DNA from: Maribacter antarcticus DSM 21422 | GTDB taxonomy: Bacteria > Bacteroidota > Bacteroidia > Flavobacteriales > Flavobacteriaceae | Assembly: GCF_000621125.1 (NCBI RefSeq) | Contig: NZ_JHZC01000007.1 | Span: 1 to 64,000, forward strand | DNA length: 64,000 nucleotides | Direction of reading: 5' to 3' | Part shown: piece after piece, positions 1-64,000 of the stretch | Position numbering within the stretch: position 1 is the stretch's first letter | Layout: each line of letters opens with the position of its first letter | Notes under the pieces: model-generated | Told to the model about the DNA's origin: nothing | Databases searched by the model: none | Seen by the model: the letters and a program-made list of their open reading frames with translations, nothing else | Program-made: the position numbers and the translations under genes

Positions 1-511
1 CTGTGTGTAGCTGTTTCGTCCATCTGTTGATACGTTCTTCAGAAGCATGTGATTCGTTATCCTCGTCCAAGGCGAGGCCATAAAAAGTATCTTGGTCTAC
101 CGATGCCTTGGAAGCTGAAAAGTCATAGTCTTCAGATGGCCAATGCCCAATTATTCTCCCTCCGTTTTTAAGAACAAATTCAGCAAGCATACCTACACCA
201 TCGATAAAGTAATCGTCGTAACCGAATTGATCACCCAGACCGAAGATTGCAATAATTTTATTTGTGAAATCAACGGTTTTGAAATCCTCAAAAAAGTCCT
301 CCCAGTCACTTTGCAAATCTCCGTCGTACCAAGTGGATAAACCCAAAATGATAAAGTCGTATTGTTCAAAGTAAGAAGTGTCGATTTTTGAAACCGCTTG
401 TACATCAATCTCCCAAAATTCACATTTCTGAACTATAGCGTGCGTAATCTCCTCAGTAGCACCGGTATCACTTCCATACACTAGCCCAATTTTAGTTCTA
501 TCGATTTCCAT
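1..511 (-). CDS. fldA: Flavodoxin (long-chain type), C-terminal end cut by window edge
   Basis: The gene starts at the ATG 511-509 and runs off the left edge after 170 codons, so only a few C-terminal residues and the stop are missing (family about 170-180 aa). The FMN phosphate loop SDTGAT (residues 14-19), the flavin-stacking loop STWYDG (59-64) and the second loop GLGDQFGY (91-98) are all visible. Flavodoxins are small cytoplasmic FMN electron carriers that replace ferredoxin when iron is short. It lies 32 bp downstream of a methyltransferase gene on the same strand, probably as the last gene of a three-gene operon, and a Fur-family regulator lies at 3663-4130. Control by iron is an inference from this context. 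The product call is secure. Confidence 0.93.
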   Translation of the reverse strand, partial: MEIDRTKIGLVYGSDTGATEEITHAIVQKCEFWEIDVQAVSKIDTSYFEQYDFIILGLSTWYDGDLQSDWEDFFEDFKTVDFTNKIIAIFGLGDQFGYDDYFIDGVGMLAEFVLKNGGRIIGHWPSEDYDFSASKASVDQDTFYGLALDEDNESHASEERINRWTKQLHT

Positions 512-543
512 ATCCTTCTATCTTGGTCTGTTAAACATAATGA

Positions 544-1239
544 TTAGGAATCCTCCTTTTCTGATTTGTACTTTGCCACTTTTTGAAGGGTAGCCACTAA
601 AAATGGTCTATTTACCACTACACCAGTCTTGTCCTTTACATCCTCGTTTCTTGTCTGAATGTCCAGGCTTTTAAAATGCTGTTCTGAAACTAGATTAGCG
701 AATTTGGCAATATCGTATAGGCCAAAAGATTCATCTACGAACGGCTTGTCTTTCATAAACGATCCCTCGACAAAAGTTACAACACAAATACCATCTGGTT
801 TTAACACCCTATAGATTTCACATAAAAAAGCTTTGGGGTCCTGCCAAAAATAAATAGTGTTTACCGTCAAAATCCGATCAAAGAAATTATGTACATATGG
901 TATCTTGATTCCATCGTATCTTAAAAACAAGGCTATTCTATCGCTTACGGACTTACAATTGATTTTGTTAGCTTCATCCACCATTACTTGAGAAATTTCC
1001 AATCCAAAGTAACGTAGGTTTGCTGCTTGCCTAAAGAGAACATTTAGATGGGTACAACTACCAGGGCCTATTTCCAGTATTCTATTCTTGTCTTTAATCC
1101 GTAGCGCAGTAATAGAGTCAATAATCATCCCCTTATTACTTTCATACATAATACTACCTAGGTCTTTACCTGCCTCCCCTTTTGGACAGCGTAATTGTTC
1201 TGCGAGATTTAGGATTGCAGTATTGGAGGGTACTACCAT
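544..1239 (-). CDS. Class I SAM-dependent methyltransferase (type 11)
   Basis: A 231-residue cytoplasmic protein with a Rossmann methyltransferase core. Motif I ILEIGPGS is at 54-61 and binds SAM. The later stretch ending in VNTIYFWQDP, followed by YRVLKPDG, is the usual motif III/post-III region of UbiE-like small-molecule methyltransferases. The substrate cannot be told from the sequence. It starts 2 bp after the stop of the Cys-rich gene at 1242-1589 and ends 32 bp before flavodoxin, so the three are probably co-transcribed. It may act in an iron-limitation response or in metal or metalloid handling (inference only). Confidence 0.85.
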   Translation of the reverse strand: MVVPSNTAILNLAEQLRCPKGEAGKDLGSIMYESNKGMIIDSITALRIKDKNRILEIGPGSCTHLNVLFRQAANLRYFGLEISQVMVDEANKINCKSVSDRIALFLRYDGIKIPYVHNFFDRILTVNTIYFWQDPKAFLCEIYRVLKPDGICVVTFVEGSFMKDKPFVDESFGLYDIAKFANLVSEQHFKSLDIQTRNEDVKDKTGVVVNRPFLVATLQKVAKYKSEKEDS

Positions 1240-1241
1240 TG

Positions 1242-1589
1242 CTAAGAATCCTTTGATGTTACATTATTCTCCTTTAACGTGGCATCCATATTCAACGCAA
1301 ATTGAGTACCCTTTATTAAATCCTCCATCCTGTGTAAAATTGGTTCGTCAACTTTCAGGCAGATATCGACCAATGGATTCTTACACCAAATCTTATCACA
1401 TTTTCCACCACATTCAGAACAACCACACGGCCCATGCGATTTTTGAACAATACCCAATAAATATACCAAATCAGCTCTTGACATAAAAAGGCCAACAGTA
1501 TCTACTACCAATTGCATTTCACATTCTGGATTCTGACTGTTATTTATACGATATGTTGCACCGTAATCATTCTTGTAAATAAGATCCAT
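1242..1589 (-). CDS. Small Cys-rich cytoplasmic protein, first gene of the flavodoxin operon
   Basis: A 115-residue protein with no signal peptide. Its central cluster of cysteines C55, C57, C60, C64 and C69 (CGCSECGGKC then C) looks like a metal site, either zinc or Fe-S. Before it lies the stretch VDTVGLFMSRADLVYLL. The pattern R-x-[ED]-L-x2-L-x2-I found there also occurs in the C-terminal half of the protein encoded divergently at 2032-2385, so the two may be distant relatives (DUF6686-like). It is the promoter-proximal gene of the operon with the methyltransferase and flavodoxin. Function unknown. Confidence 0.7.
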   Translation of the reverse strand: MDLIYKNDYGATYRINNSQNPECEMQLVVDTVGLFMSRADLVYLLGIVQKSHGPCGCSECGGKCDKIWCKNPLVDICLKVDEPILHRMEDLIKGTQFALNMDATLKENNVTSKDS

Positions 1590-1633
1590 GAAATTATATT
1601 TATTTTATTTCCACATAAAAATACTACTATTTA

Positions 1634-1648
1634 TATTTAATCTAAATA
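1634..1648. promoter_or_regulatory. Candidate operator palindrome
   Basis: TATTTA-ATC-TAAATA is a 15-bp inverted repeat with 6-base arms about 45 bp upstream of the 115-aa gene. It is AT-rich like Fur boxes, and a Fur-family gene lies 2 kb away. In DNA this AT-rich such palindromes also arise by chance, so this is only a candidate. Confidence 0.25.
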
Positions 1649-1797
1649 AATTTAATACTTTTAACATGTACTATTTTAATAATGAAATAGCCATACATCT
1701 TTAATCTATGCTTTCACAGTAGGTCTACTGACATTGGCTCGCTGGTTGAAGCGGTTTTTCATAAAAGATGGTATTACTTAAGTTGAGTTAGTTTGGG

Positions 1798-1835
1798 GAG
1801 TGGCATGGCGCATTACATGCCACTCTCTTTTTAAT
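1798..1835 (+). terminator. Orphan intrinsic terminator
   Basis: A perfect 10-bp stem GAGTGGCATG / CATGCCACTC with an 8-base loop, followed by TCTTTTTAA. It can only terminate a + strand transcript, yet no gene lies upstream on that strand before the divergent operon. It is either the end of a small RNA starting near 1680-1740 or a leader terminator for the gene at 2032. Confidence 0.65.
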
Positions 1836-2031
1836 CTGGCGGTAAAAGTTTCTTACACTATTAAATGAAGTTCTGTAATCGGGCAATTTAACAGTATAAT
1901 TGGTTTTTTACTTAGTGACTTGGCCATCTTAAAAATCACCTTTTGCAAAGGGAGATTCTTACTTAATAGTAGCAATATATTCAGATAAGGGAAGGAAAAT
2001 TATAATAATATAAACTTATAAAACTAAGAGC

Positions 2032-2385
2032 ATGTGCCATAAAGTATGTACGTTATCTAAAAATAAAGATGGGCAACTTACCTATTGTTCTACATGTGAT
2101 ATCTACCATCTATATTTCAATAATATCTACCTAGAATTTAAACAGTCCGAAATGGAATGCTTTAAAAAATTCATTACACATATTAATATCGAATACTGGG
2201 AATCCTCAAACGATCGTGTGCTGCAAAAACGCAAGATACCCATACAGACCATGCAACAAAACCTAGCCATGGTGTTCAATAGACGGGAACTTTATTCTCT
2301 CAAGGCGATTTTATTTGAAACTAACGATAAAATAGATGCCCCAATTAGTTTATCGGAAATCGATTATGTACAGTATTTGAATTGA
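2032..2385 (+). CDS. Small conserved flavobacterial protein, DUF6686-like
   Basis: A 117-residue soluble protein starting MCHKV. Cysteines C2, C6, C19 and C22 (with CSTC at 19-22) could hold a metal. The pattern FNNIYLEF and the C-terminal RRELYSLKAIL fit what I remember of the DUF6686 family, whose function is unknown; that name is tentative. It is transcribed away from the flavodoxin operon across a spacer with a candidate operator, which suggests joint control. No signal peptide or membrane segment is seen. Confidence 0.65.
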   Translation: MCHKVCTLSKNKDGQLTYCSTCDIYHLYFNNIYLEFKQSEMECFKKFITHINIEYWESSNDRVLQKRKIPIQTMQQNLAMVFNRRELYSLKAILFETNDKIDAPISLSEIDYVQYLN

Positions 2386-2784
2386 AGCAGCCGCACTACT
2401 ATAGAATTAAAATAGACACATTAAGCAACCTTATGAAGATATTAACGGCAATTTATTTCTCTAAGGAGAGGGTTCGAAGAACAATTGGGCTCCTCCGTAC
2501 ATGACAATTAGTAATGAATAGAGATTGACATTTAAAAAACGATACTGATGTGCTAAAGAACTAGCCGCAAGTGATAGACTGTAGGTTCATAATATTAAAA
2601 TTCATAGTGTTTTACAGCGATGCTTAACGTGAAATTTGGTTTTGTTTCATCAACTGCGAAGAGGGAACGAGGTCACTCGCCTAACCTGATGAAGTAGAAG
2701 TGTTAAACTAGTGTCAATTCACATTTACTCTGATTTTACGGAATGATACTTGATATTATCACAATAAGATTAAAGGCTTATAAC
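2386..2784. other. Intergenic, no gene recognised
   Basis: About 400 bp with no convincing coding frame. There is a loose inverted repeat near 2645-2695 (TTTCATCA ... TGATGAAG). On the minus strand, 2461-2595, a 44-codon hydrophobic open stretch without a start codon can be read. Either could be debris of a dead gene. Confidence 0.4.
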
Positions 2785-3510
2785 ATGAAAAAAATTCTCT
2801 TTCTTACAACCCTCTTTGCTGTAGTAATCGGTAATGCCAAAGAGCTAGAGGAAGACACTTTAACCGTTCCAACAGAAACATGGAGTGTTGGGGGTAATCT
2901 TACATTTAACACCTTTAAGAATATTGCGGGCAACCAACCATTAATCAGTGAAAACAAAACCGTAATCTTTGCCGTTTTACCAAATATCGGACTTACGATT
3001 GCTAAAAATACTATCCTCGGCCTAAGATTTAGGTACAGCTTTCAAAACACCGAAAACTCGTTTATAGCGCAATCTACGATCAATAATGCGAATTCTACAG
3101 TAACAAATACCTTAGCTATAGCACCTTATGTTACACGCTTTTTTCCCGTTGGCAAAAAGTTAGCTTTCTATCTTCAGGGAGAATCAAACTACGCTAACGC
3201 AGTTAGCGATAGGACCGACCAAAACACAGGTCAGCCTATTGGTCAGCAAACGTCCAACAATTATTCGATTGGTATTCGCCCAAGTATCACTTACTATATA
3301 TCAACAGATTTCGCTTTAGAAACGGGGATAGATTTTCATGAGTATTCACATACGGATTCTGAAACTGGAGACGCCAATAATTTACTACTTGGAACTGGAG
3401 AAATGAATGGCTTTAGTTTTAATCTGAATCCGTCTAAACGCCTTTTTGGCTTTCCTTTTATTTTTAATTTACCTCTAATCTCAAAAAAATATGAATTCAA
3501 AAATTTGTAA
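2785..3510 (+). CDS. Outer-membrane beta-barrel protein
   Basis: I place the start at the ATG 2785, where a signal peptide begins (MKKILFLTTLFAVVIGNAKE); a longer reading from 2743 adds 14 residues that do not look like part of it. The mature part has alternating hydrophobic and polar strands with aromatic ends (for example TILGLRFRYSFQ and NNYSIGIRPSITYYIS), typical of an 8-stranded barrel of about 240 aa. No specific family is certain. It lies between the DUF6686-like gene and the Fur gene, so a link to metal supply is possible but not shown. Confidence 0.7.
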   Translation: MKKILFLTTLFAVVIGNAKELEEDTLTVPTETWSVGGNLTFNTFKNIAGNQPLISENKTVIFAVLPNIGLTIAKNTILGLRFRYSFQNTENSFIAQSTINNANSTVTNTLAIAPYVTRFFPVGKKLAFYLQGESNYANAVSDRTDQNTGQPIGQQTSNNYSIGIRPSITYYISTDFALETGIDFHEYSHTDSETGDANNLLLGTGEMNGFSFNLNPSKRLFGFPFIFNLPLISKKYEFKNL

Positions 3511-3662
3511 GCTCACGAGCAAATCACATGAACTTAATTACCCACAAAAAGGAAGGGAATAAAAAAGCCCAAACAACAGCGGTAAGTTTATTTTATTTAC
3601 ATGGTGAAACTGTTCATTAAAAAAGAATTTACAAAAAAATATAATTTTATAAAAAAAGTTTT

Positions 3663-4130
3663 ATGGCTTGTATAAGTAGTTTTAATATTATTAAGGGAGT
3701 ATTTACTGCATTTCTAGAAGAAAACGGACACCGAAAAACACCAGAAAGGTATGCTATCTTAGAAGAGATTTATAGTCTTGATGAACATTTGGATATTGAT
3801 TCCCTTTATGTTCATATGAAGAACAATAATTTTAGGGTTAGCCGAGCGACACTTTATAACACTATGGATTTATTTTTAGAGAGTGGTCTAGTTCGAAAAC
3901 ATCAATTTGGCGGTAAACATGCACAGTATGAAAAGTCCTTTTTTGATAGAAAGCACGACCATATTATTCTTACCGACACGGGAGAAGTACTCGAATTCTG
4001 TGATCCACGAATAGAATCGATAAAGAAAACGATTGAGGAAATTTTTGATATTACAATCGATAACCATTCGCTCTATTTCTATGGCACCAAAAATCAGAAT
4101 ACCGAAGCAGATAACAAACAGGCTAGTTGA
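3663..4130 (+). CDS. fur: Fur-family transcriptional regulator
   Basis: A 155-residue metal-dependent repressor. The winged helix lies at about 20-80, with recognition helix [13 protein letters not shown] (59-71). The dimerisation/metal domain has HDH at 98-100 and EFCDPRI at 111-117. The position that carries the structural zinc CxxC in many Fur proteins reads ILTDTG, so that zinc site is absent; I believe this is usual for flavobacterial Fur proteins. Whether it senses Fe2+, peroxide (PerR-like) or another metal cannot be decided from sequence. The nearby flavodoxin operon is an attractive target. Confidence 0.85.
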
Positions 4131-4773
4131 GTAAAATAGGTTGGTTTTTTTTAGACACTTGTTAATCCTAAAAAAGTAGTCTGATATAATCAACACTAAC
4201 TTTAAATAAAGTCTTGACCTAATATTTGGAATAACAAATAGAGTATCTAAAAACCCAAGTATCGCTCTAATGTTTAGTTAAACCTATTTCAACTTAATTG
4301 ATCTAGTACATTTAAGCCCACCTTTATCTGGACTTTTCAAACCAAAGACAAGTAAACTTGCTTTTTACAGAATACATCTTCCGTAAAAGTTAATATTTTT
4401 CAAGTGACCTAAAAGGCTAAGAAATAATTACTTTAAATTATGCTTATAGGTTTTACCATTAGTTGCGAAGTGCCCTCTTAACGTTATTCGATTTCCTTCT
4501 ATCATCTTTATTCTACGGTTAGCAATAATAAAAAATTTAAGTACTCTTAAAAAATCTGAAGCGAGCAATAGCTTTCCTAAAGAGCAGGTTTTTTCATGAC
4601 TAGTTATCATTTTTTTATATAACCACCTTATTGAGCACCCGAAATTTAAAATATTCGAAGGATTCCAAGTGTTAGTTTTGGCACCGATAATTATCTAAAA
4701 AGGCTTAATTGGTTTTAATGCAGATAGACTTGAATAATACAAGAAATACTTAAAATCAGTGTGTAATGCTAAA
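4131..4773. other. Long AT-rich intergenic region, nothing recognised
   Basis: 640 bp with no homology I recognise. A 60-codon frame on the minus strand (4428-4610) has an unremarkable composition and no context, and I do not call it. The region may contain the fur 3' end and decayed sequence. Confidence 0.4.
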
Positions 4774-4801
4774 ATAAAAAAGCTTCCAATTTCTTGAAAG
4801 C
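4774..4801 (-). terminator. Intrinsic terminator of tRNA-Ala
   Basis: Read on the minus strand, the stem GCTTTC / GGAAGC (one G-T pair) has an 8-base loop and is followed by a run of six T. It begins about 12 bp after the CCA end of the tRNA, so it probably ends the uspA-tRNA transcript. Confidence 0.7.
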
Positions 4802-4812
4802 CCTGCTATCCT

Positions 4813-4889
<77 letters not shown>

Positions 4890-4940
4890 CTTTTTGGCTT
4901 GAACAAAGAAAATGCTTTTTAGCAAGCTATCAAAGTAATC

Positions 4941-5738
4941 TTAATCTTTCTTAACGCTTAAAATTAATACAGGAACCGAAGCGGAAAACTCTGATTTTAA
5001 AATCGTGCTCTTCTCCCATAATTTTTTAAAGAATCCTCTTTTTCGCCTAAAAACACATAATAAATCTGGCTGTTTCGATTCAAAATGTTGCAAAACACCT
5101 TGGTAAGTAGTGGCATTCTCCGTGATACTTAACTCAGAACTAATATCCATTAATGCAGTATCTACTTTAAGGTCGTCATCTGTGTAACCCGGCGTTTTTA
5201 CCAATAGTACATTTACTTTGCATCTGTGTTTACTGGCAATATGTACCAAAGGGTCCAATATCCTTTTTCGTTTCAATATACCCGACTTAAACGCCACCAA
5301 TACATTTTTAAAACTTGCGTATTTTGTCCCTTTGGGTACAACCAACGCAGGGATGTCGGTTCGTTTAATAATACCACCCGATGTAGCGCCCAAATACAGT
5401 TCCTCTTGAATATCATGGCTGCGAGGCGCTAGAATTATAAGATCTATTCCCATCTCTTTATTCACATCATTTAGGCCATCTACCAATTCCCCATTATAGG
5501 TAACCACTTTAATCTCGACGTTTTTCTTTTCTATTTTAGCGATGACGCCTTTTAAACGCTCCTTGCCTCTTTCTGCGATTTTTTCTGTAACATTAGCCAA
5601 GGTGCCTGCCTTAGAGACTGCACTAAATACTTCCATTACATAAATACGAGCTCCGAAATCCGAAGCGAAATCTACTGCATATTGCAGGGTTTCGTGTGCG
5701 TCCGAAGAGGTGCCGACAGGAACAAGAATATTAGTCAT
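4941..5738 (-). CDS. Universal stress protein, tandem UspA domains
   Basis: A 265-residue cytoplasmic protein with two Usp domains. The first starts MTNILVPVGTS and runs to about 140, including LAPRSHDIQEELYLGATSGGIIKR. The second starts FKNVLVAFKSG near 144 and runs to the end. The Usp ATP-binding signature G-x2-G-x9-G is recognisable in the first half (GATSGGIIKR) and weaker in the second. Such two-domain proteins are common in Bacteroidetes and are linked to stress survival; the molecular role is not known. Confidence 0.9.
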   Translation of the reverse strand: MTNILVPVGTSSDAHETLQYAVDFASDFGARIYVMEVFSAVSKAGTLANVTEKIAERGKERLKGVIAKIEKKNVEIKVVTYNGELVDGLNDVNKEMGIDLIILAPRSHDIQEELYLGATSGGIIKRTDIPALVVPKGTKYASFKNVLVAFKSGILKRKRILDPLVHIASKHRCKVNVLLVKTPGYTDDDLKVDTALMDISSELSITENATTYQGVLQHFESKQPDLLCVFRRKRGFFKKLWEKSTILKSEFSASVPVLILSVKKD

Positions 5739-5790
5739 AGTTGGTTTATTGATTATTACTCTAAATTTACAATTAAATTGAATTCAATTT

Positions 5791-6291
5791 ATGATTGAAC
5801 CTGCAAAGATATGCGAAATTCCAGATATTCTTAAACTATGTGATGCATGCCGCTTACTTATGGAAACCAAGGGTATTTATCAGTGGACCACGGAATATCC
5901 AAATGAAAAGCAATTTATAAACGATATTAAACGCAAGGAATTGTATGTGCTAAAGCAAAATGATAGGCTAGTCGGATGTATTGTATTATCCATTGTAATA
6001 GATGCCGAATACATTCCAGTTAAATGGTTAACTGATAATGGCAACCATCTCTACATACACCGTTTGGCTGTACATCCCAACTATCAAGGAAAGGGGTTTG
6101 CACAACAATTAATAAACTTTGGGGAAAATCACGCCCGCAGCAACCAGTTTACTTCGGTCCGATTAGATACCTTTAGCCAAAACAAACGCAATCAACGCTT
6201 CTACGAGCAAAGGGGCTACCAAAAATTAGCCGATATCTATTTCTCCAATCAAAGCGAACATCCGTTTCATTGTTATGAATTGGTACTATAA
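5791..6291 (+). CDS. GNAT-family N-acetyltransferase
   Basis: A 166-residue protein with the GNAT acetyl-CoA-binding motif A: IHRLAVHPNYQGKGFAQQLI (about 90-109), i.e. V-H-P-x-Y-Q-G-K-G. It ends with the usual RFYEQRGYQK segment. The acceptor is unknown. It is divergent from the stress-protein gene and ends 9 bp before the MATE exporter gene, so it may be co-transcribed with it. Confidence 0.9.
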   Translation: MIEPAKICEIPDILKLCDACRLLMETKGIYQWTTEYPNEKQFINDIKRKELYVLKQNDRLVGCIVLSIVIDAEYIPVKWLTDNGNHLYIHRLAVHPNYQGKGFAQQLINFGENHARSNQFTSVRLDTFSQNKRNQRFYEQRGYQKLADIYFSNQSEHPFHCYELVL

Positions 6292-6300
6292 CAACTATTC

Positions 6301-7629
6301 TTGAGCACGACAATCAATTTTAAAAGTATAAATAAGCTTGCAGTTCCTGCCACTATTGCTGGAATTGCCGAGCCGATATTATCTATAACCGACACGGCCA
6401 TCGTTGGAAATATTCCTGTAAACGGATTAGAATCTTTGGCCGCTGCAGGTATTGTAGGGTCTTTTTTGTCCATGCTCATTTGGATTCTAGGTCAGACCCG
6501 AAGTGCTATTTCAGCAATTATATCCCAATACTTGGGTGCTGGTAAATTAAACGAAATAAAAAATCTTCCTGCACAAGCTATTTATTTAAATATTGGACTA
6601 AGTATCTTAATTCTCTTATCCACTATTTTTATCATTGAAGAGATTTTTGAATTACTAAACGCATCCGGGAAAATTTTACAGTATTGTATTAGCTACTACA
6701 GTATAAGGGTTTGGGGCTTTCCGTTAACCTTGTTCGTGTTTGCAGTCATGGGTATTTTTAGAGGACTTCAAAACACTTATTGGCCTATGGTCATCGCCAT
6801 TGTCGGTGCCGTTTTGAATGTTGTTTTAGATTTTATGCTAGTTTTTGGCATAGAAGGATGGATAGCGCCCATGTACTTGGAGGGTGCTGCCTATGCCAGT
6901 TTAATCGCACAAGGAGTAATGGCGGTTATGGCCTTTATTCTGCTAGTCACCAAAACCAATATCAGTCTTAAGCTAACCTTTCCTGTGCACAAAGAGCTAG
7001 GAAGGTTGGTTGTGATGAGCCTAAACCTTTTTGTCCGGGCTATAGCCTTAAATACAGCTTTAATACTTGCAGTTAGAGAAGCTGCCGCAATGGGTGATAA
7101 ATATATCGGCGCACATACGATTGCCATAAATATCTGGCTTTTCTCTGCCTTTTTTATTGATGGGTATGGCGCAGCCGGAAACATCATGGGCGGAAGACTG
7201 TTAGGGTCAAAAGACTATAATGGTTTATGGAAACTCTCCAAAAAAATTATAATTTACGGCAGTTGCGTCAGCCTTGTGCTTATGGTTTTAGCATTTGCTT
7301 TTTATTATCCTATTGGTTCGCTTTTCTCAAAAGAAACTATAGTTCTCGAAGCCTTTTATGGCATCTTTTTTATAGTAATACTTGGACTCCCCATAAATAC
7401 CGTAGCTTTTGTTTTGGATGGATTGTTTAAAGGAATGGGTGAAATGCGCTATCTTAGAAATACCCTTCTGACCGCAACCTTCCTCGGTTTTGTGCCGATG
7501 CTCTTTTTTGCAAAGTATATGGATTGGAGCCTTACGGGAATATGGATAGCCTTTTCTGTTTGGATGCTTATTAGAGGTGGTGCGCTGGTATGGAAATTCA
7601 GAAGGAAGTTTAGACCATTACTTTCGTAA
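6301..7629 (+). CDS. MATE-family multidrug/toxin efflux transporter
   Basis: A 442-residue, 12-helix inner-membrane transporter of the DinF/NorM type. Initiation appears to be at TTG 6301, because the family N-terminus (INKLAVPATIAGIAEPILS) begins immediately and no ATG lies upstream in frame. MATE proteins export cationic drugs or metabolites in exchange for Na+ or H+. The second repeat starts near 235. It is probably co-transcribed with the GNAT gene 9 bp upstream. Confidence 0.92.
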   Translation: MSTTINFKSINKLAVPATIAGIAEPILSITDTAIVGNIPVNGLESLAAAGIVGSFLSMLIWILGQTRSAISAIISQYLGAGKLNEIKNLPAQAIYLNIGLSILILLSTIFIIEEIFELLNASGKILQYCISYYSIRVWGFPLTLFVFAVMGIFRGLQNTYWPMVIAIVGAVLNVVLDFMLVFGIEGWIAPMYLEGAAYASLIAQGVMAVMAFILLVTKTNISLKLTFPVHKELGRLVVMSLNLFVRAIALNTALILAVREAAAMGDKYIGAHTIAINIWLFSAFFIDGYGAAGNIMGGRLLGSKDYNGLWKLSKKIIIYGSCVSLVLMVLAFAFYYPIGSLFSKETIVLEAFYGIFFIVILGLPINTVAFVLDGLFKGMGEMRYLRNTLLTATFLGFVPMLFFAKYMDWSLTGIWIAFSVWMLIRGGALVWKFRRKFRPLLS

Positions 7630-7859
7630 TGGTATTTTAAACACGTAGCAGTCTGGGCGCAGTCTAATGCTTTAGGAGTTCCTTGTACATCTATACGCGC
7701 TTAATCTGTCCTGATAATTGCCTTATAAAAGTGTATACCCTTTTGGGGGGCCACAACAGTACAATGAAATAGATTGATTCTTACCTCGCAATGACGTACT
7801 TAGTTTTTAACTTTGTACTTTAAATAGACATCGAGTATCCAACATCAAACGCTAAAAAC

Positions 7860-8627
7860 ATGACAACTGACAGACCCAACGGCAGTCTTTACACCAAAAT
7901 AGAAAGCCGAATCGCAACGGTGGAGTTTGGCCATCCGGCAAGTAATTCTTTTACTTTAGCACTTCTTAATAGGTTAACAGCGGAATTGGACAAACTTTCC
8001 AATAATGACGAAGTTACCATGATCGTTCTAAAATCCGAAGGAGAAAAAGCCTTTTGCGCAGGGGCTTCTTTTGATGAATTGATACAGGTGTCCAACTTGG
8101 AACAGGGCGAAATTTTCTTTAGCGGCTTTGCCAACGTTATCAATGCAATGCGCCGTTGTAAAAAAGTGATTCTAGGTCGTATTCAGGGGAAAACCGTGGG
8201 CGGCGGTGTAGGATTGGCTTCTGCATGTGATTATGTGTTTGCGGTAGAAAGCGCTTCTATAAAATTATCAGAAGTTTCTATTGGTATCGCACCATTGGTT
8301 ATTGCTCCAGCAGTGGAACGTAAAATAGGTGCCGCTGCACTATCAGAATTGTCCCTAGCTCCTACTGAATGGAAAAATGCGTATTGGGCTAAGGAAAAAG
8401 GACTCTACGCTAAAGTCTTTGAAGGGATTGATGCGCTGGACAAAGAAATCGAATTTTTCACACAAAAACTTTCTACCTATAATCCATCTGCCTTATTCGA
8501 ATGGAAAAAAGCACTTTGGAACAATACCGACCACTGGGATACGCTGTTACCAGAAAGAGCTAAAATTACAGGTAGCTTGGTCCTATCTGAGTTTACAAGA
8601 AACGCACTTTCCAAGTTCAAAAAATAG
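7860..8627 (+). CDS. Enoyl-CoA hydratase/isomerase family, methylglutaconyl-CoA hydratase-like
   Basis: A 255-residue crotonase-fold protein. The oxyanion-hole region reads FCAGASFDEL (65-74) and VGGGVGLA (113-120), and SEVSIGIAP (137-145) carries the second catalytic glutamate (E138). At the first catalytic Glu position there is glycine (G118). The stretch IGIAPLVIAPAVERKIG resembles LiuC-type methylglutaconyl-CoA hydratases of leucine breakdown, which often share this feature. No other leucine-degradation gene is present in the window. Confidence 0.85.
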   Translation: MTTDRPNGSLYTKIESRIATVEFGHPASNSFTLALLNRLTAELDKLSNNDEVTMIVLKSEGEKAFCAGASFDELIQVSNLEQGEIFFSGFANVINAMRRCKKVILGRIQGKTVGGGVGLASACDYVFAVESASIKLSEVSIGIAPLVIAPAVERKIGAAALSELSLAPTEWKNAYWAKEKGLYAKVFEGIDALDKEIEFFTQKLSTYNPSALFEWKKALWNNTDHWDTLLPERAKITGSLVLSEFTRNALSKFKK

Positions 8628-8721
8628 GCTTGCCATTAACAACCAACAAAAAACAGAAGCTGCCTGCTCATACTAAAAAAGGGTTTGATACCGTTTGAAC
8701 ATTAAATTACTGAACAGTACC

Positions 8722-8835
8722 ATGGATATTTTAAATTTTCTAAATAGCGATCTTATATTACCAATACTTGCTCTTATTATCATTGTTATTTATGCAGGTG
8801 GTAGAATAAGGAATAAGAAGCGTTACAAACGTTAA
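8722..8835 (+). CDS. Possible small single-helix membrane protein (37 aa)
   Basis: A short frame encoding MDILNFLNSDLILPILALII, one hydrophobic helix, then a basic tail rich in Arg and Lys (GGRIRNKKRYKR). This is the positive-inside topology of genuine small membrane proteins. It lies directly before the remains of a DUF3592 gene. There is no homologue I can name, so the call rests on topology only. Confidence 0.35.
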   Translation: MDILNFLNSDLILPILALIIIVIYAGGRIRNKKRYKR

Positions 8836-8856
8836 CTACAAATGCATAGGAGAAAA

Positions 8857-9271
8857 ATGCAGGTTTGGATACTATTTTATTCCGTTTTGTTTGCGCTAGG
8901 TTCTGTTCTAGCCTATGTAGCGTGACCATATTACCAAAAAAAGCCAAGACTTATTGAATTAAGGGGAACGAACTCCTGCAGACATGGTAGCCCATAAAAT
9001 AGCTCAAGGAAAAAATGGAACCTTGTACGCACCCATATTCGAATTTAAAAACCGTTCTCAAGAACTACGCAACTTCACCAGTAGTCTAAATAGTAAGCCA
9101 GCTCGGTATGAAATGGACGAAAAGGTAAAAATTATTTACGATAGCCGGAATCCATATCAGCTAATGGTTCTTTCTTTCTGGGTATTGTATCGTTGGTGCG
9201 TTATCTTACTTAGGATGGCAAGACCACTTTTAATTATAGGCGGAGCATGCTTGCTCTTTATAAATCGGTAA
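8857..9271 (+). pseudogene. Decayed DUF3592 membrane-protein gene
   Basis: Two frames together make one DUF3592 protein. From 8857 the frame reads MQVWILFYSVLFALGSVLAY (first membrane helix), meets TGA at 8923-8925, and continues as PYYQKKPRLIEL. Near 8960-8966 the coherent frame jumps, and from 8963 it reads GERTPADMVAHKIAQG, then YAPIFEFKN, KVKIIYDSRNPYQ and a final helix up to the stop at 9271. The order G-x-T-x-A, Y-x-P-x-F-x-F and Y-D-x-x-N-P is the DUF3592 pattern. So there is one nonsense codon plus one indel. The 95-codon piece from 8984 is not an intact gene. Confidence 0.75.
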
Positions 9272-9448
9272 AATTATTGAGCCTTGCCAGAGAAGGGTCT
9301 ATTCACCCGCAATTAACATACTAATTACCCGTACGCTAAACCCGTGTTACATTATTACACTATTGTGGGTACTGCAATAGTTATGTTCTACAACAAAATA
9401 CTATTTAAAAGTCCTACCTTTAAGGATGAATTATATTTAATCGAACCC

Positions 9449-10666
9449 ATGAAAATCCTTAACATAAAAAATACGCTTGGTTTACTGCTATTGACGGTAG
9501 CCATAAGTTGTGGCGAAACCAAGCCCGAAACACAAACGGAGACCGCTCAAAATTGGTATAAGGGAAACCTGCATACCCATTCCTATTGGAGTGACGGAGA
9601 CGAATTTCCGGAAGTAATTCTAGATTGGTACAAGTCCCGCGAGTATCAATTTATGGCCTTATCTGACCACAACACCATTGCTGACGGTGAAAAATGGGTG
9701 ACTATTCGGGAGGATTCAATTTATAAAAATTCTTTTCAAAACTATCTTAGGGCCTATGGTCCAGATTGGGTAGAATATAAAATAGACTCAGGAAAAACTT
9801 TAGTAAAGTTGAAAGCTTATGAAGAATACCGGGATAAACTAGAAGAGAAAGGAGCCTTCCTAGTAATCAGGTCAGAAGAAATCACTGACAAATATGAAGA
9901 CAAGCCCATTCATATGAATGCGACTAACATTCAAGAAAAAATAGAACCTATGGGTGGTGCGAACGTTGCAGAGGTGATGCAAAATAATATAAATCAAGTT
10001 CTTGAACAGCGGAAGAGAACCGGTGTTCCTATGATACCGCACATCAATCACCCTAACTTTCATTACAGTATTACCCTTGATGATATGATTTCATTAAAGG
10101 GGGAACGTTTTTTTGAAGTATACAATGGGCATCCCGCTGTTCATAATATGGGTGACTCCACGCGTATCTCTACTGAAGAAATGTGGGACCTTATCAATAT
10201 ATCCTATTTGAAAAACGACAAACCTTTGATGTATGGGCTTGCAACAGACGATTCGCACCATTATCACAATAAAGGAAAATCATGGAGTAATGCAGGAAGA
10301 GGTTGGGTAATGGTGCAAGCAGATACACTCTCTGCTGTAAGTTTAATTAATTCATTAGAATCAGGAAATTTTTACTCCAGCACCGGTGTCGAACTTAAAA
10401 CCTTGACCTACCAGAACAATACAATTTCTGTTGAGATTGAACCAGAGCTTGGTGTTACCTATGAAATAAGCTTTATTGGATGTAAAAAAGGCCAAACCCA
10501 GACTGAAACGTTGAGCGTAGTAAATGAATCCGTAGCAGCGTTTGAAATTACGGAAGATTTGCTTTTTGCAAGATGTAAGGTTACATCCTCCAAGTTGCAA
10601 GAAAACCCTATAGAAAATATACGATATGAAATGGCTTGGTCTCAACCGGTAACACCCACCGAATAA
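9449..10666 (+). CDS. PHP-domain metal-dependent hydrolase, lipoprotein
   Basis: I choose the ATG 9449, where a lipoprotein signal starts (LLLTVAISC, acylated Cys21); an upstream in-frame reading from 9344 lacks sense. The 405-residue protein has the PHP signature NLHTHSYWSDGD (40-51), then ALSDHN, later MIPHINHPNFHY and LATDDSHHYHN, which supply the metal ligands. PHP enzymes hydrolyse phosphoesters. A secreted lipid-anchored version probably acts in the periplasm or on the surface on an unknown phosphorylated substrate. Confidence 0.85.
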   Translation: MKILNIKNTLGLLLLTVAISCGETKPETQTETAQNWYKGNLHTHSYWSDGDEFPEVILDWYKSREYQFMALSDHNTIADGEKWVTIREDSIYKNSFQNYLRAYGPDWVEYKIDSGKTLVKLKAYEEYRDKLEEKGAFLVIRSEEITDKYEDKPIHMNATNIQEKIEPMGGANVAEVMQNNINQVLEQRKRTGVPMIPHINHPNFHYSITLDDMISLKGERFFEVYNGHPAVHNMGDSTRISTEEMWDLINISYLKNDKPLMYGLATDDSHHYHNKGKSWSNAGRGWVMVQADTLSAVSLINSLESGNFYSSTGVELKTLTYQNNTISVEIEPELGVTYEISFIGCKKGQTQTETLSVVNESVAAFEITEDLLFARCKVTSSKLQENPIENIRYEMAWSQPVTPTE

Positions 10667-10740
10667 AACAGCAGATCAACACAGGTAAATTATCAATTTC
10701 GTTTTAAAGAATCCCTACCTTTACGGCTCAATAGTTGATT

Positions 10741-11190
10741 ATGAGCAATATTCGAATTACCAAACAATTTAGTTTTGAAACCGGTCACGCCCTGTATGGA
10801 TATGACGGAAAATGCCGTAATGTACACGGACATAGCTATAAACTTTCTGTAACGGTAATTGGGCAACCTATCACCGATACTTCCCATGTGAAATTGGGAA
10901 TGGTCATAGATTTTACTGATTTGAAAAAAATTGTAAAGGAAGAAATTGTAGACAAGTTCGACCACTCCACCGTATTCAATAAAAACACGCCGCATATAGA
11001 ACTGGCAAAAGAACTTACCAATCGCGGCCACAGTGTTATCCTAGCAGATTACCAGCCTACAAGCGAAAATATGGTGATTGATTTTTCAGCAAAGATAATC
11101 GCTAGATTACCAAAGAACATCAAGTTACATTCTTTAAGGCTTCAGGAAACGGAAACCTCATTTGCCGAGTGGTACGGCAGCGATAACTAA
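10741..11190 (+). CDS. queD: 6-carboxy-5,6,7,8-tetrahydropterin synthase (QueD)
   Basis: A 149-residue enzyme that turns 7,8-dihydroneopterin triphosphate into 6-carboxytetrahydropterin in the queuosine/7-deazaguanine pathway. The zinc histidines H16 (ETGHALYG), H29 and H31 (NVHGHSY) and catalytic C25 are present, as is the C-terminal ETETSFAEWY. I start at ATG 10741 rather than TTG 10735. It lies 42 bp upstream of lpxH on the same strand, a pairing seen in Flavobacteriia. A TACCTTTA -7-like element lies at about 10717. Confidence 0.95.
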   Translation: MSNIRITKQFSFETGHALYGYDGKCRNVHGHSYKLSVTVIGQPITDTSHVKLGMVIDFTDLKKIVKEEIVDKFDHSTVFNKNTPHIELAKELTNRGHSVILADYQPTSENMVIDFSAKIIARLPKNIKLHSLRLQETETSFAEWYGSDN

Positions 11191-11232
11191 GTGCCATAAT
11201 CACCAAAAGGGGAATTATTATCTTTACTACTG

Positions 11233-12003
11233 ATGACAACCATTACGCTACCAAAAGGAAAAAAAGTATATTTCTCCAGTGACAATCACTTGGGTGCACC
11301 TACTATGGAGCAAAGTTTTCCTCGTGAGAAAAAGTTTGTGGCTTGGTTGGATGAAATCAAAAAAGATGCAGGTGCGATTTTTTTGCTCGGCGACCTATTT
11401 GATTTTTGGATAGATTATAAAACCGTAGTCCCCAAAGGGTTTACAAGGACCTTAGGTAAACTAGCCGAAATTTCAGATTCCGGAATACCCATTTATTTCT
11501 TTGTAGGCAACCATGATCTATGGATGAACGGTTATTTTGAAGAAGAACTCAATATTCCTGTATTTCATAAGCCACAGCAATATACGATAAACGGCACCTC
11601 TTTTTTTATTGGTCATGGCGATGGTCTTGGTCCAGAGGACAATGGCTACAAACGAATGAAAAAAGTGTTTACCAATCCGTTTTGCACCTGGCTGTTCCGT
11701 TGGTTACATCCAGATATTGGTGTTCGGCTGGCACAATACCTATCCGTTAAGAATAAGCTTATTTCAGGCGACGAAGACGCAAAATTTTTAGGTGAGGATA
11801 AAGAATGGTTAGTGCAGTATTGCAAACGCAAACTAGATACCCAACACTACAATCATTTTATTTTTGGTCATAGACATCTTCCCTTGGAAATAAAACTTAC
11901 CGAAACATCTAGATACACGAATCTGGGTGACTGGATAAATTACTACACCTATGCCGTTTTTGATGGAGAACAACTACGTCTAGAAACCTTTAAAACAGAT
12001 TAA
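11233..12003 (+). CDS. lpxH: UDP-2,3-diacylglucosamine diphosphatase (LpxH-type)
   Basis: A 256-residue calcineurin-like phosphoesterase with the family metal motifs in order: SSDNHLG (15-21), LGDLFDFW, FVGNHDLWM, GHGDGLG and FGHRHLPLE. It hydrolyses UDP-2,3-diacylglucosamine to lipid X in lipid A synthesis at the inner face of the cytoplasmic membrane. It follows queD by 42 bp. The gap downstream (12004-12129) to the converging DsbA-like gene has only a loose AACAAAT/ATTTGTT inverted repeat. Confidence 0.9.
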   Translation: MTTITLPKGKKVYFSSDNHLGAPTMEQSFPREKKFVAWLDEIKKDAGAIFLLGDLFDFWIDYKTVVPKGFTRTLGKLAEISDSGIPIYFFVGNHDLWMNGYFEEELNIPVFHKPQQYTINGTSFFIGHGDGLGPEDNGYKRMKKVFTNPFCTWLFRWLHPDIGVRLAQYLSVKNKLISGDEDAKFLGEDKEWLVQYCKRKLDTQHYNHFIFGHRHLPLEIKLTETSRYTNLGDWINYYTYAVFDGEQLRLETFKTD

Positions 12004-12129
12004 AATACTATTTAATTAAAGAACAAATACCTTACCTCTCGAATGTCTTGCCCTATTTGTTAATGCTTTGAACCAAAAAATAAATAAAATATTGGTGTCT
12101 AAAAGTGAGGGGGTCACGAGCGAAATGTA

Positions 12130-12819
12130 CTAACAATCCTCGCCATCAATACCACAGTTTTCTCCATTTTCAAAAACACGCACTGGAGCAACTTGCTGGA
12201 ATGCTTCTAGAAAAACGGAACTAGACTGTGCTCCACTAATACCGTGTTTATTATTGATAATAAAAAAAGGTACGCCCGAAACACCTAGTTTTTGGTAGTG
12301 AGCAATTTCTTGCTTTACTATATAAGCAATATTATCATCCCCAATAATACCTTGTGTTTTTTCGGAATCCCAACCAAATTCAGTCATTATCGTAGTTAAA
12401 ATTTCCACATTATTCAAGTGTAAGTTTTCTGTAAAATAAGCAAATAAGAAGCGTTCTTTTAGTTGCTCCTTAAACCCTTCTTCCCCTGCTACATGCAACA
12501 ATTGGTGCAAAGGCAAGGTATTTACCGCTAACCATTGTTTTCCAAAATCAAAATCGATACCCAGTTCTGCGCCAACCTGTGCAATACGGTCGGTCATAGT
12601 CTTAGTTTGTTCTAAGTCACCAAATTTAGAAGTAAGATACACATCTCGGTCATACCCTGAAGCAGGAATAGTGGGGTCTAATTGAAACGGATGCCATGTA
12701 ACTTCCACAGGCGCACCCTTCCATTGCGCCAAAGCGGCTTCTAATCTTCGTTTTCCAATATAGCACCAAGGGCAAGCCACATCGGAGACTACAGCTATCG
12801 TTATAGGTTCTTGTTGCAT
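12130..12819 (-). CDS. DsbA-family (FrnE-like) thiol oxidoreductase
   Basis: A 229-residue protein with the thioredoxin-fold active site CPWC at 16-19 near the N-terminus (SDVACPWCYIG), an inserted helical domain, and the cis-Pro loop GVSGVPFFIINN near 187-198. There is no signal peptide, so it is cytoplasmic like FrnE/YwbO proteins, which are linked to oxidative stress or polyketide tailoring. The C-terminus carries two extra cysteines (CGIDGEDC), a possible extra redox or metal site. Confidence 0.9.
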   Translation of the reverse strand: MQQEPITIAVVSDVACPWCYIGKRRLEAALAQWKGAPVEVTWHPFQLDPTIPASGYDRDVYLTSKFGDLEQTKTMTDRIAQVGAELGIDFDFGKQWLAVNTLPLHQLLHVAGEEGFKEQLKERFLFAYFTENLHLNNVEILTTIMTEFGWDSEKTQGIIGDDNIAYIVKQEIAHYQKLGVSGVPFFIINNKHGISGAQSSSVFLEAFQQVAPVRVFENGENCGIDGEDC

Positions 12820-13002
12820 TTTTTTAATTTATCTTTTAGTCTGGTCTTTATTTGAAAACTAACAGGTAAAGGAAAAGATAGGTTTACTTCAATGTAATAT
12901 GGAAGTCCAAGCAAAAAATATGTAGGATGGAATGATAGTGCCTATGTTCTTATGTTTAACATATGTTGGGGAATAAAAATTTATTCAGTGTGGCTACTTG
13001 TT

Positions 13003-13040
13003 AAAAAAAGAACCCCTTCAAACTGATTGAAAGGGTTCTT
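13003..13040 (-). terminator. Intrinsic terminator of the cytochrome c gene
   Basis: Read on the minus strand, AAGAACCCTTTCAA pairs with TTGAAGGGGTTCTT around a short loop, followed by seven T (the A run at 13003-13009). It lies 20 bp after the stop of the cytochrome gene. Confidence 0.85.
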
Positions 13041-13059
13041 ATACATCTATAATATGTAC

Positions 13060-13539
13060 TTATATCGTTCGTAGATACTCAGCAACGTTTCTTGTTTCTT
13101 CCTCACTGAGGTTTTGATTGAGCATAATTGCGTTATTGTATTCTTTAAGGAGGGCTTTTGCAATTGGATCCTTCTTCAGCATTCCATCAGGATTTATAAT
13201 CATGTTCAGTACCCATTCCGGACTTCTGCGGTCGTACACTCCTTTAAGAGCTGGTCCTATCATACGCTGTTCGGCCATGTGACAAGCCGTGCATATCGCT
13301 TGGAATTTCGCTTGGCCTGCACTTGCCATTTCCGTATTAATTTCGTTATCAAAAGTTACAGATGTAAAGGGGCCTACTCCTTTGTTATCCATATCCACAG
13401 GAACACCCGCAGAAGCTACTTCTTTTTTTACTTCTTTTTTGGCACGGTTCATTTCAAAACCATTCTTTTTTTCTTCCTTCTTTTCTCCACAGCTGAGCAT
13501 TAAGGCACCTAGGGCTACTAACGTAAATAATTTTCGCAT
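13060..13539 (-). CDS. Cytochrome c lipoprotein
   Basis: A 159-residue exported protein. The signal MRKLFTLVALGALMLSC puts a lipobox Cys at 17, followed by a Lys/Glu-rich linker and a class I cytochrome c domain from about 70. Haem is bound at CTACH (83-87), with Met of RMIGPAL as the likely sixth ligand and the closing helix EEETRNVAEYLRTI. It would carry electrons on the periplasmic membrane face, possibly to a terminal oxidase or reductase not present in this window. It stands alone with its own terminator. Confidence 0.93.
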   Translation of the reverse strand: MRKLFTLVALGALMLSCGEKKEEKKNGFEMNRAKKEVKKEVASAGVPVDMDNKGVGPFTSVTFDNEINTEMASAGQAKFQAICTACHMAEQRMIGPALKGVYDRRSPEWVLNMIINPDGMLKKDPIAKALLKEYNNAIMLNQNLSEEETRNVAEYLRTI

Positions 13540-13880
13540 TTTTTACTTAATTTTATTCGTTTTTTTTTTAACTAGATAGTAAGATACGAATTTTTATGAT
13601 TGAGGATGTTTAAAACATTGTTGTAATACGCTTTAAAATTTACTGATTCACCACAAGTTCTATCCTAAATCTCTTTAGTTGCTACAACACCAGAATAGAT
13701 TACTCAAAATCATAGGCTCAGCTATTTGTTTTGATATAGTAGAGTACTACAATAATCACTGTGACTCAACTATCACTAATAAATGCGTTAAAAACCAATT
13801 ATTCCCCTTCAAAACCGTGCATATATGCGGTGAGACTTATCCTAAGCTTGAGCACTTGGTAAACTAAGGCAAGCGATTGG
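13540..13880. other. Intergenic, nothing recognised
   Basis: 340 bp between the cytochrome c start and the converging MFS gene end. It contains poly-T tracts just upstream of the cytochrome gene. A 62-codon + frame (13679-13867) has no recognisable feature. Confidence 0.4.
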
Positions 13881-15152
13881 TTAGCTCTCTGCCTCATGGT
13901 CCTCCACATCCTTGGTCAAATCCAAACGTCTAAACGTAGGAGAAACAAATGCAGTAATACCTACGGTTAACAAAGTCATGGTTCCCCCGAATACCACTGC
14001 TGTCACGGTTCCCATAAGCTTTGCTGTCACACCACTTTCAAAAGCGCCTAGTTCATTGGAAGACCCCACGAACATCGAATTTACAGAGGCTACCCTACCC
14101 CGCATATTATCCGGAGTCTTTAACTGGAGGATAGTTTGGCGAATAATCATGGAAACGCCATCCACAGCACCACTCAAAAACAAAGCGATGACAGATAGCC
14201 AAAAATAAGTAGAGAGTCCGAACACAATAATACACACTCCAAAACCAGCTATAGCCCAAAGTAATTTTTTACCCGCTTTTTTATGTAGTGGAAAGCGTGT
14301 AGCACCCAACATAGTAATGGCTGCTCCAACAGCAGGAGCTGCACGTAAAACACCAAAGCCCTCTGAACCTACTTGAAGAATATCTTGCGCAAAAATAGGT
14401 AACAAAGCTACTGCTCCCCCAAAAAGCACGGCAATCATATCCAACGTCAACGCTCCAAAAACCGCCTTTGTTTTGAACACAAAATTTAGTCCTTCCCTTA
14501 AGCTTTCAAAAACGGGCTCCCCAATTTTGGGATTTAGAATGGGTTTTTTGTCGATTTGAAACAACAACAATAAAGCCATTACCGAAAACCCAACAATAAC
14601 ACACATAGACCAATGCACCCCAATAAAGCTAATAGAAAATCCTGCCAGGGCCGGACCTAATACTGAGGCCATTTGCCATGTAGAACTACTCCATGTAGCT
14701 GCGTTAGGATATATTTTTTTGGGAACGAGGAGTGCTACTAAAGAAAATATCGTTGGGCCCAAGAAGGCGCGGACCAATCCGCCCAAGAAAACTAAACCAT
14801 AAATCCCATACAATATACTTCTGGTGTCCCATTCGTTTTCCAATCCGGGCCAGCTCAATAAAAATAAGCCTAGACTAATGACTGAAAACCCAAGGATACA
14901 TTTAATCAACAGCGTACGTTTTTCCTTTTGATCTACAATATGGCCAGCAAATAATGCCATCCCTACAGCAGGAATTACTTCCATTAAACCTATAATCCCT
15001 AATGAAAGCGGGTCTTTGGTCATCGTATACACCTGCCATTCTATGACAATGAACTGCATGGACCAAGCAAAGACCATGGCAAAGCGCACCCCTAAAAATA
15101 TATTGAATTCCTTAAAGCGTAATGCTGCGTAAGGGTCTATTGTGTTGCTCAT
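13881..15152 (-). CDS. MFS transporter (enterobactin-exporter-like)
   Basis: A 423-residue, 12-helix major facilitator. The loop 2-3 motif reads GHIVDQKEKR, and the N-terminal FNIFLGVRFAMVFAWSMQ resembles EntS-type exporters and relatives. The substrate is unknown. Its ATG overlaps the stop of the dead VOC gene by the ATGA arrangement (15149-15152), and that gene in turn overlaps recJ. The three once formed a translationally coupled operon, with this as the last gene. Decay of the middle gene may reduce its translation. Confidence 0.9.
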   Translation of the reverse strand: MSNTIDPYAALRFKEFNIFLGVRFAMVFAWSMQFIVIEWQVYTMTKDPLSLGIIGLMEVIPAVGMALFAGHIVDQKEKRTLLIKCILGFSVISLGLFLLSWPGLENEWDTRSILYGIYGLVFLGGLVRAFLGPTIFSLVALLVPKKIYPNAATWSSSTWQMASVLGPALAGFSISFIGVHWSMCVIVGFSVMALLLLFQIDKKPILNPKIGEPVFESLREGLNFVFKTKAVFGALTLDMIAVLFGGAVALLPIFAQDILQVGSEGFGVLRAAPAVGAAITMLGATRFPLHKKAGKKLLWAIAGFGVCIIVFGLSTYFWLSVIALFLSGAVDGVSMIIRQTILQLKTPDNMRGRVASVNSMFVGSSNELGAFESGVTAKLMGTVTAVVFGGTMTLLTVGITAFVSPTFRRLDLTKDVEDHEAES

Positions 15153-15539
15153 GTACTATTTGGTATTTCTATTCTATTTTCTTCCGGATCAATAACAATA
15201 CGTTCATAATAGCCATTACCAAGAATTCTAGCGTTTCCGACAACCATAAATCTGCCATTTCCCAGCTTTTCGGTCAACTTATTTACATTTTTTTTGTTCT
15301 ACGGATACCGCAAAATGACTAGTCCCTAAATATTCTTTTGACCTGTTTCCAATGGTGTGAATCTCTGGTTTTTACATCAAGTCTAACCTGAGGTCATCAT
15401 CAAAAGATAGGAAGTAGAATGAAAAATTCTATATATCATTATCATATTTTTGCCCTGAAGTTCCATCAAACAAATCGGCATAAAAACGAGGTATCAACTC
15501 CAAATCGGATATCCAAATGGCCAAATGCTCTATCTTCAT
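15149..15539 (-). pseudogene. Decayed VOC (glyoxalase/bleomycin-resistance) family gene
   Basis: The minus strand from ATG 15539 reads MKIEHLAIWISDLELIPRFY, then DGTSGQKYDNDI, a TAG (15431-15429), FYFLSFDDDLRLDLM, a TAA (15374-15372), KPEIHTIGNRSKEYLGTSHF and AVSV. After an 8-A run (15288-15295) the frame shifts by one and continues VNKLTEKLG, GNGYYERIVIDPEENRIEI to TGA 15149. This is a full-length VOC fold of about 130 residues with two nonsense codons and one indel. Its ATG overlaps the recJ stop and its TGA overlaps the MFS ATG. Confidence 0.9.
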
Positions 15540-17224
15540 TTTATATCCTTTAATTTTAATTGAAGGCTCACGTTCCCTTTCCATTCGTTCTCATCAATAG
15601 AAAATACCGCGTTAAACGGTTTTCTACTCGTTACCAAGGGTAATTTATCCCCTAGATTAAAGCCAATACCTCCAATTTTATAGCTGTCATTTTGTGTTAC
15701 CGCAAATTTTAAATGTGCTGCATCTTGACCTACGCCTTTAGCATAACCTGTTTCTACTAGATTTTCAGACATAAATGTTGGACTCATATTTCCAGGTCCA
15801 AAGGGTGCAAACTGGCGTAGGATACGCATCAGCTTTGGATTAATATCCTTTAATTCTATAATAGCATCTATGCTAATCTCCGGCACCAGCAACTGAGGGT
15901 CTATAGATTCCTTAACTACTTTTTCAAACTGATGTTTAAAGTTGTTGTACTGACTTTCCAATAAAGTAAGACCCGCTGCATATTTATGTCCCCCAAATTG
16001 TTCTATATAATCAGAACAGCCTTCCAAAGCATTGTACACATCAAAACCTTTTACTGACCTAGCTGATGCAGCCAACTTATCTCCGCTTTTTGTAAATACT
16101 AACGTTGGTCTGTAATACGTTTCGGTTAATCTGGAAGCTACAATACCAATAACACCCTTGTGCCATGTATCTTTATATACCACTGTCGTGAAACCTTCTT
16201 CTTCACGGTTTTCCTGTATCTGAACCAAAGCCTCTTGAGTAATTTCCTGGTCTAATCCCCTACGGTCCGTATTAAACGTTTCTATTTCAGCAGCGAATTT
16301 TGTAGCCTGTTGCATGTCGGTTTCCGTAAGCAAGTTTACTGCATGCTGACCGTGTTTCATCCGTCCTGCTGCATTAATTCGAGGAGCTATTATGAACACT
16401 ACATCAGTAATGGTCAGAGATGCTTTATTTACTTGGTCTATAATCGCTTTAAATCCTATTCTTGGCGCTTCATTGATAACCTGTAAGCCATAAAAAGCCA
16501 ATATTCGATTCTCTCCAGTTATCGGAACAATATCAGCCCCAATTGCAGTTGCCACTAAATCAAGATATTGTGTTTGATCGTAGATGGTCTCCCCTTTTCG
16601 AGAACCCAAAGCCTGTATCAATTTAAAACCCACACCACACCCGCATAATTCATCGTACGGATACTCGCAATCTGCCCTTTTGGGGTCTAAAACAGCAACG
16701 GCATCTGGAAGTTTATCACCCGGTCTGTGGTGGTCACAAATGATAAAATCAATCCCTTTTTCCTTCGCATAGGCGACCTTATCAATCGCCTTTACACCGC
16801 AATCCAATGCTATAATTAGAGAAAAATTATTATCCTCCGCAAAATCAATTCCGGTGTACGAAACCCCATAGCCCTCTCCATACCGATCCGGAATATAAGT
16901 GGCCACATTAGGATAGTAACTTAATAAATAGGAAGACACTAATGAAACTGCCGTAGTGCCATCTACGTCATAATCTCCAAAAACTAACATATTTTCGTTG
17001 TTGGCAATGGCAGTTTCGATTCTGCTCACGGCAATGTCCATATCCATCATCAAAAATGGGTCATGTAAGTCTTCTAATTGTGGCCTAAAGAAATTCTTTG
17101 CCTCTTCGTAAGTAGAAATACCCCGCTGTAATAATAATTGTGCAATCAAATGATTGACCTTCAAGGCTTTCGCCAACTGGTCAATTTGTTCTGTTTCGGG
17201 TTTTGGTTTTATGGTCCAACGCAT
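15536..17224 (-). CDS. recJ: Single-stranded-DNA exonuclease RecJ
   Basis: A 562-residue DHH-family 5'-3' exonuclease for mismatch repair and recombination. The motifs are VFGDYDVDGTTAVSL (motif I region, about residues 80-94), ALDCG, and FIICDHHRPG (DHH). The DHHA1 part has RSVKGFDVYNAL and FGGHKYAAGLTL, followed by an OB-like C-terminus. Its TGA overlaps the ATG of the dead VOC gene downstream, showing the old operon recJ-VOC-MFS. Confidence 0.97.
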   Translation of the reverse strand: MRWTIKPKPETEQIDQLAKALKVNHLIAQLLLQRGISTYEEAKNFFRPQLEDLHDPFLMMDMDIAVSRIETAIANNENMLVFGDYDVDGTTAVSLVSSYLLSYYPNVATYIPDRYGEGYGVSYTGIDFAEDNNFSLIIALDCGVKAIDKVAYAKEKGIDFIICDHHRPGDKLPDAVAVLDPKRADCEYPYDELCGCGVGFKLIQALGSRKGETIYDQTQYLDLVATAIGADIVPITGENRILAFYGLQVINEAPRIGFKAIIDQVNKASLTITDVVFIIAPRINAAGRMKHGQHAVNLLTETDMQQATKFAAEIETFNTDRRGLDQEITQEALVQIQENREEEGFTTVVYKDTWHKGVIGIVASRLTETYYRPTLVFTKSGDKLAASARSVKGFDVYNALEGCSDYIEQFGGHKYAAGLTLLESQYNNFKHQFEKVVKESIDPQLLVPEISIDAIIELKDINPKLMRILRQFAPFGPGNMSPTFMSENLVETGYAKGVGQDAAHLKFAVTQNDSYKIGGIGFNLGDKLPLVTSRKPFNAVFSIDENEWKGNVSLQLKLKDIK

Positions 17225-17382
17225 GGATAAAGTTCAAGTGTCAAGTTCAAAGCTTCATGCCATGGGCATTATTCAAGTTTAAAAAGTACTTAACGACTTT
17301 CGCTTGCGCTTCAAGAATATGAAGTTATTATTTTTTTTCTTTATGATTATCGTAATTATCATGGTTAATTATTCAACTTCAT

Positions 17383-17674
17383 CTAAGAGTATTCTATTTT
17401 TTCACAACAACCGCAATCTACTTTACGCAGTGTTTTTAAGTTCACTATTGATTCTTTTAGTTCTTTAAGACGATTCCTGCTTTGTTGATATAATTGCTAG
17501 CAGAGCCAGCTCCTTGGGGCTCTCCAAAGATTAAAGTAGCACTTCAAGTTAGCTTTAAAGTTGATTTCCAAAGTACAATCCAGTCATGTCTGAGCGTAGA
17601 TTTTCAAAAAACAGGGCTGCGTCAGCAGCAAGCTGAACGAACCTATCTTCCAAGTCATACTTTTTACTCGCCAT
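17383..17674 (-). pseudogene. Decayed four-helix-bundle (S23-type) protein gene
   Basis: From ATG 17674 the minus strand reads MASKKYDLEDRFVQLAADAA, then LFFENLRSDMTGLYFGNQL. One base appears lost near 17547. The next frame reads LKLT, TGA (where GGA is expected), SATLIFGEPQGAGSASNYIN, KAGIVLK. A second lost base near 17461 (AAGAAC for AAGGAAC) shifts to ELKESIVNLKTLRKVDCGCC and a TAG at 17385-17383. The pattern is the flavobacterial four-helix-bundle family. So there are two deletions and one nonsense codon, and the C-terminus is probably also shortened. Confidence 0.8.
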
Positions 17675-17712
17675 TTTAGTAGTGTTCTGCACTTAGCCTT
17701 TACACTTGCGCT

Positions 17713-18141
17713 TTATTTCTTATGGAATACCGTTTTTATCTCCAATTCTGCAAACCTGCGGAACATTTCAATTACTCCACAATACTTATCCACGGAAAGG
17801 TCTACGGCACGTTGTAGCTTTTCTTCGTTTAGATTGGCACCATGGAAATGGTATTCTATAGCAACTTTATCATAATACTTAGGATGCTCATCAGTCAAGT
17901 TAGCAATAGTTTCGATTTGGAAATCATCTACTTCCAGTTTCATTTTTTTAATTAACATAGCTACGTCTAGTCCTGAGCAACCAGCGAGTCCAGAGAGCAT
18001 TAAGGCCTTTGGTCGAAAACCGCTGCCTTCTCCTCCATCTTCGGGACCAACATCTATGTTTACGGTGTGCCCAGATGGATTTGTAGTTTCGAAGGCCATC
18101 CCACCTTTCCATTTCGTTGTAATATGATTTGTTGTCGCCAT
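17713..18141 (-). CDS. OsmC-family protein
   Basis: A 142-residue OsmC/Ohr-fold protein with the two characteristic peroxidatic cysteine sites, LAGCSGLDVAMLIKKM near 50-65 and KYCGVIEMF near 120. Such proteins reduce organic or hydrogen peroxides using thiols. It is divergent from the AhpD-like gene at 18260, with 118 bp between starts, and together they suggest a small peroxide-defence pair. Start at ATG 18141. Confidence 0.93.
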   Translation of the reverse strand: MATTNHITTKWKGGMAFETTNPSGHTVNIDVGPEDGGEGSGFRPKALMLSGLAGCSGLDVAMLIKKMKLEVDDFQIETIANLTDEHPKYYDKVAIEYHFHGANLNEEKLQRAVDLSVDKYCGVIEMFRRFAELEIKTVFHKK

Positions 18142-18259
18142 AATTTTTGTGTTTCTTGTAAAGGATAAAAGTACAACATTTTGATAGCTGTTAAAAGGCT
18201 GGGGGGTACCCCAAATTATAAATTCGCACTTCTTATTTTTAACTTCTAAATTTTAATAA

Positions 18260-18862
18260 ATGCCCTTAGTAAAACCACTTGATGCAAGTCACAGTTCTGA
18301 AACAGCCGAATTAGCAAAATTCTTTAATGAGACCTTGGGTTTCTGTCCAAATTCGGTGCTTACCATGCAACACCGACCGGCTATTTCAAAAGCATTTATA
18401 AACCTCAATAAGGCAGTAATGGCGAATGAGGGCAGAGTAACATCGGCATTAAAAAGGATGATAGCATGGGTTAGTAGTAACGCCACCGGATGCCGCTATT
18501 GCCAGGCACATGCCATCCGAGCTGCGGAACGTTATGGTGCAGCACAAGAACAACTAGATAATATTTGGGAATACAGAACCCACGCAGCCTTCTCTGAAGC
18601 AGAACGCGCCGCTCTAGACTTTTCTTTACAGGCTTCCCAAGTGCCGAATGGCGTGGATGCTGAAATAAAGCAAAGATTATATCAACATTGGAACGAAGGG
18701 GAAGTTGTAGAGATGTTAGGTGTTATCGCTCTTTTTGGCTACCTGAACCGTTGGAACGACTCTATGGGGACTTCTATAGAAGAGGATGCTGTTGATAGTG
18801 GTAATCAATATTTAGGAAAACATGGATGGGAGAAAGGGAAGCATGATGGGTCTGTTTATTAG
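18260..18862 (+). CDS. Carboxymuconolactone decarboxylase/AhpD-like peroxidase-related protein
   Basis: A 200-residue all-helical protein with the AhpD redox motif CRYCQAH (C78, C81, H84). The family includes alkylhydroperoxidase-like thiol peroxidases, and this length suits the peroxidase-related branch. The C-terminal FGYLNRWNDSMGT is also typical. The divergent OsmC gene supports a peroxide role, but the reductant and substrate are unknown. Confidence 0.9.
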   Translation: MPLVKPLDASHSSETAELAKFFNETLGFCPNSVLTMQHRPAISKAFINLNKAVMANEGRVTSALKRMIAWVSSNATGCRYCQAHAIRAAERYGAAQEQLDNIWEYRTHAAFSEAERAALDFSLQASQVPNGVDAEIKQRLYQHWNEGEVVEMLGVIALFGYLNRWNDSMGTSIEEDAVDSGNQYLGKHGWEKGKHDGSVY

Positions 18863-18945
18863 ATGTAAGATTTTAGGTTTGAGAAAAGAGATAATGAACT
18901 TCAAAAAAGGAAAAAGGCCGCCACCCTTGAATTTTACTGTGTGTC

Positions 18946-19518
18946 CTATTGAAGAACTACGCCTATCAATTCCATTAATTCAGGAACCACATCCGCTTCA
19001 AACCAAGGATTCTTACCACGCCAAAAATGATTAATGGGCGATGGATGCGGCAATGGAAAGTACTTTGGAAGAAAATCCGGGTAATTAGCCACATTTTCAG
19101 TCAAGTTCTTTTTAGCCTTTCCTCCTAAATATTTGTCTTGGGCATATTTCCCTATCAGCAGTATCAATTTCACGTTTTTAAATTCTTCTAAAACTAAGGG
19201 ATGCCATAAGGGAGCACATTCTTTCCTGGGTGGCAAATCACCTGTTTTTGCTTTCCCTGGATAACAAAAACCCATAGGCAATACGGCAAAATTGTCAGGA
19301 TTATAAAATTGTTCCTCCGATACTCCTAACCATTCTCGTAATTTTCTACCGCTAGGGTCGTCCCATGCCCTGTTGTGAATATGAGCCATTTTTCCTGGTG
19401 CCTGACTTACCAATATAATCTTTGAATTTTTAGTGCCCAAAATAATAGGTCTGGGCGGCAAAGGCAAATATGCTTTACAGACTTGACAACTTTGTATTTC
19501 TGCTAGTAGCTTTTGCAT
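18946..19518 (-). CDS. Uracil-DNA glycosylase family protein
   Basis: A 190-residue member of the uracil-DNA glycosylase superfamily. The first motif reads LVSQAPGKMAHIHNRAWDD (about 36-54) and the C-terminal motif FPLPHPSP near 154-161. It begins with a CxxC (C11, C14), but I do not see the full four-cysteine Fe-S set of family 4 enzymes, so it is more likely the iron-free SUDG-like branch. It would remove uracil from DNA. Confidence 0.85.
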   Translation of the reverse strand: MQKLLAEIQSCQVCKAYLPLPPRPIILGTKNSKIILVSQAPGKMAHIHNRAWDDPSGRKLREWLGVSEEQFYNPDNFAVLPMGFCYPGKAKTGDLPPRKECAPLWHPLVLEEFKNVKLILLIGKYAQDKYLGGKAKKNLTENVANYPDFLPKYFPLPHPSPINHFWRGKNPWFEADVVPELMELIGVVLQ

Positions 19519-19597
19519 ACCAAACTTTTAAACTTCATTCATATGACTGCATTACCCCAGCGATGCATGGCAAAAGCTAAAACATCGTAATACCAAA

Positions 19598-20725
19598 TTA
19601 TAAGATAACCTTTTTCAATAAGTAGATAGTCAACATACCCCAAAAGGTTCCTGTGGCCGTACTCAAAATAGCCAATACGATGGCGTGTGGCATCCATTTT
19701 TTATTATACGCTGCGGTTACGGCTGGGGCGGTAGCTATACCCCCAACATTGGCCATACTGGCAATGGGTACCCAAGCCATATTCACATTAAGGATTTTAG
19801 CAACGGCCATCATGAAAATAAAATGCCCTCCTAACCAAATAATTAAAAAGCCTAAAAATTGGAGGTTGAAACCAATTGTTGCCAATTGTAATTTTAAGCC
19901 CAAAACCGCCATAACAACGATAATCAAAATACCACCTGCCTTTAATGCAAAAGCATAGTTCCATTTGGGCAGCAAATTACAAAGTACTAAACCGACTAAG
20001 GATAATAACACAACTTTTAGAATAAAGCTGTCCAATAGCGCATTAAACAAAACGACTATTCCCAAAAGTATCAGTACCGTTAAGACAGGATGCAGGCGTT
20101 TACCCGTTATTTGTCTTAGGTCTTCTGGCAGTCCTACGTCTGTTATCTTTAAAACTTTGTTTAGCCAAGAACTTTTTTTTATGCCTTGGAACATGAGAAT
20201 GGTCCAAACATTTACCAATAGATTGTCCATAACCAAAACGGTTAAAAATATATTTTCCGGACACTCCACTAATTCCTTCAACACCAATTGGCTTGTACTT
20301 CCTCCGATCCAACTGCCTACAATAGGGGGTACTCCCATCCAGTATTGCTCCCCAACCAAAATATCAGCAACTAATGTACTGTCTGTAAAAACCCAAATAA
20401 ACACTACAGGGAAAACAGCAATGAAGCAAGATCCAGCTACAAAAACTAATATTGGGTTTACTCCAATAGACCTTAGTTGTCCTAAAGAGAGACTGCTCAT
20501 AACGGCAATGATAGCCAAGGGAATAAAATAATCCTTACTGAACTCATGGATGTTCGCCTGGGCATAATCTACATTAAAAATATAGGAAATAATAGCAGGA
20601 ATAATATAGGCCAAAAGAATTGCAGGAACCCAATCGAAAACCGATTTGACGTAGGTGTTTTCCCATTTGTCTAGATAGTAAACGGCAACTACCGTACATA
20701 TTGCTATGAGCCAGGGAGTTACCAT
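19598..20725 (-). CDS. DUF819-family membrane protein
   Basis: A 375-residue protein with about 11 membrane helices and the DUF819 (YjcL-like) features: the early IPAIISYIFN, the glycine-rich GVPPIVGSWIGGSTSQLVL and, in the second half, IASMANVGGIATAPAVTAAY. The inverted-repeat design suggests a transporter. Its start overlaps the stop of the M14-like gene upstream by one base. The pair may handle a small acylated amino acid or dipeptide; this is inference. Confidence 0.88.
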   Translation of the reverse strand: MVTPWLIAICTVVAVYYLDKWENTYVKSVFDWVPAILLAYIIPAIISYIFNVDYAQANIHEFSKDYFIPLAIIAVMSSLSLGQLRSIGVNPILVFVAGSCFIAVFPVVFIWVFTDSTLVADILVGEQYWMGVPPIVGSWIGGSTSQLVLKELVECPENIFLTVLVMDNLLVNVWTILMFQGIKKSSWLNKVLKITDVGLPEDLRQITGKRLHPVLTVLILLGIVVLFNALLDSFILKVVLLSLVGLVLCNLLPKWNYAFALKAGGILIIVVMAVLGLKLQLATIGFNLQFLGFLIIWLGGHFIFMMAVAKILNVNMAWVPIASMANVGGIATAPAVTAAYNKKWMPHAIVLAILSTATGTFWGMLTIYLLKKVIL

Positions 20726-21762
20726 TAGTTCAAGATGCCAAAATGAACAATTCGTGAACCTGAAATGGCTATGGGGTTGGTGCTTTTTCCAACAATAATA
20801 CCATCTTCAGGCGCCTTATATGTAGACACAACGTTTCCAAAAGAGTTTCTGACTAGCGCCATAGTGTCGTTCTTTTTTAGTTTTTGGTTTAGTGTTACTA
20901 GAACATCCAAGTAGCCTCCTTTATCCGTGTATACCCAATACGATTTTGAGCATATAGCTATCTTTTTAGCTAACTGGGCATCGCCTTTTAGCAATCCAAG
21001 ATGCACCATCAGGTTTTGAATCCCGTCTACCCCTCTTTTGGTCATTTCTTTTTGATATACTTGTGGATTTCCATATTCAACAGTAATGGATTTAACTCCT
21101 TTTTGTATGGCAAAGGCCCTCATTGTGAGTCCGGAGGCAAAACCAAAACTGGCCTTACCCTTGTTGGAAACGATAATATCTGGTAATATAGCACGAAGCA
21201 TACCCGCCAAGGTATCGTTTTGCATATCTCCCCTGCCATACAAACTATTTGTTCTGCCAAAACTAGCGGTGTGTAAATCTACATGATAATCTAAAAAAGG
21301 AATTATTTTCTGACCAATTTGGTATGCCATTTGCTCAGATTTGTTGCCATTGGCCTTTCCTGGAAAAACGCGGTTCAAATCTACTCCATCAATGAACTCC
21401 CGCTGGTTATTGGCTATAGACAATGGATTCAGTCCAGGAATAGCGATTACGGTTCCTTGAAAGTTCTGCGGTTCTAATTTCTCAAAAAGTTGATGTATTA
21501 TGTCAATTCCGTTCAGTTCATTGCCGTGGATAGCAGCTGTAAGACCTAGAATAGGTCTTTCTGAAATTCCCTTGATAACCACAACAGGAATTTTTATAGG
21601 GTTTGATAGATGGTCTTCGCCAAGGCTTAGCCAGAAACTATGTTTTCTTCCATTTTCTAGACCAGCTAGGTCCAATTGCTCCACTATTGGAACATTGGCC
21701 TCTTGTGAAAAAAGAGTTGCAGCAATAAAAAAGGGTGCTAACGAGACAAAAAGATGCTTCAT
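20725..21762 (-). CDS. Succinylglutamate desuccinylase/aspartoacylase-family (M14-like) metallohydrolase, exported
   Basis: A 345-residue zinc hydrolase with a signal peptide (cut after about 20, FIAATLFSQ). Zinc ligands are H79 and E82 in AAIHGNELNG and H164 in DYHVDLHTAS; DLNRVFPG (128-135) binds the substrate carboxylate. The C-terminal beta domain (about 270-345) is lipoyl-like (GGYLDVLVTLNQKLKKND). It cleaves N-acyl or amide bonds of small molecules. Exported and translationally linked to the DUF819 protein, it may process a substrate before or after transport. Confidence 0.88.
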   Translation of the reverse strand: MKHLFVSLAPFFIAATLFSQEANVPIVEQLDLAGLENGRKHSFWLSLGEDHLSNPIKIPVVVIKGISERPILGLTAAIHGNELNGIDIIHQLFEKLEPQNFQGTVIAIPGLNPLSIANNQREFIDGVDLNRVFPGKANGNKSEQMAYQIGQKIIPFLDYHVDLHTASFGRTNSLYGRGDMQNDTLAGMLRAILPDIIVSNKGKASFGFASGLTMRAFAIQKGVKSITVEYGNPQVYQKEMTKRGVDGIQNLMVHLGLLKGDAQLAKKIAICSKSYWVYTDKGGYLDVLVTLNQKLKKNDTMALVRNSFGNVVSTYKAPEDGIIVGKSTNPIAISGSRIVHFGILN

Positions 21763-21793
21763 AACAAATGCGTTTGTTCGCTAAATATACTCT

Positions 21794-22465
21794 TTATTTC
21801 TTTCCGCCAACCACGATAACAATTTCTCCTTTAGGTGGTTTTTCGGTGTAGTGTTTTAGTACTTCTTCAGCAGTGCCTCGAACGGTTTCTTCGTATAATT
21901 TGGTTAATTCACGAGAGACAGATACTTGACGGTCAGCTCCAAAATATTCCACAAAATGGGCAAGCGTTTTCAAGAGTTTATGCGGGGATTCGTAAAAAAT
22001 GATGGTTCGGGTTTCCTCGGACAATACTTTAAAACGGGTCTGTCTTCCCTTTTTTACAGGCAAAAAGCCTTCAAAAACAAACTTATCGTTGGGGAGGCCG
22101 CTATTGACCAAGGCAGGTACAAATGCGGTAGCTCCTGGTAAACATTCTACTTCAATATCATGTTCCAAACATGCCCGCGTCAGTAAAAATCCAGGATCGG
22201 AAATTGCAGGAGTTCCTGCATCGGAAATTAACGCTATGGTGTCTCCGTTCTGTAAGCGTTTTATAATACCCTCTACCGATCTATGCTCGTTGTGCATATG
22301 ATGACTGTACATTTGAGTACCTATTTCAAAATGGTGTAACAATTTACCACTGGTTCGAGTGTCTTCGGCAAGAATTAAATCTACCTCCTTTAAAATTCGA
22401 ATAGCCCTTAGGGTCATGTCCTCTAAGTTTCCAATCGGTGTTGGTACCAAATACAATTTTCCCAT
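21794..22465 (-). CDS. rsmI: 16S rRNA (cytidine1402-2'-O)-methyltransferase
   Basis: A 223-residue tetrapyrrole-methylase-fold enzyme. The sequence MGKLYLVPTPIGNLEDMTLR, LILAEDTRTSGKLL, ALISDAGTPAISDPGFLL and FYESPHKLLKTL are RsmI hallmarks, followed by the VSRELTKLYEE segment. It methylates the ribose of C1402 in the decoding centre. The bacterial C-terminal extension is short, as in many Bacteroidetes. Confidence 0.96.
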   Translation of the reverse strand: MGKLYLVPTPIGNLEDMTLRAIRILKEVDLILAEDTRTSGKLLHHFEIGTQMYSHHMHNEHRSVEGIIKRLQNGDTIALISDAGTPAISDPGFLLTRACLEHDIEVECLPGATAFVPALVNSGLPNDKFVFEGFLPVKKGRQTRFKVLSEETRTIIFYESPHKLLKTLAHFVEYFGADRQVSVSRELTKLYEETVRGTAEEVLKHYTEKPPKGEIVIVVGGKK

Positions 22466-22518
22466 AACAAGCTAATCAAGTAGTCGTTCCAAAAGTAATA
22501 AATACAAAGTTTGTTGAT

Positions 22519-22556
22519 AAAAAATAAGACCCAGCAAAAAGCCAGGTCTTATTTTT
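22519..22556 (-). terminator. Intrinsic terminator
   Basis: AAAATAAGACC pairs with GGTCTTATTTT around a CAGCAAAAAGCCA loop, followed on the minus strand by a T run. It starts 20 bp after the stop of the 226-aa gene at 22576. The stem is symmetrical enough that it could also work on the + strand. Confidence 0.8.
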
Positions 22557-22575
22557 AAGTATTGTATTGTTTCGC

Positions 22576-23256
22576 TTATGCAAACCTTCGTGCTATCAAT
22601 TCCATAAATCGGAGTTCAAACTCTTCTTTACCCTCCCAGTTTTTATAGTCGGGCTTTACCATATTAGCAATAAAAGCAACAGACCGTTCCTCCGTATCTA
22701 TAGTGCTTAATTGCGATAGCACACGATTATAATCCTCGGTACTCTCATTAAATAAATGTTTAACAAAAGCCAATCTGTTATTTAAATCTACCTTAAGTTC
22801 CTTGTTAGAAAGTCGATCATTTAACGATTTTGGCACCGCTATCTTTTTTTTATCCATCGGCATGAACATTTCCGTATCGTTCTTCATTACGTCTGGTTGC
22901 CCCATAAACTCATTCAATACGGCATCCAAACTTTCGGAACTGGGCATCTCGGAAACCATATCCTTTATGGTATCCATCCCAGGAATAATAATATCCTCTT
23001 GATGTGGATTACTTTCCGGGATTGCGGAGTTGGCACTCAATACCGCATTGGCCATTTGTTCAAATTTTTCAGCAATAACGTTTTTAGAGACATCCACTTG
23101 GATGTCGTTCAACTCTTCCTCTATAAATTTGAGTACAGCCAGTTTTTCATACAAGCCTTTTGCTGCTTCATACAACGCAGGAATATCGTTCATGTCCCTA
23201 GACGTAATTATGTCGGTAGACATTCTAATCAGTTCTTCTTTTAACTTCTGTTTCAT
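22576..23256 (-). CDS. Conserved Bacteroidetes protein of unknown function
   Basis: A 226-residue soluble protein without signal peptide. It is highly charged and mostly helical: a coiled-coil-like N-terminus (ALYEAAKGLYEKLAVLKFIEEEL), an acidic, proline-containing linker (about 80-140), and a conserved-looking C-terminal helical region with LNNRLAFVKHLFNESTEDYNR and NWEGKEEFELRFMELIARRF. Its end, followed by a terminator, and its start, divergent from tdk, mark it as a single-gene unit. I can give no function. Confidence 0.75.
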   Translation of the reverse strand: MKQKLKEELIRMSTDIITSRDMNDIPALYEAAKGLYEKLAVLKFIEEELNDIQVDVSKNVIAEKFEQMANAVLSANSAIPESNPHQEDIIIPGMDTIKDMVSEMPSSESLDAVLNEFMGQPDVMKNDTEMFMPMDKKKIAVPKSLNDRLSNKELKVDLNNRLAFVKHLFNESTEDYNRVLSQLSTIDTEERSVAFIANMVKPDYKNWEGKEEFELRFMELIARRFA

Positions 23257-23426
23257 CTGCTACTTTTTATTTCTATCCAAACCATTATGGGGAACATCAA
23301 TGTACCGTTTTAACTGGTCTGTTTTATTTAATATCAACAGCCTTCATGGAAATGATACATCTACTTATTACGATATCTTTTTTTTAATAATTTTATCGTT
23401 ATATAACCCAGAACGGAAAAACCGCT

Positions 23427-23434
23427 TATTTTTG
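23427..23434 (+). promoter_or_regulatory. Candidate -7 element (TATTTTTG) of tdk-alr
   Basis: Matches the Bacteroidetes sigma-A -7 consensus TAnnTTTG, 14 bp upstream of the tdk ATG. I do not see a clear -33 TTTG at the right spacing. Confidence 0.35.
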
Positions 23435-23448
23435 TTTAAAATTACAAA

Positions 23449-24087
23449 ATGTTTCTCGAAAATACTGTTAACCACAAAGAACAGTTCGGCTGGATAGAAG
23501 TAATAGCTGGATCTATGTTTTCCGGTAAGACCGAGGAGCTTATTCGTCGTCTAAAGCGCGCGCAGTTTGCAAAGTTAAAGATTGAAATCTTTAAACCTAT
23601 GGTAGATACGCGTTATAACGACGAGATGGTGGTGTCACACGATGACAACGAAATACGATCCACACCCGTCCCCGCAGCCGCAAATATTCGAATTTTAGCA
23701 GATACATGCGACGTAATAGGTATTGACGAGGCACAATTTTTCGATGATGAAATCGTAACTGTTTGTAACGATTTAGCCAATAAGGGCATACGTGTTATTG
23801 TTGCTGGTTTGGATATGGATTTTAAAGGAAACCCTTTTGGTCCCATGCCCGCACTAATGGCAACTGCAGAATATGTAACAAAGGTACATGCCATCTGTAC
23901 CCGAACTGGTAACTTGGCCAACTACAGCTTTAGAAAATCCAGTAACGATAAATTGGTCATGCTCGGGGAAACAGAGGAATACGAACCTCTGAGTAGAGGG
24001 GCGTTTTACAAAGCAATGTTAAAAGAACGTGTTAAAACGATAGACGTAAAATCTGAAGAAATAAACACCAAAGGTTCCAATGGCTAA
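23449..24087 (+). CDS. tdk: Thymidine kinase
   Basis: A 212-residue type II (TK1-like) kinase. The P-loop is GSMFSGKTEELIRR (about 21-34), the Walker B region IGIDEAQFFDD and the lasso region FRKSSNDKLVMLGETEEYEP. It phosphorylates thymidine for DNA synthesis. The zinc-site region reads AICTRTG, so only one of the expected cysteines of that CxxC is present. Its last 8 bp overlap the start of alr. Confidence 0.95.
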   Translation: MFLENTVNHKEQFGWIEVIAGSMFSGKTEELIRRLKRAQFAKLKIEIFKPMVDTRYNDEMVVSHDDNEIRSTPVPAAANIRILADTCDVIGIDEAQFFDDEIVTVCNDLANKGIRVIVAGLDMDFKGNPFGPMPALMATAEYVTKVHAICTRTGNLANYSFRKSSNDKLVMLGETEEYEPLSRGAFYKAMLKERVKTIDVKSEEINTKGSNG

Positions 24088-25186
24088 GGCAAGAGAAACG
24101 GTCCTTGAACTAGACCTAAAGGCCTTGGCCCACAATTATCATTATCTGCGGGCTAAACTACAACCAGAAACCAAATTTCTGTCCGTTGTAAAAGCTTTTG
24201 CATACGGAAGCGACACGCAAGTTATTGCAAAGAAACTTGAAGAACTGGGAACGGATTACTTCGCTGTTGCCTACACAAATGAAGGTGTAGCCTTACGGGA
24301 TGCGGGGATTACAAAGCCTATTCTAGTGCTACATCCCCAAGAAGTGAGTTTCGATAGCATTATCGAACGATGTCTAGAACCAAGTATTTACTCTAAAAAC
24401 ATTTTAAACGAGTTTTTAAAGACAGCTAAAAAGCATCGCCAAAACAACTATCCAGTGCATCTTAAATTTAACACTGGACTGAATAGATTAGGCTTTCGAA
24501 AAGAAGATGTAGCACATATAGCGGCCATTCTCCATGCTAATAATGAGATTAAGGCAATATCGGTGTTTTCACATTTAGCAGCCTCCGAAGACCATTCGGA
24601 AAAGGAGTTTACCCAAGACCAAATTAGCCTCTTCCATACCATTGCGGAACAATTAGATATTTTATTACAATATCGCCCTTTTCGACATGTATTAAATACG
24701 TCAGGAATACTAAATTATTCTGATGCCCAGTATGATATGGTACGGAGTGGCATTGCCCTTTATGGCTATGGAAACGAAGCCAAAATAGACCGAGAATTAA
24801 AACCTGTAGCACGTCTAAAGACCATTATATCACAAATTCACCAGCTAAAACCAAACGAAAGTGTGGGGTATAATAGAAGCTTTGCCGCAAGTGGTCCTAA
24901 GGTTACCGCAACACTCCCTTTAGGTCATGCAGATGGTATTGGAAGACACTATGGCAACGGTAAGACTTTTGTAAGTGTCCATGGAAAAAAAGCCCCTATT
25001 ATCGGTAACGTATGTATGGATATGATTATGATCGATATTACGGATATCGAGTGTAACGAAGGTGATGAAGTTATTATTTTTGGCTCTGAATTGTCTGCTC
25101 AAGAATTCGCAGAAACTGCCAATACTATCTCCTATGAGCTGTTAACAGGTATTTCCCAAAGGGTTAAACGTCACATCATTTCTTGA
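24080..25186 (+). CDS. alr: Alanine racemase
   Basis: A 368-residue PLP enzyme making D-alanine for peptidoglycan. The PLP lysine is K38 in SVVKAFAYGSD, the second catalytic residue is the Tyr of VGYNRSF, and the C-terminal domain has GNVCMDMIMIDIT. It overlaps tdk by 8 bp and is surely co-translated with it. Flavobacteria often have alr unfused, as here, rather than joined to MurF. Confidence 0.96.
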   Translation: MAKARETVLELDLKALAHNYHYLRAKLQPETKFLSVVKAFAYGSDTQVIAKKLEELGTDYFAVAYTNEGVALRDAGITKPILVLHPQEVSFDSIIERCLEPSIYSKNILNEFLKTAKKHRQNNYPVHLKFNTGLNRLGFRKEDVAHIAAILHANNEIKAISVFSHLAASEDHSEKEFTQDQISLFHTIAEQLDILLQYRPFRHVLNTSGILNYSDAQYDMVRSGIALYGYGNEAKIDRELKPVARLKTIISQIHQLKPNESVGYNRSFAASGPKVTATLPLGHADGIGRHYGNGKTFVSVHGKKAPIIGNVCMDMIMIDITDIECNEGDEVIIFGSELSAQEFAETANTISYELLTGISQRVKRHIIS

Positions 25187-25270
25187 ATGCTAAATTAACA
25201 TTATATTAAGAAGTATTTTTTTTACTACATTGCGATAGGTAATATTAACCATTCGTAAAAACACTAAATC

Positions 25271-25678
25271 ATGTTAAAAGAATTCAAAAATTTTATAATG
25301 ACAGGGAATGTCATTGATCTTGCTGTTGCCGTAATCCTTGCAGGCGCTGTAGGATTAGTAGTTAAAGGTTTTGTCGCCGATATTATGATGCCTATCATTG
25401 GTCACTTTTCAGGCGGTATAAACTTTGCCGATATGAAAGTGATATTAGACGAAGCCGTTGTAACAGCAGATGGAATAATTTCACAGCCAGAGAATGCAAT
25501 TATGTACGGTAATTGGGTGAACGCAATTATTAATTTAATTATAGTTGGGTCTATATTATTCCTAATCGTTAAGGTCTATAACAAATCAAAAGCGCCTGTA
25601 GTAACCGCACCAGCTGCACCAGCAGGCCCTACAGCAGAAGAATTACTTACTGAAATCAGAGATTCCTTGAAAAAATGA
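25271..25678 (+). CDS. mscL: Large-conductance mechanosensitive channel MscL
   Basis: A 135-residue inner-membrane channel with the family N-terminus FKNFIMTGNVIDLAVAVI, first helix VAVILAGAVGLVVKGFV, a periplasmic loop of about 45 residues, second helix AIINLIIVGSILFLIVKVYN and a cytoplasmic coil EELLTEIRDSLKK. It opens under membrane tension on osmotic downshock. A stretch PVVTAPAAPAGPT links the last helix to the coil. It is a single gene with its own terminator. Confidence 0.96.
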   Translation: MLKEFKNFIMTGNVIDLAVAVILAGAVGLVVKGFVADIMMPIIGHFSGGINFADMKVILDEAVVTADGIISQPENAIMYGNWVNAIINLIIVGSILFLIVKVYNKSKAPVVTAPAAPAGPTAEELLTEIRDSLKK

Positions 25679-25740
25679 GTTGAATGAATATTTCCTGAAA
25701 TCATTCAGGACATACCGCTGCACGTGCAGTTTAACCTTAA

Positions 25741-25786
25741 AACCGTCCATAGTTGTTTCGCTAACACTATTGACGGTTCTTTTTTT
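25741..25786 (+). terminator. Intrinsic terminator of mscL
   Basis: AACCGTC-ATAG-TGTT pairs with AACA-CTAT-TGACGGTT around a TCGCT loop and is followed by CTTTTTTT. Just before it (25718-25729) is the perfect palindrome CTGCACGTGCAG. Confidence 0.85.
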
Positions 25787-25947
25787 AATATGATATCCTT
25801 TGGTTTAAAATAAATGATTTGTTGCATATTCCTAATTTCAACTCTTTCTTCTCATTCCTTAAAACAATAACAAACTGATATTTATAACAAATTGTTATAT
25901 TTTTAATATTCCTGATTTGATTTTATGGTCCTACCAAGGGAATGGCG

Positions 25948-25955
25948 TATTTTTG
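25948..25955 (+). promoter_or_regulatory. Candidate -7 element (TATTTTTG) of asd
   Basis: Matches TAnnTTTG, 24 bp before the asd ATG. A TTTG lies at 25916-25919, but the spacing (28) is longer than the usual 19-21. Confidence 0.35.
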
Positions 25956-25979
25956 CTACTTAAATTTAAGTAACAACAA

Positions 25980-26969
25980 ATGAAAGTAGCAGTAGTTGGT
26001 GCCACAGGTATGGTAGGCGAGATAATGCTCAAAGTTTTAGCAGAACGTAATTTTCCCGCCACTGAGTTATTACTGGTAGCATCGGAACGGTCTATAGGTA
26101 AAACCTTATCCTATAAAAATACGGAACAAACGATTATAGGGTTGGCAGATGCGGTAGCGCAAAAACCGAAAATTGCTATATTTTCTGCTGGTGGGGACAC
26201 GTCTTTGGAATGGGCTCCAAAATTTGCCGATGTAGGTACTACGGTAATTGACAATTCATCAGCCTGGCGCATGGACCCTGATAAAAAATTAGTGGTTCCA
26301 GAAATCAACGCGCATGAATTGACAACTTCGGACAAAATCATAGCAAATCCAAATTGTTCCACCATACAATTGGTTATGGCTTTGGCTCCTTTGCATAAAA
26401 AATATAAGATGAAACGGGTGGTGGTCTCTACCTACCAGTCCGTATCGGGTAGCGGTGTAAAAGCAGTAAAACAATTGGAGAACGAAATAGCAGGTATTAA
26501 AGGGGAAATGGCCTATCCTTACCCAATCGGAAGGAACGCCTTGCCTCATTGTGATGTTTTTATGGAAAACGGATATACCAAAGAAGAAATGAAACTGGCT
26601 CGTGAGCCCCAAAAAATACTAGGTGACCGTTCTTTTTCTATTTCGGCAACGGCAGTACGTATTCCTACAGCTGGTGGGCATTCAGAATCCGTGAACGTAG
26701 AGTTTCTGAACGACTTTGAACTAAACGAAGTCCGCCGTATCTTAAATGACACCCCCGGCGTAACCGTTCAGGACAATCCGGTTACAAATACATACCCTAT
26801 GCCCATTTATGCGCACGATAAGGATGAGGTTTTCGTAGGGCGTATACGCAGAGACGAAACCCAACGCAATACTTTGAATATGTGGATTGTTGCCGATAAC
26901 CTAAGAAAGGGAGCGGCGACAAACGCTGTTCAGATTGCGGAATATTTAGTGGCCCATAAACTAGTATAA
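25980..26969 (+). CDS. asd: Aspartate-semialdehyde dehydrogenase
   Basis: A 329-residue NADPH enzyme making aspartate semialdehyde for lysine/DAP, threonine and methionine. The nucleotide loop GATGMVGE (7-14), catalytic C126 in ANPNCSTIQ, QSVSGSGVKAV and the substrate region RIPTAGGHSESVNVEF are all present. Length is normal. It stands alone with a strong terminator downstream. Confidence 0.97.
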   Translation: MKVAVVGATGMVGEIMLKVLAERNFPATELLLVASERSIGKTLSYKNTEQTIIGLADAVAQKPKIAIFSAGGDTSLEWAPKFADVGTTVIDNSSAWRMDPDKKLVVPEINAHELTTSDKIIANPNCSTIQLVMALAPLHKKYKMKRVVVSTYQSVSGSGVKAVKQLENEIAGIKGEMAYPYPIGRNALPHCDVFMENGYTKEEMKLAREPQKILGDRSFSISATAVRIPTAGGHSESVNVEFLNDFELNEVRRILNDTPGVTVQDNPVTNTYPMPIYAHDKDEVFVGRIRRDETQRNTLNMWIVADNLRKGAATNAVQIAEYLVAHKLV

Positions 26970-26990
26970 GTTAAAGCTAGTAAGAATGTT

Positions 26991-27027
26991 AAAACCTTCA
27001 AAACAGAAACGTTTTGAAGGTTTTTTT
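26991..27027 (+). terminator. Intrinsic terminator of asd
   Basis: AAAACCTTCAAAAC pairs with GTTTTGAAGGTTTT around AGAAAC and runs into a T tract. Confidence 0.9.
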
Positions 27028-27061
27028 ATGGTAGTTTTATACAGATTATTATCTATTTACC

Positions 27062-29218
27062 ATGAAAAAACCAATACTATGCCTAGTCGCACTAATTATA
27101 CTTGCCGCTTGTAAGACCGAAACTAAAAGAGAACCTATCCCCGTGAACTATCCCACTACCGCAAAAGTTGATACTATTAACACCTATTTCGGAACCGATA
27201 TACCAGACCCGTATCGCTGGTTAGAAGACGACCGAAGCCCCGAAACAGAGGCTTGGGTAAGTGAACAAAACAAAACTACTTTTGGCTATTTGGAGAACAT
27301 TCCTTTTAGAAACGATCTTAAAAATCGTTTGGAGAAACTATGGAATTATGAGAAATTAGGTTCTCCGTTTAAGGAAGGTGATTACACTTATTTCTCTAAG
27401 AATAATGGTCTACAAAACCAATACGTAGTTTACAGAAAGAAGGGCGATGCAGAAGCCGAGGTCTTCTTAGATCCAAATACTTTTTCCGAGGATGGCACTA
27501 CCTCCTTGGCCGGACTCAGTTTCACCAAAGATGGTTCCCTAGCCGCTTACTTAATATCGGAAGGTGGAAGCGATTGGCGAAAGGCGTTGATTATAGATAC
27601 TGACTCTCGTGAAATTATCGAAGATACCTTAGTGGATATCAAATTCAGTGGCCTTTCTTGGAAAGGAAACGACGGTTTCTACTATTCTAGCTACGACAAA
27701 CCTGAAGGAAGTGAACTTTCTGCTAAAACGGACCAGCACAAAATATATTACCATAAGCTGGGCACTGCACAGAAAGACGATGCCTTAATTTATGGTGGAA
27801 TTCCCCTCGAAAAGCATAGATATATAAGGGCAAGCGTATCGGAAGATAATCGCTACCTTCATATTTCTGCCTCTGTTTCCACCTCTGGAAACAAGTTGTT
27901 TATTCGTGATTTAGAAGATCCTAACGGATTGTTGGTTCCCATCGTGGAGGATACTGAATCTGATGTTTCTATTATCGAAAATGTTGGTTCTAAATTATAT
28001 ATTTTGACCAACAGAGATGCTCCTAACCAAAAAATAGTAACCGTAGATGCAAATAATCCTAGTCATGAAAATTGGGTCGACTTTATTCCCGAAACAGAAA
28101 ACGTATTAAGTCCTAATACCGGTGGTGGTTACTTTTTTACAGAATACATGGTAGATGCTATATCTAAAGTATTCCAATATAATTACGATGGAAAATTGGT
28201 GCGCGAGGTGAAATTACCTGGTCTAGGCACTGCAAGTGGTTTTGGAGGTAAAAAAGAGGATAAAGAATTTTATTACTCTTTTACTAATTATAATACACCA
28301 GGTTCTTCCTACATATATAATGTAGAAACCGGAACCTCGGAACAGTATTGGAAGCCTGAAATCGACTTCAGTCCAACCGATTATGAATCTACGCAGGTGT
28401 TCTATGCTTCTAAGGACGGTACTAAAGTTCCAATGATCATTACGCACAAAAAAGGCTTGGAGCTCAATGGTAAAAACCCGACTATTCTATATGGTTACGG
28501 CGGATTTAATGTCAGCCTTACCCCTTCCTTTAGTATCGTTAATGCCGTATGGATGGAGCAAGGTGGTGTGTACGCCGTTCCAAATCTTAGAGGTGGTGGA
28601 GAATATGGAAAAGAATGGCACGATGCCGGTATTAAAACAAAAAAGCAGAATGTTTTCGATGATTTTATTGCTGCTGCAGAATATCTAATCGACAAGAAGT
28701 ACACTTCTAAGGAATATTTAGCCATTCGTGGTGGTTCTAATGGGGGATTACTGGTTGGCGCCACAATGACACAAAGACCAGGCTTAATGCAAGTAGCCTT
28801 GCCAGCGGTTGGTGTTTTGGATATGTTACGCTATCACACATTCACGGCAGGGGCAGGTTGGGCATACGATTATGGAACTTCTGAGGATAATTCAAAAATG
28901 TTCAATTATATTAAAGGATATTCCCCTGTTCACAATGTAAACGCAGGCACTTCCTACCCCGCTACATTAGTTACTACTGGTGATCATGACGATCGTGTAG
29001 TTCCTGCCCATAGTTTTAAGTTTGTAGCGGAATTACAGGAAAAACAGGCCGGAGACAAACCTACCTTAATACGTATTGAAACCAATGCGGGCCATGGAGC
29101 AGGAACACCGGTTAGCAAGACGATTGAGCAATATGCAGATATTTATGGTTTTACCCTATACAATATGGGGTATAATGAATTGCCGAATCAATCGGTTTTA
29201 AAGGAATTCAAGGAATAA
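27062..29218 (+). CDS. Prolyl oligopeptidase (S9A), lipoprotein
   Basis: A 718-residue serine peptidase with a lipoprotein signal (IILAACKTE, Cys17), a seven-bladed propeller and a C-terminal alpha/beta-hydrolase domain. The catalytic triad is S559 in [12 protein letters not shown]643 in GDHDDRVVP and H678 in NAGHGAG. It cuts short peptides after proline, here in the periplasm or on the surface. The N-terminal [18 protein letters not shown] is the classic S9A start. It is a single gene flanked by terminators. Confidence 0.96.
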
Positions 29219-29241
29219 AACCACACATCAATAAATTATAT

Positions 29242-29273
29242 AAAAATCCGTTCTTGTTTAGGGCGGATTTTTA
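29242..29273 (+). terminator. Intrinsic terminator of the prolyl oligopeptidase gene
   Basis: AAAAATCCG pairs with CGGATTTTT around a 13-base loop, 23 bp after the stop codon. Confidence 0.8.
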
Positions 29274-29297
29274 ATGTACTGTATCCAAATTACGACT

Positions 29298-30272
29298 ATG
29301 CTTAAAGTAGAAAATGTTTCTTATGCCTATGATAAAGGTCTTGTCTTGGAAAATATTAACCTTACCGTACAGCAAGGGGAACATATAGCCCTGATAGGAG
29401 AAAGCGGCTGTGGAAAAAGCACTTTGCTCAAAATTATTTACGGACTACTAGACTTAAAACAGGGTGCTGTTTTCTGGAAAGATGAAGCTGTTCTGGGGCC
29501 TGCGTATCATTTAGTTCCAGGAGCGCCGTTCATGAAATATTTATCCCAAGATTTTGATTTGATGCCATTTATTACTGTCAGAGAAAATATAGCTCAGTAT
29601 CTCTCTGTTTTTTATCCCAAAGAACTACAGGCACGGACACAGGAGCTGCTTGAAATGATAGCGCTAACTGACTTTGCCAACAAAAAAGTAAAGACACTAA
29701 GTGGCGGACAACAACAGCGTGTGGCCTTGGCCAGGGTATTGGCACAGAAGCCAGAAGTATTACTCTTGGATGAACCATTTGGGCATATCGACAACTTTCT
29801 TAAAAATAGTCTTCGTAGAAACATCTTTAAATACGCCAAAGACAATAAGATTACCTGTATCGTGGCTACCCATGACCATAACGATGTACTTCCATTTATG
29901 GATCGAATGATAGTACTACGAGATACCGGTAAAACTGCAGAAGGACATCCTATGGAACTCTATACCAATCCCAGAAATCTGTATATAGCGTCATTGTTTG
30001 GCGAGGCGAATAGCATCCCCATGTCCCAATTGAAATCCTACGCCCATTCGGACCAGACGATTATCGTGTATGCGCATGAACTCAAGGTTTCAAATTCCTC
30101 AGGATTACCAATTACGGTAAAAGAAAATTATCCAATGGGAAGTTACTACCTAACTAGAGGAGCACTATCCGATGGAGACTTAGTGCTTTTTCATCACCCA
30201 ACAGCGCTGGAGTTTGGTAAGAAGGTATACCTAAACATCTCCTTAGAAACCATTAACCAAAGAATAGGGTAA
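29298..30272 (+). CDS. ABC transporter ATP-binding protein (PotA/FbpC-like), stand-alone
   Basis: I start at ATG 29298 (MLKVENVSYAY); an upstream in-frame ATG at 29274 falls in the preceding terminator region. The 324-residue protein has Walker A GESGCGKST (34-42), signature LSGGQQQRVALARVLAQ and Walker B VLLLDEPFGHID. After about residue 225 an extra domain of roughly 95 residues resembles the regulatory/TOBE-like tails of PotA and FbpC ATPases. No permease or binding protein is nearby, so its partner is unknown. Confidence 0.9.
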   Translation: MLKVENVSYAYDKGLVLENINLTVQQGEHIALIGESGCGKSTLLKIIYGLLDLKQGAVFWKDEAVLGPAYHLVPGAPFMKYLSQDFDLMPFITVRENIAQYLSVFYPKELQARTQELLEMIALTDFANKKVKTLSGGQQQRVALARVLAQKPEVLLLDEPFGHIDNFLKNSLRRNIFKYAKDNKITCIVATHDHNDVLPFMDRMIVLRDTGKTAEGHPMELYTNPRNLYIASLFGEANSIPMSQLKSYAHSDQTIIVYAHELKVSNSSGLPITVKENYPMGSYYLTRGALSDGDLVLFHHPTALEFGKKVYLNISLETINQRIG

Positions 30273-30513
30273 CTAGTACCATACAATGGTATCTTCTTTA
30301 CTGATTTTAGAAGCGGTTCATTAAAAATATTAGCCTTTGCACAATACGTAGCTACTTATATCTTGCAAGGGTTCTAATCTGGATTTTTATACCATCAAAA
30401 AAATAATTAGTACTAACCTTGATCGTATTTACACCACTAATATTACCACTATTCATAGGCTAGTCAGATAACCCATTATATTTACTTTCGTTATTTTTAC
30501 TCAAATTAGTGTT

Positions 30514-30918
30514 TTGAATCGTGAGGCAATTTTATCGGAATTTCAATTTAAGGCTATTCGTAGCAGCGGACCCGGCGGTCAACACGCAAATAAGGTGTCT
30601 TCCAAAGTAGAGGTGACTTTTGATATTATTACATCCAAAGGGCTTACAGAAAGAGAAAAAAGCCGACTTCTTTTAAAACTCAAGTCGAAAATATCGAAAA
30701 ACAGTTGGCTACTATTGCAGTGTGATGAATCAAGAAGTCAGCATACAAACAAATCCATAGTTATTAAGCGTTTGCTCAAACTAATTGAACAAGCACTCGT
30801 TATACCTAAAAAAAGGAGACCCTCTAAACCGTCTAGGTCCTACGTAGAAAAAAGGTTGAAGTCTAAAAAGAAGGACGCACTTAAAAAGGAGAATCGAAGC
30901 AAACCCAGTCTGGAGTAA
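30514..30918 (+). CDS. arfB: Alternative ribosome-rescue peptidyl-tRNA hydrolase ArfB (YaeJ)
   Basis: A 134-residue release-factor-like protein with GGQ at 21-23 (IRSSGPGGQHANKVSSKV) and the basic C-terminal tail (RPSRSYVEKRLKSKKK) that enters the empty mRNA channel of stalled ribosomes. Initiation is at TTG 30514: the family N-terminus MNREAILSEFQFKAIRSSG follows directly and no ATG precedes it. It frees ribosomes stuck on non-stop mRNA. Confidence 0.92.
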   Translation: MNREAILSEFQFKAIRSSGPGGQHANKVSSKVEVTFDIITSKGLTEREKSRLLLKLKSKISKNSWLLLQCDESRSQHTNKSIVIKRLLKLIEQALVIPKKRRPSKPSRSYVEKRLKSKKKDALKKENRSKPSLE

Positions 30919-30950
30919 AGTATAGAATTAAAGCCCTACTGCGGAGACAC

Positions 30951-31307
30951 TTAGTAAAAGAACTGTGCTTTTTTAATTTGCCCGTTCGCTACTTCCTACA
31001 CACATAATTCGTCCATTTGTACACGCCCTCTCTGCTTAAAAGTCACACCACTTGTCAGAGGAACTACAAAATGATTTCCGGCCACCACAGGATTTCCCGC
31101 ACTACCACCGTGCATTACTTGAATAACACTTTGCCACTAGTTAAAACCTTCTAAAATATTCGATTTACATTTGACAATCTGTACGCTACCTACCCAGCCG
31201 TCCATTTCCATACTTACTGCATCATCGGCGTACATATTGTAAGCTTCTGGATTCCTCCTATCCTTACAAAGTCGCACTAATTTTTAAGTTACTTCTTCTG
31301 TTGTCAT
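30951..31307 (-). pseudogene. Decayed SnoaL-like (NTF2-fold) gene with three in-frame stops
   Basis: The minus strand from ATG 31307 stays in one frame for 119 codons to TAA 30953-30951: MTTEEVT, stop, KLVRLCKDRRNPEAYNMY, ADDAVSMEMDG, VKCKSNILEGFN, stop, WQSVIQVMHGGSAGNPVVAG, NHFVVPLTSGVTFKQRGR, VQMDELCV, stop, EVANGQIKKAQFFY. This is a flavobacterial SnoaL-like domain protein. The internal stops are TAA 31286-31284, TAG 31139-31137 and TAG 30998-30996. There is no indel. The nonsense codons replace what look like ordinary Gln, Lys or Tyr positions. Confidence 0.88.
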
Positions 31308-31377
31308 GATGTTATGTATTGTTTCGATTGTTAAAAGGTACAAAAAAGGTATCGAACCTAAGTTAAATACATGATAA

Positions 31378-31848
31378 TCAAATGATTATAAGTAATTTAT
31401 TTTCTTTGGATTGAAAAGTAAAACTATCACCTATCTGCTTACCCATCACTAACTTTCCAATTGGGGTAGCTGGAGAAATACAAAACACCTTCTGATTCTC
31501 ATAGGCACATTCTCCTGCGGATATTGCGATAAAATATGTACTTGTAGTGGTCTTTACCATGGTGCCCAAGCCAACACTAGCAGAAGTAACATTTGCGGGT
31601 ACTTTATGTAATAAGGCTTGTATTATTTCCGCATCGGCAAGTTGGATGCCTAGCTTTTCCCGTTCCAATTGTAGCATGGCTCTACCCGTTTCATGCTTGT
31701 CACCTGCACTACTTTTGGTTTCGGAAGTGAGAGCGTCAGAAATTTCTTTGGCTTGGCTGTTTAAACGACCTAGCCGTTCAGTTACAAATGTCTGGCAATG
31801 TTTAAAGGCAGCTTCTTTAAGCTCGCGAAGTTGGTCGTTATTCCTCAA
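31378..31848 (-). CDS. GreA/GreB-type transcript-cleavage-factor-like protein
   Basis: A 156-residue protein with an N-terminal coiled coil (about 1-75, LQLEREKLGIQLADAEII) and a C-terminal Gre-like domain: VGLGTMVKTTTSTYFIAISA, then ISPATPIGKLVMGKQIGDSF. It is the short divergent Gre relative common in Flavobacteriia, sometimes mislabelled as 3-oxoacyl-ACP synthase. Whether it acts on RNA polymerase is unproven. Its start overlaps the upstream lipoprotein gene by 11 bp. Confidence 0.8.
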   Translation of the reverse strand: MRNNDQLRELKEAAFKHCQTFVTERLGRLNSQAKEISDALTSETKSSAGDKHETGRAMLQLEREKLGIQLADAEIIQALLHKVPANVTSASVGLGTMVKTTTSTYFIAISAGECAYENQKVFCISPATPIGKLVMGKQIGDSFTFQSKENKLLIII

Positions 31849-32461
31849 GATGATAAAGATCGGCCATTTTGTAAATTAGGAAGTTGACTATTTGCGCGTT
31901 GGTTTCTCCATGTGTTTTCATATTAGAAACCGCATCTCGGTTTTCAGCTTTAAAATAATCCAAATCTCCAGATTTATTCTCGCTAAAAATATTCCAGGAT
32001 TTGAGTCCACCCAGCATCGCCTTATGCGCCTTGTACTTTTTGGAAACCATTTCCTTTCTCTTTTTAAACTGCTTATCTAAACCAGATACAGTGCTTTTCT
32101 CCTGCTCTTCTAGCATTTTGTACTCAGAAGATATACGTACATCTGCCTTTTCTGCCTCTGTAATTATCTTAAAGTAAGCCCTTGAAACCAAGGACTGATA
32201 GTCTTTTTCAAATAACCTATTACCCTTAATAGCAAGCGGTTCATCGACCACTACCATTTCATTATCCGCACTAGCATACAGTTCCTGTTTCTGAGCTTGC
32301 TTTTCCAACGATTTCTGCCACGCCTCGGATTTTACCATTTCCCTCCAAATTTTATTATATTCTCGCTGATAAGAGGTTTGAGTAATTGAGCACCCAAGAA
32401 CAGCGGACAACAATAAACCTAATAAAGCATATGCCTTATACTTTTCAAAACCTTTTTTCAT
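31838..32461 (-). CDS. Lipoprotein of unknown function
   Basis: A 207-residue protein with a lipoprotein signal (LLGLLLSAVLGC, Cys24) followed by a charged, largely helical body. The region KMLEEQEKSTVSGLDKQFKK, then RKEMVSKKYKAHKA, suggests a coiled coil. No family recognised. It overlaps the Gre-like gene by 11 bp, so the two are co-translated despite acting in different compartments. Confidence 0.7.
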   Translation of the reverse strand: MKKGFEKYKAYALLGLLLSAVLGCSITQTSYQREYNKIWREMVKSEAWQKSLEKQAQKQELYASADNEMVVVDEPLAIKGNRLFEKDYQSLVSRAYFKIITEAEKADVRISSEYKMLEEQEKSTVSGLDKQFKKRKEMVSKKYKAHKAMLGGLKSWNIFSENKSGDLDYFKAENRDAVSNMKTHGETNAQIVNFLIYKMADLYHLEE

Positions 32462-32625
32462 ATAGTGTTCAGCTATGTGTATACCATCTTGTAGCGGACT
32501 ACAAAAGCAAGGTTAAGCGTGTGCTAAATTATCTAAGGTGAAGATTCTGTGGGGACATCAATATAAAAATAATATTTGATTGTATACAATTCTATTGGAC
32601 TATTTTTAAAAAATTAACGTTGTGC

Positions 32626-33741
32626 CTATTCAAAAGTAACGGCCAACTGCCTTCCTACAGAAGTTCCAATTGCAATACCCATACCTCCCAAGCGAACACC
32701 GCAAGCCACATTATTGGATAATAGTTTAACTATTGGCTTCTTTTGCTTGCCTACCCCCATGACTCCACTCCATGCATAATCTATTTCAAAAGGAGTATCC
32801 GATAAAATAACCTCTTTTAGCAAATCGGCTAGTTTGTTCTGAACTAGTTTGGTAGTCCCGAACTCGATAGTTTCCTCCGATTCAAAATCAAGATTTCGTC
32901 CACCGCCCAACAAAATTCTATTATCGATATTTCTAAAATAATAATATCCTTCCTGCACATGGAAAGTGCCTTTAATAGCAAGGTTCTTAATCGGTTTCGT
33001 AATAATTACCTGTGCCCTTGCAGGCTTTACTTTTTCCCTTATAAGGTCACTCGAAAATCCATTAACGGCAATACATAGCTTTTTGGAAGAAAACGAAAAG
33101 GCATTAGTTTCTATGGCTACAACATCCGGATTATCTTGAAAGGATTTTACCGTAACTCCGTTTAAAATCGTAATTCCTTCAGATTGTACCTTTTTCAAAA
33201 GGCCCTGCATCATCTTTCCAGTATCTATTTGCCCTTCAAAACCATGAGAAATATAGTTTTGCTCAATACCCTTGAACTTAAAACTATTCTGTGAAAGTTT
33301 AAAAGCATCGGAACCAAAAACAGGATATAATAGTTCGTTCGCGATGTCGAGCTCTGAAATACATTTCTCATACAAGGCTTTATCGGCGTTCAAAAAAAGC
33401 TCGTGACCTCCATGCAACTGTAAATCTAATATAGAGTCTCCTAAAATTTCTCGTAAAGTATTTATGCCATCCCATCGGTTTTGCACCAATTTCAGCACTT
33501 CTTCCTGTGAATGGGTTTTTAAATCAGATAGTATTTCAGAAATGCTTCCAAAGCAAGCGAAACCAGCGTTTTTGGTGCTGGCGCCTTGAGGCATAAGCCC
33601 TTTTTCTAATACTACTATTTTAGCCTTGGGATGCTTTTTTTTCAGTTGCAGGGCGCAATTAAGCCCTACAATACCGCTGCCAACTACCGTAAAATCGATG
33701 TTGGAAAGCCAAGTTTTATATTCCCAGTAGCTTAAATTCAT
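32626..33741 (-). CDS. FAD-dependent oxidoreductase (DAO family)
   Basis: I take ATG 33741 (MNLSYWEYKTWLSNIDFTVV); an upstream start at 33840 would add 33 unlikely residues. The 371-residue flavoprotein has the dinucleotide fold VVGSGIVGLNCALQLKKK (19-36), ending with E of VVLEKG, then STKNAGFACFGS. The C-terminal DAO signature is YAWSGVMGVGKQKKP and RLGGMGIAIGTSVG. It oxidises an amino acid or amine; the substrate is unknown. It is a single gene just upstream of the accC terminator. Confidence 0.88.
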   Translation of the reverse strand: MNLSYWEYKTWLSNIDFTVVGSGIVGLNCALQLKKKHPKAKIVVLEKGLMPQGASTKNAGFACFGSISEILSDLKTHSQEEVLKLVQNRWDGINTLREILGDSILDLQLHGGHELFLNADKALYEKCISELDIANELLYPVFGSDAFKLSQNSFKFKGIEQNYISHGFEGQIDTGKMMQGLLKKVQSEGITILNGVTVKSFQDNPDVVAIETNAFSFSSKKLCIAVNGFSSDLIREKVKPARAQVIITKPIKNLAIKGTFHVQEGYYYFRNIDNRILLGGGRNLDFESEETIEFGTTKLVQNKLADLLKEVILSDTPFEIDYAWSGVMGVGKQKKPIVKLLSNNVACGVRLGGMGIAIGTSVGRQLAVTFE

Positions 33742-33866
33742 AGTTAATGGTATAGATACTGTCCTAAACGATTTAAGGATGGTAGAAGTAACCTTATTTG
33801 TCCTTTTCGATGCTCTACAAGAGTTGCCGTTCAAAACCAAATTTTTCCCTTTGCTCAGTTAGAACA

Positions 33867-33898
33867 TAAAAAACCTCCGACTATAAAGCCGGAGGTTT
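33867..33898 (-). terminator. Intrinsic terminator of the accB-accC operon
   Basis: On the minus strand AAACCTCCG pairs with CGGAGGTTT around an 8-10-base loop and is followed by a T run. The stem begins 4 bp after the accC stop. Confidence 0.88.
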
Positions 33899-33901
33899 AT
33901 A

Positions 33902-35254
33902 TTATTCCTTTGGTTCTGAATCCATCACAAAATCATTCATGAAGGCTGTGGTGTAATTTCCAGCCAAATAATCTGGATGGTCCATCAGTTGCCTATGGAA
34001 AGGTATCGTAGTTTTTATTCCCTCGATTACAAATTCGTCCAAAGCACGTTTCATCTTGTTAATGGCCTCTTCGCGTGTCTGCGCAGTAGTAATTAACTTA
34101 GCAATCATGGAATCATAGTTTGGCGGAATGCTATACCCGCTATACACATGAGTGTCCATACGTATTCCATGGCCTCCAGGCGTATGCAAAGTGGTTATTC
34201 TTCCTGGCGAAGGTCTAAAGTTATTATACGGGTCCTCGGCGTTGATTCTACATTCAATTGAATGGAGTTTGGGATAGTAGTTCTTGCCCGAAATTGGTAC
34301 TCCTGCTGCCACTAAAATCTGTTCCCTAATCAAGTCATAATCTATAACCTGTTCGGTGATAGGGTGCTCTACCTGAATACGAGTATTCATTTCCATAAAA
34401 TAGAACTTCCGGTGCTTGTCTACCAAAAACTCTACGGTACCTGCACCTTCGTATTGTATGAATTCTGCAGCTTTTACAGCGGCATCTCCCATGGCTTCTC
34501 GAAGCTTATCCGTCATAAAAGGGGAAGGCGTTTCCTCGGTCAATTTTTGATGCCTTCTTTGTATTGAACAATCCCGCTCAGATAGGTGACAGGCTTTTCC
34601 ATATTGGTCGCCCACAACTTGAATCTCTATATGCCTTGGCTCTTCGATAAGCTTTTCCATATACATGCCTCCGTTTCCGAAAGCCGCAGTTGCTTCCTGC
34701 ACCGCACTTTCAAAAAGCTCCCGCATCTCCTCTTCCTTCCAAACAGCACGCATTCCTTTTCCACCTCCACCCGCGGTAGCTTTTATCATTACAGGGTAGC
34801 CCATTTTCTTAGCAATTTTTATAGCATCTGCAACATCTTTCAACAAACCTTCGGAGCCAGGAACACAAGGAACGCCAGCTTTTTTCATTGTAATTTTAGC
34901 CGTAGCTTTATCTCCCATCCGATCGATTTGGTCGCCAGAAGCACCAATGAATTTAATCTCGTGCTCGGCGCATATTCTTGAGAACTTGGAATTTTCGGAT
35001 AAGAATCCATATCCTGGATGTATGGCGTCTGCATTGGTAATCTCAGCAGCAGCTATAATATTAGGTATTTTAAGGTAGGATTCGCTACTTGCTGCGGGGC
35101 CAATACAAACGGCCTCATCTGCAAAACGTACATGCAGGCTTTCTTCATCTGCCTTGGAATATACCGCAACGGTCTTGATGCCCATTTCCTTGCAGGTTCG
35201 TATAACACGTAGTGCAATTTCTCCTCTATTAGCTATAAGTATTTTTTTAAACAT
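33902..35254 (-). CDS. accC: Acetyl-CoA carboxylase, biotin carboxylase subunit
   Basis: A 450-residue ATP-grasp enzyme that carboxylates biotin on AccB with bicarbonate and ATP. The N-terminus is [20 protein letters not shown], the glycine-rich ATP loop [33 protein letters not shown], and [17 protein letters not shown] with the catalytic metal-site residues. Length is typical. It is the last gene of the run rpmF-fabH-accB-accC and has its own terminator. Confidence 0.97.
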
Positions 35255-35270
35255 AGTATTTTAGTTTAAG

Positions 35271-35325
35271 AGTTTATGGTTTCGACGTTCATTGGTTTAA
35301 AGGCCTTAGGGCTCAACCATAAACT
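35271..35325. repeat. Inverted repeat between accB and accC
   Basis: AGTTTATGGTT (35271-35281) and AACCATAAACT (35315-35325) are perfect 11-bp arms 33 bp apart within the 92-bp accB-accC gap. They could form a hairpin that tunes accC expression relative to accB, or be an intergenic palindrome of no effect. Confidence 0.5.
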
Positions 35326-35346
35326 GTAAAACTTCTAAACTTAAAA

Positions 35347-35832
35347 TTATGATGGGTCTACCAAGAATAAAGGCTGGTCAAATTCTACTGGTGAAGAATC
35401 ATCTACCAATACCTTAACGATTTTCCCGGAAACTTCAGATTCTATATCGTTAAATAATTTCATAGCTTCGATTACACATAACACATCACCAGTTGAAATC
35501 GTATCGCCGACCTCAACAAACAACGGTTTATCCGGTGCCGATTTTCTATAAAATGTTCCAATAATAGGAGACTTAATCATAATATATTTAGCATCGTCAT
35601 TAGCATCTGTTTCACTCGCAGGAACAGCAGCTGCAGCCGGCGTTTCTAACGGAACAGTTCCATGCATCATGGGTGCTTGTGGCATAGGCATTGACTGCAC
35701 GTAAGTGGGCTCGTTAGAACTAAGACTTCCGGTACGAATAGTTATCTTAATATCATCTGTTTCTAGCTTTACTTCACTTGCGCCAGATTTGGCTACGAAC
35801 TTAATCAGGCTTTGTATTTCTTTAATATCCAT
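35347..35832 (-). CDS. accB: Acetyl-CoA carboxylase, biotin carboxyl carrier protein
   Basis: A 161-residue protein. The N-terminal part (MDIKEIQSLIKFVAKSGASE) is followed by an Ala/Pro-rich linker (about 50-80) and the biotinyl domain with the modified lysine K125 in IEAMKLFND. It carries carboxybiotin to the carboxyltransferase. It lies between fabH (34 bp upstream) and accC. Confidence 0.97.
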   Translation of the reverse strand: MDIKEIQSLIKFVAKSGASEVKLETDDIKITIRTGSLSSNEPTYVQSMPMPQAPMMHGTVPLETPAAAAVPASETDANDDAKYIMIKSPIIGTFYRKSAPDKPLFVEVGDTISTGDVLCVIEAMKLFNDIESEVSGKIVKVLVDDSSPVEFDQPLFLVDPS

Positions 35833-35866
35833 AATGTAAAATATGTTTAGATGGTCGTTTAATATA

Positions 35867-36859
35867 TTAGTAGGCCCATTTTAAATAAATAGAGCCCCAT
35901 GTAAATCCCCCGCCAAAAGCAGCAAATACAAGGTTATCTCCTTTTTTTAGTTGCTTTTCGTAATCATACAACAATAAAGGTAAGGTTCCAGAAGTTGTGT
36001 TCCCGTAACGCTGAATGTTCATCATTACTCTAGAGTGGTCCACGCCCATTCTGTTTGCCGTAGCATCTATAATTCGCTTATTGGCTTGGTGTGGCACCAA
36101 CCAAGTCACATCAGAACTGATTAAATTGTTCTGCTCCATTATGCGTTCTGCAGCTTGTGCCATATTGGACACAGCAAATTTAAATACCGTTTTACCCTCC
36201 TGAAATATATAGTGCTTTTTATTGTTTACGGATTCTACCGTAGCGGGCATAATAGAGCCCCCACCTTCCATACCCAAAAACTGCCTTCCTGAGCCGTCTG
36301 CGCGTAAATATTCGTCCTGCAAACCCAATCCTTCTGTATTCGGCTCAAAAAGTGCAGCGCCAGCACCATCACCAAAAATAATACACGTAGTACGGTCTGT
36401 ATAATCCAAAATCGAGGACATTTTGTCCGCGCCAATTAACAATACTTTTTTATAGCGACCACTTTCTATGTAGGAAGCTACGGTTGACATTCCAAAAAGG
36501 AAACTAGAACAAGCAGCCAACAAATCATAAGCGAAGGCATTTTTTGCGCCAATTTCTGAAGCTACAAAGGCGGCAGTAGATGCCACCGTGCTGTCTGGCG
36601 TGGCGGTTGCTACAATAACCAAGTCTATTTCAGTAGGATCTAAATTCCGTTTTTCGATAAGGTCATTGGCCGCTTTAATGGCTAAATAAGAAGTGCCTTC
36701 TCCCTCTTCCTTTTTAAGGACTCTTCTTTCCTTTATTCCTGTTCTACTGGTAATCCACTCATCATTAGTGTCTACCATGTCCTCAAGCATTTTATTGGTG
36801 AGGACAAATTGGGGAACATATCCACCTACAGCGGTAATAGCTGCTGTTATTTTGGTCAT
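35867..36859 (-). CDS. fabH: 3-oxoacyl-ACP synthase III (FabH)
   Basis: A 330-residue enzyme that starts fatty-acid chains from acyl-CoA and malonyl-ACP. Catalytic C117 (LLAACSSFLFG), the His of WLVPHQANKRI near 256 and the Asn of RYGNTTSG near 286 are in place, as is the N-terminal DTNDEWITSRTGIKER. It sits in the conserved block yceD-rpmF-fabH, here without plsX, followed by accB and accC. The 235-bp gap to rpmF holds that gene's terminator, so fabH probably has its own promoter. Confidence 0.96.
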   Translation of the reverse strand: MTKITAAITAVGGYVPQFVLTNKMLEDMVDTNDEWITSRTGIKERRVLKKEEGEGTSYLAIKAANDLIEKRNLDPTEIDLVIVATATPDSTVASTAAFVASEIGAKNAFAYDLLAACSSFLFGMSTVASYIESGRYKKVLLIGADKMSSILDYTDRTTCIIFGDGAGAALFEPNTEGLGLQDEYLRADGSGRQFLGMEGGGSIMPATVESVNNKKHYIFQEGKTVFKFAVSNMAQAAERIMEQNNLISSDVTWLVPHQANKRIIDATANRMGVDHSRVMMNIQRYGNTTSGTLPLLLYDYEKQLKKGDNLVFAAFGGGFTWGSIYLKWAY

Positions 36860-37036
36860 ATTTTAATTGCTTTTGTATAAAAACCGTTCAAAAACACGTC
36901 AAAATTTGTGAAAATTAAGGTTTTTCGGTGACTTTTGACATATAACACGTCGGTTTTTAAAAAAATACTGTAGGTGGAAATAAGATTAAGCAAACGTGCG
37001 CATTACAATCTCCGACCTTTAGCAATACTATAAAAC

Positions 37037-37073
37037 GAAAAAAAACTCCCTACCTTTATTAAAGGTGGGAGTT
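37037..37073 (-). terminator. Intrinsic terminator of yceD-rpmF
   Basis: On the minus strand AACTCCC-ACCTTT pairs with AAAGGT-GGGAGTT (one bulged base) around ATT, followed by a T run. It lies 22 bp after the rpmF stop. Confidence 0.85.
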
Positions 37074-37094
37074 ATCCGTTTTGTAGTAAGCGTT

Positions 37095-37292
37095 TTACGC
37101 TTCTACCTCTTCTGTCTTGTCAACAAGAACTTGACCTCTATAATAGAGCTTACCTTCATGCCAGTGTGCTCTGTGGTACAGGTGCATTTCTCCTGTTGTG
37201 GAGTCGGTAGCCAAAGTTGGGGCAACCGCTTTGTAATGAGTTCTTCTCTTATCTCTCCTAGTTCTGGAAATTTTTCTTTTAGGATGTGCCAT
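37095..37292 (-). CDS. rpmF: 50S ribosomal protein L32
   Basis: A 65-residue basic ribosomal protein starting [20 protein letters not shown]. It contains no cysteine: the position where many L32 proteins have CPxC-type zinc ligands reads [18 protein letters not shown], so this is a zinc-independent form. It is 9 bp downstream of yceD, as in most bacteria. Confidence 0.97.
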
Positions 37293-37301
37293 TATAAAAC
37301 T

Positions 37302-37832
37302 TTATTTATCCGTTAATAGTTTTTTCAATTCGTCCCATCGTGGGTCGTTTTCTGATGTATTCTCTTCTTTTTCCTTTGGCTGAAGCTCTTGCAACTTCTC
37401 TAATACTTCCGATTTTAAAGTACCGTCCTCAATGCCTGGATGTACTCTTTTCTGAGGCACTGCCAATACCGACATTTCATAAATAAACTGCGCAACATTC
37501 AACTCGTGCTCACCGTGGGGCAGGATAACGATTTCACCATCCTCATCGTTATATTCATCTCCAAATTTAGCGATTATCCTCAACTCTGAAACTATAGGTT
37601 GGTCGTAAGGTTCACTTGTAATGTCACAATTTACATTTACGGTTCCAGAAGCGTCAAAATCAAGCTCCATCATCGTAGATGTCTTATTTAAAAGCACCCC
37701 TACATTGATTTTGCAATCGTTAAAATCATCGTATTCAAAAGAATCAAAGAACGTATTATCAATTTCAAAATTAAAGTTGTGCTTTCCTTGTTTCAATCCA
37801 GAGAAAGGAATATTATACTCCTTTTGCTTCAT
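37302..37832 (-). CDS. yceD: DUF177 (YceD) family protein
   Basis: A 176-residue acidic protein, starting at ATG 37832 (MKQKEYNIPFSGLKQGKHNF) rather than the TTG 9 bp earlier. The conserved segment LDFDASGTVNVNCDIT followed by YDQPI corresponds to the DUF177 core. The family is needed for 23S rRNA accumulation in some bacteria and plants. The location just ahead of rpmF is the classic context. The C-terminal KEENTSENDPRWDELKKLL is also typical. Confidence 0.93.
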   Translation of the reverse strand: MKQKEYNIPFSGLKQGKHNFNFEIDNTFFDSFEYDDFNDCKINVGVLLNKTSTMMELDFDASGTVNVNCDITSEPYDQPIVSELRIIAKFGDEYNDEDGEIVILPHGEHELNVAQFIYEMSVLAVPQKRVHPGIEDGTLKSEVLEKLQELQPKEKEENTSENDPRWDELKKLLTDK

Positions 37833-37956
37833 TGTGTACAACTTAAATTATAAATATATGCCTTAAAAGGCGGACGCAAAGATACTATTATTTTGACAAT
37901 TGCCAATAGTTATGAACTATTTATCTTTATAACTTTTAGGCTAAAAAACTACACTG

Positions 37957-39003
37957 TTAGCGATTCATTCGCTGCTTTTTTAGAACATTTTCTGTAAGCC
38001 CACGATACTCCATTCTACTCTTAAAAATATGTATGCCAGTAAATACTGCTTCTTTAAAAGAACTAGGGTCCGCTTTACCCTGCCCTGCTATTTCATAGGC
38101 CGTGCCATGGTCTGGGGACGTTCTTACCTTGTCCAAACCAGCGGTAAAATTAACGCCTTTACCAAAAGACAAGGTCTTAAAAGGAATTAACCCTTGATCA
38201 TGGTACGCTGCCAAAATTGCATCAAATTTCTTATACCCATCGGATCCAAAAAAACTATCTGCAGAATAGGGTCCATATACTAAATGACCATTATTGGCCA
38301 TTTCCTTAATAACTGGCTTCAACACTTCATCATCCTCTTTTCCAATTACACCATTATCACCACTATGTGGATTTATACCCAAAAGCGCAATCCTAGGTCT
38401 GCGGATGCCAAAATCCATCTTTAATGATTTTTCGATGGTATTTACCTTATCACGAATAAGTCTTGGGATAATCGCAGCGGCTACATCCTTCACCGCAACA
38501 TGATCCGTAAGCAGCCCAACTTTTAAATCGTCGGTTACCATAAACATAAGACTGTCTCCCTCTAACTCCTGCGCCAAATAATCAGTATGGCCAGGAAACT
38601 TAAATTCTTCTGACTGAATATTATTCTTATTAATAGGTGCCGTAACTAATACATCTATTACCCCTTCTTTTAATGCCGAAACAGCGGCTTTTAATGATTG
38701 TATTGCAAAGCTGCCCGCTTCCTCGGTTGCCTCTCCAAACTGAATATTGGGAATTTCTTTCCAAACATTCACAATATTTACTTTGCCGTCTATAGCTTTT
38801 GAAGCGTCGGGGACACCATTAAATATAATGTTCATGTCCAAAACCTTCATTTGATGGGAGATGGTCTTATTCGATGCAAAAAATATCGGGGTACAGAAAT
38901 CTAACATTCTACTATCTTCAAATGTTTTTAGCGCAACCTCACAGCCAATCCCATTCAAATCTCCTATGGAAATCCCCAACCTAATTTTCCTATTTTCCTC
39001 CAT
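37957..39003 (-). CDS. pdxA: 4-hydroxythreonine-4-phosphate dehydrogenase
   Basis: A 348-residue enzyme of pyridoxal-phosphate synthesis, starting at ATG 39003 (MEENRKIRLGISIGDLNGIG). Features are APINKNNIQ, the metal-site FPGHTDYLA, GINPHSGDNGVIGKED and YHDQGLIPFK. The N-terminal ISIGDLNGIGCEV replaces the common GDPAGIGPE, as in other Flavobacteriia. It is divergent from ribE with 60 bp between starts, so two cofactor genes share a promoter region. Confidence 0.95.
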   Translation of the reverse strand: MEENRKIRLGISIGDLNGIGCEVALKTFEDSRMLDFCTPIFFASNKTISHQMKVLDMNIIFNGVPDASKAIDGKVNIVNVWKEIPNIQFGEATEEAGSFAIQSLKAAVSALKEGVIDVLVTAPINKNNIQSEEFKFPGHTDYLAQELEGDSLMFMVTDDLKVGLLTDHVAVKDVAAAIIPRLIRDKVNTIEKSLKMDFGIRRPRIALLGINPHSGDNGVIGKEDDEVLKPVIKEMANNGHLVYGPYSADSFFGSDGYKKFDAILAAYHDQGLIPFKTLSFGKGVNFTAGLDKVRTSPDHGTAYEIAGQGKADPSSFKEAVFTGIHIFKSRMEYRGLTENVLKKQRMNR

Positions 39004-39063
39004 GATAATCTTTACCTTTACAATCCAAAACCAGTTCACAAAACTACTTAATAAAAACGATAC

Positions 39064-39654
39064 ATGTTTACAGGTATAATTGAAACCTTAGGAGAAGTTG
39101 TTGGTTTAGATTCCAACGCCAGCAATCTTAACATTACTATGCACTCTAGCCTTGCTTCAGAATTAAAAATTGACCAAAGCGTAGCGCATAATGGTGTTTG
39201 TTTGACTGTTGTATCATTGAAAGATGATACCTACACCGTTACCGCCATCGCCGAAACCCTTCAAAAGACCAATCTTACCGAGTTGCGAGTAGGCAATACC
39301 GTAAATTTAGAACGAGCCATGATTTTAGGCTCCAGATTAGATGGTCATATTGTGCAAGGTCATGTAGACCAAACAGGGGTTTGCACTAAAGTAGAAGAAA
39401 AAGATGGAAGTTGGTTTTTTTCCTTTGAATATGACGTAGCAAATGGGAACCCCACTATAGAAAAAGGATCTGTTACAATTGATGGAACAAGTCTTACCGT
39501 AGTGAATTCTGGCGCAAACACCTTTCAGGTGGCCATTATACCCTATACGTATGAAAACACCAGATTCAATTCCTACAAAAAGGGAACTATCGTAAATCTG
39601 GAGTTTGACGTGATTGGGAAGTATGTAGCAAAATTAATGGACGTTAGACGTTAG
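39064..39654 (+). CDS. ribE: Riboflavin synthase, alpha subunit
   Basis: A 196-residue enzyme that converts two lumazines to riboflavin. It has the two homologous barrel domains: the first begins MFTGIIETLGEVVGL and has SVAHNGVCLTV; the second begins near 99 with LDGHIVQGHVDQTG and has GSVTIDGTSLTV. The last codons (VRR and stop) lie inside a 7-bp tandem repeat, so slippage there would change only the C-terminal tail. Confidence 0.96.
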   Translation: MFTGIIETLGEVVGLDSNASNLNITMHSSLASELKIDQSVAHNGVCLTVVSLKDDTYTVTAIAETLQKTNLTELRVGNTVNLERAMILGSRLDGHIVQGHVDQTGVCTKVEEKDGSWFFSFEYDVANGNPTIEKGSVTIDGTSLTVVNSGANTFQVAIIPYTYENTRFNSYKKGTIVNLEFDVIGKYVAKLMDVRR

Positions 39655-39670
39655 ACGTTAGACGTTGGAC
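39640..39670 (+). repeat. 7-bp tandem repeat across the ribE stop codon
   Basis: Three copies of GACGTTA, a fourth as GACGTTG, then GAC. The ribE stop TAG (39652-39654) falls within it. Confidence 0.9.
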
Positions 39671-39831
39671 AAAATGATTTTTACAAAAGGCAAGCAACCC
39701 TAAAGAGTCATTTTAATCGTCTTATCATATCGAGCGCATTAGAGAACCTTGGATGCGACAAATTATCGTGCACCCCTTTCGGTCAAGTAGATAAGATTAG
39801 GACTCTCTTCCAAAGGGTCTAACAAGGTAAG

Positions 39832-41028
39832 CTAATCCTCAAAAAAACCAATAGAGGAGCCTATCCAAGTCTCTTCCGTATTATGAGAAACATTAATCAA
39901 ATCGCCTTTGCTCATACGTCCTAAGTTTGTTACCGGTTTTAGGCGATTTTTCTTCTCGTCCCAGACGTAAAGAATACGTATTTCGCCTTTGGAATTTTTT
40001 TCTGATTTCGTTTTTATCGCAGATGCGTAGGTTACTTTTTCTTGAAGGATATAATTTTCCTTATCCGCAATACCAGCTATTTTTTCTTTGGTTGGGTCTA
40101 AATCAACTCCCAAGCCTGCAAAGGAAAATAGTGGCTTTACTACATAGTTTTTTAGATTAGTATCCAAAGGAAAATCATTCAAATAAAAAGAGTTGGGAAT
40201 GTTCTTATGCTTCAGTTTAGGCATGACGCATTTAGATATCATAAAGAACCAATCCGGATGGGTCACCCACTTCACATCTACGTCATCATTTAAGTTAAAT
40301 TCGGTTTTTAAATCCTTTGTACGCTCAATTTCATCGAAAATTACCCGGTTGTATATTCTGTTGATTTGGGTTTTGACTCCGTCCTTAACATAGAATAACT
40401 TTTTACCCTCTTTGCTGATTTTAGTCATACAAACCACTTCGATACCCAAGGCTTTTTTTGTTGCCCAAAAATCAATTCGTGTTTTTTGTTTTTCTGGATA
40501 TAACTCCATTAAAATAACATTTTCAGGCTTTTCATCGGCAATAATAACATCTCGCACTTCCTTTATGTACTGTACTTCATCCAAGTCACTAAAGAAATAA
40601 CGAAATCCCTCTTTAGGCATGGCCGGATAGTTATTCAAAAATGCTTTGCCTAAAAAGGGCTGATAAAAAAATAGGGTTGGGAACGCCTGTAACTCTATTA
40701 ATTGCGGGGTAATACCACCACTGCCATCTTCACAAAGTCCAAAATCGATGGCCAAAAAGTGCGGTTTTCCTATGTTGGATGGCGATTGTATTTCCTTGGT
40801 AACGAACTGATTACGGATTTTATCGAAATCAAATTGCCCCAATTGGTATATGATGCTCTTACAGGCATCAAAAATTTCTTCCTTTACTTGCTTACTGATA
40901 AATATCGGTGTTTCCGACAAGCGGAAGGCCGTTCCTTCGCCATAAGTATCCACGATTTCCTTTTTCAGGTTTTCGTAATACTCCTGTTTAAATCCTACAT
41001 TGAACTGTTCCCTGATTTTTGATATCAT
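39832..41028 (-). CDS. ATP-grasp ligase of the amidoligase cluster (second copy)
   Basis: A 398-residue soluble protein. The C-terminal half looks like an ATP-grasp domain: KNYVVKPLFSFAGLGVDLD (about 295-313) supplies the ATP-binding lysine and loop, and YILQEKV followed by GEIRILYVWDE the later strands. The N-terminal half is specific to this family. It would join a carboxylate to an amine using ATP; substrates are unknown. Its ATG overlaps the amidotransferase stop (ATGA, 41025-41028), so the two are translationally coupled. It is the last gene of the cluster and appears intact. Confidence 0.75.
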   Translation of the reverse strand: MISKIREQFNVGFKQEYYENLKKEIVDTYGEGTAFRLSETPIFISKQVKEEIFDACKSIIYQLGQFDFDKIRNQFVTKEIQSPSNIGKPHFLAIDFGLCEDGSGGITPQLIELQAFPTLFFYQPFLGKAFLNNYPAMPKEGFRYFFSDLDEVQYIKEVRDVIIADEKPENVILMELYPEKQKTRIDFWATKKALGIEVVCMTKISKEGKKLFYVKDGVKTQINRIYNRVIFDEIERTKDLKTEFNLNDDVDVKWVTHPDWFFMISKCVMPKLKHKNIPNSFYLNDFPLDTNLKNYVVKPLFSFAGLGVDLDPTKEKIAGIADKENYILQEKVTYASAIKTKSEKNSKGEIRILYVWDEKKNRLKPVTNLGRMSKGDLINVSHNTEETWIGSSIGFFED

Positions 41029-41864
41029 ACCAACTGTGATTTTTCTTGCTGAATAGCTTCTGCCGCTAATTTTAGAAACCTAGGGATAATAACAGCATTT
41101 GTTTTCATAATCTTATCATCATCATTAAGATGTTCCAACATGTTTTTATATTTCCTTGGTCCATGTTTTTTGATTACGACAGCCTTTTTATCCTCGCGTT
41201 CAAAATAGCGTGTCATCCCCTCGGCATCTGCCTCTGGATGAAACTGGGTGCCAAATATTTCATTGGAAAAACGAATAGCCATCACAGCGCGCTCTAAGGC
41301 TACGTTTGGCCTGTTCTTCTCAATACACAACACCTTTCCGTCTAAAGAGTCAAATTTCCACTCCTTGGGACCCACCACTTGATAATCCCTCGAATCTACA
41401 GCGTAAAAAGGGTCGTCCAAATCTTGGAACAACACCTCGTGCTCGCCACTTTTCGTTTTATACATAGGTAAAACCCCAAAGGAAGTAGACCTGCGTTTTG
41501 TTACCCTAGCTAAATCCCAATGCAAACATGCCAATTGAAAAGAATGACAAATAAGAAAAAGATGCTTTTTACTGGGTTTAAAAAGATTGTGCAGCAATAC
41601 GGCATCCAAGAAATTAAAATAGGCATTCTCCCATGGCTCGCCTACAATTAATGGTGTTCCAGGACCACCAGACGATATAAACATATCATAGTCTTTAATT
41701 TTGGGTATTTGGTTTTTGACACGAACATCAAAAATATCGTAACTACCTTTAATCGTCTTCTGATCTAAAAACTGTTCTACCAGCATAGTAATACAGCGCA
41801 TGCCTTCATTAGCGTGCCCAGCATTCATGTCTAGAACAGCAATTTTATATTTTATATTCATCAA
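41025..41864 (-). CDS. Class I glutamine amidotransferase-like protein
   Basis: A 279-residue protein with a GATase-I triad: nucleophile C106 in LICHSFQLAC, H209 and E211 in GTQFHPEAD. The oxyanion strand SSGGPGTP (64-71) is also present. Such domains release ammonia from glutamine, or in some families cut gamma-glutamyl amide bonds. In this cluster it could supply ammonia to, or edit, an amide product. It is coupled to the ATP-grasp gene downstream and lies 58 bp after the broken carboxylate-amine ligase gene. Confidence 0.85.
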   Translation of the reverse strand: MMNIKYKIAVLDMNAGHANEGMRCITMLVEQFLDQKTIKGSYDIFDVRVKNQIPKIKDYDMFISSGGPGTPLIVGEPWENAYFNFLDAVLLHNLFKPSKKHLFLICHSFQLACLHWDLARVTKRRSTSFGVLPMYKTKSGEHEVLFQDLDDPFYAVDSRDYQVVGPKEWKFDSLDGKVLCIEKNRPNVALERAVMAIRFSNEIFGTQFHPEADAEGMTRYFEREDKKAVVIKKHGPRKYKNMLEHLNDDDKIMKTNAVIIPRFLKLAAEAIQQEKSQLV

Positions 41865-41922
41865 TTATTTGTCTCTATAGCTAACGTGAAAAAATTGGTT
41901 TACGTTTAAACCAAGGTCAGTA

Positions 41923-43019
41923 TTACAATCCTTTTTTTGTCTGGCCCACTACATATTCCATCACTTTCTTAAGGTCATTGGAGTCTTCATAGACCTTTAA
42001 CTGCCTATCTGCTCCAGAACCTTGTTCCAGCATCTGATATACATAGTTTACTTCGGTACGGCAACCGAGTTCGTCCACAACATCATCAATAAATTCCAAC
42101 AGTTCGTTAATCAACACAGGAAAGGCCACTTCTTCCTGCCGTCCAAAATCTATAAGTTTAGCATCTACGCCCCAGCGAGCCGCACGCCATTTATTTTCAT
42201 TAATTAAAATACGTCTATACGACCTAAAACTTTGATTTTTTTGATGCAATTTGCTCAATTTAGCAATGATGCACTGCATTAGGGCTGCAACGCACATGAC
42301 CTCATCAACCGTCATAATCATATCACAAACCCTAAACTCTACCGTTGGATAAAATGTATGCAAACGAATATCCCACCAAATTTTTTTACCATTATCTATA
42401 CAATTTGTCTTCACCAAAAGATTTACAAAATCATCGTACTGCGGAACACTGACAAAATAAGGTAGAATTCCAGTCCTAGGGAATTTATCAAAAATCTTGG
42501 ATCGGAACGATTTGAACTCTGTATCCCTACCTTCCCAAAATGGCGAGTTGTTAGACAGAGCATATAAATGTGGTAAAAAGTAGCGGGCTACGTTCATAAT
42601 CTGCAAGCCCTCTTCCCTACTTGGAATAGCAACATGCACGTGCATTCCAAAAATGAGGTTGGAACGGGCAACATCTTTCATCTCATGGATTAGCTGATCG
42701 TATCTTGGATTTGGAGTAATCAATTGCACACTCCAATGGGAATAAGGGTGGGTTCCTGATGCGGCAACCTCCAAGCCTTCCTTTGCGGCCAATTCAAAAA
42801 TCTGCTGTCTTAAATAAGAAACCTCATCCCTAGCCTGACTAATATTCTCGCAAATATTAGTGCCCATTTCTACCATGGACTGGTGCGTCTCTTCTTAATA
42901 CGCTCCTGTAAAAAAACTTTTCCACCATCAATGATTTTTGACATTTGGGAATGAAGCTTTAAGCTATCGCTATCCAGAATCTGAAATTCTTCCTCTATTC
43001 CCAGTGTGAATTTGTGCAT
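41923..43019 (-). pseudogene. Carboxylate-amine ligase (GCS2/YbdK family), frameshifted
   Basis: The family N-terminus reads from ATG 43019: MHKFTLGIEEEFQILDSDSL up to RIKK at about codon 43. One base is then missing in AAGAAGAGACG (about 42888-42897). Restoring it gives KETHQSMVEMGTN, and the frame runs on for 317 codons (GMHVHVAI, PTVEFRVCDMIMTVDEV) to the stop at 41923. The missing N-terminal part includes the GIEEEF metal/ATP strand, so the 317-codon piece starting at 42876 should be inactive. The family ligates glutamate-like carboxylates to amines. A sequencing error cannot be excluded. Confidence 0.85.
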
Positions 43020-43049
43020 CTCTCTTTTGCTTTTAAAGATATATCTAAA

Positions 43050-44185
43050 TTATTTTGTTTTTTTTGAAGCAGACTTCACTTTTGCTGGCGTTTTTTTGAC
43101 GGCTGTTTTTGGTTTTGTATTAGTCTTTTTAGCTGCGGCCGATTTCGTCTCTGGTGTAATCGCTTTTTTAATAACAGTTTTCTTTGCTTGAGCAGCCGTT
43201 TTTAATGAACTTTTTTTGACTACAGGCGTTACCGGAGTGGAAGCATCCCTTACATACGAACCCCAAGAAGTTACATTCTTTTTTGGTTTATGGGCCTTTG
43301 CTTTTTCAATAGCAAGTTTGGCGGAATGTTCCACAATCCAATCAAAATTCTCTTGCCCAACGGAATTAATATCCGCATCTGAAGCTGGATTACAAAAATC
43401 AATAGCATAAGGAATACCATTACGAATAGCGAACTCTACCGTATTAAAATCATACCCAAATGTTTTGTTTAGTTTCAAAGTATAATCGGTAATGGTCTTC
43501 ATCAATTTTGTATGCTCCGCACCTGTAGTCTTTGGTTTTGTAGCATAACGTGCATGAAATTCGTTCCGTGGCTCATACGGCATAATATGAACCTATTTTT
43601 GACCCAAACAGTACACTCTGTAGTTGTCTTCAAACTCAATTTCTTCCTGTAATAACATGACCAACTGTCCGGTTTCTTCCAAACATTCAAAAAGCTTTTC
43701 TGCATTCTCTACTTTGTATACATTTTTCCATCCACCACCATCATGAGGTTTCATGTACGCTGGAAACCCGATGTAATCAAACATATACTCCCAAACCAAA
43801 GGCGCTTTTAAATTTCTAAAAGAGGTCTCTAAGGTGTCGTCTGGTCGCTCTTTCGACGGCAACAATACAGTCTTGGAGACAGGAACTCCTAATTCCATAG
43901 CCAAGCAGTTATTAAAAAATTTTTCGTCGGCACTCCACCAAAAAGGATTGTTGATTACTGCAGACCCCATCAAGGATGCGTTTTTTAAATACGCGCGATA
44001 AAAGGGAACACTCTGCGAAATACAATCAATGATTACGTGGTATCCATAATCAATACCCTGTTGTAATTTATCGATTTGGACGGCTTCAGCGATAATTTCG
44101 CATTTGCCCATTTCGTTTACCTTGTCTATAAATGCCCATGGGAAAGTGTCTTCCATCCCAAATAATATACCTACTTTTTTTTCAT
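43050..44185 (-). pseudogene. ATP-grasp ligase with Lys/Ala-rich tail, start frameshift plus nonsense codon
   Basis: The natural start ATG 44185-44183 is followed by 8 A; nine would give MKKKVGILFGMEDTFPWAF, in frame with the rest. With eight, translation ends at once, and the next ATG is 44156. The frame then reads to LQEEIEFEDNYRVYCLGQK and hits TAG at 43595-43593. The same frame continues VHIMPYEPRNEFHARYATKP, DYTLKLNKTFGYDFNTVEFA and FCNPASDADINSVGQENFDW. After about residue 320 comes a Lys/Ala/Pro-rich histone-H1-like tail to the stop at 43050. So there are two independent lesions in one ATP-grasp gene. Confidence 0.82.
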
Positions 44186-44204
44186 AATTACTTTGATTTT
44201 TAGC

Positions 44205-44236
44205 ATTCCTGCAAAAACAGGAATCTCTTTTTTGTT
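44205..44236 (+). terminator. Terminator-like palindrome between the cluster esterase and ATP-grasp genes
   Basis: ATTCCTG and CAGGAAT form a perfect 7-bp stem around CAAAAA, followed on the + strand by CTCTTTTTTG. On the minus strand, the direction of the flanking genes, there is no T run. It resembles short intergenic palindromes (ATTCCTG...CAGGAATCT) that I associate with flavobacterial genomes. It may limit antisense transcription or simply be a repeat. Confidence 0.45.
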
Positions 44237-44286
44237 TTTATAAATATTTAGTTTTGCTTGATTACTGCATACAAGAGCAAACTACC

Positions 44287-44943
44287 TTAAAAGTACTTTC
44301 CTAGATATTCTGGGAACATCATTTTCCATAAAGGCCATTCGTGATCTTGCCATTTTTTCTCATCGTACCAATGCGTTATTTCTTTTCTATTCAAAATACC
44401 CGACATGTGTTTGTTTTTATCCAAGCAAATATCCCAATCCGAGGTACCCAAAACAATCTGCATGTGATTATATTTCCAAGGTTCCTCATTCTCCATATAC
44501 TCAGCCGGACAATTGAAATAAATACGGATGTCCTCTGAATACGGAGTCATATTTCTAATGCTAAACACAGCGCTCATCGCTATTAAATGAGAAACCAAAT
44601 CTGGAAAACGAAAAGCCACGTTAGCCGCATGGAAACCTCCAAAACTAACTGCGGCCACTCCTATCCTGTGTACATTACATTCTTTTTGAACATGCGGAAT
44701 GAATTCGTCCTTTACAAATTTCATATACAATTCGTAATTATGGGTTTTGGCTTCCAAATCCATATTGTCGTCATAGAAAGACAACATATCTATCGTTTCT
44801 ACATTGTAGAGTTTAACCTTGCCTTCTTCCATCAAGTGCATGACGGAGGCGTTCAATTCAAAATCTGTATTCTGCGTATATTGTCCGCCGGAAGAAGGGA
44901 ACATTAAAATGGGATGCCCCCAATGTCCAATAACCTCTACCAT
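44287..44943 (-). CDS. Esterase (alpha/beta hydrolase) of the amidoligase cluster, start codon apparently lost
   Basis: From ATG 44943 the frame gives 218 residues of a putative esterase fold: GHWGHPILMFPSSGGQYTQN at the start and the nucleophile elbow VAAVSFGGFHAAN near 95-107. Coding similarity continues upstream in frame: codons from 44988 read IEHIPYYSNTLGRNI, matching the N-terminus of these esterases, but the first codon is ATT where ATG is expected and TAA precedes it. Either ATT initiates, or translation starts at 44943 with 15 residues missing. The hydrolase may release or proof-read the cluster's product. Confidence 0.75.
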   Translation of the reverse strand: MVEVIGHWGHPILMFPSSGGQYTQNTDFELNASVMHLMEEGKVKLYNVETIDMLSFYDDNMDLEAKTHNYELYMKFVKDEFIPHVQKECNVHRIGVAAVSFGGFHAANVAFRFPDLVSHLIAMSAVFSIRNMTPYSEDIRIYFNCPAEYMENEEPWKYNHMQIVLGTSDWDICLDKNKHMSGILNRKEITHWYDEKKWQDHEWPLWKMMFPEYLGKYF

Positions 44944-45144
44944 TATGTTGCGGCCTAGTGTATTGGAGTAATAAGGAATATGTTCAATTTATCCAAAAGG
45001 ATTAACAGTCAACTATTTAGGGGCGCAAAAGTAATTTTATTTTTAACACAACAAATTTTATTTTTTACTATTCGTTATACTTACACTCGCTTAATTTAAT
45101 ATATAGATTTTATAAGTGCAAAAGGTCTTTTTTTTTCAGAAAAC

Positions 45145-45900
45145 TTGAATAGAAATGTGGGGTTTCGATTTGTAGCTCCTGGCAACTATAGAAAAAGTAA
45201 AGCTTCGTTTCCTGTACTATTAATGAACGATGGTCAAGATTATCAGGCTATAAAGTTGGAAAAAACACTGGTCGAAGCCTTCACAAATACCTGTATAAAA
45301 CCTTTTTGTTACGTTGGAATATCCTGTAATGATAATAGAATTTGCGAATACGGCACCAGCAGCACACCAGATTTTAAAAACCGAGGTAACAAAGCGGCTA
45401 ACTATTCCAAATTCATCATTGAAGAATTTATTCCTTTTTTAAAGTCGGCATTCAGACTCTCCAAAAAACCAGCGGACTGGGTGTTTTGCGGAATGTCTTT
45501 AGGAGGAGTCTCCGCTTTTGACATTATGTACAACCATCCCACCCACTTTAATAAAGTAGGTGTTTTCAGTGGCTCATTTTGGTGGCGAAAAAAGGAATAT
45601 GTAAAAGGGGATAAGATGGATAGGAGCCGCATCGTTTTAGACCTTATTAAAAACAGGGGTTATGTTACCGGTCAAAAATTTTGGTTTCAATGTGGGACTG
45701 CAGATGAAACAGCCGACCGAAATCATAACGGCGTTATTGACGCTATAGATGACACTATGGATGTTATTAAAGAATTAAAAGGGAAGGGATATTCCTATCC
45801 TGGGGACATTACATATCTAGAAATTGATGGCGGTAAACATGATTTGCCAACTTGGGGAAATGCCTTTTCTGCTTTTTTAAAATGGGCATTTAAACACTAG
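45145..45900 (+). CDS. Putative esterase (IroE/Fes-like alpha/beta hydrolase), divergent from the amidoligase cluster
   Basis: A 251-residue protein with LLMNDGQDY, the nucleophile elbow VFCGMSLGGVSAFD (Ser near 117), an acid in CGTADETADRN and a histidine in EIDGGKHDLPTW. The start is uncertain: TTG 45145 is in frame, but family proteins extend further upstream. A GTG at 45116 would be in frame only if the run of nine T at 45128-45136 had one more. It is divergent from the cluster with a shared promoter region of about 110 bp, and it ends 9 bp before the converging DUF2237 gene. Confidence 0.8.
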   Translation: MNRNVGFRFVAPGNYRKSKASFPVLLMNDGQDYQAIKLEKTLVEAFTNTCIKPFCYVGISCNDNRICEYGTSSTPDFKNRGNKAANYSKFIIEEFIPFLKSAFRLSKKPADWVFCGMSLGGVSAFDIMYNHPTHFNKVGVFSGSFWWRKKEYVKGDKMDRSRIVLDLIKNRGYVTGQKFWFQCGTADETADRNHNGVIDAIDDTMDVIKELKGKGYSYPGDITYLEIDGGKHDLPTWGNAFSAFLKWAFKH

Positions 45901-45909
45901 TGGAAACAC

Positions 45910-46278
45910 CTATTCTATTTCATGATTTTTCAAAACTTCCAAGGTAGTATACTCTAGTGCTTTTTTATGCGTAGCCTCCAAGACTATTTTGGGTGCTTTT
46001 TCAACTTTAACTGCCGCTAGCCAGCGCATAATGCAAAGGCACCATTTATCTCCTTCTTTTAATCCAGGGAAACTCCATTGTGGTATTGGAGTTGAGAGGT
46101 CATTTCCTTTGGATTTAGTGTATTCCAAAAATTCATTAGTCATAATCGCGCAGACCACATGAGTACCATAATCCTCTTCTCCCGTTTTACAAAATCCGTC
46201 CCTGTAAAAGCCTGTTTTGGGTTCAAAACAACACGGACATAAATCTGTTCCTAAAACGTTTTTTGATTTCTTTTCCAT
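45910..46278 (-). CDS. DUF2237 family protein
   Basis: A 122-residue soluble protein with the DUF2237 hallmarks: NVLGTDLCPCCFEPKTGFYR at the start, GTHVVCAIMTNEFLEYTKSK in the middle and KWCLCIMRWLAA toward the end. The conserved cysteines suggest a metal or redox site. Function unknown. Its start overlaps the end of the secreted unknown at 46251 by 28 bp. Confidence 0.92.
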   Translation of the reverse strand: MEKKSKNVLGTDLCPCCFEPKTGFYRDGFCKTGEEDYGTHVVCAIMTNEFLEYTKSKGNDLSTPIPQWSFPGLKEGDKWCLCIMRWLAAVKVEKAPKIVLEATHKKALEYTTLEVLKNHEIE

Positions 46279-46859
46279 TCGTTATAAAAAGTAGCGACTT
46301 CATGAGCGCTTTTTAATTCCTTGTTTCTAATTTTAACAGCTAAAATAGGACAATCACTAAAAAAAACAGCTAGGCGTTTTTTTCTTAATCCAAAAATACC
46401 TTGGGTAGTGCGCACCAACTCGGTACCATTTCTTTTTTTGAAATAGGAGAAATGATCATAGTATCCAGAATCTGCGTCTTGAAATTCTAATACATAATGA
46501 TTTACATACCCTTGGTTTATTACCCTTATAAATACCCTTTCTTTCTCATTTGAGCTTATATTATAATCTTGATTTAAAAAACCAATTTTACTAGCTAAAC
46601 CAATGCTTTCAAAAAACATTTCGCCCTTTTTGTATGCTAGTATTTCATGTGGGCCGTACCTCGATTTACCTTTTCCTTTATGTCTAATTTTTTTATATAT
46701 TTTCCCAAAAGGATCCGGTTTTCGGTCTTTAATTAACCCCGTAATCGTATCTCCGTTATTCAATACAATAAAACCCTCTTCAAAGTGCTTCTGGGCGAGT
46801 ATCGGTATTGAATAGAATAAAAGTAAGATGCATGTAATACCAAAATACTTATTTCCCAT
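46251..46859 (-). CDS. Secreted protein of unknown function, tandem paralogue A
   Basis: A 202-residue protein with a signal peptide (CILLLFYSIPILAQ, cut near 22). The mature part begins KHFEEGFIVLNNGDTITGLI and ends with RTTQGIFGLRKKRLAVFFSD and CP, a pattern shared with the next upstream gene. The two differ in about two thirds of positions but keep the same motif order, which points to an old tandem duplication. The beta-rich N-terminal repeat is seen in secreted flavobacterial proteins of unknown role. Confidence 0.7.
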   Translation of the reverse strand: MGNKYFGITCILLLFYSIPILAQKHFEEGFIVLNNGDTITGLIKDRKPDPFGKIYKKIRHKGKGKSRYGPHEILAYKKGEMFFESIGLASKIGFLNQDYNISSNEKERVFIRVINQGYVNHYVLEFQDADSGYYDHFSYFKKRNGTELVRTTQGIFGLRKKRLAVFFSDCPILAVKIRNKELKSAHEVATFYNEWKRNQKTF

Positions 46860-46880
46860 AGTAACGTTTCTTAATGGCCT

Positions 46881-47447
46881 TTAGAGGTCTATTTTGCAGG
46901 TATTGTAAAAATCAACTATTTGAAATACATAGCGAAACTCTCTATTTAGAAATTTTTGAGAAAGTCCTGGGCAATCATTTAATAAGTGTGCAAGTCTCTT
47001 TTTTTTAATTCCGAAAACACCTTGACTAGCTCTTATAAAACGAGTGCTCTTTCCCTTTTGAACAAAATCTATATCTTGCACTAGGGATTCGCCTTGCTTT
47101 TGAATTTCCATTATATAGTGGTTCAGATACCCTTCTGAACCAACCCTATAGAATATTTTTTTGCTTCCACTAAAAAAACCATTGTACTGCGTGTCGCCAA
47201 TTTTATACGATTGAATATCGCTTGAGGCAAAACGCTTTTTTCGACTTTTTTCTTTAAATCGAATCTTTTCATAGCGTCCTAAATCGAACCCCTTCGTGTC
47301 GCTATCCCTAGTTTTACCGTATAGCGTGTCATTAGAATTAGTAACAATATGGCCCTCTTGAAAATCATCTTGAGCAGTACCATAAGATGAACCAAATAAA
47401 ATTACAAAGAGAAATAGTCCAAAAAATAAAGTAGTAGCCTTAATCAT
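46881..47447 (-). CDS. Secreted protein of unknown function, tandem paralogue B
   Basis: A 188-residue protein with a signal peptide (FGLFLFVILFGSSYGTAQ). It shares with the downstream gene FQEGHIVTNSNDTLYGK, YEKIRFKEKSRKKRF, SEGYLNHYIMEIQ and RASQGVFGIKKKRLA, then a conserved DCP. A single conserved cysteine remains in the mature part of each, so disulfide bridging within the protein is unlikely. It is 21 bp upstream of paralogue A and follows the acyltransferase gene by 2 bp. Confidence 0.7.
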   Translation of the reverse strand: MIKATTLFFGLFLFVILFGSSYGTAQDDFQEGHIVTNSNDTLYGKTRDSDTKGFDLGRYEKIRFKEKSRKKRFASSDIQSYKIGDTQYNGFFSGSKKIFYRVGSEGYLNHYIMEIQKQGESLVQDIDFVQKGKSTRFIRASQGVFGIKKKRLAHLLNDCPGLSQKFLNREFRYVFQIVDFYNTCKIDL

Positions 47448-47449
47448 TT

Positions 47450-48535
47450 TTATACCTTAAGGAATATCTTTCTTTGGTACAAGAAATATGCCAAGAAGCA
47501 ATAAAAAGCAACAACAGATAGCGCATACAACAAGGATGACAGTTGCATAGAAACAAAATCATGAACATATATATATTGAAAAAGCCAATTGTGCAATGTA
47601 GTGTCACCCACTTTTATCTGGCCCATGATTTTCGCAATAAAACTAGATAAGAAGTAGACAACAATCGCATTAGCACCGGCATATCTGAATATACTTCCAA
47701 ACTTAATTTTCTTCACATCGGTGAGGTAATAAACAAGAGCCAAGACCAAATTAGCCCATCCTGCGGTGACCAAAACAAAACTACTGGTCCATAAGGCTTT
47801 GTTAATAGGAAAAACCAAGTCCCAAAGATGTCCAATAATTAAAAGACCGCCTCCAATACCCATTAAAATAGTTGCTTTTTTAGTTTGCTTAGAGGTTAAT
47901 ATCAATCCCGTAAAAACCCCTAATAGCGCACTGGCTATTGACGGAACGGTACTCAACAAGCCCTCTGGGTCGTAATCTGTTTTATAATTGTGGGTTCCAA
48001 AAACTTGTACATCCAACCAATTGGCTAAATTATTAGGTGCCCTATCCAAAGTAGACTCCAATCCGTTAACGGGCACTAGCGTCATCAAAAGCCAATACCC
48101 AATCAGTAAGGATATGGTTATAGCAAGAAGTGTCCTCCACTTAAAATTGACAAATAAAATGGCGGTAAAAAAGAAAACCACACCAATACGTTGCAAAACA
48201 CCTGGGAAACGAATATCGGAGAAATCTTTAAAGAACGGAAAACTGATTAAAAAGGCTCCAAGAAAGAGCCCAAGGCCAATCAACTTTAACGTTCTAATTG
48301 TGATTTTTTTATAGATGCCTGAATCTATTGTTTTGTTTTTATAGGAGAATGCGATAGATGTTCCTACTATAAACAAAAAGAAGGGAAACACTAAATCCGT
48401 TGGTGTATAGCCATGCCAATCTGCATGCAAAAACGGGGCGTATACGCTAGACCATGTTCCAGGTGTATTTACCAATACCATCAGAATAATAGTTGCTCCT
48501 CTAAAAATATCTACCGAGAGAATTCTGTCTTTCAT
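47450..48535 (-). CDS. DUF5009/heparan-alpha-glucosaminide N-acetyltransferase-like membrane protein (NagX type)
   Basis: A 361-residue protein with about 10 membrane helices and the family start LSVDIFRGATIILMVLVNTP followed by DWHGYTPTDLVFPFFLFIVG; the His/Asp positions in this loop are conserved. Relatives acetylate glucosamine across the membrane from acetyl-CoA. It lies between a sodium:solute symporter and secreted unknowns, so amino-sugar processing is plausible. Confidence 0.88.
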   Translation of the reverse strand: MKDRILSVDIFRGATIILMVLVNTPGTWSSVYAPFLHADWHGYTPTDLVFPFFLFIVGTSIAFSYKNKTIDSGIYKKITIRTLKLIGLGLFLGAFLISFPFFKDFSDIRFPGVLQRIGVVFFFTAILFVNFKWRTLLAITISLLIGYWLLMTLVPVNGLESTLDRAPNNLANWLDVQVFGTHNYKTDYDPEGLLSTVPSIASALLGVFTGLILTSKQTKKATILMGIGGGLLIIGHLWDLVFPINKALWTSSFVLVTAGWANLVLALVYYLTDVKKIKFGSIFRYAGANAIVVYFLSSFIAKIMGQIKVGDTTLHNWLFQYIYVHDFVSMQLSSLLYALSVVAFYCFLAYFLYQRKIFLKV

Positions 48536-48625
48536 TGGTTTAGCTTTTATTGTTTATTTGCACAGCTGGCCTTCGTCCTTCAACAATTAGACTTGTGCCA
48601 AAATGTGTAATGGTCCGTTCAAGTA

Positions 48626-50434
48626 TTATAACAAGTTGTCTTTCATACGATTCCATGCCTTTATAAGCAAGAAGGCTGCAAGTGCTGAGACTCCTGTTAA
48701 AATCAGTGCTAAGGTACTTTCTCCATAAATCCAATATCCAGTAGCGAACATCATAGAGTAAACTAAAACAACACTTAAGAGCATTGCTGTAATTCCTGAA
48801 GGAACACTCCATTTTTCACCTTTATCTATCACAACACTATCTTCTTTGGCATCGTTAACCACTTTCTGCCATCCTGGACCACCTGGTTGAATTTTTTGAT
48901 AAAAAGAACGCAAAACGTCTTTTGATTCTGGTTTTGTAACAAAAGTCGCAATTAACCAAATTACGGTAGTGACTATCATTACAAAAGGTACTTCTCCCCA
49001 TTCTGGAAAAACACCTGTATCAGTTCCAAACAAGAATGCCCCAAGTGAAGTAGCTTGAATGAGTATTGATAAAATCCCTGATGCAAACATCGCCGAGATT
49101 TCGGTCCAAGCATTAATACGCCACCAAAACCAACGTAGAATAAATATAAGCCCTGTTCCTGCTCCAAAAAGTATTAACAATTTAAAGATTTGTTCTGCAT
49201 TTTGCATAGCCAAGGCTAAAACAGCACTTAGTACCATAAGTACAATAGTTGATAATCTGCCAACAGCCACCATTTGTTTTTCAGTAGCGTCAGGATTTAC
49301 TTGTTGCTTGTAAAAATCAAACACTAAATAAGAAGATCCCCAATTTAACTGCGTGGAAATAGTACTCATATAGGCAGCCACTAACGAGGCTAAAACCACA
49401 CCCAAAAGACCACTTGGTAATTTAGTTAACATAGCCGAATATGCTAAATCATGACCCAATTTGTCCGATGGGACATTTGGAAATGCCTCTGAAATACTTG
49501 CAATGTCTGGATAAACTACTAAGGAAGCTAAAGCTACTAAAATCCATGGCCAAGGACGCAATGCATAATGCATAATGTTAAAAAAGAAAGTTGCTCCAAT
49601 GGCGTGGTTTTCATCTTTTGCTGCTAACATACGTTGGGCAATATAACCACCACCACCCGGCTCTCCACCAGGATACCAAGAACTCCACCATTGCACAGCC
49701 AAAGGAATAACAAGTAATGTAATAACCATTTCCGTATCACCAAAATCAGGTAAAATATTCATTTTTGATTGAACTAATTCGTTAGCCATCATAGCTTCTA
49801 TTCCTCCAACTTCCGGAATATTTACCAAATAATATGCTGCACCTATAGCACCTGCCATGGCCACGAAAAAAAGAAGAAAGTCGGTGTAGACGACACCTTT
49901 AAATCCGCCTAGAGCACTAAATACTACAGTAATTAAACCAGCTCCAACGATAGTTTGCCAGGGCTCTAACCCTAACATAATACCTCCAATTTTTATGGCA
50001 GCCAAATTAACCGCAGACATGGTAATTACATTAAAAATCACACCTAAATAAACTGCTCTAAACTTTCTTAAAAAACGAGCAGGCTTTCCTCCATAACGTA
50101 GTTCATAAAACTCTAAGTCTGTTTTAACATTGGATTTACGCCAAAGCTTTGCATATATAAATACTGTCAACATTCCAGTTAACAACATACACCACCAACT
50201 CCAGTTTCCAGATACCCCAGTTGTTCGAACCAAGTCGGTGACCAAATTAGGGGTGTCCGTTGAAAATGTAGTCGCCACCATGGAAAGGCCAAGCAACCAC
50301 CAGGGCATGGTTCTTCCAGAAAGAAAGAATTCCGAAGAACTAGACCCCGATTTTTTAGAAACGTAAATTCCAATTCCTAAAACAATCGAGAAAAAAATAA
50401 TGATAAAACTATAGTCGAGCGTGCTTAATTCCAT
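48626..50434 (-). CDS. Sodium:solute symporter (SSS family)
   Basis: A 602-residue, 13-14-helix inner-membrane transporter. Features are SGSSSSEFFLSGRTMPWWLL, the helix-1 break GLSMVATTFSTDTPNLVTDL and the Na+-site helix SLVAAYMSTISTQLNWGSSY. A long cytoplasmic loop near 510-550 precedes the last helices. The branch resembles sugar or sialic-acid-type symporters of Bacteroidetes, but the substrate cannot be assigned. It is 90 bp upstream of the NagX-type gene on the same strand. Confidence 0.92.
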   Translation of the reverse strand: MELSTLDYSFIIIFFSIVLGIGIYVSKKSGSSSSEFFLSGRTMPWWLLGLSMVATTFSTDTPNLVTDLVRTTGVSGNWSWWCMLLTGMLTVFIYAKLWRKSNVKTDLEFYELRYGGKPARFLRKFRAVYLGVIFNVITMSAVNLAAIKIGGIMLGLEPWQTIVGAGLITVVFSALGGFKGVVYTDFLLFFVAMAGAIGAAYYLVNIPEVGGIEAMMANELVQSKMNILPDFGDTEMVITLLVIPLAVQWWSSWYPGGEPGGGGYIAQRMLAAKDENHAIGATFFFNIMHYALRPWPWILVALASLVVYPDIASISEAFPNVPSDKLGHDLAYSAMLTKLPSGLLGVVLASLVAAYMSTISTQLNWGSSYLVFDFYKQQVNPDATEKQMVAVGRLSTIVLMVLSAVLALAMQNAEQIFKLLILFGAGTGLIFILRWFWWRINAWTEISAMFASGILSILIQATSLGAFLFGTDTGVFPEWGEVPFVMIVTTVIWLIATFVTKPESKDVLRSFYQKIQPGGPGWQKVVNDAKEDSVVIDKGEKWSVPSGITAMLLSVVLVYSMMFATGYWIYGESTLALILTGVSALAAFLLIKAWNRMKDNLL

Positions 50435-50521
50435 AATTCGGAAGTTGGTTAGGCTCTAAAGATAAAATTATTTAAGATACTTTTGTGTTTTGTTCGCTCA
50501 ATAGCTTTTAGGCTCACACTA

Positions 50522-51265
50522 ATGACTATGGAAATTACGCTATCTTCTTGGATTCTTGCTAGTGCTGCCGCTTTCGTAATAGGGCTGTCTAAAGCTGGTA
50601 TTAAAGGTGTTGCAGTCATAAACGTCACCTTTATGGCGCTGGCTTTTGGTGCCAAAGAGTCTACTGGAATGGTTGTGCCTTTACTTATTCTTGCTGATAT
50701 TTTTGCCGTTATTTATTACAACAGACACACCCAATGGACGTATGTTTTCAAATTACTGCCCTGGATGATAATTGGCGTTCTCATTGGTGTTTATATCGGC
50801 AAGGACCTTCCGGAATCCTTGTTTAAAATAGGCATGGCAATCATTATCCTCATTACTGTTTTTATGATGTACTGGTGGGATAGGAAGAAAATTAAAACCG
50901 TACCAAAGCATTGGTCATTTTCTAGTGCTATTGGTGTTGTTGCAGGAATAACGACCATGGTAGGGAATTTAGCTGGCGCATTTTCCAATATCTATTTTTT
51001 AGCGATGCGACTACCTAAAAATCACTTTATAGGCACTGCAGCGTGGTTATTTTTAATCGTAAATATTATAAAACTGCCCTTTCATATTTTTGTTTGGGAG
51101 ACCATTTCTAAAGAAACATTACTCCTGAATGTGAAACTTTTACCAGGAATAATTATCGGCTTTTTGGTGGGTATAAAAATCATATCATTAATTCAAGAAG
51201 CGTTCTTCCGTAAGATGATTTTAGTGCTTACGGCCTTAGGGGCATTATTGATTATGTTTCAATAA
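50522..51265 (+). CDS. TauE/SafE-family sulfite or sulfonate exporter-like membrane protein
   Basis: A protein of about 247 residues with 7-8 membrane helices. The repeated TauE motif is visible as FVIGLSKAGIKGVAVINVTF in the first half and GVVAGITTMVGNLAGAFSNI in the second. I start at ATG 50522 (an ATG at 50528 is as good). TauE-like proteins export sulfite, sulfoacetate or similar anions. It is divergent from the symporter. The secreted sulfatase gene lies 4.4 kb away, which may or may not be relevant. Confidence 0.88.
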   Translation: MTMEITLSSWILASAAAFVIGLSKAGIKGVAVINVTFMALAFGAKESTGMVVPLLILADIFAVIYYNRHTQWTYVFKLLPWMIIGVLIGVYIGKDLPESLFKIGMAIIILITVFMMYWWDRKKIKTVPKHWSFSSAIGVVAGITTMVGNLAGAFSNIYFLAMRLPKNHFIGTAAWLFLIVNIIKLPFHIFVWETISKETLLLNVKLLPGIIIGFLVGIKIISLIQEAFFRKMILVLTALGALLIMFQ

Positions 51266-51359
51266 GACACAAACAGAGATTGCGCATATTTCTTAAATAT
51301 TTGTTAATATAGAATTTTCAGCCTACCTTTCCATTTGACAATCTAAAGTTTAGAGCCTT

Positions 51360-51551
51360 ATGACACTTAAAGAAATTACGATAGAACCAAAGATGTTCGT
51401 AGATATTCTGGCAGTTTTAGGTTTTCTAATAGTTTGTTTTCTCTACATGGAACATTACAACGAAATTCAAAATGAAGTCAATGCAATCTTAACGCGATCT
51501 TTAGAGGATTTAAATAGTAATTTGGCCAATACGTCTGCTTCAGGAAAGTAA
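51360..51551 (+). CDS. Small single-helix membrane protein
   Basis: A 63-residue protein with one membrane helix (MFVDILAVLGFLIVCFLYME, 12-31) followed by a polar tail with coiled-coil-like spacing (IQNEVNAILTRSLEDLNSNL). The ATG sits 94 bp after the TauE gene. Codon use and topology look natural, but I know no family. Confidence 0.5.
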   Translation: MTLKEITIEPKMFVDILAVLGFLIVCFLYMEHYNEIQNEVNAILTRSLEDLNSNLANTSASGK

Positions 51552-52165
51552 GTATCGCTGCAACTGATTTAATCTGGAATAATACCTGTGTTATTATTTG
51601 TACCCCAATATCTTAATGTTTTTTTCCAAATCCTAGCCCTCACATAATTTGTAAATATTATTATTCTCGTTGCCATATACGATTAAAAAGCTAAGGCTAT
51701 TTCCGTAGGTATAGGAAGTCTTTAAAATTTGAAAACCCATAGTTTCATTTGTAGTATTTTGTATAGGGCCTAAATAGTGCTAACCAAACAGGTTGGTTCC
51801 TATCGTATTCAATGGTATTGGTTATCATCATAAACTTTAACGAAGAATGTTTCCGGTCATCCAATCTTTTATTAGCTGTTGCACCCACATCCATTTTAAA
51901 GAATACAGGATATGCCAACTTCCGCATTTGTGCCTCCTAATACACTCATTACCCTATGTTTTACTGGTCCTATGCGATAATTGAATTAAAATAGCCTCAG
52001 CTTTTTAATTGGGTCTCATAATCTCCTTAGAGGTTTTCTCTTAAGCTTGACTAGTACTTACACTGTTGACCAGAACAAGTTTTACTACAGTTAAAACAAT
52101 TTATACCCAAAATGATGGTTTACCTTTAGATAGTAGTGTCATAAAAACCCTTTTAAAAACTAGAA
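51552..52165. other. Unexplained region, possibly gene debris
   Basis: 614 bp without an intact gene. On the minus strand a 60-codon frame (51745-51927) begins MRKLAYPVFFKMDVGATANK, and in a neighbouring frame one can read GFQILKTSYTYGNSLSFLIV. Both look more protein-like than chance but neither is recognisable. It may be another pseudogene with several frameshifts. Confidence 0.35.
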
Positions 52166-52606
52166 ATGTATAGACACCTTACCTTCCTTATATTTTTCTG
52201 CTTATTTTGTTTAAGCGGGATGTCGCAAGATTGGGAAACCTCTTTTGAAATTGCAAAAAGCAAATCAAAAAAAACCCAAACACCAATTATACTAGTTTTT
52301 CAGGGCTCTGACTGGTGTGCTCCGTGTATAAAATTAGACCGAGAGGTTTGGAGTACTCCCGTGTTTCAAAAGTATGCTGCTAAAAACTATGTAATGCTAC
52401 AAGCAGACTTTCCAAGAAAAAAGATAAACGAACTTTCCAAAGAACAGACTACGGCCAATAAAATACTAGCCGAAGAGTATAACCAAAAAGGCATATTCCC
52501 CTTAGTTGTGCTTTTAAATGAAGATGGGAAGGAACTGGGACAGACCGGTTATAAGCGACTTGTACCTGAAGCATACATAAAAGAACTCGATTCCTATTTA
52601 AACTAA
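52166..52606 (+). CDS. Exported thioredoxin-family protein
   Basis: A 146-residue protein with a signal peptide (cut after about 20, FCLSGMSQ) and a thioredoxin fold: active site WCAPC (50-54) and the cis-Pro loop KGIFPLVVLLNEDG. It probably works as a periplasmic thiol-disulfide reductase. It is the first gene of the operon with apbE (2 bp gap), DUF4266 and DUF3570. The C-terminal proteins carry cysteines (DUF4266) that could be its targets. Confidence 0.9.
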   Translation: MYRHLTFLIFFCLFCLSGMSQDWETSFEIAKSKSKKTQTPIILVFQGSDWCAPCIKLDREVWSTPVFQKYAAKNYVMLQADFPRKKINELSKEQTTANKILAEEYNQKGIFPLVVLLNEDGKELGQTGYKRLVPEAYIKELDSYLN

Positions 52607-52608
52607 TT

Positions 52609-53589
52609 TTGAAAAACATACTCTTCTTCATATTCGTTAGTTCGAACTTTATTGGAGCGGCACAACACCCTTACAAACAAATTGTAAAGTTGATGGGTAG
52701 TCGGTTTGAGTTTACTGTTGTGGCCGAAAATGCCATTGCGGGTGACAAGCATATAGCGATGGCAGTTGCTGAGATTTCTAGAATAGAAAAATTAATTTCC
52801 TCCTGGGATTCAAATTCCGAAACTTCTGAAATTAATGCAGCAGCTGGCGAAAAGCCAGTAAAGGTTTCGCAGGAGCTTTATGATTTAATAAATCGTTGTT
52901 TAAAAATTTCAACACTTACAGATGGCGCATTTGATATCTCCTACGCGTCCATGGATCGGATATGGAAGTTTGACAGCAGTATGAAAAAAATGCCGAGCGA
53001 AAAGGCAATTCAGGAATCTGTATCTAACGTAGGTTTTCAGAATATTATTCTTAATAATACGGATACCAGTGTTTTTCTAAAACGCTCGGGCATGAAAATT
53101 GGATTTGGCGCTGTAGGCAAAGGATATGCAGCTGACAGGGCCAAAGCTTTGTTACTAGAACAAGGAGTTTCCTCGGGGATTATAAACGCATCCGGTGACA
53201 TGAATGCGTGGGGCAAACAACCCGATGGCAGCGAATGGAAAGTAGCCCTTACCAATCCTATGGACAAGAACAAAGGATTTGGTTTGCTCCCCGTGGTAAA
53301 CAAAGCGGTAGTGACTTCTGGTAACTATGAAAAATATGTCGTTTTTAGCGGAAAAAGATATTCCCACATCATTGACCCAAGAACAGGATACCCATCAACA
53401 GGTATTTTAAGTGTTACGGTTTTTGCCCCAAAAGCAGAACTTGCAGATGCCTTGGCAACATCAGTTTTTGTTATGGGCAAGGACATAGGATTAGATCGTA
53501 TAAACCAACTGCCCAATGTGGAATGTATATTAATTGACGAAGAGGGAACCGTCTTTAAATCAAAAAACATCAAAATAAATACCTTATGA
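52609..53589 (+). CDS. apbE: FAD:protein FMN transferase (ApbE)
   Basis: A 326-residue exported enzyme, starting at TTG 52609 (MKNILFFIFVSSNFIGAAQ is the signal peptide). It attaches FMN covalently to threonine in target proteins outside the cytoplasm. Family features are KLMGSRFEFTV, NAAAGEKPVKVS, KIGFGAVGKGYAADRA, the NGGD-equivalent INASGDMNAWG, and HIIDPRTGYPSTG with the catalytic/metal residues. It is 2 bp after the thioredoxin gene and overlaps DUF4266 by ATGA. No classical flavinylation target (Rnf, Nqr, FMN-binding domain) is nearby. Confidence 0.95.
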   Translation: MKNILFFIFVSSNFIGAAQHPYKQIVKLMGSRFEFTVVAENAIAGDKHIAMAVAEISRIEKLISSWDSNSETSEINAAAGEKPVKVSQELYDLINRCLKISTLTDGAFDISYASMDRIWKFDSSMKKMPSEKAIQESVSNVGFQNIILNNTDTSVFLKRSGMKIGFGAVGKGYAADRAKALLLEQGVSSGIINASGDMNAWGKQPDGSEWKVALTNPMDKNKGFGLLPVVNKAVVTSGNYEKYVVFSGKRYSHIIDPRTGYPSTGILSVTVFAPKAELADALATSVFVMGKDIGLDRINQLPNVECILIDEEGTVFKSKNIKINTL

Positions 53590-53798
53590 CACGAACACTA
53601 GTTTTAATGGTTTTGCTTACCTGCAGCCTTGGTAGTTGTATCGTAGTAAAGGAATATGAAAAAGTGGCCATACACGACCCAGATATGTTACTCTCGGAGC
53701 AGCCGTGTGACCGTAACCTCACTACTATGCATTCATATAGAGAAGCAGCAGCAGGTGCAAATGGAGGAAAAACTGGGGGCGGTTGTGGTTGTAATTAA
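53586..53798 (+). CDS. DUF4266 small lipoprotein
   Basis: A 70-residue lipoprotein: signal MTRTLVLMVLLTCSLGSC with acylated Cys18, then EKVAIHDPDMLLSEQ and a Gly-rich C-terminus ending GGGCGCN (C67, C69). This is the DUF4266 pattern (…DRxxxxHxxxREAAxG…GGGCGCN). It is translationally coupled to apbE and precedes the DUF3570 barrel. The CGC end could bind a metal, form a disulfide reduced by the operon's thioredoxin, or be a modification site. Function unknown. Confidence 0.88.
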   Translation: MTRTLVLMVLLTCSLGSCIVVKEYEKVAIHDPDMLLSEQPCDRNLTTMHSYREAAAGANGGKTGGGCGCN

Positions 53799-53869
53799 GT
53801 GGTGTTTTTTTAAACAAAACCATTGCATATGAAATCGTTACAAACAAAAGGGGCTTTCCTATATTACCT

Positions 53870-55195
53870 ATGAATAGATTTAAAAAAATCTTATTTTCTA
53901 TCGTACTACTGACCTCATTCCTAGCGTTTTCACAACAGAAAAACGATAGTGTACAGCGCTATAAAAAGCGTGTACTTGAAACCATAGAGTTTGATTTTTT
54001 AACCAGTTACTATACTCAAGATGGCAATAATGCAGCAGTAAGCGGCGGTTTGGGGACAGAAGAACTAACCGATGCCACAGGCACCATAATCGTATCCATT
54101 CCTCTAAACGATGATGATGTACTTACGATTGATGCAGGCGTATCTGCATACACCTCAGCTTCTTCAAGTAATGTTGGACCATTTGACGGTAACGGAAACG
54201 CTGACCCTTTTGTAGCTAGTTCTGGAGCATCCAGCGCAGATACTTGGGCAAATTTTACAGCATCCTATAGCCATACTTCTGAGGATAGAAACCAAATTTG
54301 GTCGGCAAACCTATCCGTAGCAGCAGAGTACGATTATTTTTCTGTTGGTTTTGGAGGTGCCTATTCAAAATTATTTAATAAAAAAAATACAGAGCTAAGT
54401 ATTCGTGGGAGCGCTTATTTAGATACTTGGAACGCTATTTATCCCGTTGAGCTAAGACCTTTTGAACCAACTGGAAATGGATTAGCAAACGGATTCTTTT
54501 TAGACAATACGATAACTGGAAACACGAATTACGATCCGCAGTTTATCCCTTTTGAAAATGAAAATAGAAATTCCTATACCCTAAGTCTTGGGTTTTCCCA
54601 AATTCTACATAAAAAGGTTCAAGGCTCATTGTCTCTAAGTTTTATACAACAGCAAGGATTGCTTTCCACTCCTTTTCAACGAGTGTATTTTGCGGATGTA
54701 ACTGATTCTTTCATTGAAAACTTTCAATTAGCAGATGCCGTAGAACAACTTCCCGATAGTCGATTTAAAATTGCGGTCGGTGGTAAACTAAATTGGTTTT
54801 TAAACGAAATAGTTGTCCTTCGTACTTTTTATCGGTACTATTCGGACAATTGGGGTATTAGCTCACATACAGCAAATTTTGAATTGCCTATAAAACTGTC
54901 CGATAACTTTACCGTCTATCCCTCTTACCGATATTACCAGCAAACAGCAACAGATTATTTTCGCCCTTTTGAAACAGCCATTTCTACCGAACAATTTTAT
55001 ACCTCCGACTACGACCTTTCCGAATATAAGGCCAACCAGCTTGGGTTAGGGGTTTCTTATACCGATATTTTTACCAAGGCCCATCTCTGGAAATTTGGCT
55101 TAAAACGGATAGATTTAAAGTTTTATAAGTACGACAGGGATACGGCTTTTACGTCAAGCATTATAACTGCCGGTTTCAGTTTTGAGGTATATTGA
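53870..55195 (+). CDS. DUF3570 outer-membrane beta-barrel protein
   Basis: A 441-residue protein with a signal peptide (cut after about 21, FLAFSQ). DUF3570 features include RVLETIEFDFLTSYYTQDGN, then NNAAVSGGLGTEELTD, and many amphipathic strands to the aromatic end FSFEVY. It is predicted to be a barrel of 16 or so strands in the outer membrane. It is the last gene of the Trx-ApbE-DUF4266-DUF3570 operon, conserved across Bacteroidetes and some Proteobacteria as far as I recall. E-x-L-T-D-A-T (65-70) faintly resembles an ApbE acceptor site. Confidence 0.88.
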   Translation: MNRFKKILFSIVLLTSFLAFSQQKNDSVQRYKKRVLETIEFDFLTSYYTQDGNNAAVSGGLGTEELTDATGTIIVSIPLNDDDVLTIDAGVSAYTSASSSNVGPFDGNGNADPFVASSGASSADTWANFTASYSHTSEDRNQIWSANLSVAAEYDYFSVGFGGAYSKLFNKKNTELSIRGSAYLDTWNAIYPVELRPFEPTGNGLANGFFLDNTITGNTNYDPQFIPFENENRNSYTLSLGFSQILHKKVQGSLSLSFIQQQGLLSTPFQRVYFADVTDSFIENFQLADAVEQLPDSRFKIAVGGKLNWFLNEIVVLRTFYRYYSDNWGISSHTANFELPIKLSDNFTVYPSYRYYQQTATDYFRPFETAISTEQFYTSDYDLSEYKANQLGLGVSYTDIFTKAHLWKFGLKRIDLKFYKYDRDTAFTSSIITAGFSFEVY

Positions 55196-55226
55196 TCAGC
55201 AACTACCCACATTCAGATGAGCGGCA

Positions 55227-55460
55227 TTACCTAAATCGTTCCTCTCTTCCAATTGGATGGTCCTCGTAAAAATCCGCGAAAGTTTTCTCTGTTTTATAGT
55301 TGTCTGTAAGCACCCGGTATACCATCAAAACAATCATAACCTGCCCAATAAGCGTTAAATAAAACACCCAATTAAAAGGGAAATTCATAGCAACCGTAAT
55401 CGTAACGGTCACTAATACTAAAGTGGTTGAGCCTACCCAAAACATAGCTGCATTTTTCAT
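55227..55460 (-). CDS. Small two-helix membrane protein
   Basis: A 77-residue protein with two membrane helices (AMFWVGSTTLVLVTVTITVA and NWVFYLTLIGQVMIVLMVYR) and a charged C-terminal tail (TDNYKTEKTFADFYEDHPIG). Both ends are compact and the topology is credible. It converges with the DUF3570 gene. I know no function. Confidence 0.7.
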   Translation of the reverse strand: MKNAAMFWVGSTTLVLVTVTITVAMNFPFNWVFYLTLIGQVMIVLMVYRVLTDNYKTEKTFADFYEDHPIGREERFR

Positions 55461-55712
55461 AAATTTTTATTTTCAAGACAAGGAAAAAACAAAAACTATG
55501 TGTTGATGATAAATCAATTGTATTCTTTTCAAGAGAAAGTAAGATAGGTTTAACATGTACACGGCGCTACTATCAAATCATAGGAAGTTAATGAGTAGCG
55601 CGTAAAAGTTGTTCAGAACTAACGTGCCACTATGTTTTAGTCCCATAATTCCTTATTATTGAAAAAAGTTACATCAGCCTTTCAATAGCAAATGGTATAA
55701 TCTCTGTCGTTC

Positions 55713-57305
55713 ATGAAATCTAGTAAATACCTAACATTCTCATTTATAAGCTCCTGGGTGTTCGTTTTTATATCTTGTGAACCTACAAGTAAAGTGTCAA
55801 CCAAAAAAAAACCCAATATCGTTTTTATATTAGTCGATGATCTGGGTCTCCACGATTTAAGCGTTACAGGAAGTACTTATTATGAAACACCAAACGTAGA
55901 CCGTATCGCCAATGAGGGCACTGTCTTTACGCAAGGGTACGCTGCGAGCAGGGTATGTAGCCCTTCAAGGGCAAGTATTATGTTAGGGCAGTTTACGGCA
56001 AGACACCAGATTACCGATTGGATTGGTGCAAAATCTGGTACTGATTGGAGAAGCCTAAACCGAAACGACAAATTGTTACCGGCAACGTATAATCATGTCC
56101 TGCCCAAAAACGACACTACACTAGCCGAAGCATTTGCAGCTAACGGCTACAAAACCTTTTTTGCCGGCAAGTGGCATTTAGGGGCTGAAGGAAGCTGGCC
56201 TACAGACCATGGTTTTGAAATAAATAAAGGTGGCTGGGACAAGGGGAGTCCTATCGGAGGTTTCTTTTCCCCATGGGAAAATCCGAATCTGGAAAATACA
56301 ACTGCAGGCGAAAATCTATCCATACGTTTGGGGAACGAAACCGCCAATTTCATTGAAAAAAATAAAGATTCTACCTTTTTAGCCTACCTATCCTTTTATG
56401 CCGTACATGGGCCCATACAAACCACAGAGAAACATTGGGCGAAATACCGTAAAAAAGCGGAAGAACAGGGCATTAAAGACTCCGGTTATGAAATGGAACG
56501 CGTATTACCCATCCGAACGGTGCAGGACAATCCAATTTATGCCGGACTAGTGCAACAAATGGACGATGCCGTGGGTATTGTATTGGATAAATTGAAACAG
56601 TTAGGACTGGAGAAAAATACCATTATCGTCTTTACATCCGACAATGGTGGCGTAGCTTCTGGGGATGCTTTTTCAACAACTAATTTACCTTTGCGTGGCG
56701 GTAAAGGTTACCAGTGGGAAGGCGGCATTCACGAACCTTATTTCATTAAAGTACCATGGATGACCAGCACAAAACAGGTAGATTATCCTGTCTCAGGAAC
56801 CGATTTCTACCCTACCTTATTAGATTTGGCAGGTATTCCATTAAAACCAAAACAACATGTAGATGGTGTAAGCCTAAAACCGCTTTTAGAAGGAACTGAA
56901 ATTGAAGCCAGACCTTTGTTTTGGCACTATCCGCATTATGGAAACCAAGGAGGGGAACCGGCATCCATGATTCGTGAAGGCGACTGGAAACTTATTTATT
57001 ATTATGAAGATGGCCGAAATGAAATGTATAATCTAGCTACTGATCCGGGAGAACAACATGATTTATGGGTACAGCATATGGAACATGGAAAAATTTTGTC
57101 AACTAAATTAATTTTTTTTTTAAATGATGTGCATGCCAACAACCCGGCTTCCGACCCAGTATTTGATGCGAAATTGGCCACAAAGCTTCATCAACAAAAA
57201 ATCGATGTTTTGTTACCCCGGCTTGAAACGCAGCGGCAGAAATTTCTGTCCCCAGACTTTCAACCAAATGAGGCCTGGTGGAGTAGTAAGGGAACCAAAG
57301 ACTAA
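55713..57305 (+). CDS. Sulfatase (S1 family), lipoprotein
   Basis: A 530-residue arylsulfatase-fold enzyme with a lipoprotein signal (FVFISC, Cys22). The formylglycine motif is CSPSR at 82-86, metal residues D42 and D43 (FILVDDLG), and a second signature AGKWHLG near 152; HPHYGNQGGEP near the end is usual. It removes sulfate esters from polysaccharides, probably of algal origin, after cysteine conversion by an anaerobic- or FGE-type maturase not present here. It is followed by an SGNH esterase gene 112 bp downstream. Confidence 0.95.
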   Translation: MKSSKYLTFSFISSWVFVFISCEPTSKVSTKKKPNIVFILVDDLGLHDLSVTGSTYYETPNVDRIANEGTVFTQGYAASRVCSPSRASIMLGQFTARHQITDWIGAKSGTDWRSLNRNDKLLPATYNHVLPKNDTTLAEAFAANGYKTFFAGKWHLGAEGSWPTDHGFEINKGGWDKGSPIGGFFSPWENPNLENTTAGENLSIRLGNETANFIEKNKDSTFLAYLSFYAVHGPIQTTEKHWAKYRKKAEEQGIKDSGYEMERVLPIRTVQDNPIYAGLVQQMDDAVGIVLDKLKQLGLEKNTIIVFTSDNGGVASGDAFSTTNLPLRGGKGYQWEGGIHEPYFIKVPWMTSTKQVDYPVSGTDFYPTLLDLAGIPLKPKQHVDGVSLKPLLEGTEIEARPLFWHYPHYGNQGGEPASMIREGDWKLIYYYEDGRNEMYNLATDPGEQHDLWVQHMEHGKILSTKLIFFLNDVHANNPASDPVFDAKLATKLHQQKIDVLLPRLETQRQKFLSPDFQPNEAWWSSKGTKD

Positions 57306-57417
57306 CGGTGTTGAATGGGAAAGGTCTAGAGAGGCCTTCGTCTTACTACATCAAGCAAGAAAAGAGACCTATATCTAAGTTGGTAATGATGCCAAAGATT
57401 AAATAAGTCAAATCAAT

Positions 57418-58143
57418 ATGAAACATTCATACACAAAATTTTATGTGATTTTAAGGACTCTTTTAATCATGTTCCTTTCCTCAGAATGCATAGCCCAATC
57501 AGAAGAGGAAAGCCTAGGTTATCTAAATTTCCTTAAAACAGAACTCCAAAAAACATGGCCGAACAATAACACCGTTAATCTAGTATTTCACGGACATTCC
57601 GTTCCCGCCGGATATTTTAAAACACCTGAAGTAAATACCTTGGCAGCTTACCCTTATTTGGTGTTAAAAAAAGTAAAAGAAAAATATCCAACGGCAGTGG
57701 TCAATACTATTGTAACGGCAATTGGGGGCGAACAATCAGAACAGGGCGCAAAACGCTTCAAAGAAGAAAGCTTAATTCACAGGCCAGACGTGCTGTTTCT
57801 AGATTATGCACTAAATGATAGAAGAATTAATCTTAAACGAGCCAAAATAGCTTGGGAGAAAATGATACTTGAAGCACTAAATCAAGAAGCAAAAGTAATT
57901 TTACTTACCCCTACACCAGATTTAAAAGAATCCATACTTTCCAATAATGCGCTTTTGGAACACCATAGCCAACAAATAAGAGCTCTAGCAGCGGAGCATG
58001 GCGTAGGACTAGTAGATAGTTATGCTATTTTTAAAAAAATAGCCAAAACAGAAAACCTACAGCTATTTATGGCGCAGAGCAACCATATAAACAAAAAAGG
58101 ACATAAATTGGTGGCTGATGCAATTATGGTCTATTTTGATTAA
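57418..58143 (+). CDS. Exported SGNH/GDSL-type esterase
   Basis: A 241-residue protein with a signal peptide (LIMFLSSECIAQ). The SGNH blocks read: nucleophile in FHGHSVPAGY (block I), G in TAIGGEQSE, N in FLDYALNDRR and the D-x-x-H pair in QSNHINKKGH near the end. Such enzymes remove acetyl or other ester groups from carbohydrates. It follows the sulfatase gene on the same strand and may work with it on decorated polysaccharide. Confidence 0.85.
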   Translation: MKHSYTKFYVILRTLLIMFLSSECIAQSEEESLGYLNFLKTELQKTWPNNNTVNLVFHGHSVPAGYFKTPEVNTLAAYPYLVLKKVKEKYPTAVVNTIVTAIGGEQSEQGAKRFKEESLIHRPDVLFLDYALNDRRINLKRAKIAWEKMILEALNQEAKVILLTPTPDLKESILSNNALLEHHSQQIRALAAEHGVGLVDSYAIFKKIAKTENLQLFMAQSNHINKKGHKLVADAIMVYFD

Positions 58144-58205
58144 TAGTAAAGTTTTCTAAAAGGGTTTAAACCTAGACCCTAAATTAAGAACATAATACAA
58201 AACCC

Positions 58206-58682
58206 ATGAAATCTAATAATTCTTCCATACTAAAAACAGTCAATACCTTACTGACAAATACAGAGATAGACTGGCAAAACCTACTTGAAACTGTGGTTTC
58301 CAATTTTGACTGTACTACGGGAACACTCCATTTTTTAGATAAAAAAACCCAGTTATTACAGGTGCAAGCCCATGCAGGTGTACCAGATTTTTTACTGCCT
58401 AAACTAGCTACTATCCCCATAGGAAAAGGCATGGCCGGTATTGCTGCAGAGCGAAAAAAACCTGTTGAAATGTGCAACCTACAGCGTGATAGTTCTGGTG
58501 TGGCACGCCCTGCTGCCAAAGAGACTAAAGTAGAAGGATCCGTAGCCGCTCCGTTGATACTAGATAAAGTTTTATATGGCGTAATAGGTATCGGAAAACG
58601 AGTACCTTATGATTTTACAGCCGCCGAAACCCGAGAACTTATGGCTATTGGAGAAGCGATTAGTGGTGTACTTGAAAAATAG
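58206..58682 (+). CDS. GAF-domain protein
   Basis: A 158-residue cytoplasmic protein that is essentially one GAF domain: CTTGTLHFLDKKTQLLQVQA, IPIGKGMAGIAAERKKPVEM and SVAAPLILDKVLYGVIGIGK. It is a stand-alone sensor or ligand binder and carries no output domain. It is 62 bp after the SGNH gene on the same strand, but a functional link is not obvious. It differs from the methionine-(R)-sulfoxide reductase GAF type in lacking its cysteine pattern. Confidence 0.88.
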   Translation: MKSNNSSILKTVNTLLTNTEIDWQNLLETVVSNFDCTTGTLHFLDKKTQLLQVQAHAGVPDFLLPKLATIPIGKGMAGIAAERKKPVEMCNLQRDSSGVARPAAKETKVEGSVAAPLILDKVLYGVIGIGKRVPYDFTAAETRELMAIGEAISGVLEK

Positions 58683-58749
58683 ATAGCTCATTTCTCTTTT
58701 CGAGAGTTATAGCTACTAGGCTGATGAACACTTTACTTTTAACACGCTA

Positions 58750-59838
58750 TTAATTTGTTTTTAACGGTACTAATTTTCCCTCCATTTTAGTTGTCTCATC
58801 ATTCAAGCCCAAAATCGTTGAAATAGTTGGAGCGATTTGATTACTGTACAGTTGCTCGTTTTTAGCAACTTCACCTTCTGCAGAAACGCCTTTTCCGAAG
58901 GCAATGAGCCAAACTTGACCTGCACCATTTACCGAAGAACCGTGCCCTTTCCAAGTATCTAAGGGTTGGGTACCACGACCATGATCTGTCGTAATGAGAA
59001 ATAACGTGTTGTCTTTATAAAATGGGTCGCTTTGGGTAAGTTCCCAGAGTTCTTTTATCAACGAATCTGTATTTTGGGCAGCATTTAAGTAGGCGTCATA
59101 CTCCCCATCATGTGCAAAATCATCGGTTTCCCCATAAGCAACATAGATAAGTTCCGGGTGCGTTTTTCTAATATGCTCCACCGCATAGTAATGAGTAAAG
59201 GCATCCAAACGCACAGTGCCCCAGGGGCTAGGAACTTTAGGCTGTAATTGATTCAAGAATTTCTCGCGCTCCGTTAGGTCATCGCCATCAGCTAATTTAA
59301 ATCCTGCATTAACGGGAACACCTGATCGTGTTTCGTTTACGATGTACGGAAACACGTCCCAACTACCAAAAGCGGCTACTTTACCCGCATATCTCAGGTC
59401 TTTGTTTGCTATCTCGAGAATTGTTTTATTTGGATTAGGAAACTTATCATTGCTAGTAATGCGGGTGTCATCTGCTTTTCCTGTAAGGATTTCATTGTAA
59501 CCAGGGTAACTAAACCACATGGTGTTGGTCAAGTCCACTCTACTATCCAGATTCCTATTACCGTGTAACTGACCCTTTTCTGCCACGTGACTCCATAAGA
59601 AAGGAAAAAGAACTTGTCGTCTTTCCAATGAACTATCCCTCCAAAATTTATCTTTTAATGCGGTTGTATCGTTTACAAAGTCCGTATTTGAGATTAAAAG
59701 TGAATCGGCGCCTGTGAAAAGTTCCTGCCAACGTAGGCCGTCAAGGGTAATTAAAATCACTTTGGTGTTCTCTGTTTGTGCGTTCAGGTGTACATTAAAG
59801 CTGAACAGGACTGCTAGTATGAAAAAAATAGGCTTCAT
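58750..59838 (-). CDS. Exported alkaline-phosphatase-superfamily phosphodiesterase
   Basis: I use ATG 59838, where a signal peptide begins (MKPIFFILAVLFSFNVHLNA). The 362-residue enzyme has the superfamily metal motifs VILITLDGLRWQELFTG (with the nucleophile Thr/Ser following, near DSLLISNTDF), ETDDFAHDGEYDAY and LITTDHGRG, then GHGSSVNGAG. It resembles nucleotide pyrophosphatase/phosphopentomutase-like branches; the substrate may be a phosphodiester or phosphonate. It is a single gene. Confidence 0.85.
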   Translation of the reverse strand: MKPIFFILAVLFSFNVHLNAQTENTKVILITLDGLRWQELFTGADSLLISNTDFVNDTTALKDKFWRDSSLERRQVLFPFLWSHVAEKGQLHGNRNLDSRVDLTNTMWFSYPGYNEILTGKADDTRITSNDKFPNPNKTILEIANKDLRYAGKVAAFGSWDVFPYIVNETRSGVPVNAGFKLADGDDLTEREKFLNQLQPKVPSPWGTVRLDAFTHYYAVEHIRKTHPELIYVAYGETDDFAHDGEYDAYLNAAQNTDSLIKELWELTQSDPFYKDNTLFLITTDHGRGTQPLDTWKGHGSSVNGAGQVWLIAFGKGVSAEGEVAKNEQLYSNQIAPTISTILGLNDETTKMEGKLVPLKTN

Positions 59839-60162
59839 AGTATACGTATTTAATAGCCTTATAAAGGCATTAATCGAAAGTAGTGAAATTTTGGAAAACA
59901 AAACATAGTTAGGAATTTACAAAGTAAGCTTTAAACAGAATTCATTACTATATTTTAACCTGAGTTCAAATCAGGTAACGCTATAATTGAATCCTAGCTA
60001 TCGATAAATTATCCGCTATTCGTTTATTTCACCATCACGGGAACATTAAGGATGACCCGACAATATAGGAGACGGACGCTTAATTTTCAAATAAAACCTT
60101 ACATTTATACGTGCGTTCTAAAAATGAGTGCCTTGGACCAAATTTCAAAACAAACTGAACCC
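59839..60162. other. Intergenic, promoter region of two divergent genes
   Basis: 324 bp between the divergent phosphatase and DUF1080 genes. No repeat or structured RNA seen. In-frame extensions of both genes into it (59839-59901 and 60052-60162) lack signal-peptide logic and were not used as starts. Confidence 0.5.
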
Positions 60163-61191
60163 ATGAAAAAAGTAGCCTTTACGATTATAGCTGTTTTAAT
60201 GACCAGTACTTCCCTGTTTGCAAACATCCGTTGCGAGTCTTTAAACGACTCAGAAAATAGTTTTCTTGGTATGTGGGGTATCGATATAAAAGGAGGTGGC
60301 GTTGGTTGGTTAAATATTCATGAAGAACAAGGTTTTTTGGATGGGGAACTTTTATGGATTGGCGGCAGTGTAATCCCTGTTTCCGATATTTATGTAGTAG
60401 ATGACCACACCTTGGTCGTCACCCGTACCGATGAACAAATCCTTAAAAAAGACAGCCTTGGGACAGAACGTAAGCACATTAGAACATGGACCTTCCGCAT
60501 TACAAAAACAGACAATGAGATTACAGGCACCATGAGCGGGCCTTCTTGGGACGGAACAGGAGAACAAATAAGTGATTTCAAAGGAAAACGGATGCCTCCC
60601 GTAGGTCCTAAACCAAACCTGAACACACTTAGTTACGGAAAATCTATACAACTCTTTAATGGCAAGGATATGAATGATTGGCGCCCTGTTAACCCCAATC
60701 AACCAAATGGTTTTGAGGTTGTGAACGGTACCTTACGGAATGACCCCGTACAACCCAAAACAGGCGCACATCTATATTACGGGAACCTGCGTACCGAACA
60801 AGAGTTTAATGATTTTAATCTTAAACTGGAAGTAAACGTTCCTAAAGGCAATAATAGTGGGATATATCTTAAGGGGTTATACGAAATACAAGTGATGGAT
60901 TCTTACGGGCTGGCGCTTGATAGCCATAATATGGGTGCGCTCTATAGCCGTATTACTCCAAGTGAAGGCGCAGAAAAGCAGGGAGGCGAGTGGCAAACGT
61001 TAGATATCACCCTAGTGGACCGCCATGTAAGCGTTATCTTAAATGGGAAAAAAATTATAAACAACAAACCCGTAATAGGCCCTACTGGTGGGGCAATAAG
61101 CTCTGATGTATTTGCTCCAGGTCCCATTTGTTTACAGGGTGATCATGGTAATGTGGCTTATCGAAATATTGTGCTAACTCCCATATTGTAG
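60163..61191 (+). CDS. DUF1080 (3-keto-disaccharide hydrolase) domain protein, exported
   Basis: Start at ATG 60163, where a signal peptide begins (KVAFTIIAVLMTSTSLFA). The 342-residue protein has two parts: a beta-rich N-terminal domain (about 30-145, MWGIDIKGGGVGWLNIHEEQ) and a C-terminal lectin-like DUF1080 domain from about 160: SIQLFNGKDMNDWRP, NSGIYLKGLYEIQVMDS and the final ICLQGDHGNVAYRNI. DUF1080 enzymes hydrolyse 3-keto-glycosides in some bacteria. It may act with neighbouring secreted hydrolases on host or algal glycans. Confidence 0.9.
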   Translation: MKKVAFTIIAVLMTSTSLFANIRCESLNDSENSFLGMWGIDIKGGGVGWLNIHEEQGFLDGELLWIGGSVIPVSDIYVVDDHTLVVTRTDEQILKKDSLGTERKHIRTWTFRITKTDNEITGTMSGPSWDGTGEQISDFKGKRMPPVGPKPNLNTLSYGKSIQLFNGKDMNDWRPVNPNQPNGFEVVNGTLRNDPVQPKTGAHLYYGNLRTEQEFNDFNLKLEVNVPKGNNSGIYLKGLYEIQVMDSYGLALDSHNMGALYSRITPSEGAEKQGGEWQTLDITLVDRHVSVILNGKKIINNKPVIGPTGGAISSDVFAPGPICLQGDHGNVAYRNIVLTPIL

Positions 61192-61277
61192 CGAGCCCAA
61201 CCGTAGAACAATAGAAGTCGCGAACTACAAGCCTAAGAGTAGAGTTTTTAGTTCCTGTTCAACTCATTTTTTAAGAA

Positions 61278-62294
61278 TCAGTTACTTACGTCTTCCGAAA
61301 GCAGCTCAAATTCATGGTTTGCAAACTTTTGCAATACCTCATCAAAAGCTGCAAAAACATCAGCAGACTCATCGCTAGTAACCATTTTCATGCGATATGG
61401 TTTAAAATCTGGAATACCTTTAAAGTAGTTGGTATAGTGCCTCCGAGTTTCGAAAACACCCAATTTTTCACCTTTCCAAGCTATAGACATTTGTAAATGT
61501 CTTCTGGCAGCATCTACACGTTCCTCCATTGTGGGCGGTGCTAAATGCGTTCTGGTTTCAAAAAAATGTTTCACTTCCTTAAAGAACCAAGGATAGCCAA
61601 TACTCGCGCGTCCAATCATAGCGCCATCCAAGCCATATTCGTCACGCATTTTCATAGCGGCTTCAGGGGTGTCAACATCACCGTTGCCAAAAACAGGGAT
61701 GTGCATTCTAGGGTTGTTCTTTACTTCTGCAATTGGTCTCCAATCGGCATTCCCCTTATACATTTGAGCTCGGGTTCGGCCGTGAATCGAAATCGCTTTA
61801 CAGCCAACATCCTGTAAACGTTCGGCTACCTCAACAATTCTGATAGAATCATCGTCCCAACCCAAGCGGGTCTTAACGGTAATCGGCAGTTTTGTATGCT
61901 CTACCATGGCCTTAGTCAATGAAACCATTAAATCAATATCCTTTAAAATACCAGCACCAGCACCTTTGGATACTACTTTTTTTACGGGGCAACCAAAATT
62001 GATATCAATAATATCCGGACCTGATTTTTCTACAATCTCCACAGATTGTAACATGGATTCCAAATTGGCCCCAAAAATCTGAATCCCTACGGGGCGTTCT
62101 TTTTCATAGATATCCAACTTCATAACACTCTTTGCAGCATCGCGAATCAACCCTTCAGAAGAAATAAATTCCGTATACACAACATCTGCTCCCTGCTCCT
62201 TGCATAGGGCACGAAAGGGCGGGTCGCTCACGTCTTCCATAGGCGCGAGCAGTAAAGGGAATTCAGGTAGTTGTATGTCGCCTATTTTGGGCAT
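61278..62294 (-). CDS. dusB: tRNA-dihydrouridine synthase
   Basis: A 338-residue flavin enzyme that reduces uridines in tRNA D-loops. The start LLLAPMEDVSDPPFRALCKE is the FMN-barrel entry, catalytic C102 is in INFGCPVKKV, KTRLGWDD and ISIHGRTRAQMYKG are family motifs, and MIGRASIGYPW closes the FMN phosphate site. The DusB-like assignment within the Dus family is likely but not certain. It is a single gene converging with DUF1080. Confidence 0.93.
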   Translation of the reverse strand: MPKIGDIQLPEFPLLLAPMEDVSDPPFRALCKEQGADVVYTEFISSEGLIRDAAKSVMKLDIYEKERPVGIQIFGANLESMLQSVEIVEKSGPDIIDINFGCPVKKVVSKGAGAGILKDIDLMVSLTKAMVEHTKLPITVKTRLGWDDDSIRIVEVAERLQDVGCKAISIHGRTRAQMYKGNADWRPIAEVKNNPRMHIPVFGNGDVDTPEAAMKMRDEYGLDGAMIGRASIGYPWFFKEVKHFFETRTHLAPPTMEERVDAARRHLQMSIAWKGEKLGVFETRRHYTNYFKGIPDFKPYRMKMVTSDESADVFAAFDEVLQKFANHEFELLSEDVSN

Positions 62295-62473
62295 ATTGGT
62301 GTTCTCTTTTTTTAGAATGTAAATTTAGGGAAAAATGATTTATGAAAGACTGATCCGTGCACCTGCCTAGTTGAAAATTCGAACGCAAGGTCAAAAATCA
62401 GCTTCAACTGTTCCCTAACTGCTTATTGTCTTTCAACCCGGCTTATATAAAATTTAAATTCTTCTAAGCTTAC

Positions 62474-63883
62474 CTATTTCTCCTTCATAAAATCTCGCTT
62501 AAAACGTTCTGAGATTTCGGGCTCCCTATTGATTAATTTCTTTTTTCCGCTTTGGTCCTTGACAAGGTCAAAGGCATCATAAAGGCTTCCCAAGGGAGTG
62601 TATGCTTGGTATGTAATCGTGTCGCTCTTCACCGTAATAATTTGGAACAACTGGGTAAATTCACCCCTGCGATTCATCCATTCCTGATCTTGTGATTCGT
62701 ACATCTTTGGTCCACTTACGGAAACCGCATACACAGTTCCTGCATCTTCAAAGAGGTTCATTCCATCCTTTTGATTGGTGGCAGCACCCCTTGCATAGGT
62801 GTGGTCATGGCCCTGTAGTACTAAATCTACCCCATATTTGTTAATTAAGGGCAGCAAACTTTCACGCAATTTCTTGTTGTTCCGGCCCTTGGCCGTGGAA
62901 AAAACGGGATAGTGCATGGTGAGGGTGGTCCATTTTTTAGTATTGTTAGCCAAAACAGAATCTAACCATTTCACTTGGGCCATTCTGGAATCCTCATCCC
63001 TTTGTAGGCTAATGGCATCGATAGAAACCAACTTCATGTTCTTGTAATCTATAGCATAACAGGTTTCCTTTGTAGGCCCACTGGGACCATTCAGGGGCAA
63101 GTTAAACTGTGGCCTCCACAGGGCCGAAAGCTTACCCTTGGTGTATTCATGATTCCCTGGGGTCATGATGCTGGGAACGGTAGCATGTATATACCCTCCG
63201 GCATGAAACCATTCGCCCCACTCTGCATTCGCTTCACTGTGGTTAATCAAATCACCGGCGTGCAACATAAAATCTACGCTCGGCATCATTTTATACGATT
63301 TGCGCACTACCCGTGACCACATTGATTTTACATCGTTTTGGGCATCCCCAAAATAGATGAAGCTAAAAGAAGCGTTGTCATCGGTTCCAGGGGTCTCCAG
63401 TTGAAACCACTCGCTCCAAGTAGCATCCTCTTCGGAACCATCACCAACCCGATATACGTAAGTCGTGCCTGGCTGTAGACCTTTCACCAAGGCGGCATGA
63501 TAGGCGGCCTTAACCAAAGGTTCTTGATCTCTGGTATTCTCGTTCTCAAAAATTTGCGTGGTAGCCTTAATACGCCTTCTATTTCCTTCCAATAAAAAAT
63601 CAGGACCGTGGGTTTCCTTGGCCACCTCAACATAGCCAACGGACATTTGTTGGTCCGTGCGCCAATTGACGGCAAAACTGTGTGCTGAATCTTCCGTAAG
63701 GTTCACAATGATTCTATCTGGAACTTTGGAAGGAAATATGAGTTTATGAGCCGCAACTCCAGAAAGAGAAGGATAGTGCGTATGCCCGTGATCTTCCGAA
63801 GTTTGATCTAGACGGGATTGACCCCTACAGCTACTACAGGCCAACAGAAAGGCCAACGGCACAAAAAAAAACGTAATCTTCAT
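62474..63883 (-). CDS. Purple-acid-phosphatase-like metallophosphoesterase, lipoprotein or exported
   Basis: A 469-residue exported protein (signal MKITFFFVPLAFLLACSSC, possible lipobox Cys16 or Cys19). The fibronectin-like N-terminal domain (about 55-160) precedes a phosphoesterase domain with all metal motifs: YFGDAQNDVKS, LHAGDLINH, TPGNHEYTKG, TLTMHYPVFS and LQGHDHTYARG. Plant-type purple acid phosphatases share this order. It would release phosphate from organic esters outside the cell. Confidence 0.92.
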   Translation of the reverse strand: MKITFFFVPLAFLLACSSCRGQSRLDQTSEDHGHTHYPSLSGVAAHKLIFPSKVPDRIIVNLTEDSAHSFAVNWRTDQQMSVGYVEVAKETHGPDFLLEGNRRRIKATTQIFENENTRDQEPLVKAAYHAALVKGLQPGTTYVYRVGDGSEEDATWSEWFQLETPGTDDNASFSFIYFGDAQNDVKSMWSRVVRKSYKMMPSVDFMLHAGDLINHSEANAEWGEWFHAGGYIHATVPSIMTPGNHEYTKGKLSALWRPQFNLPLNGPSGPTKETCYAIDYKNMKLVSIDAISLQRDEDSRMAQVKWLDSVLANNTKKWTTLTMHYPVFSTAKGRNNKKLRESLLPLINKYGVDLVLQGHDHTYARGAATNQKDGMNLFEDAGTVYAVSVSGPKMYESQDQEWMNRRGEFTQLFQIITVKSDTITYQAYTPLGSLYDAFDLVKDQSGKKKLINREPEISERFKRDFMKEK

Positions 63884-64000
63884 AATGATGTAGGGATTTG
63901 ATTTAAATGTAAATAAAGCTAGACATCTCCAAACACTTTGGCAACAAACATCAATAAAATTAACCTAAACTTGATTTTGTGGCCTAGAAAAAATCTTGGA

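Follow-up and report, generated by a model that had tools for sequence, protein, structure and literature searches.

A decaying gene cluster of Maribacter antarcticus points to a probable Bacteroidota pathway for a small peptide or peptide-amine conjugate

Introduction

The amidoligase survey of Iyer et al. (2009), to which PMC4431377 refers, is said to describe neighbourhoods linking ligases, peptidases and hydrolases, and the cluster analysed here, with three ligases (GCS2, grasp1 and grasp2), resembles them. The enzymes with which these ligases can be compared are the YbdK/PRK13515 carboxylate-amine ligases (GCS2), the RimK/LysX/ArgX and D-Ala-D-Ala ligases (ATP-grasp), Escherichia coli YgiC, YjfC and Gss (GSP_synth, circularly permuted ATP-grasp), and the eukaryotic glutathione and homoglutathione synthetases together with fungal Cp1B from E-64 biosynthesis. 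Peptide-spermidine ligase activity is stated for YgiC and YjfC in the accessible part of PMC12568646; the RefSeq product name of YgiC likewise gives this activity. The accessible parts of the literature searched name no tested substrate for the YbdK/PRK13515 family. Among the matches listed from the open-licence literature, in titles and the first parts of abstracts, we found no description of the cluster or its product; PMC11036162, which concerns a Maribacter strain, contains a single mention of ATP-grasp, and the accessible part of PMC12239564 deals with a different ATP-grasp/peptidase operon.

A degrading copy of the cluster in M. antarcticus

The six-gene cluster occupies positions 39832..45900 of a 64,000-nt stretch (the window) of contig NZ_JHZC01000007.1 from Maribacter antarcticus DSM 21422:

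grasp2: 39832..41028, minus strand; predicted circularly permuted ATP-grasp ligase of 398 aa, intact
GAT: 41025..41861, minus strand; class I glutamine amidotransferase-fold protein, intact
GCS2: 41923..43019, minus strand; YbdK/PRK13515-type carboxylate-amine ligase, frameshift near 42891-42894
grasp1: 43050..44180, minus strand; ATP-grasp ligase, in-frame TAG at 43593-43595
est1: 44287..44988, minus strand; alpha/beta hydrolase (PF00756), start region lost
Putative divergent promoter region: 44989..45102, no strand given
Putative promoter element facing est1: 45026-45033, minus strand; TACTTTTG
Putative promoter element facing est2: 45076-45085, plus strand; TATACTTACA
est2: 45103..45900, plus strand; divergent alpha/beta hydrolase (PF00756), start region lost

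Comparison of the window with relatives bears out the gene content, order, strands and coordinates of the first-pass annotation as well as its ATGA overlap of GAT and grasp2, a gap of −4 that recurs in 19 of the 29 near loci. GAT could alternatively start from a TTG at 41864, and the grasp1 tail (43053-43259) is rich in Lys and Ala. The shared promoter region that had been proposed is plausible as a putative divergent promoter, judging from elements recurring in aligned spacers: TAnnTTTG, which we take to be the Bacteroidota −7 element, is present in 11 and its opposite-side counterpart, AAGTATA, in 13 of 14 aligned sequences (the window and the 13 of 18 relatives having a spacer of 123-126 bp).

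In the window the six genes do not form a working set, four of them being damaged. Grasp1 is broken by the in-frame stop and GCS2 by the frameshift, its pieces (42891-43019 and 41926-42894) aligning to relatives in different frames, and est1 and est2 have each lost the start region by deletion, as judged against one close relative, although shortened proteins could be made from later start codons. The reading frames of GAT and grasp2 are open. In the flanks, 9 of 11 M. orientalis ORF queries matched window proteins over nearly the whole query, the other 2 having no matching window protein; the DUF5009 gene adjoining the cluster is full length, and the ten flanking genes compared are all open and full length or nearly so. 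Concentration of damage within the cluster, between intact flanks, argues against sequencing error, which is unlikely to explain all lesions given four damaged cluster genes out of six against ten matched flanking proteins of full or nearly full length. Thus, the window locus is a degrading copy of a cluster that is intact in relatives.

Families of the encoded enzymes

For three types of amide-forming enzyme in the cluster, the fold or family could be identified. Assignment of GCS2 to its family is upheld by the larger window piece, which exceeds the cut-offs of both PRK13515 (471.3 versus 371 bits) and TIGR02050 (267.1 versus 176.4 bits), as does an intact relative (546.5 and 317.5 bits, respectively). 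The same relative is below the cut-off of every glutamate-cysteine ligase NCBIfam model that it matched, the closest being 361.4 versus 409 and 315.7 versus 332 bits. Grasp1 has an ATP-grasp fold by structure comparison, with RimK as its top VIA match by a small margin, but is far below the cut-off of the RimK family TIGR00768 (22.6-28.2 versus 143.4 bits).

Grasp2 is, according to its modelled structure, a circularly permuted ligase with the glutathionylspermidine/glutathione synthetase fold: the whole-chain circularly permuted ATP-grasp fold that defines this superfamily was found in it, by structure-match lists in which the absence of other families carries no weight. The window protein matched no Pfam family and did not reach the cut-off of PF03738 (GSP_synth), for which a relative, L089, scored 16.2 bits against 29.3. 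Its identity is 12-14% to YgiC, YjfC and Gss, from which it further differs in having Gln in place of Asn and in being encoded in a multi-ligase cluster, and 9-12% to the eukaryotic synthetases and Cp1B, with which we found no common gene context. The arginine of the RxD motif, R316 in Gss and R100 in YgiC, is present in none of 89 grasp2 sequences, which carry A (42), Q (25), V (9), T (6), I (3), G (2), S (1) or C (1) at this place, in a register set by the motif rather than by superposition. Hence, the substrates of Gss and YgiC cannot be carried over to grasp2. The possibility that the two ATP-grasp proteins belong to housekeeping families finds no support, as neither scores above any named-family cut-off.

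The remaining family calls hold as well. Both alpha/beta hydrolases exceed the PF00756 cut-off (26.2 and 82.1 versus 22 bits), and GAT exceeds that of PF00117 (29.1 versus 22.8 bits), with its triad (C105, H208 and E210) intact in 23/23 sequences, while staying below that of homoserine O-succinyltransferase, PF04204 (16.6 versus 27 bits).

Conservation of the cluster and co-inheritance of the three ligases

The cluster is a conserved unit outside M. antarcticus, which removes the concern that the six genes are not co-conserved elsewhere. A five-gene core is present in all 29 near loci and in 14 of the 60 phylum loci, and gene order and strand are identical in 43/43 loci holding all five, an arrangement far beyond chance; correlations between the distance matrices of the five genes range from 0.75 to 0.94 (permutation maximum, 0.25). 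Within Maribacter, the loci read show the block to be all-or-none at one site, with intact copies in M. orientalis DSM 16471 and M. arcticus DSM 23546. Although the neighbourhood is conserved, as the six-gene unit of the first-pass annotation implied, the co-inherited core consists of the three ligases, with the GATase and the esterases being less constant. All three ligases occur together in 29 of the 60 phylum loci, and where grasp2 stands apart (21 phylum loci) grasp1 is found elsewhere in 21/21 genomes and GCS2 in 19/21. Among the same 395 sampled Bacteroidota genomes, grasp2 was detected in 114, grasp1 in 134 and GCS2 in 129, with both grasp2 and grasp1 in 110, grasp2 only in 4, grasp1 only in 24 and neither in 257 (phi 0.84), and, for grasp2 and GCS2, 109, 5, 20 and 261, respectively (phi 0.86); shared ancestry is not taken into account in the co-occurrence p-values, and the genes were searched at differing thresholds. 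All three ligases are encoded by 105 of the 114 grasp2 genomes, that is, by 105/395 (~27%) of the sample, even where the genes are far apart, whereas 11 genomes have GCS2 and 7 have grasp1 as the only one of the three. Sharing of the three ligases by genomes in which the genes are scattered is what would be expected of a common pathway and not of a passing gene cluster.

Variants of the arrangement include an eight-gene same-strand array with an M17 peptidase and a third ATP-grasp (ATPg3), found in 5 loci; ATPg3 has at most a weak match in the M. antarcticus genome (E 2.5e-4). Of the loci read from genomes that have grasp1 and lack grasp2, 8 contain both grasp1 and GAT, and in 7 of these the two genes enclose another circularly permuted ATP-grasp, distinct from grasp2. 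The SSF and DUF5009 genes adjoining the Maribacter cluster were rejected as parts of it, both also flanking the empty site. There is likewise no sign of a plasmid-borne cluster (a tblastn search of the plasmid set for grasp2 gave no match) or of a defence island (PADLOC matched 0/6 intact M. orientalis proteins).

Role of the amidotransferase-fold protein

GAT is missing from 45 of the 114 grasp2 genomes, and in 7 GAT-less genomes an M29-type peptidase lies between GCS2 and grasp2. An M29 orthologue was found in 8/41 GAT-less versus 0/39 GAT-bearing genomes (Fisher p 0.005, shared ancestry ignored), with 3 of the 8 having supplied the M29 search model. Since a peptidase occupies the GAT slot in some genomes, hydrolysis is a likelier function of GAT than ammonia supply, and this exchange suggests by analogy that GAT may work like PuuD or a gamma-glutamyl hydrolase. 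The hydrolytic step is not universal, as 33/41 GAT-less three-ligase genomes also have no M29 orthologue. The explanation that GAT is simply dispensable was narrowed: a linked copy is absent from 11 three-ligase loci, but for 6 of them (L135, L136, L137, L140, L145 and L146) the genome has GAT elsewhere.

Alternatively, GAT could be the ammonia-supplying subunit of grasp2 in a two-subunit amidotransferase that converts a carboxylate to a primary amide, yielding an amidated metabolite. Its intact C-H-E triad, its position directly beside grasp2, with the −4 overlap described above, and the 4/60 phylum loci in which the two genes lie on the same strand without linked grasp1, GCS2 or est1 agree with such a subunit, but its absence from so many grasp2 genomes, its replacement by a metallopeptidase and its occurrence without grasp2 beside another circularly permuted ATP-grasp (which could be its partner there) make this explanation unlikely.

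Proposed pathway and alternatives

We consider that the locus is a degenerating version of what is probably a Bacteroidota pathway for a small peptide or peptide-amine conjugate, assembled independently of the ribosome and NRPS and trimmed by hydrolases. The peptide or amide pathway proposed earlier thus remains the best reading of the conserved unit, although the window copy is decaying. We infer substrates, step order and product as follows. The three ATP-dependent ligases would form successive amide bonds: GCS2 would link an amine to a carboxylate, most probably the gamma-carboxylate of glutamate; grasp1, as a RimK/Ddl-type ATP-grasp, would attach a further amino acid; and grasp2 would activate the terminal carboxylate for coupling with an amine or an amino acid. 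A residue, plausibly the gamma-glutamyl group, would be taken off by the GATase-fold protein or, in some lineages, by a metallopeptidase, and the esterases, with the M17 aminopeptidase and third ATP-grasp of extended clusters, might tailor or recycle the product.

Part of this machinery would also suit a glutathione-like low-molecular-weight thiol, with GCS2 making gamma-Glu-Cys, an ATP-grasp adding the third residue and grasp2 adding an amine, as happens to glutathione in glutathionylspermidine. Both the family of GCS2 and the fold of grasp2 have relatives among the enzymes of these syntheses, and intact GCS2 comes fairly near to the two glutamate-cysteine ligase models mentioned; nevertheless, the YbdK and PRK13515 models are the only ones whose cut-offs GCS2 exceeds, the RxD arginine is missing from grasp2 and the cluster is patchy inside one genus, so that we regard a thiol as improbable. 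We give equally little credence to a Puu-like amine utilisation or detoxification route, in which GCS2 would glutamylate an amine, a PuuD-like GAT would remove the glutamate and the other ligases would use the resulting acid: three serial ligases resemble building more than breakdown, and no amine oxidase or aldehyde dehydrogenase is among the identified neighbours (many recurrent neighbours are outside the identified set), even though the cluster has a hydrolase slot, one locus has an SSF solute symporter fused to grasp2 and another has one immediately upstream of it, and Amidohydro_3 enzymes adjoin grasp2 or GAT in some loci. Modification of a protein, tagged by RimK-like grasp1 through its basic tail with a tag that the other enzymes build or cut, is very improbable. 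The narrow RimK match, the Lys-rich tails of many grasp1 proteins and the tagging of proteins by paired peptide ligases, as predicted in the accessible part of PMC4431377, are in its favour, but many clusters that are otherwise complete encode a grasp1 protein with no such tail, and a small molecule better fits GCS2 and two esterases.

Extending the pathway for a small peptide or peptide-amine conjugate, we tentatively raise the possibility, which we would not call probable, that the product is an undescribed phylum-wide Bacteroidota molecule, with a function comparable to that of glutathione or glutathionylspermidine, onto which GCS2 would put a gamma-glutamyl group that the GATase-fold or M29-type enzyme would take off, grasp2 being a new family with the Gss fold and a different acid substrate. 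The Maribacter presence/absence site, which includes natural knock-outs, makes the pathway directly testable. One of the three ligases has no above-cut-off match in Pfam or NCBIfam; should the three enzymes indeed share a single product, a large and environmentally important phylum would contain a conserved metabolite that has gone undescribed.

Gene content and conservation of the ligase cluster

The ligase cluster is real and well conserved. The six adjacent genes reported in the first-pass annotation, one esterase being divergent, were found in the window as described:

39832–45900, first five genes on the (−) strand, est2 divergent on the (+) strand: grasp2 (398-aa circularly permuted ATP-grasp ligase), GAT (class I glutamine amidotransferase-fold protein), GCS2 (carboxylate-amine ligase), grasp1 (RimK/Ddl-type ATP-grasp ligase), est1 and est2 (alpha/beta hydrolases)
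44989–45102: est1–est2 spacer, putative divergent promoter region, compared with 13 relatives

Profile searches of the window proteins bore out the GATase, GCS2 and both PF00756 esterases above the Pfam cut-off, whereas the ATP-grasp assignments found no such backing, with no Pfam match for grasp1 or grasp2. NCBIfam typed GCS2 as PRK13515/YbdK, and the likeness of grasp1 to RimK, LysX and Ddl was sub-threshold throughout. The est1–est2 spacer measures 123–126 bp in 13/18 relatives; among the 14 sequences comprising the window and these 13 relatives, TGCAAGTATA is exact in 10 and TAnnTTTG occurs in 11.

The co-conservation predicted for the six genes holds for the five-gene core, est1-grasp1-GCS2-GAT-grasp2, in 29/29 loci from Maribacter, Aureibaculum, Cerina, Pricia, Dokdonia, Leeuwenhoekiella and others of the family and order (six duplicates and L032, whose contig breaks off within GCS2, excluded; broken L060 included), and slightly less strictly for an est2-like gene (27/29). 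Across the phylum it holds in part: among 60 loci hand-picked for diversity from the 114 grasp2-bearing genomes of a 395-genome Bacteroidota sample, a choice which makes the proportions descriptive, 14 carry all five core genes, 29 the three ligases grasp1, GCS2 and grasp2 (GAT present in 18, absent in 11), and in 21 grasp2 is the only one of these core genes on its strand. Order and strand agree in all 43 loci with the complete core, and the distance matrices of the core genes correlate (r 0.75–0.94). In L033 and L112–L115 the cluster is extended to eight genes on one strand, in the order est2-like, M17 aminopeptidase, third ATP-grasp, est1, grasp1, GCS2, GAT, grasp2 (domains assigned on homologues in locus L042).

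The window grasp1 ends in a Lys/Ala/Thr-rich, histone-H1-like tail of 69 residues (43053–43259). Such tails span 48–167 residues in the Maribacter-type group, are missing from many complete clusters and appear in isolated others (e.g., L044, L119). Elsewhere, a single 867-aa frame (L088, 7637–10240) joins an SSF sodium:solute symporter (residues 32–414) to grasp2 (477–865), and L142 carries a separate SSF gene 18 bp upstream of grasp2. An Amidohydro_3-type amidohydrolase gene is found near grasp2 or GAT in L090, L093, L094, L102, L128, L131 and L198, overlapping grasp2 by 4 bp in the first two.

Co-occurrence of the ligases and exchange of partners

Searching the 395 genomes with a profile of each gene, at unequal thresholds (E 1e-3, 1e-30, 1e-60 and 1e-40), detected grasp2 in 114, grasp1 in 134, GCS2 in 129 and GAT in 86 genomes, respectively. 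Grasp2 was associated with grasp1 (both 110, grasp2 only 4, grasp1 only 24, neither 257; phi 0.84), GCS2 (109, 5, 20 and 261; phi 0.86) and GAT (69, 45, 17 and 264; phi 0.60). The Fisher p values of 7e-68 and 3e-69 for co-occurrence ignore shared ancestry and are not to be read at face value. All three ligases occur together in 105/114 grasp2 genomes, and their co-occurrence extends to unlinked genes: genomes of the 21 loci with grasp2 apart encode grasp1 elsewhere in 21/21 cases and GCS2 in 19/21 (the exceptions being genomes G439 and G406); separation onto another contig or by over 50 kb was confirmed in 24 genomes picked as unlinked examples. In the window's own family, f1, grasp2, GCS2 and GAT occupy the identical 8 genomes and grasp1 seven of these. 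Against a strict unit, 11 of the 395 genomes contain GCS2 only and 7 grasp1 only.

Loci were read from nine of the 24 genomes with grasp1 but without grasp2 (L181–L189). In L181–L184 and L186–L188, grasp1 and GAT are separated by a gene of ~460 aa; it was not resolved in L185, and in L189 the family follows grasp1, with GAT on a different contig. The product is a circularly permuted ATP-grasp distinct from grasp2, sharing with it only the common ATP-binding core in hhalign comparison. Of three proteins scanned with PF14403, that of L184 scored above the cut-off, that of L182 below it and that of L183 gave no match; seven other ~460-aa proteins align to L184 at 51–56% identity. Since this protein stands beside grasp1 where grasp2 is absent, grasp1 seems to require a permuted ATP-grasp partner from either family.

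The GAT slot is also subject to exchange. GAT lies directly upstream of grasp2 in all 29 loci of the family and order described above and in 28/60 phylum loci, and in L100, L103 and L106 an M29-type metallopeptidase (PF02073 above cut-off) follows GCS2. With a model built from these three, orthologues (E below 1e-150) were detected among 80 three-ligase genomes in 8/41 without GAT, the three model genomes included, versus 0/39 with GAT (p 0.005); weaker paralogues (E 1e-26 to 1e-37) were seen in both classes. In 7/8 the gene lies 23–76 bp downstream of GCS2 and 18–958 bp upstream of grasp2. One orthologue-bearing genome, G527, is from family f49; GAT is present in every one of the eight other grasp2 genomes of that family. 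The exchange of GAT for the M29-type peptidase suggests hydrolysis as the step in this slot, but 33/41 GAT-less three-ligase genomes have neither GAT nor an M29-type orthologue.

Presence, absence and decay in Maribacter

Riboflavin synthase, a neighboring gene present in 35/36 Maribacter genomes searched (own included), served as site marker. Grasp2 adjoins it in 5/30 Maribacter loci read (window included), in 23/30 the stretch contains DUF5009 or SSF genes and lacks grasp2, and the remaining 2/30 were assigned to neither class. Three of the 23 carry DUF2237 plus one further gene between, and L170 a gap without assigned gene. Thus, with grasp2 at the site in some loci and the site empty in others, the block is present or absent as a unit in the Maribacter loci read. 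Cluster-type GCS2 was found genome-wide in 7/24 other Maribacter genomes, once as a fragment. The cluster is accessory in Maribacter yet widespread in the phylum.

The window DUF2237 gene (45910–46278) adjoins two similar uncharacterized genes (46251–46859 and 46881–47447), and the cluster-less Maribacter loci L153, L168 and L172 have a single homologue of this pair between DUF5009 and DUF2237.

The window copy is decaying. Grasp1 contains an in-frame stop, GCS2 a frameshift, and est1 and est2 lack start regions that the closest relative, L026, has; the reading frames of GAT and grasp2 remain open. With L027 as outgroup, amino-acid changes unique to the window versus those unique to L026 number 20 versus 5 in est1, 14 versus 2 in GCS2, 25 versus 13 in est2, 19 versus 9 in grasp1, 14 versus 8 in GAT and 14 versus 13 in grasp2. 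The excess sits mainly on the four damaged genes and would fit relaxed selection, although a comparison based on a single relative and a single outgroup can only suggest this. In the flanks, 9/11 M. orientalis ORF queries align with a window protein along almost their full length, 2/11 have no match in the window, and DUF5009 is full length. Intact copies exist in other Maribacter (L026–L031). In M. halichondriae (L060), the est2 and grasp2 frames are broken as well, reflecting either independent decay or misassembly.

Putative product

Serial ligases sharing a neighborhood often build metabolites or cofactors by forming one peptide bond after another (PMC4431377, citing Iyer et al. 2009), and the grasp2 fold also takes non-amino-acid carboxylates, as in Cp1B (PMC12568646). 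Because GCS2, RimK/Ddl-type and glutathionylspermidine synthetase folds are present together, along with peptidases and esterases, we favor a small peptide of the gamma-glutamyl type, or a conjugate of a peptide with an amine, as the putative product of the cluster.
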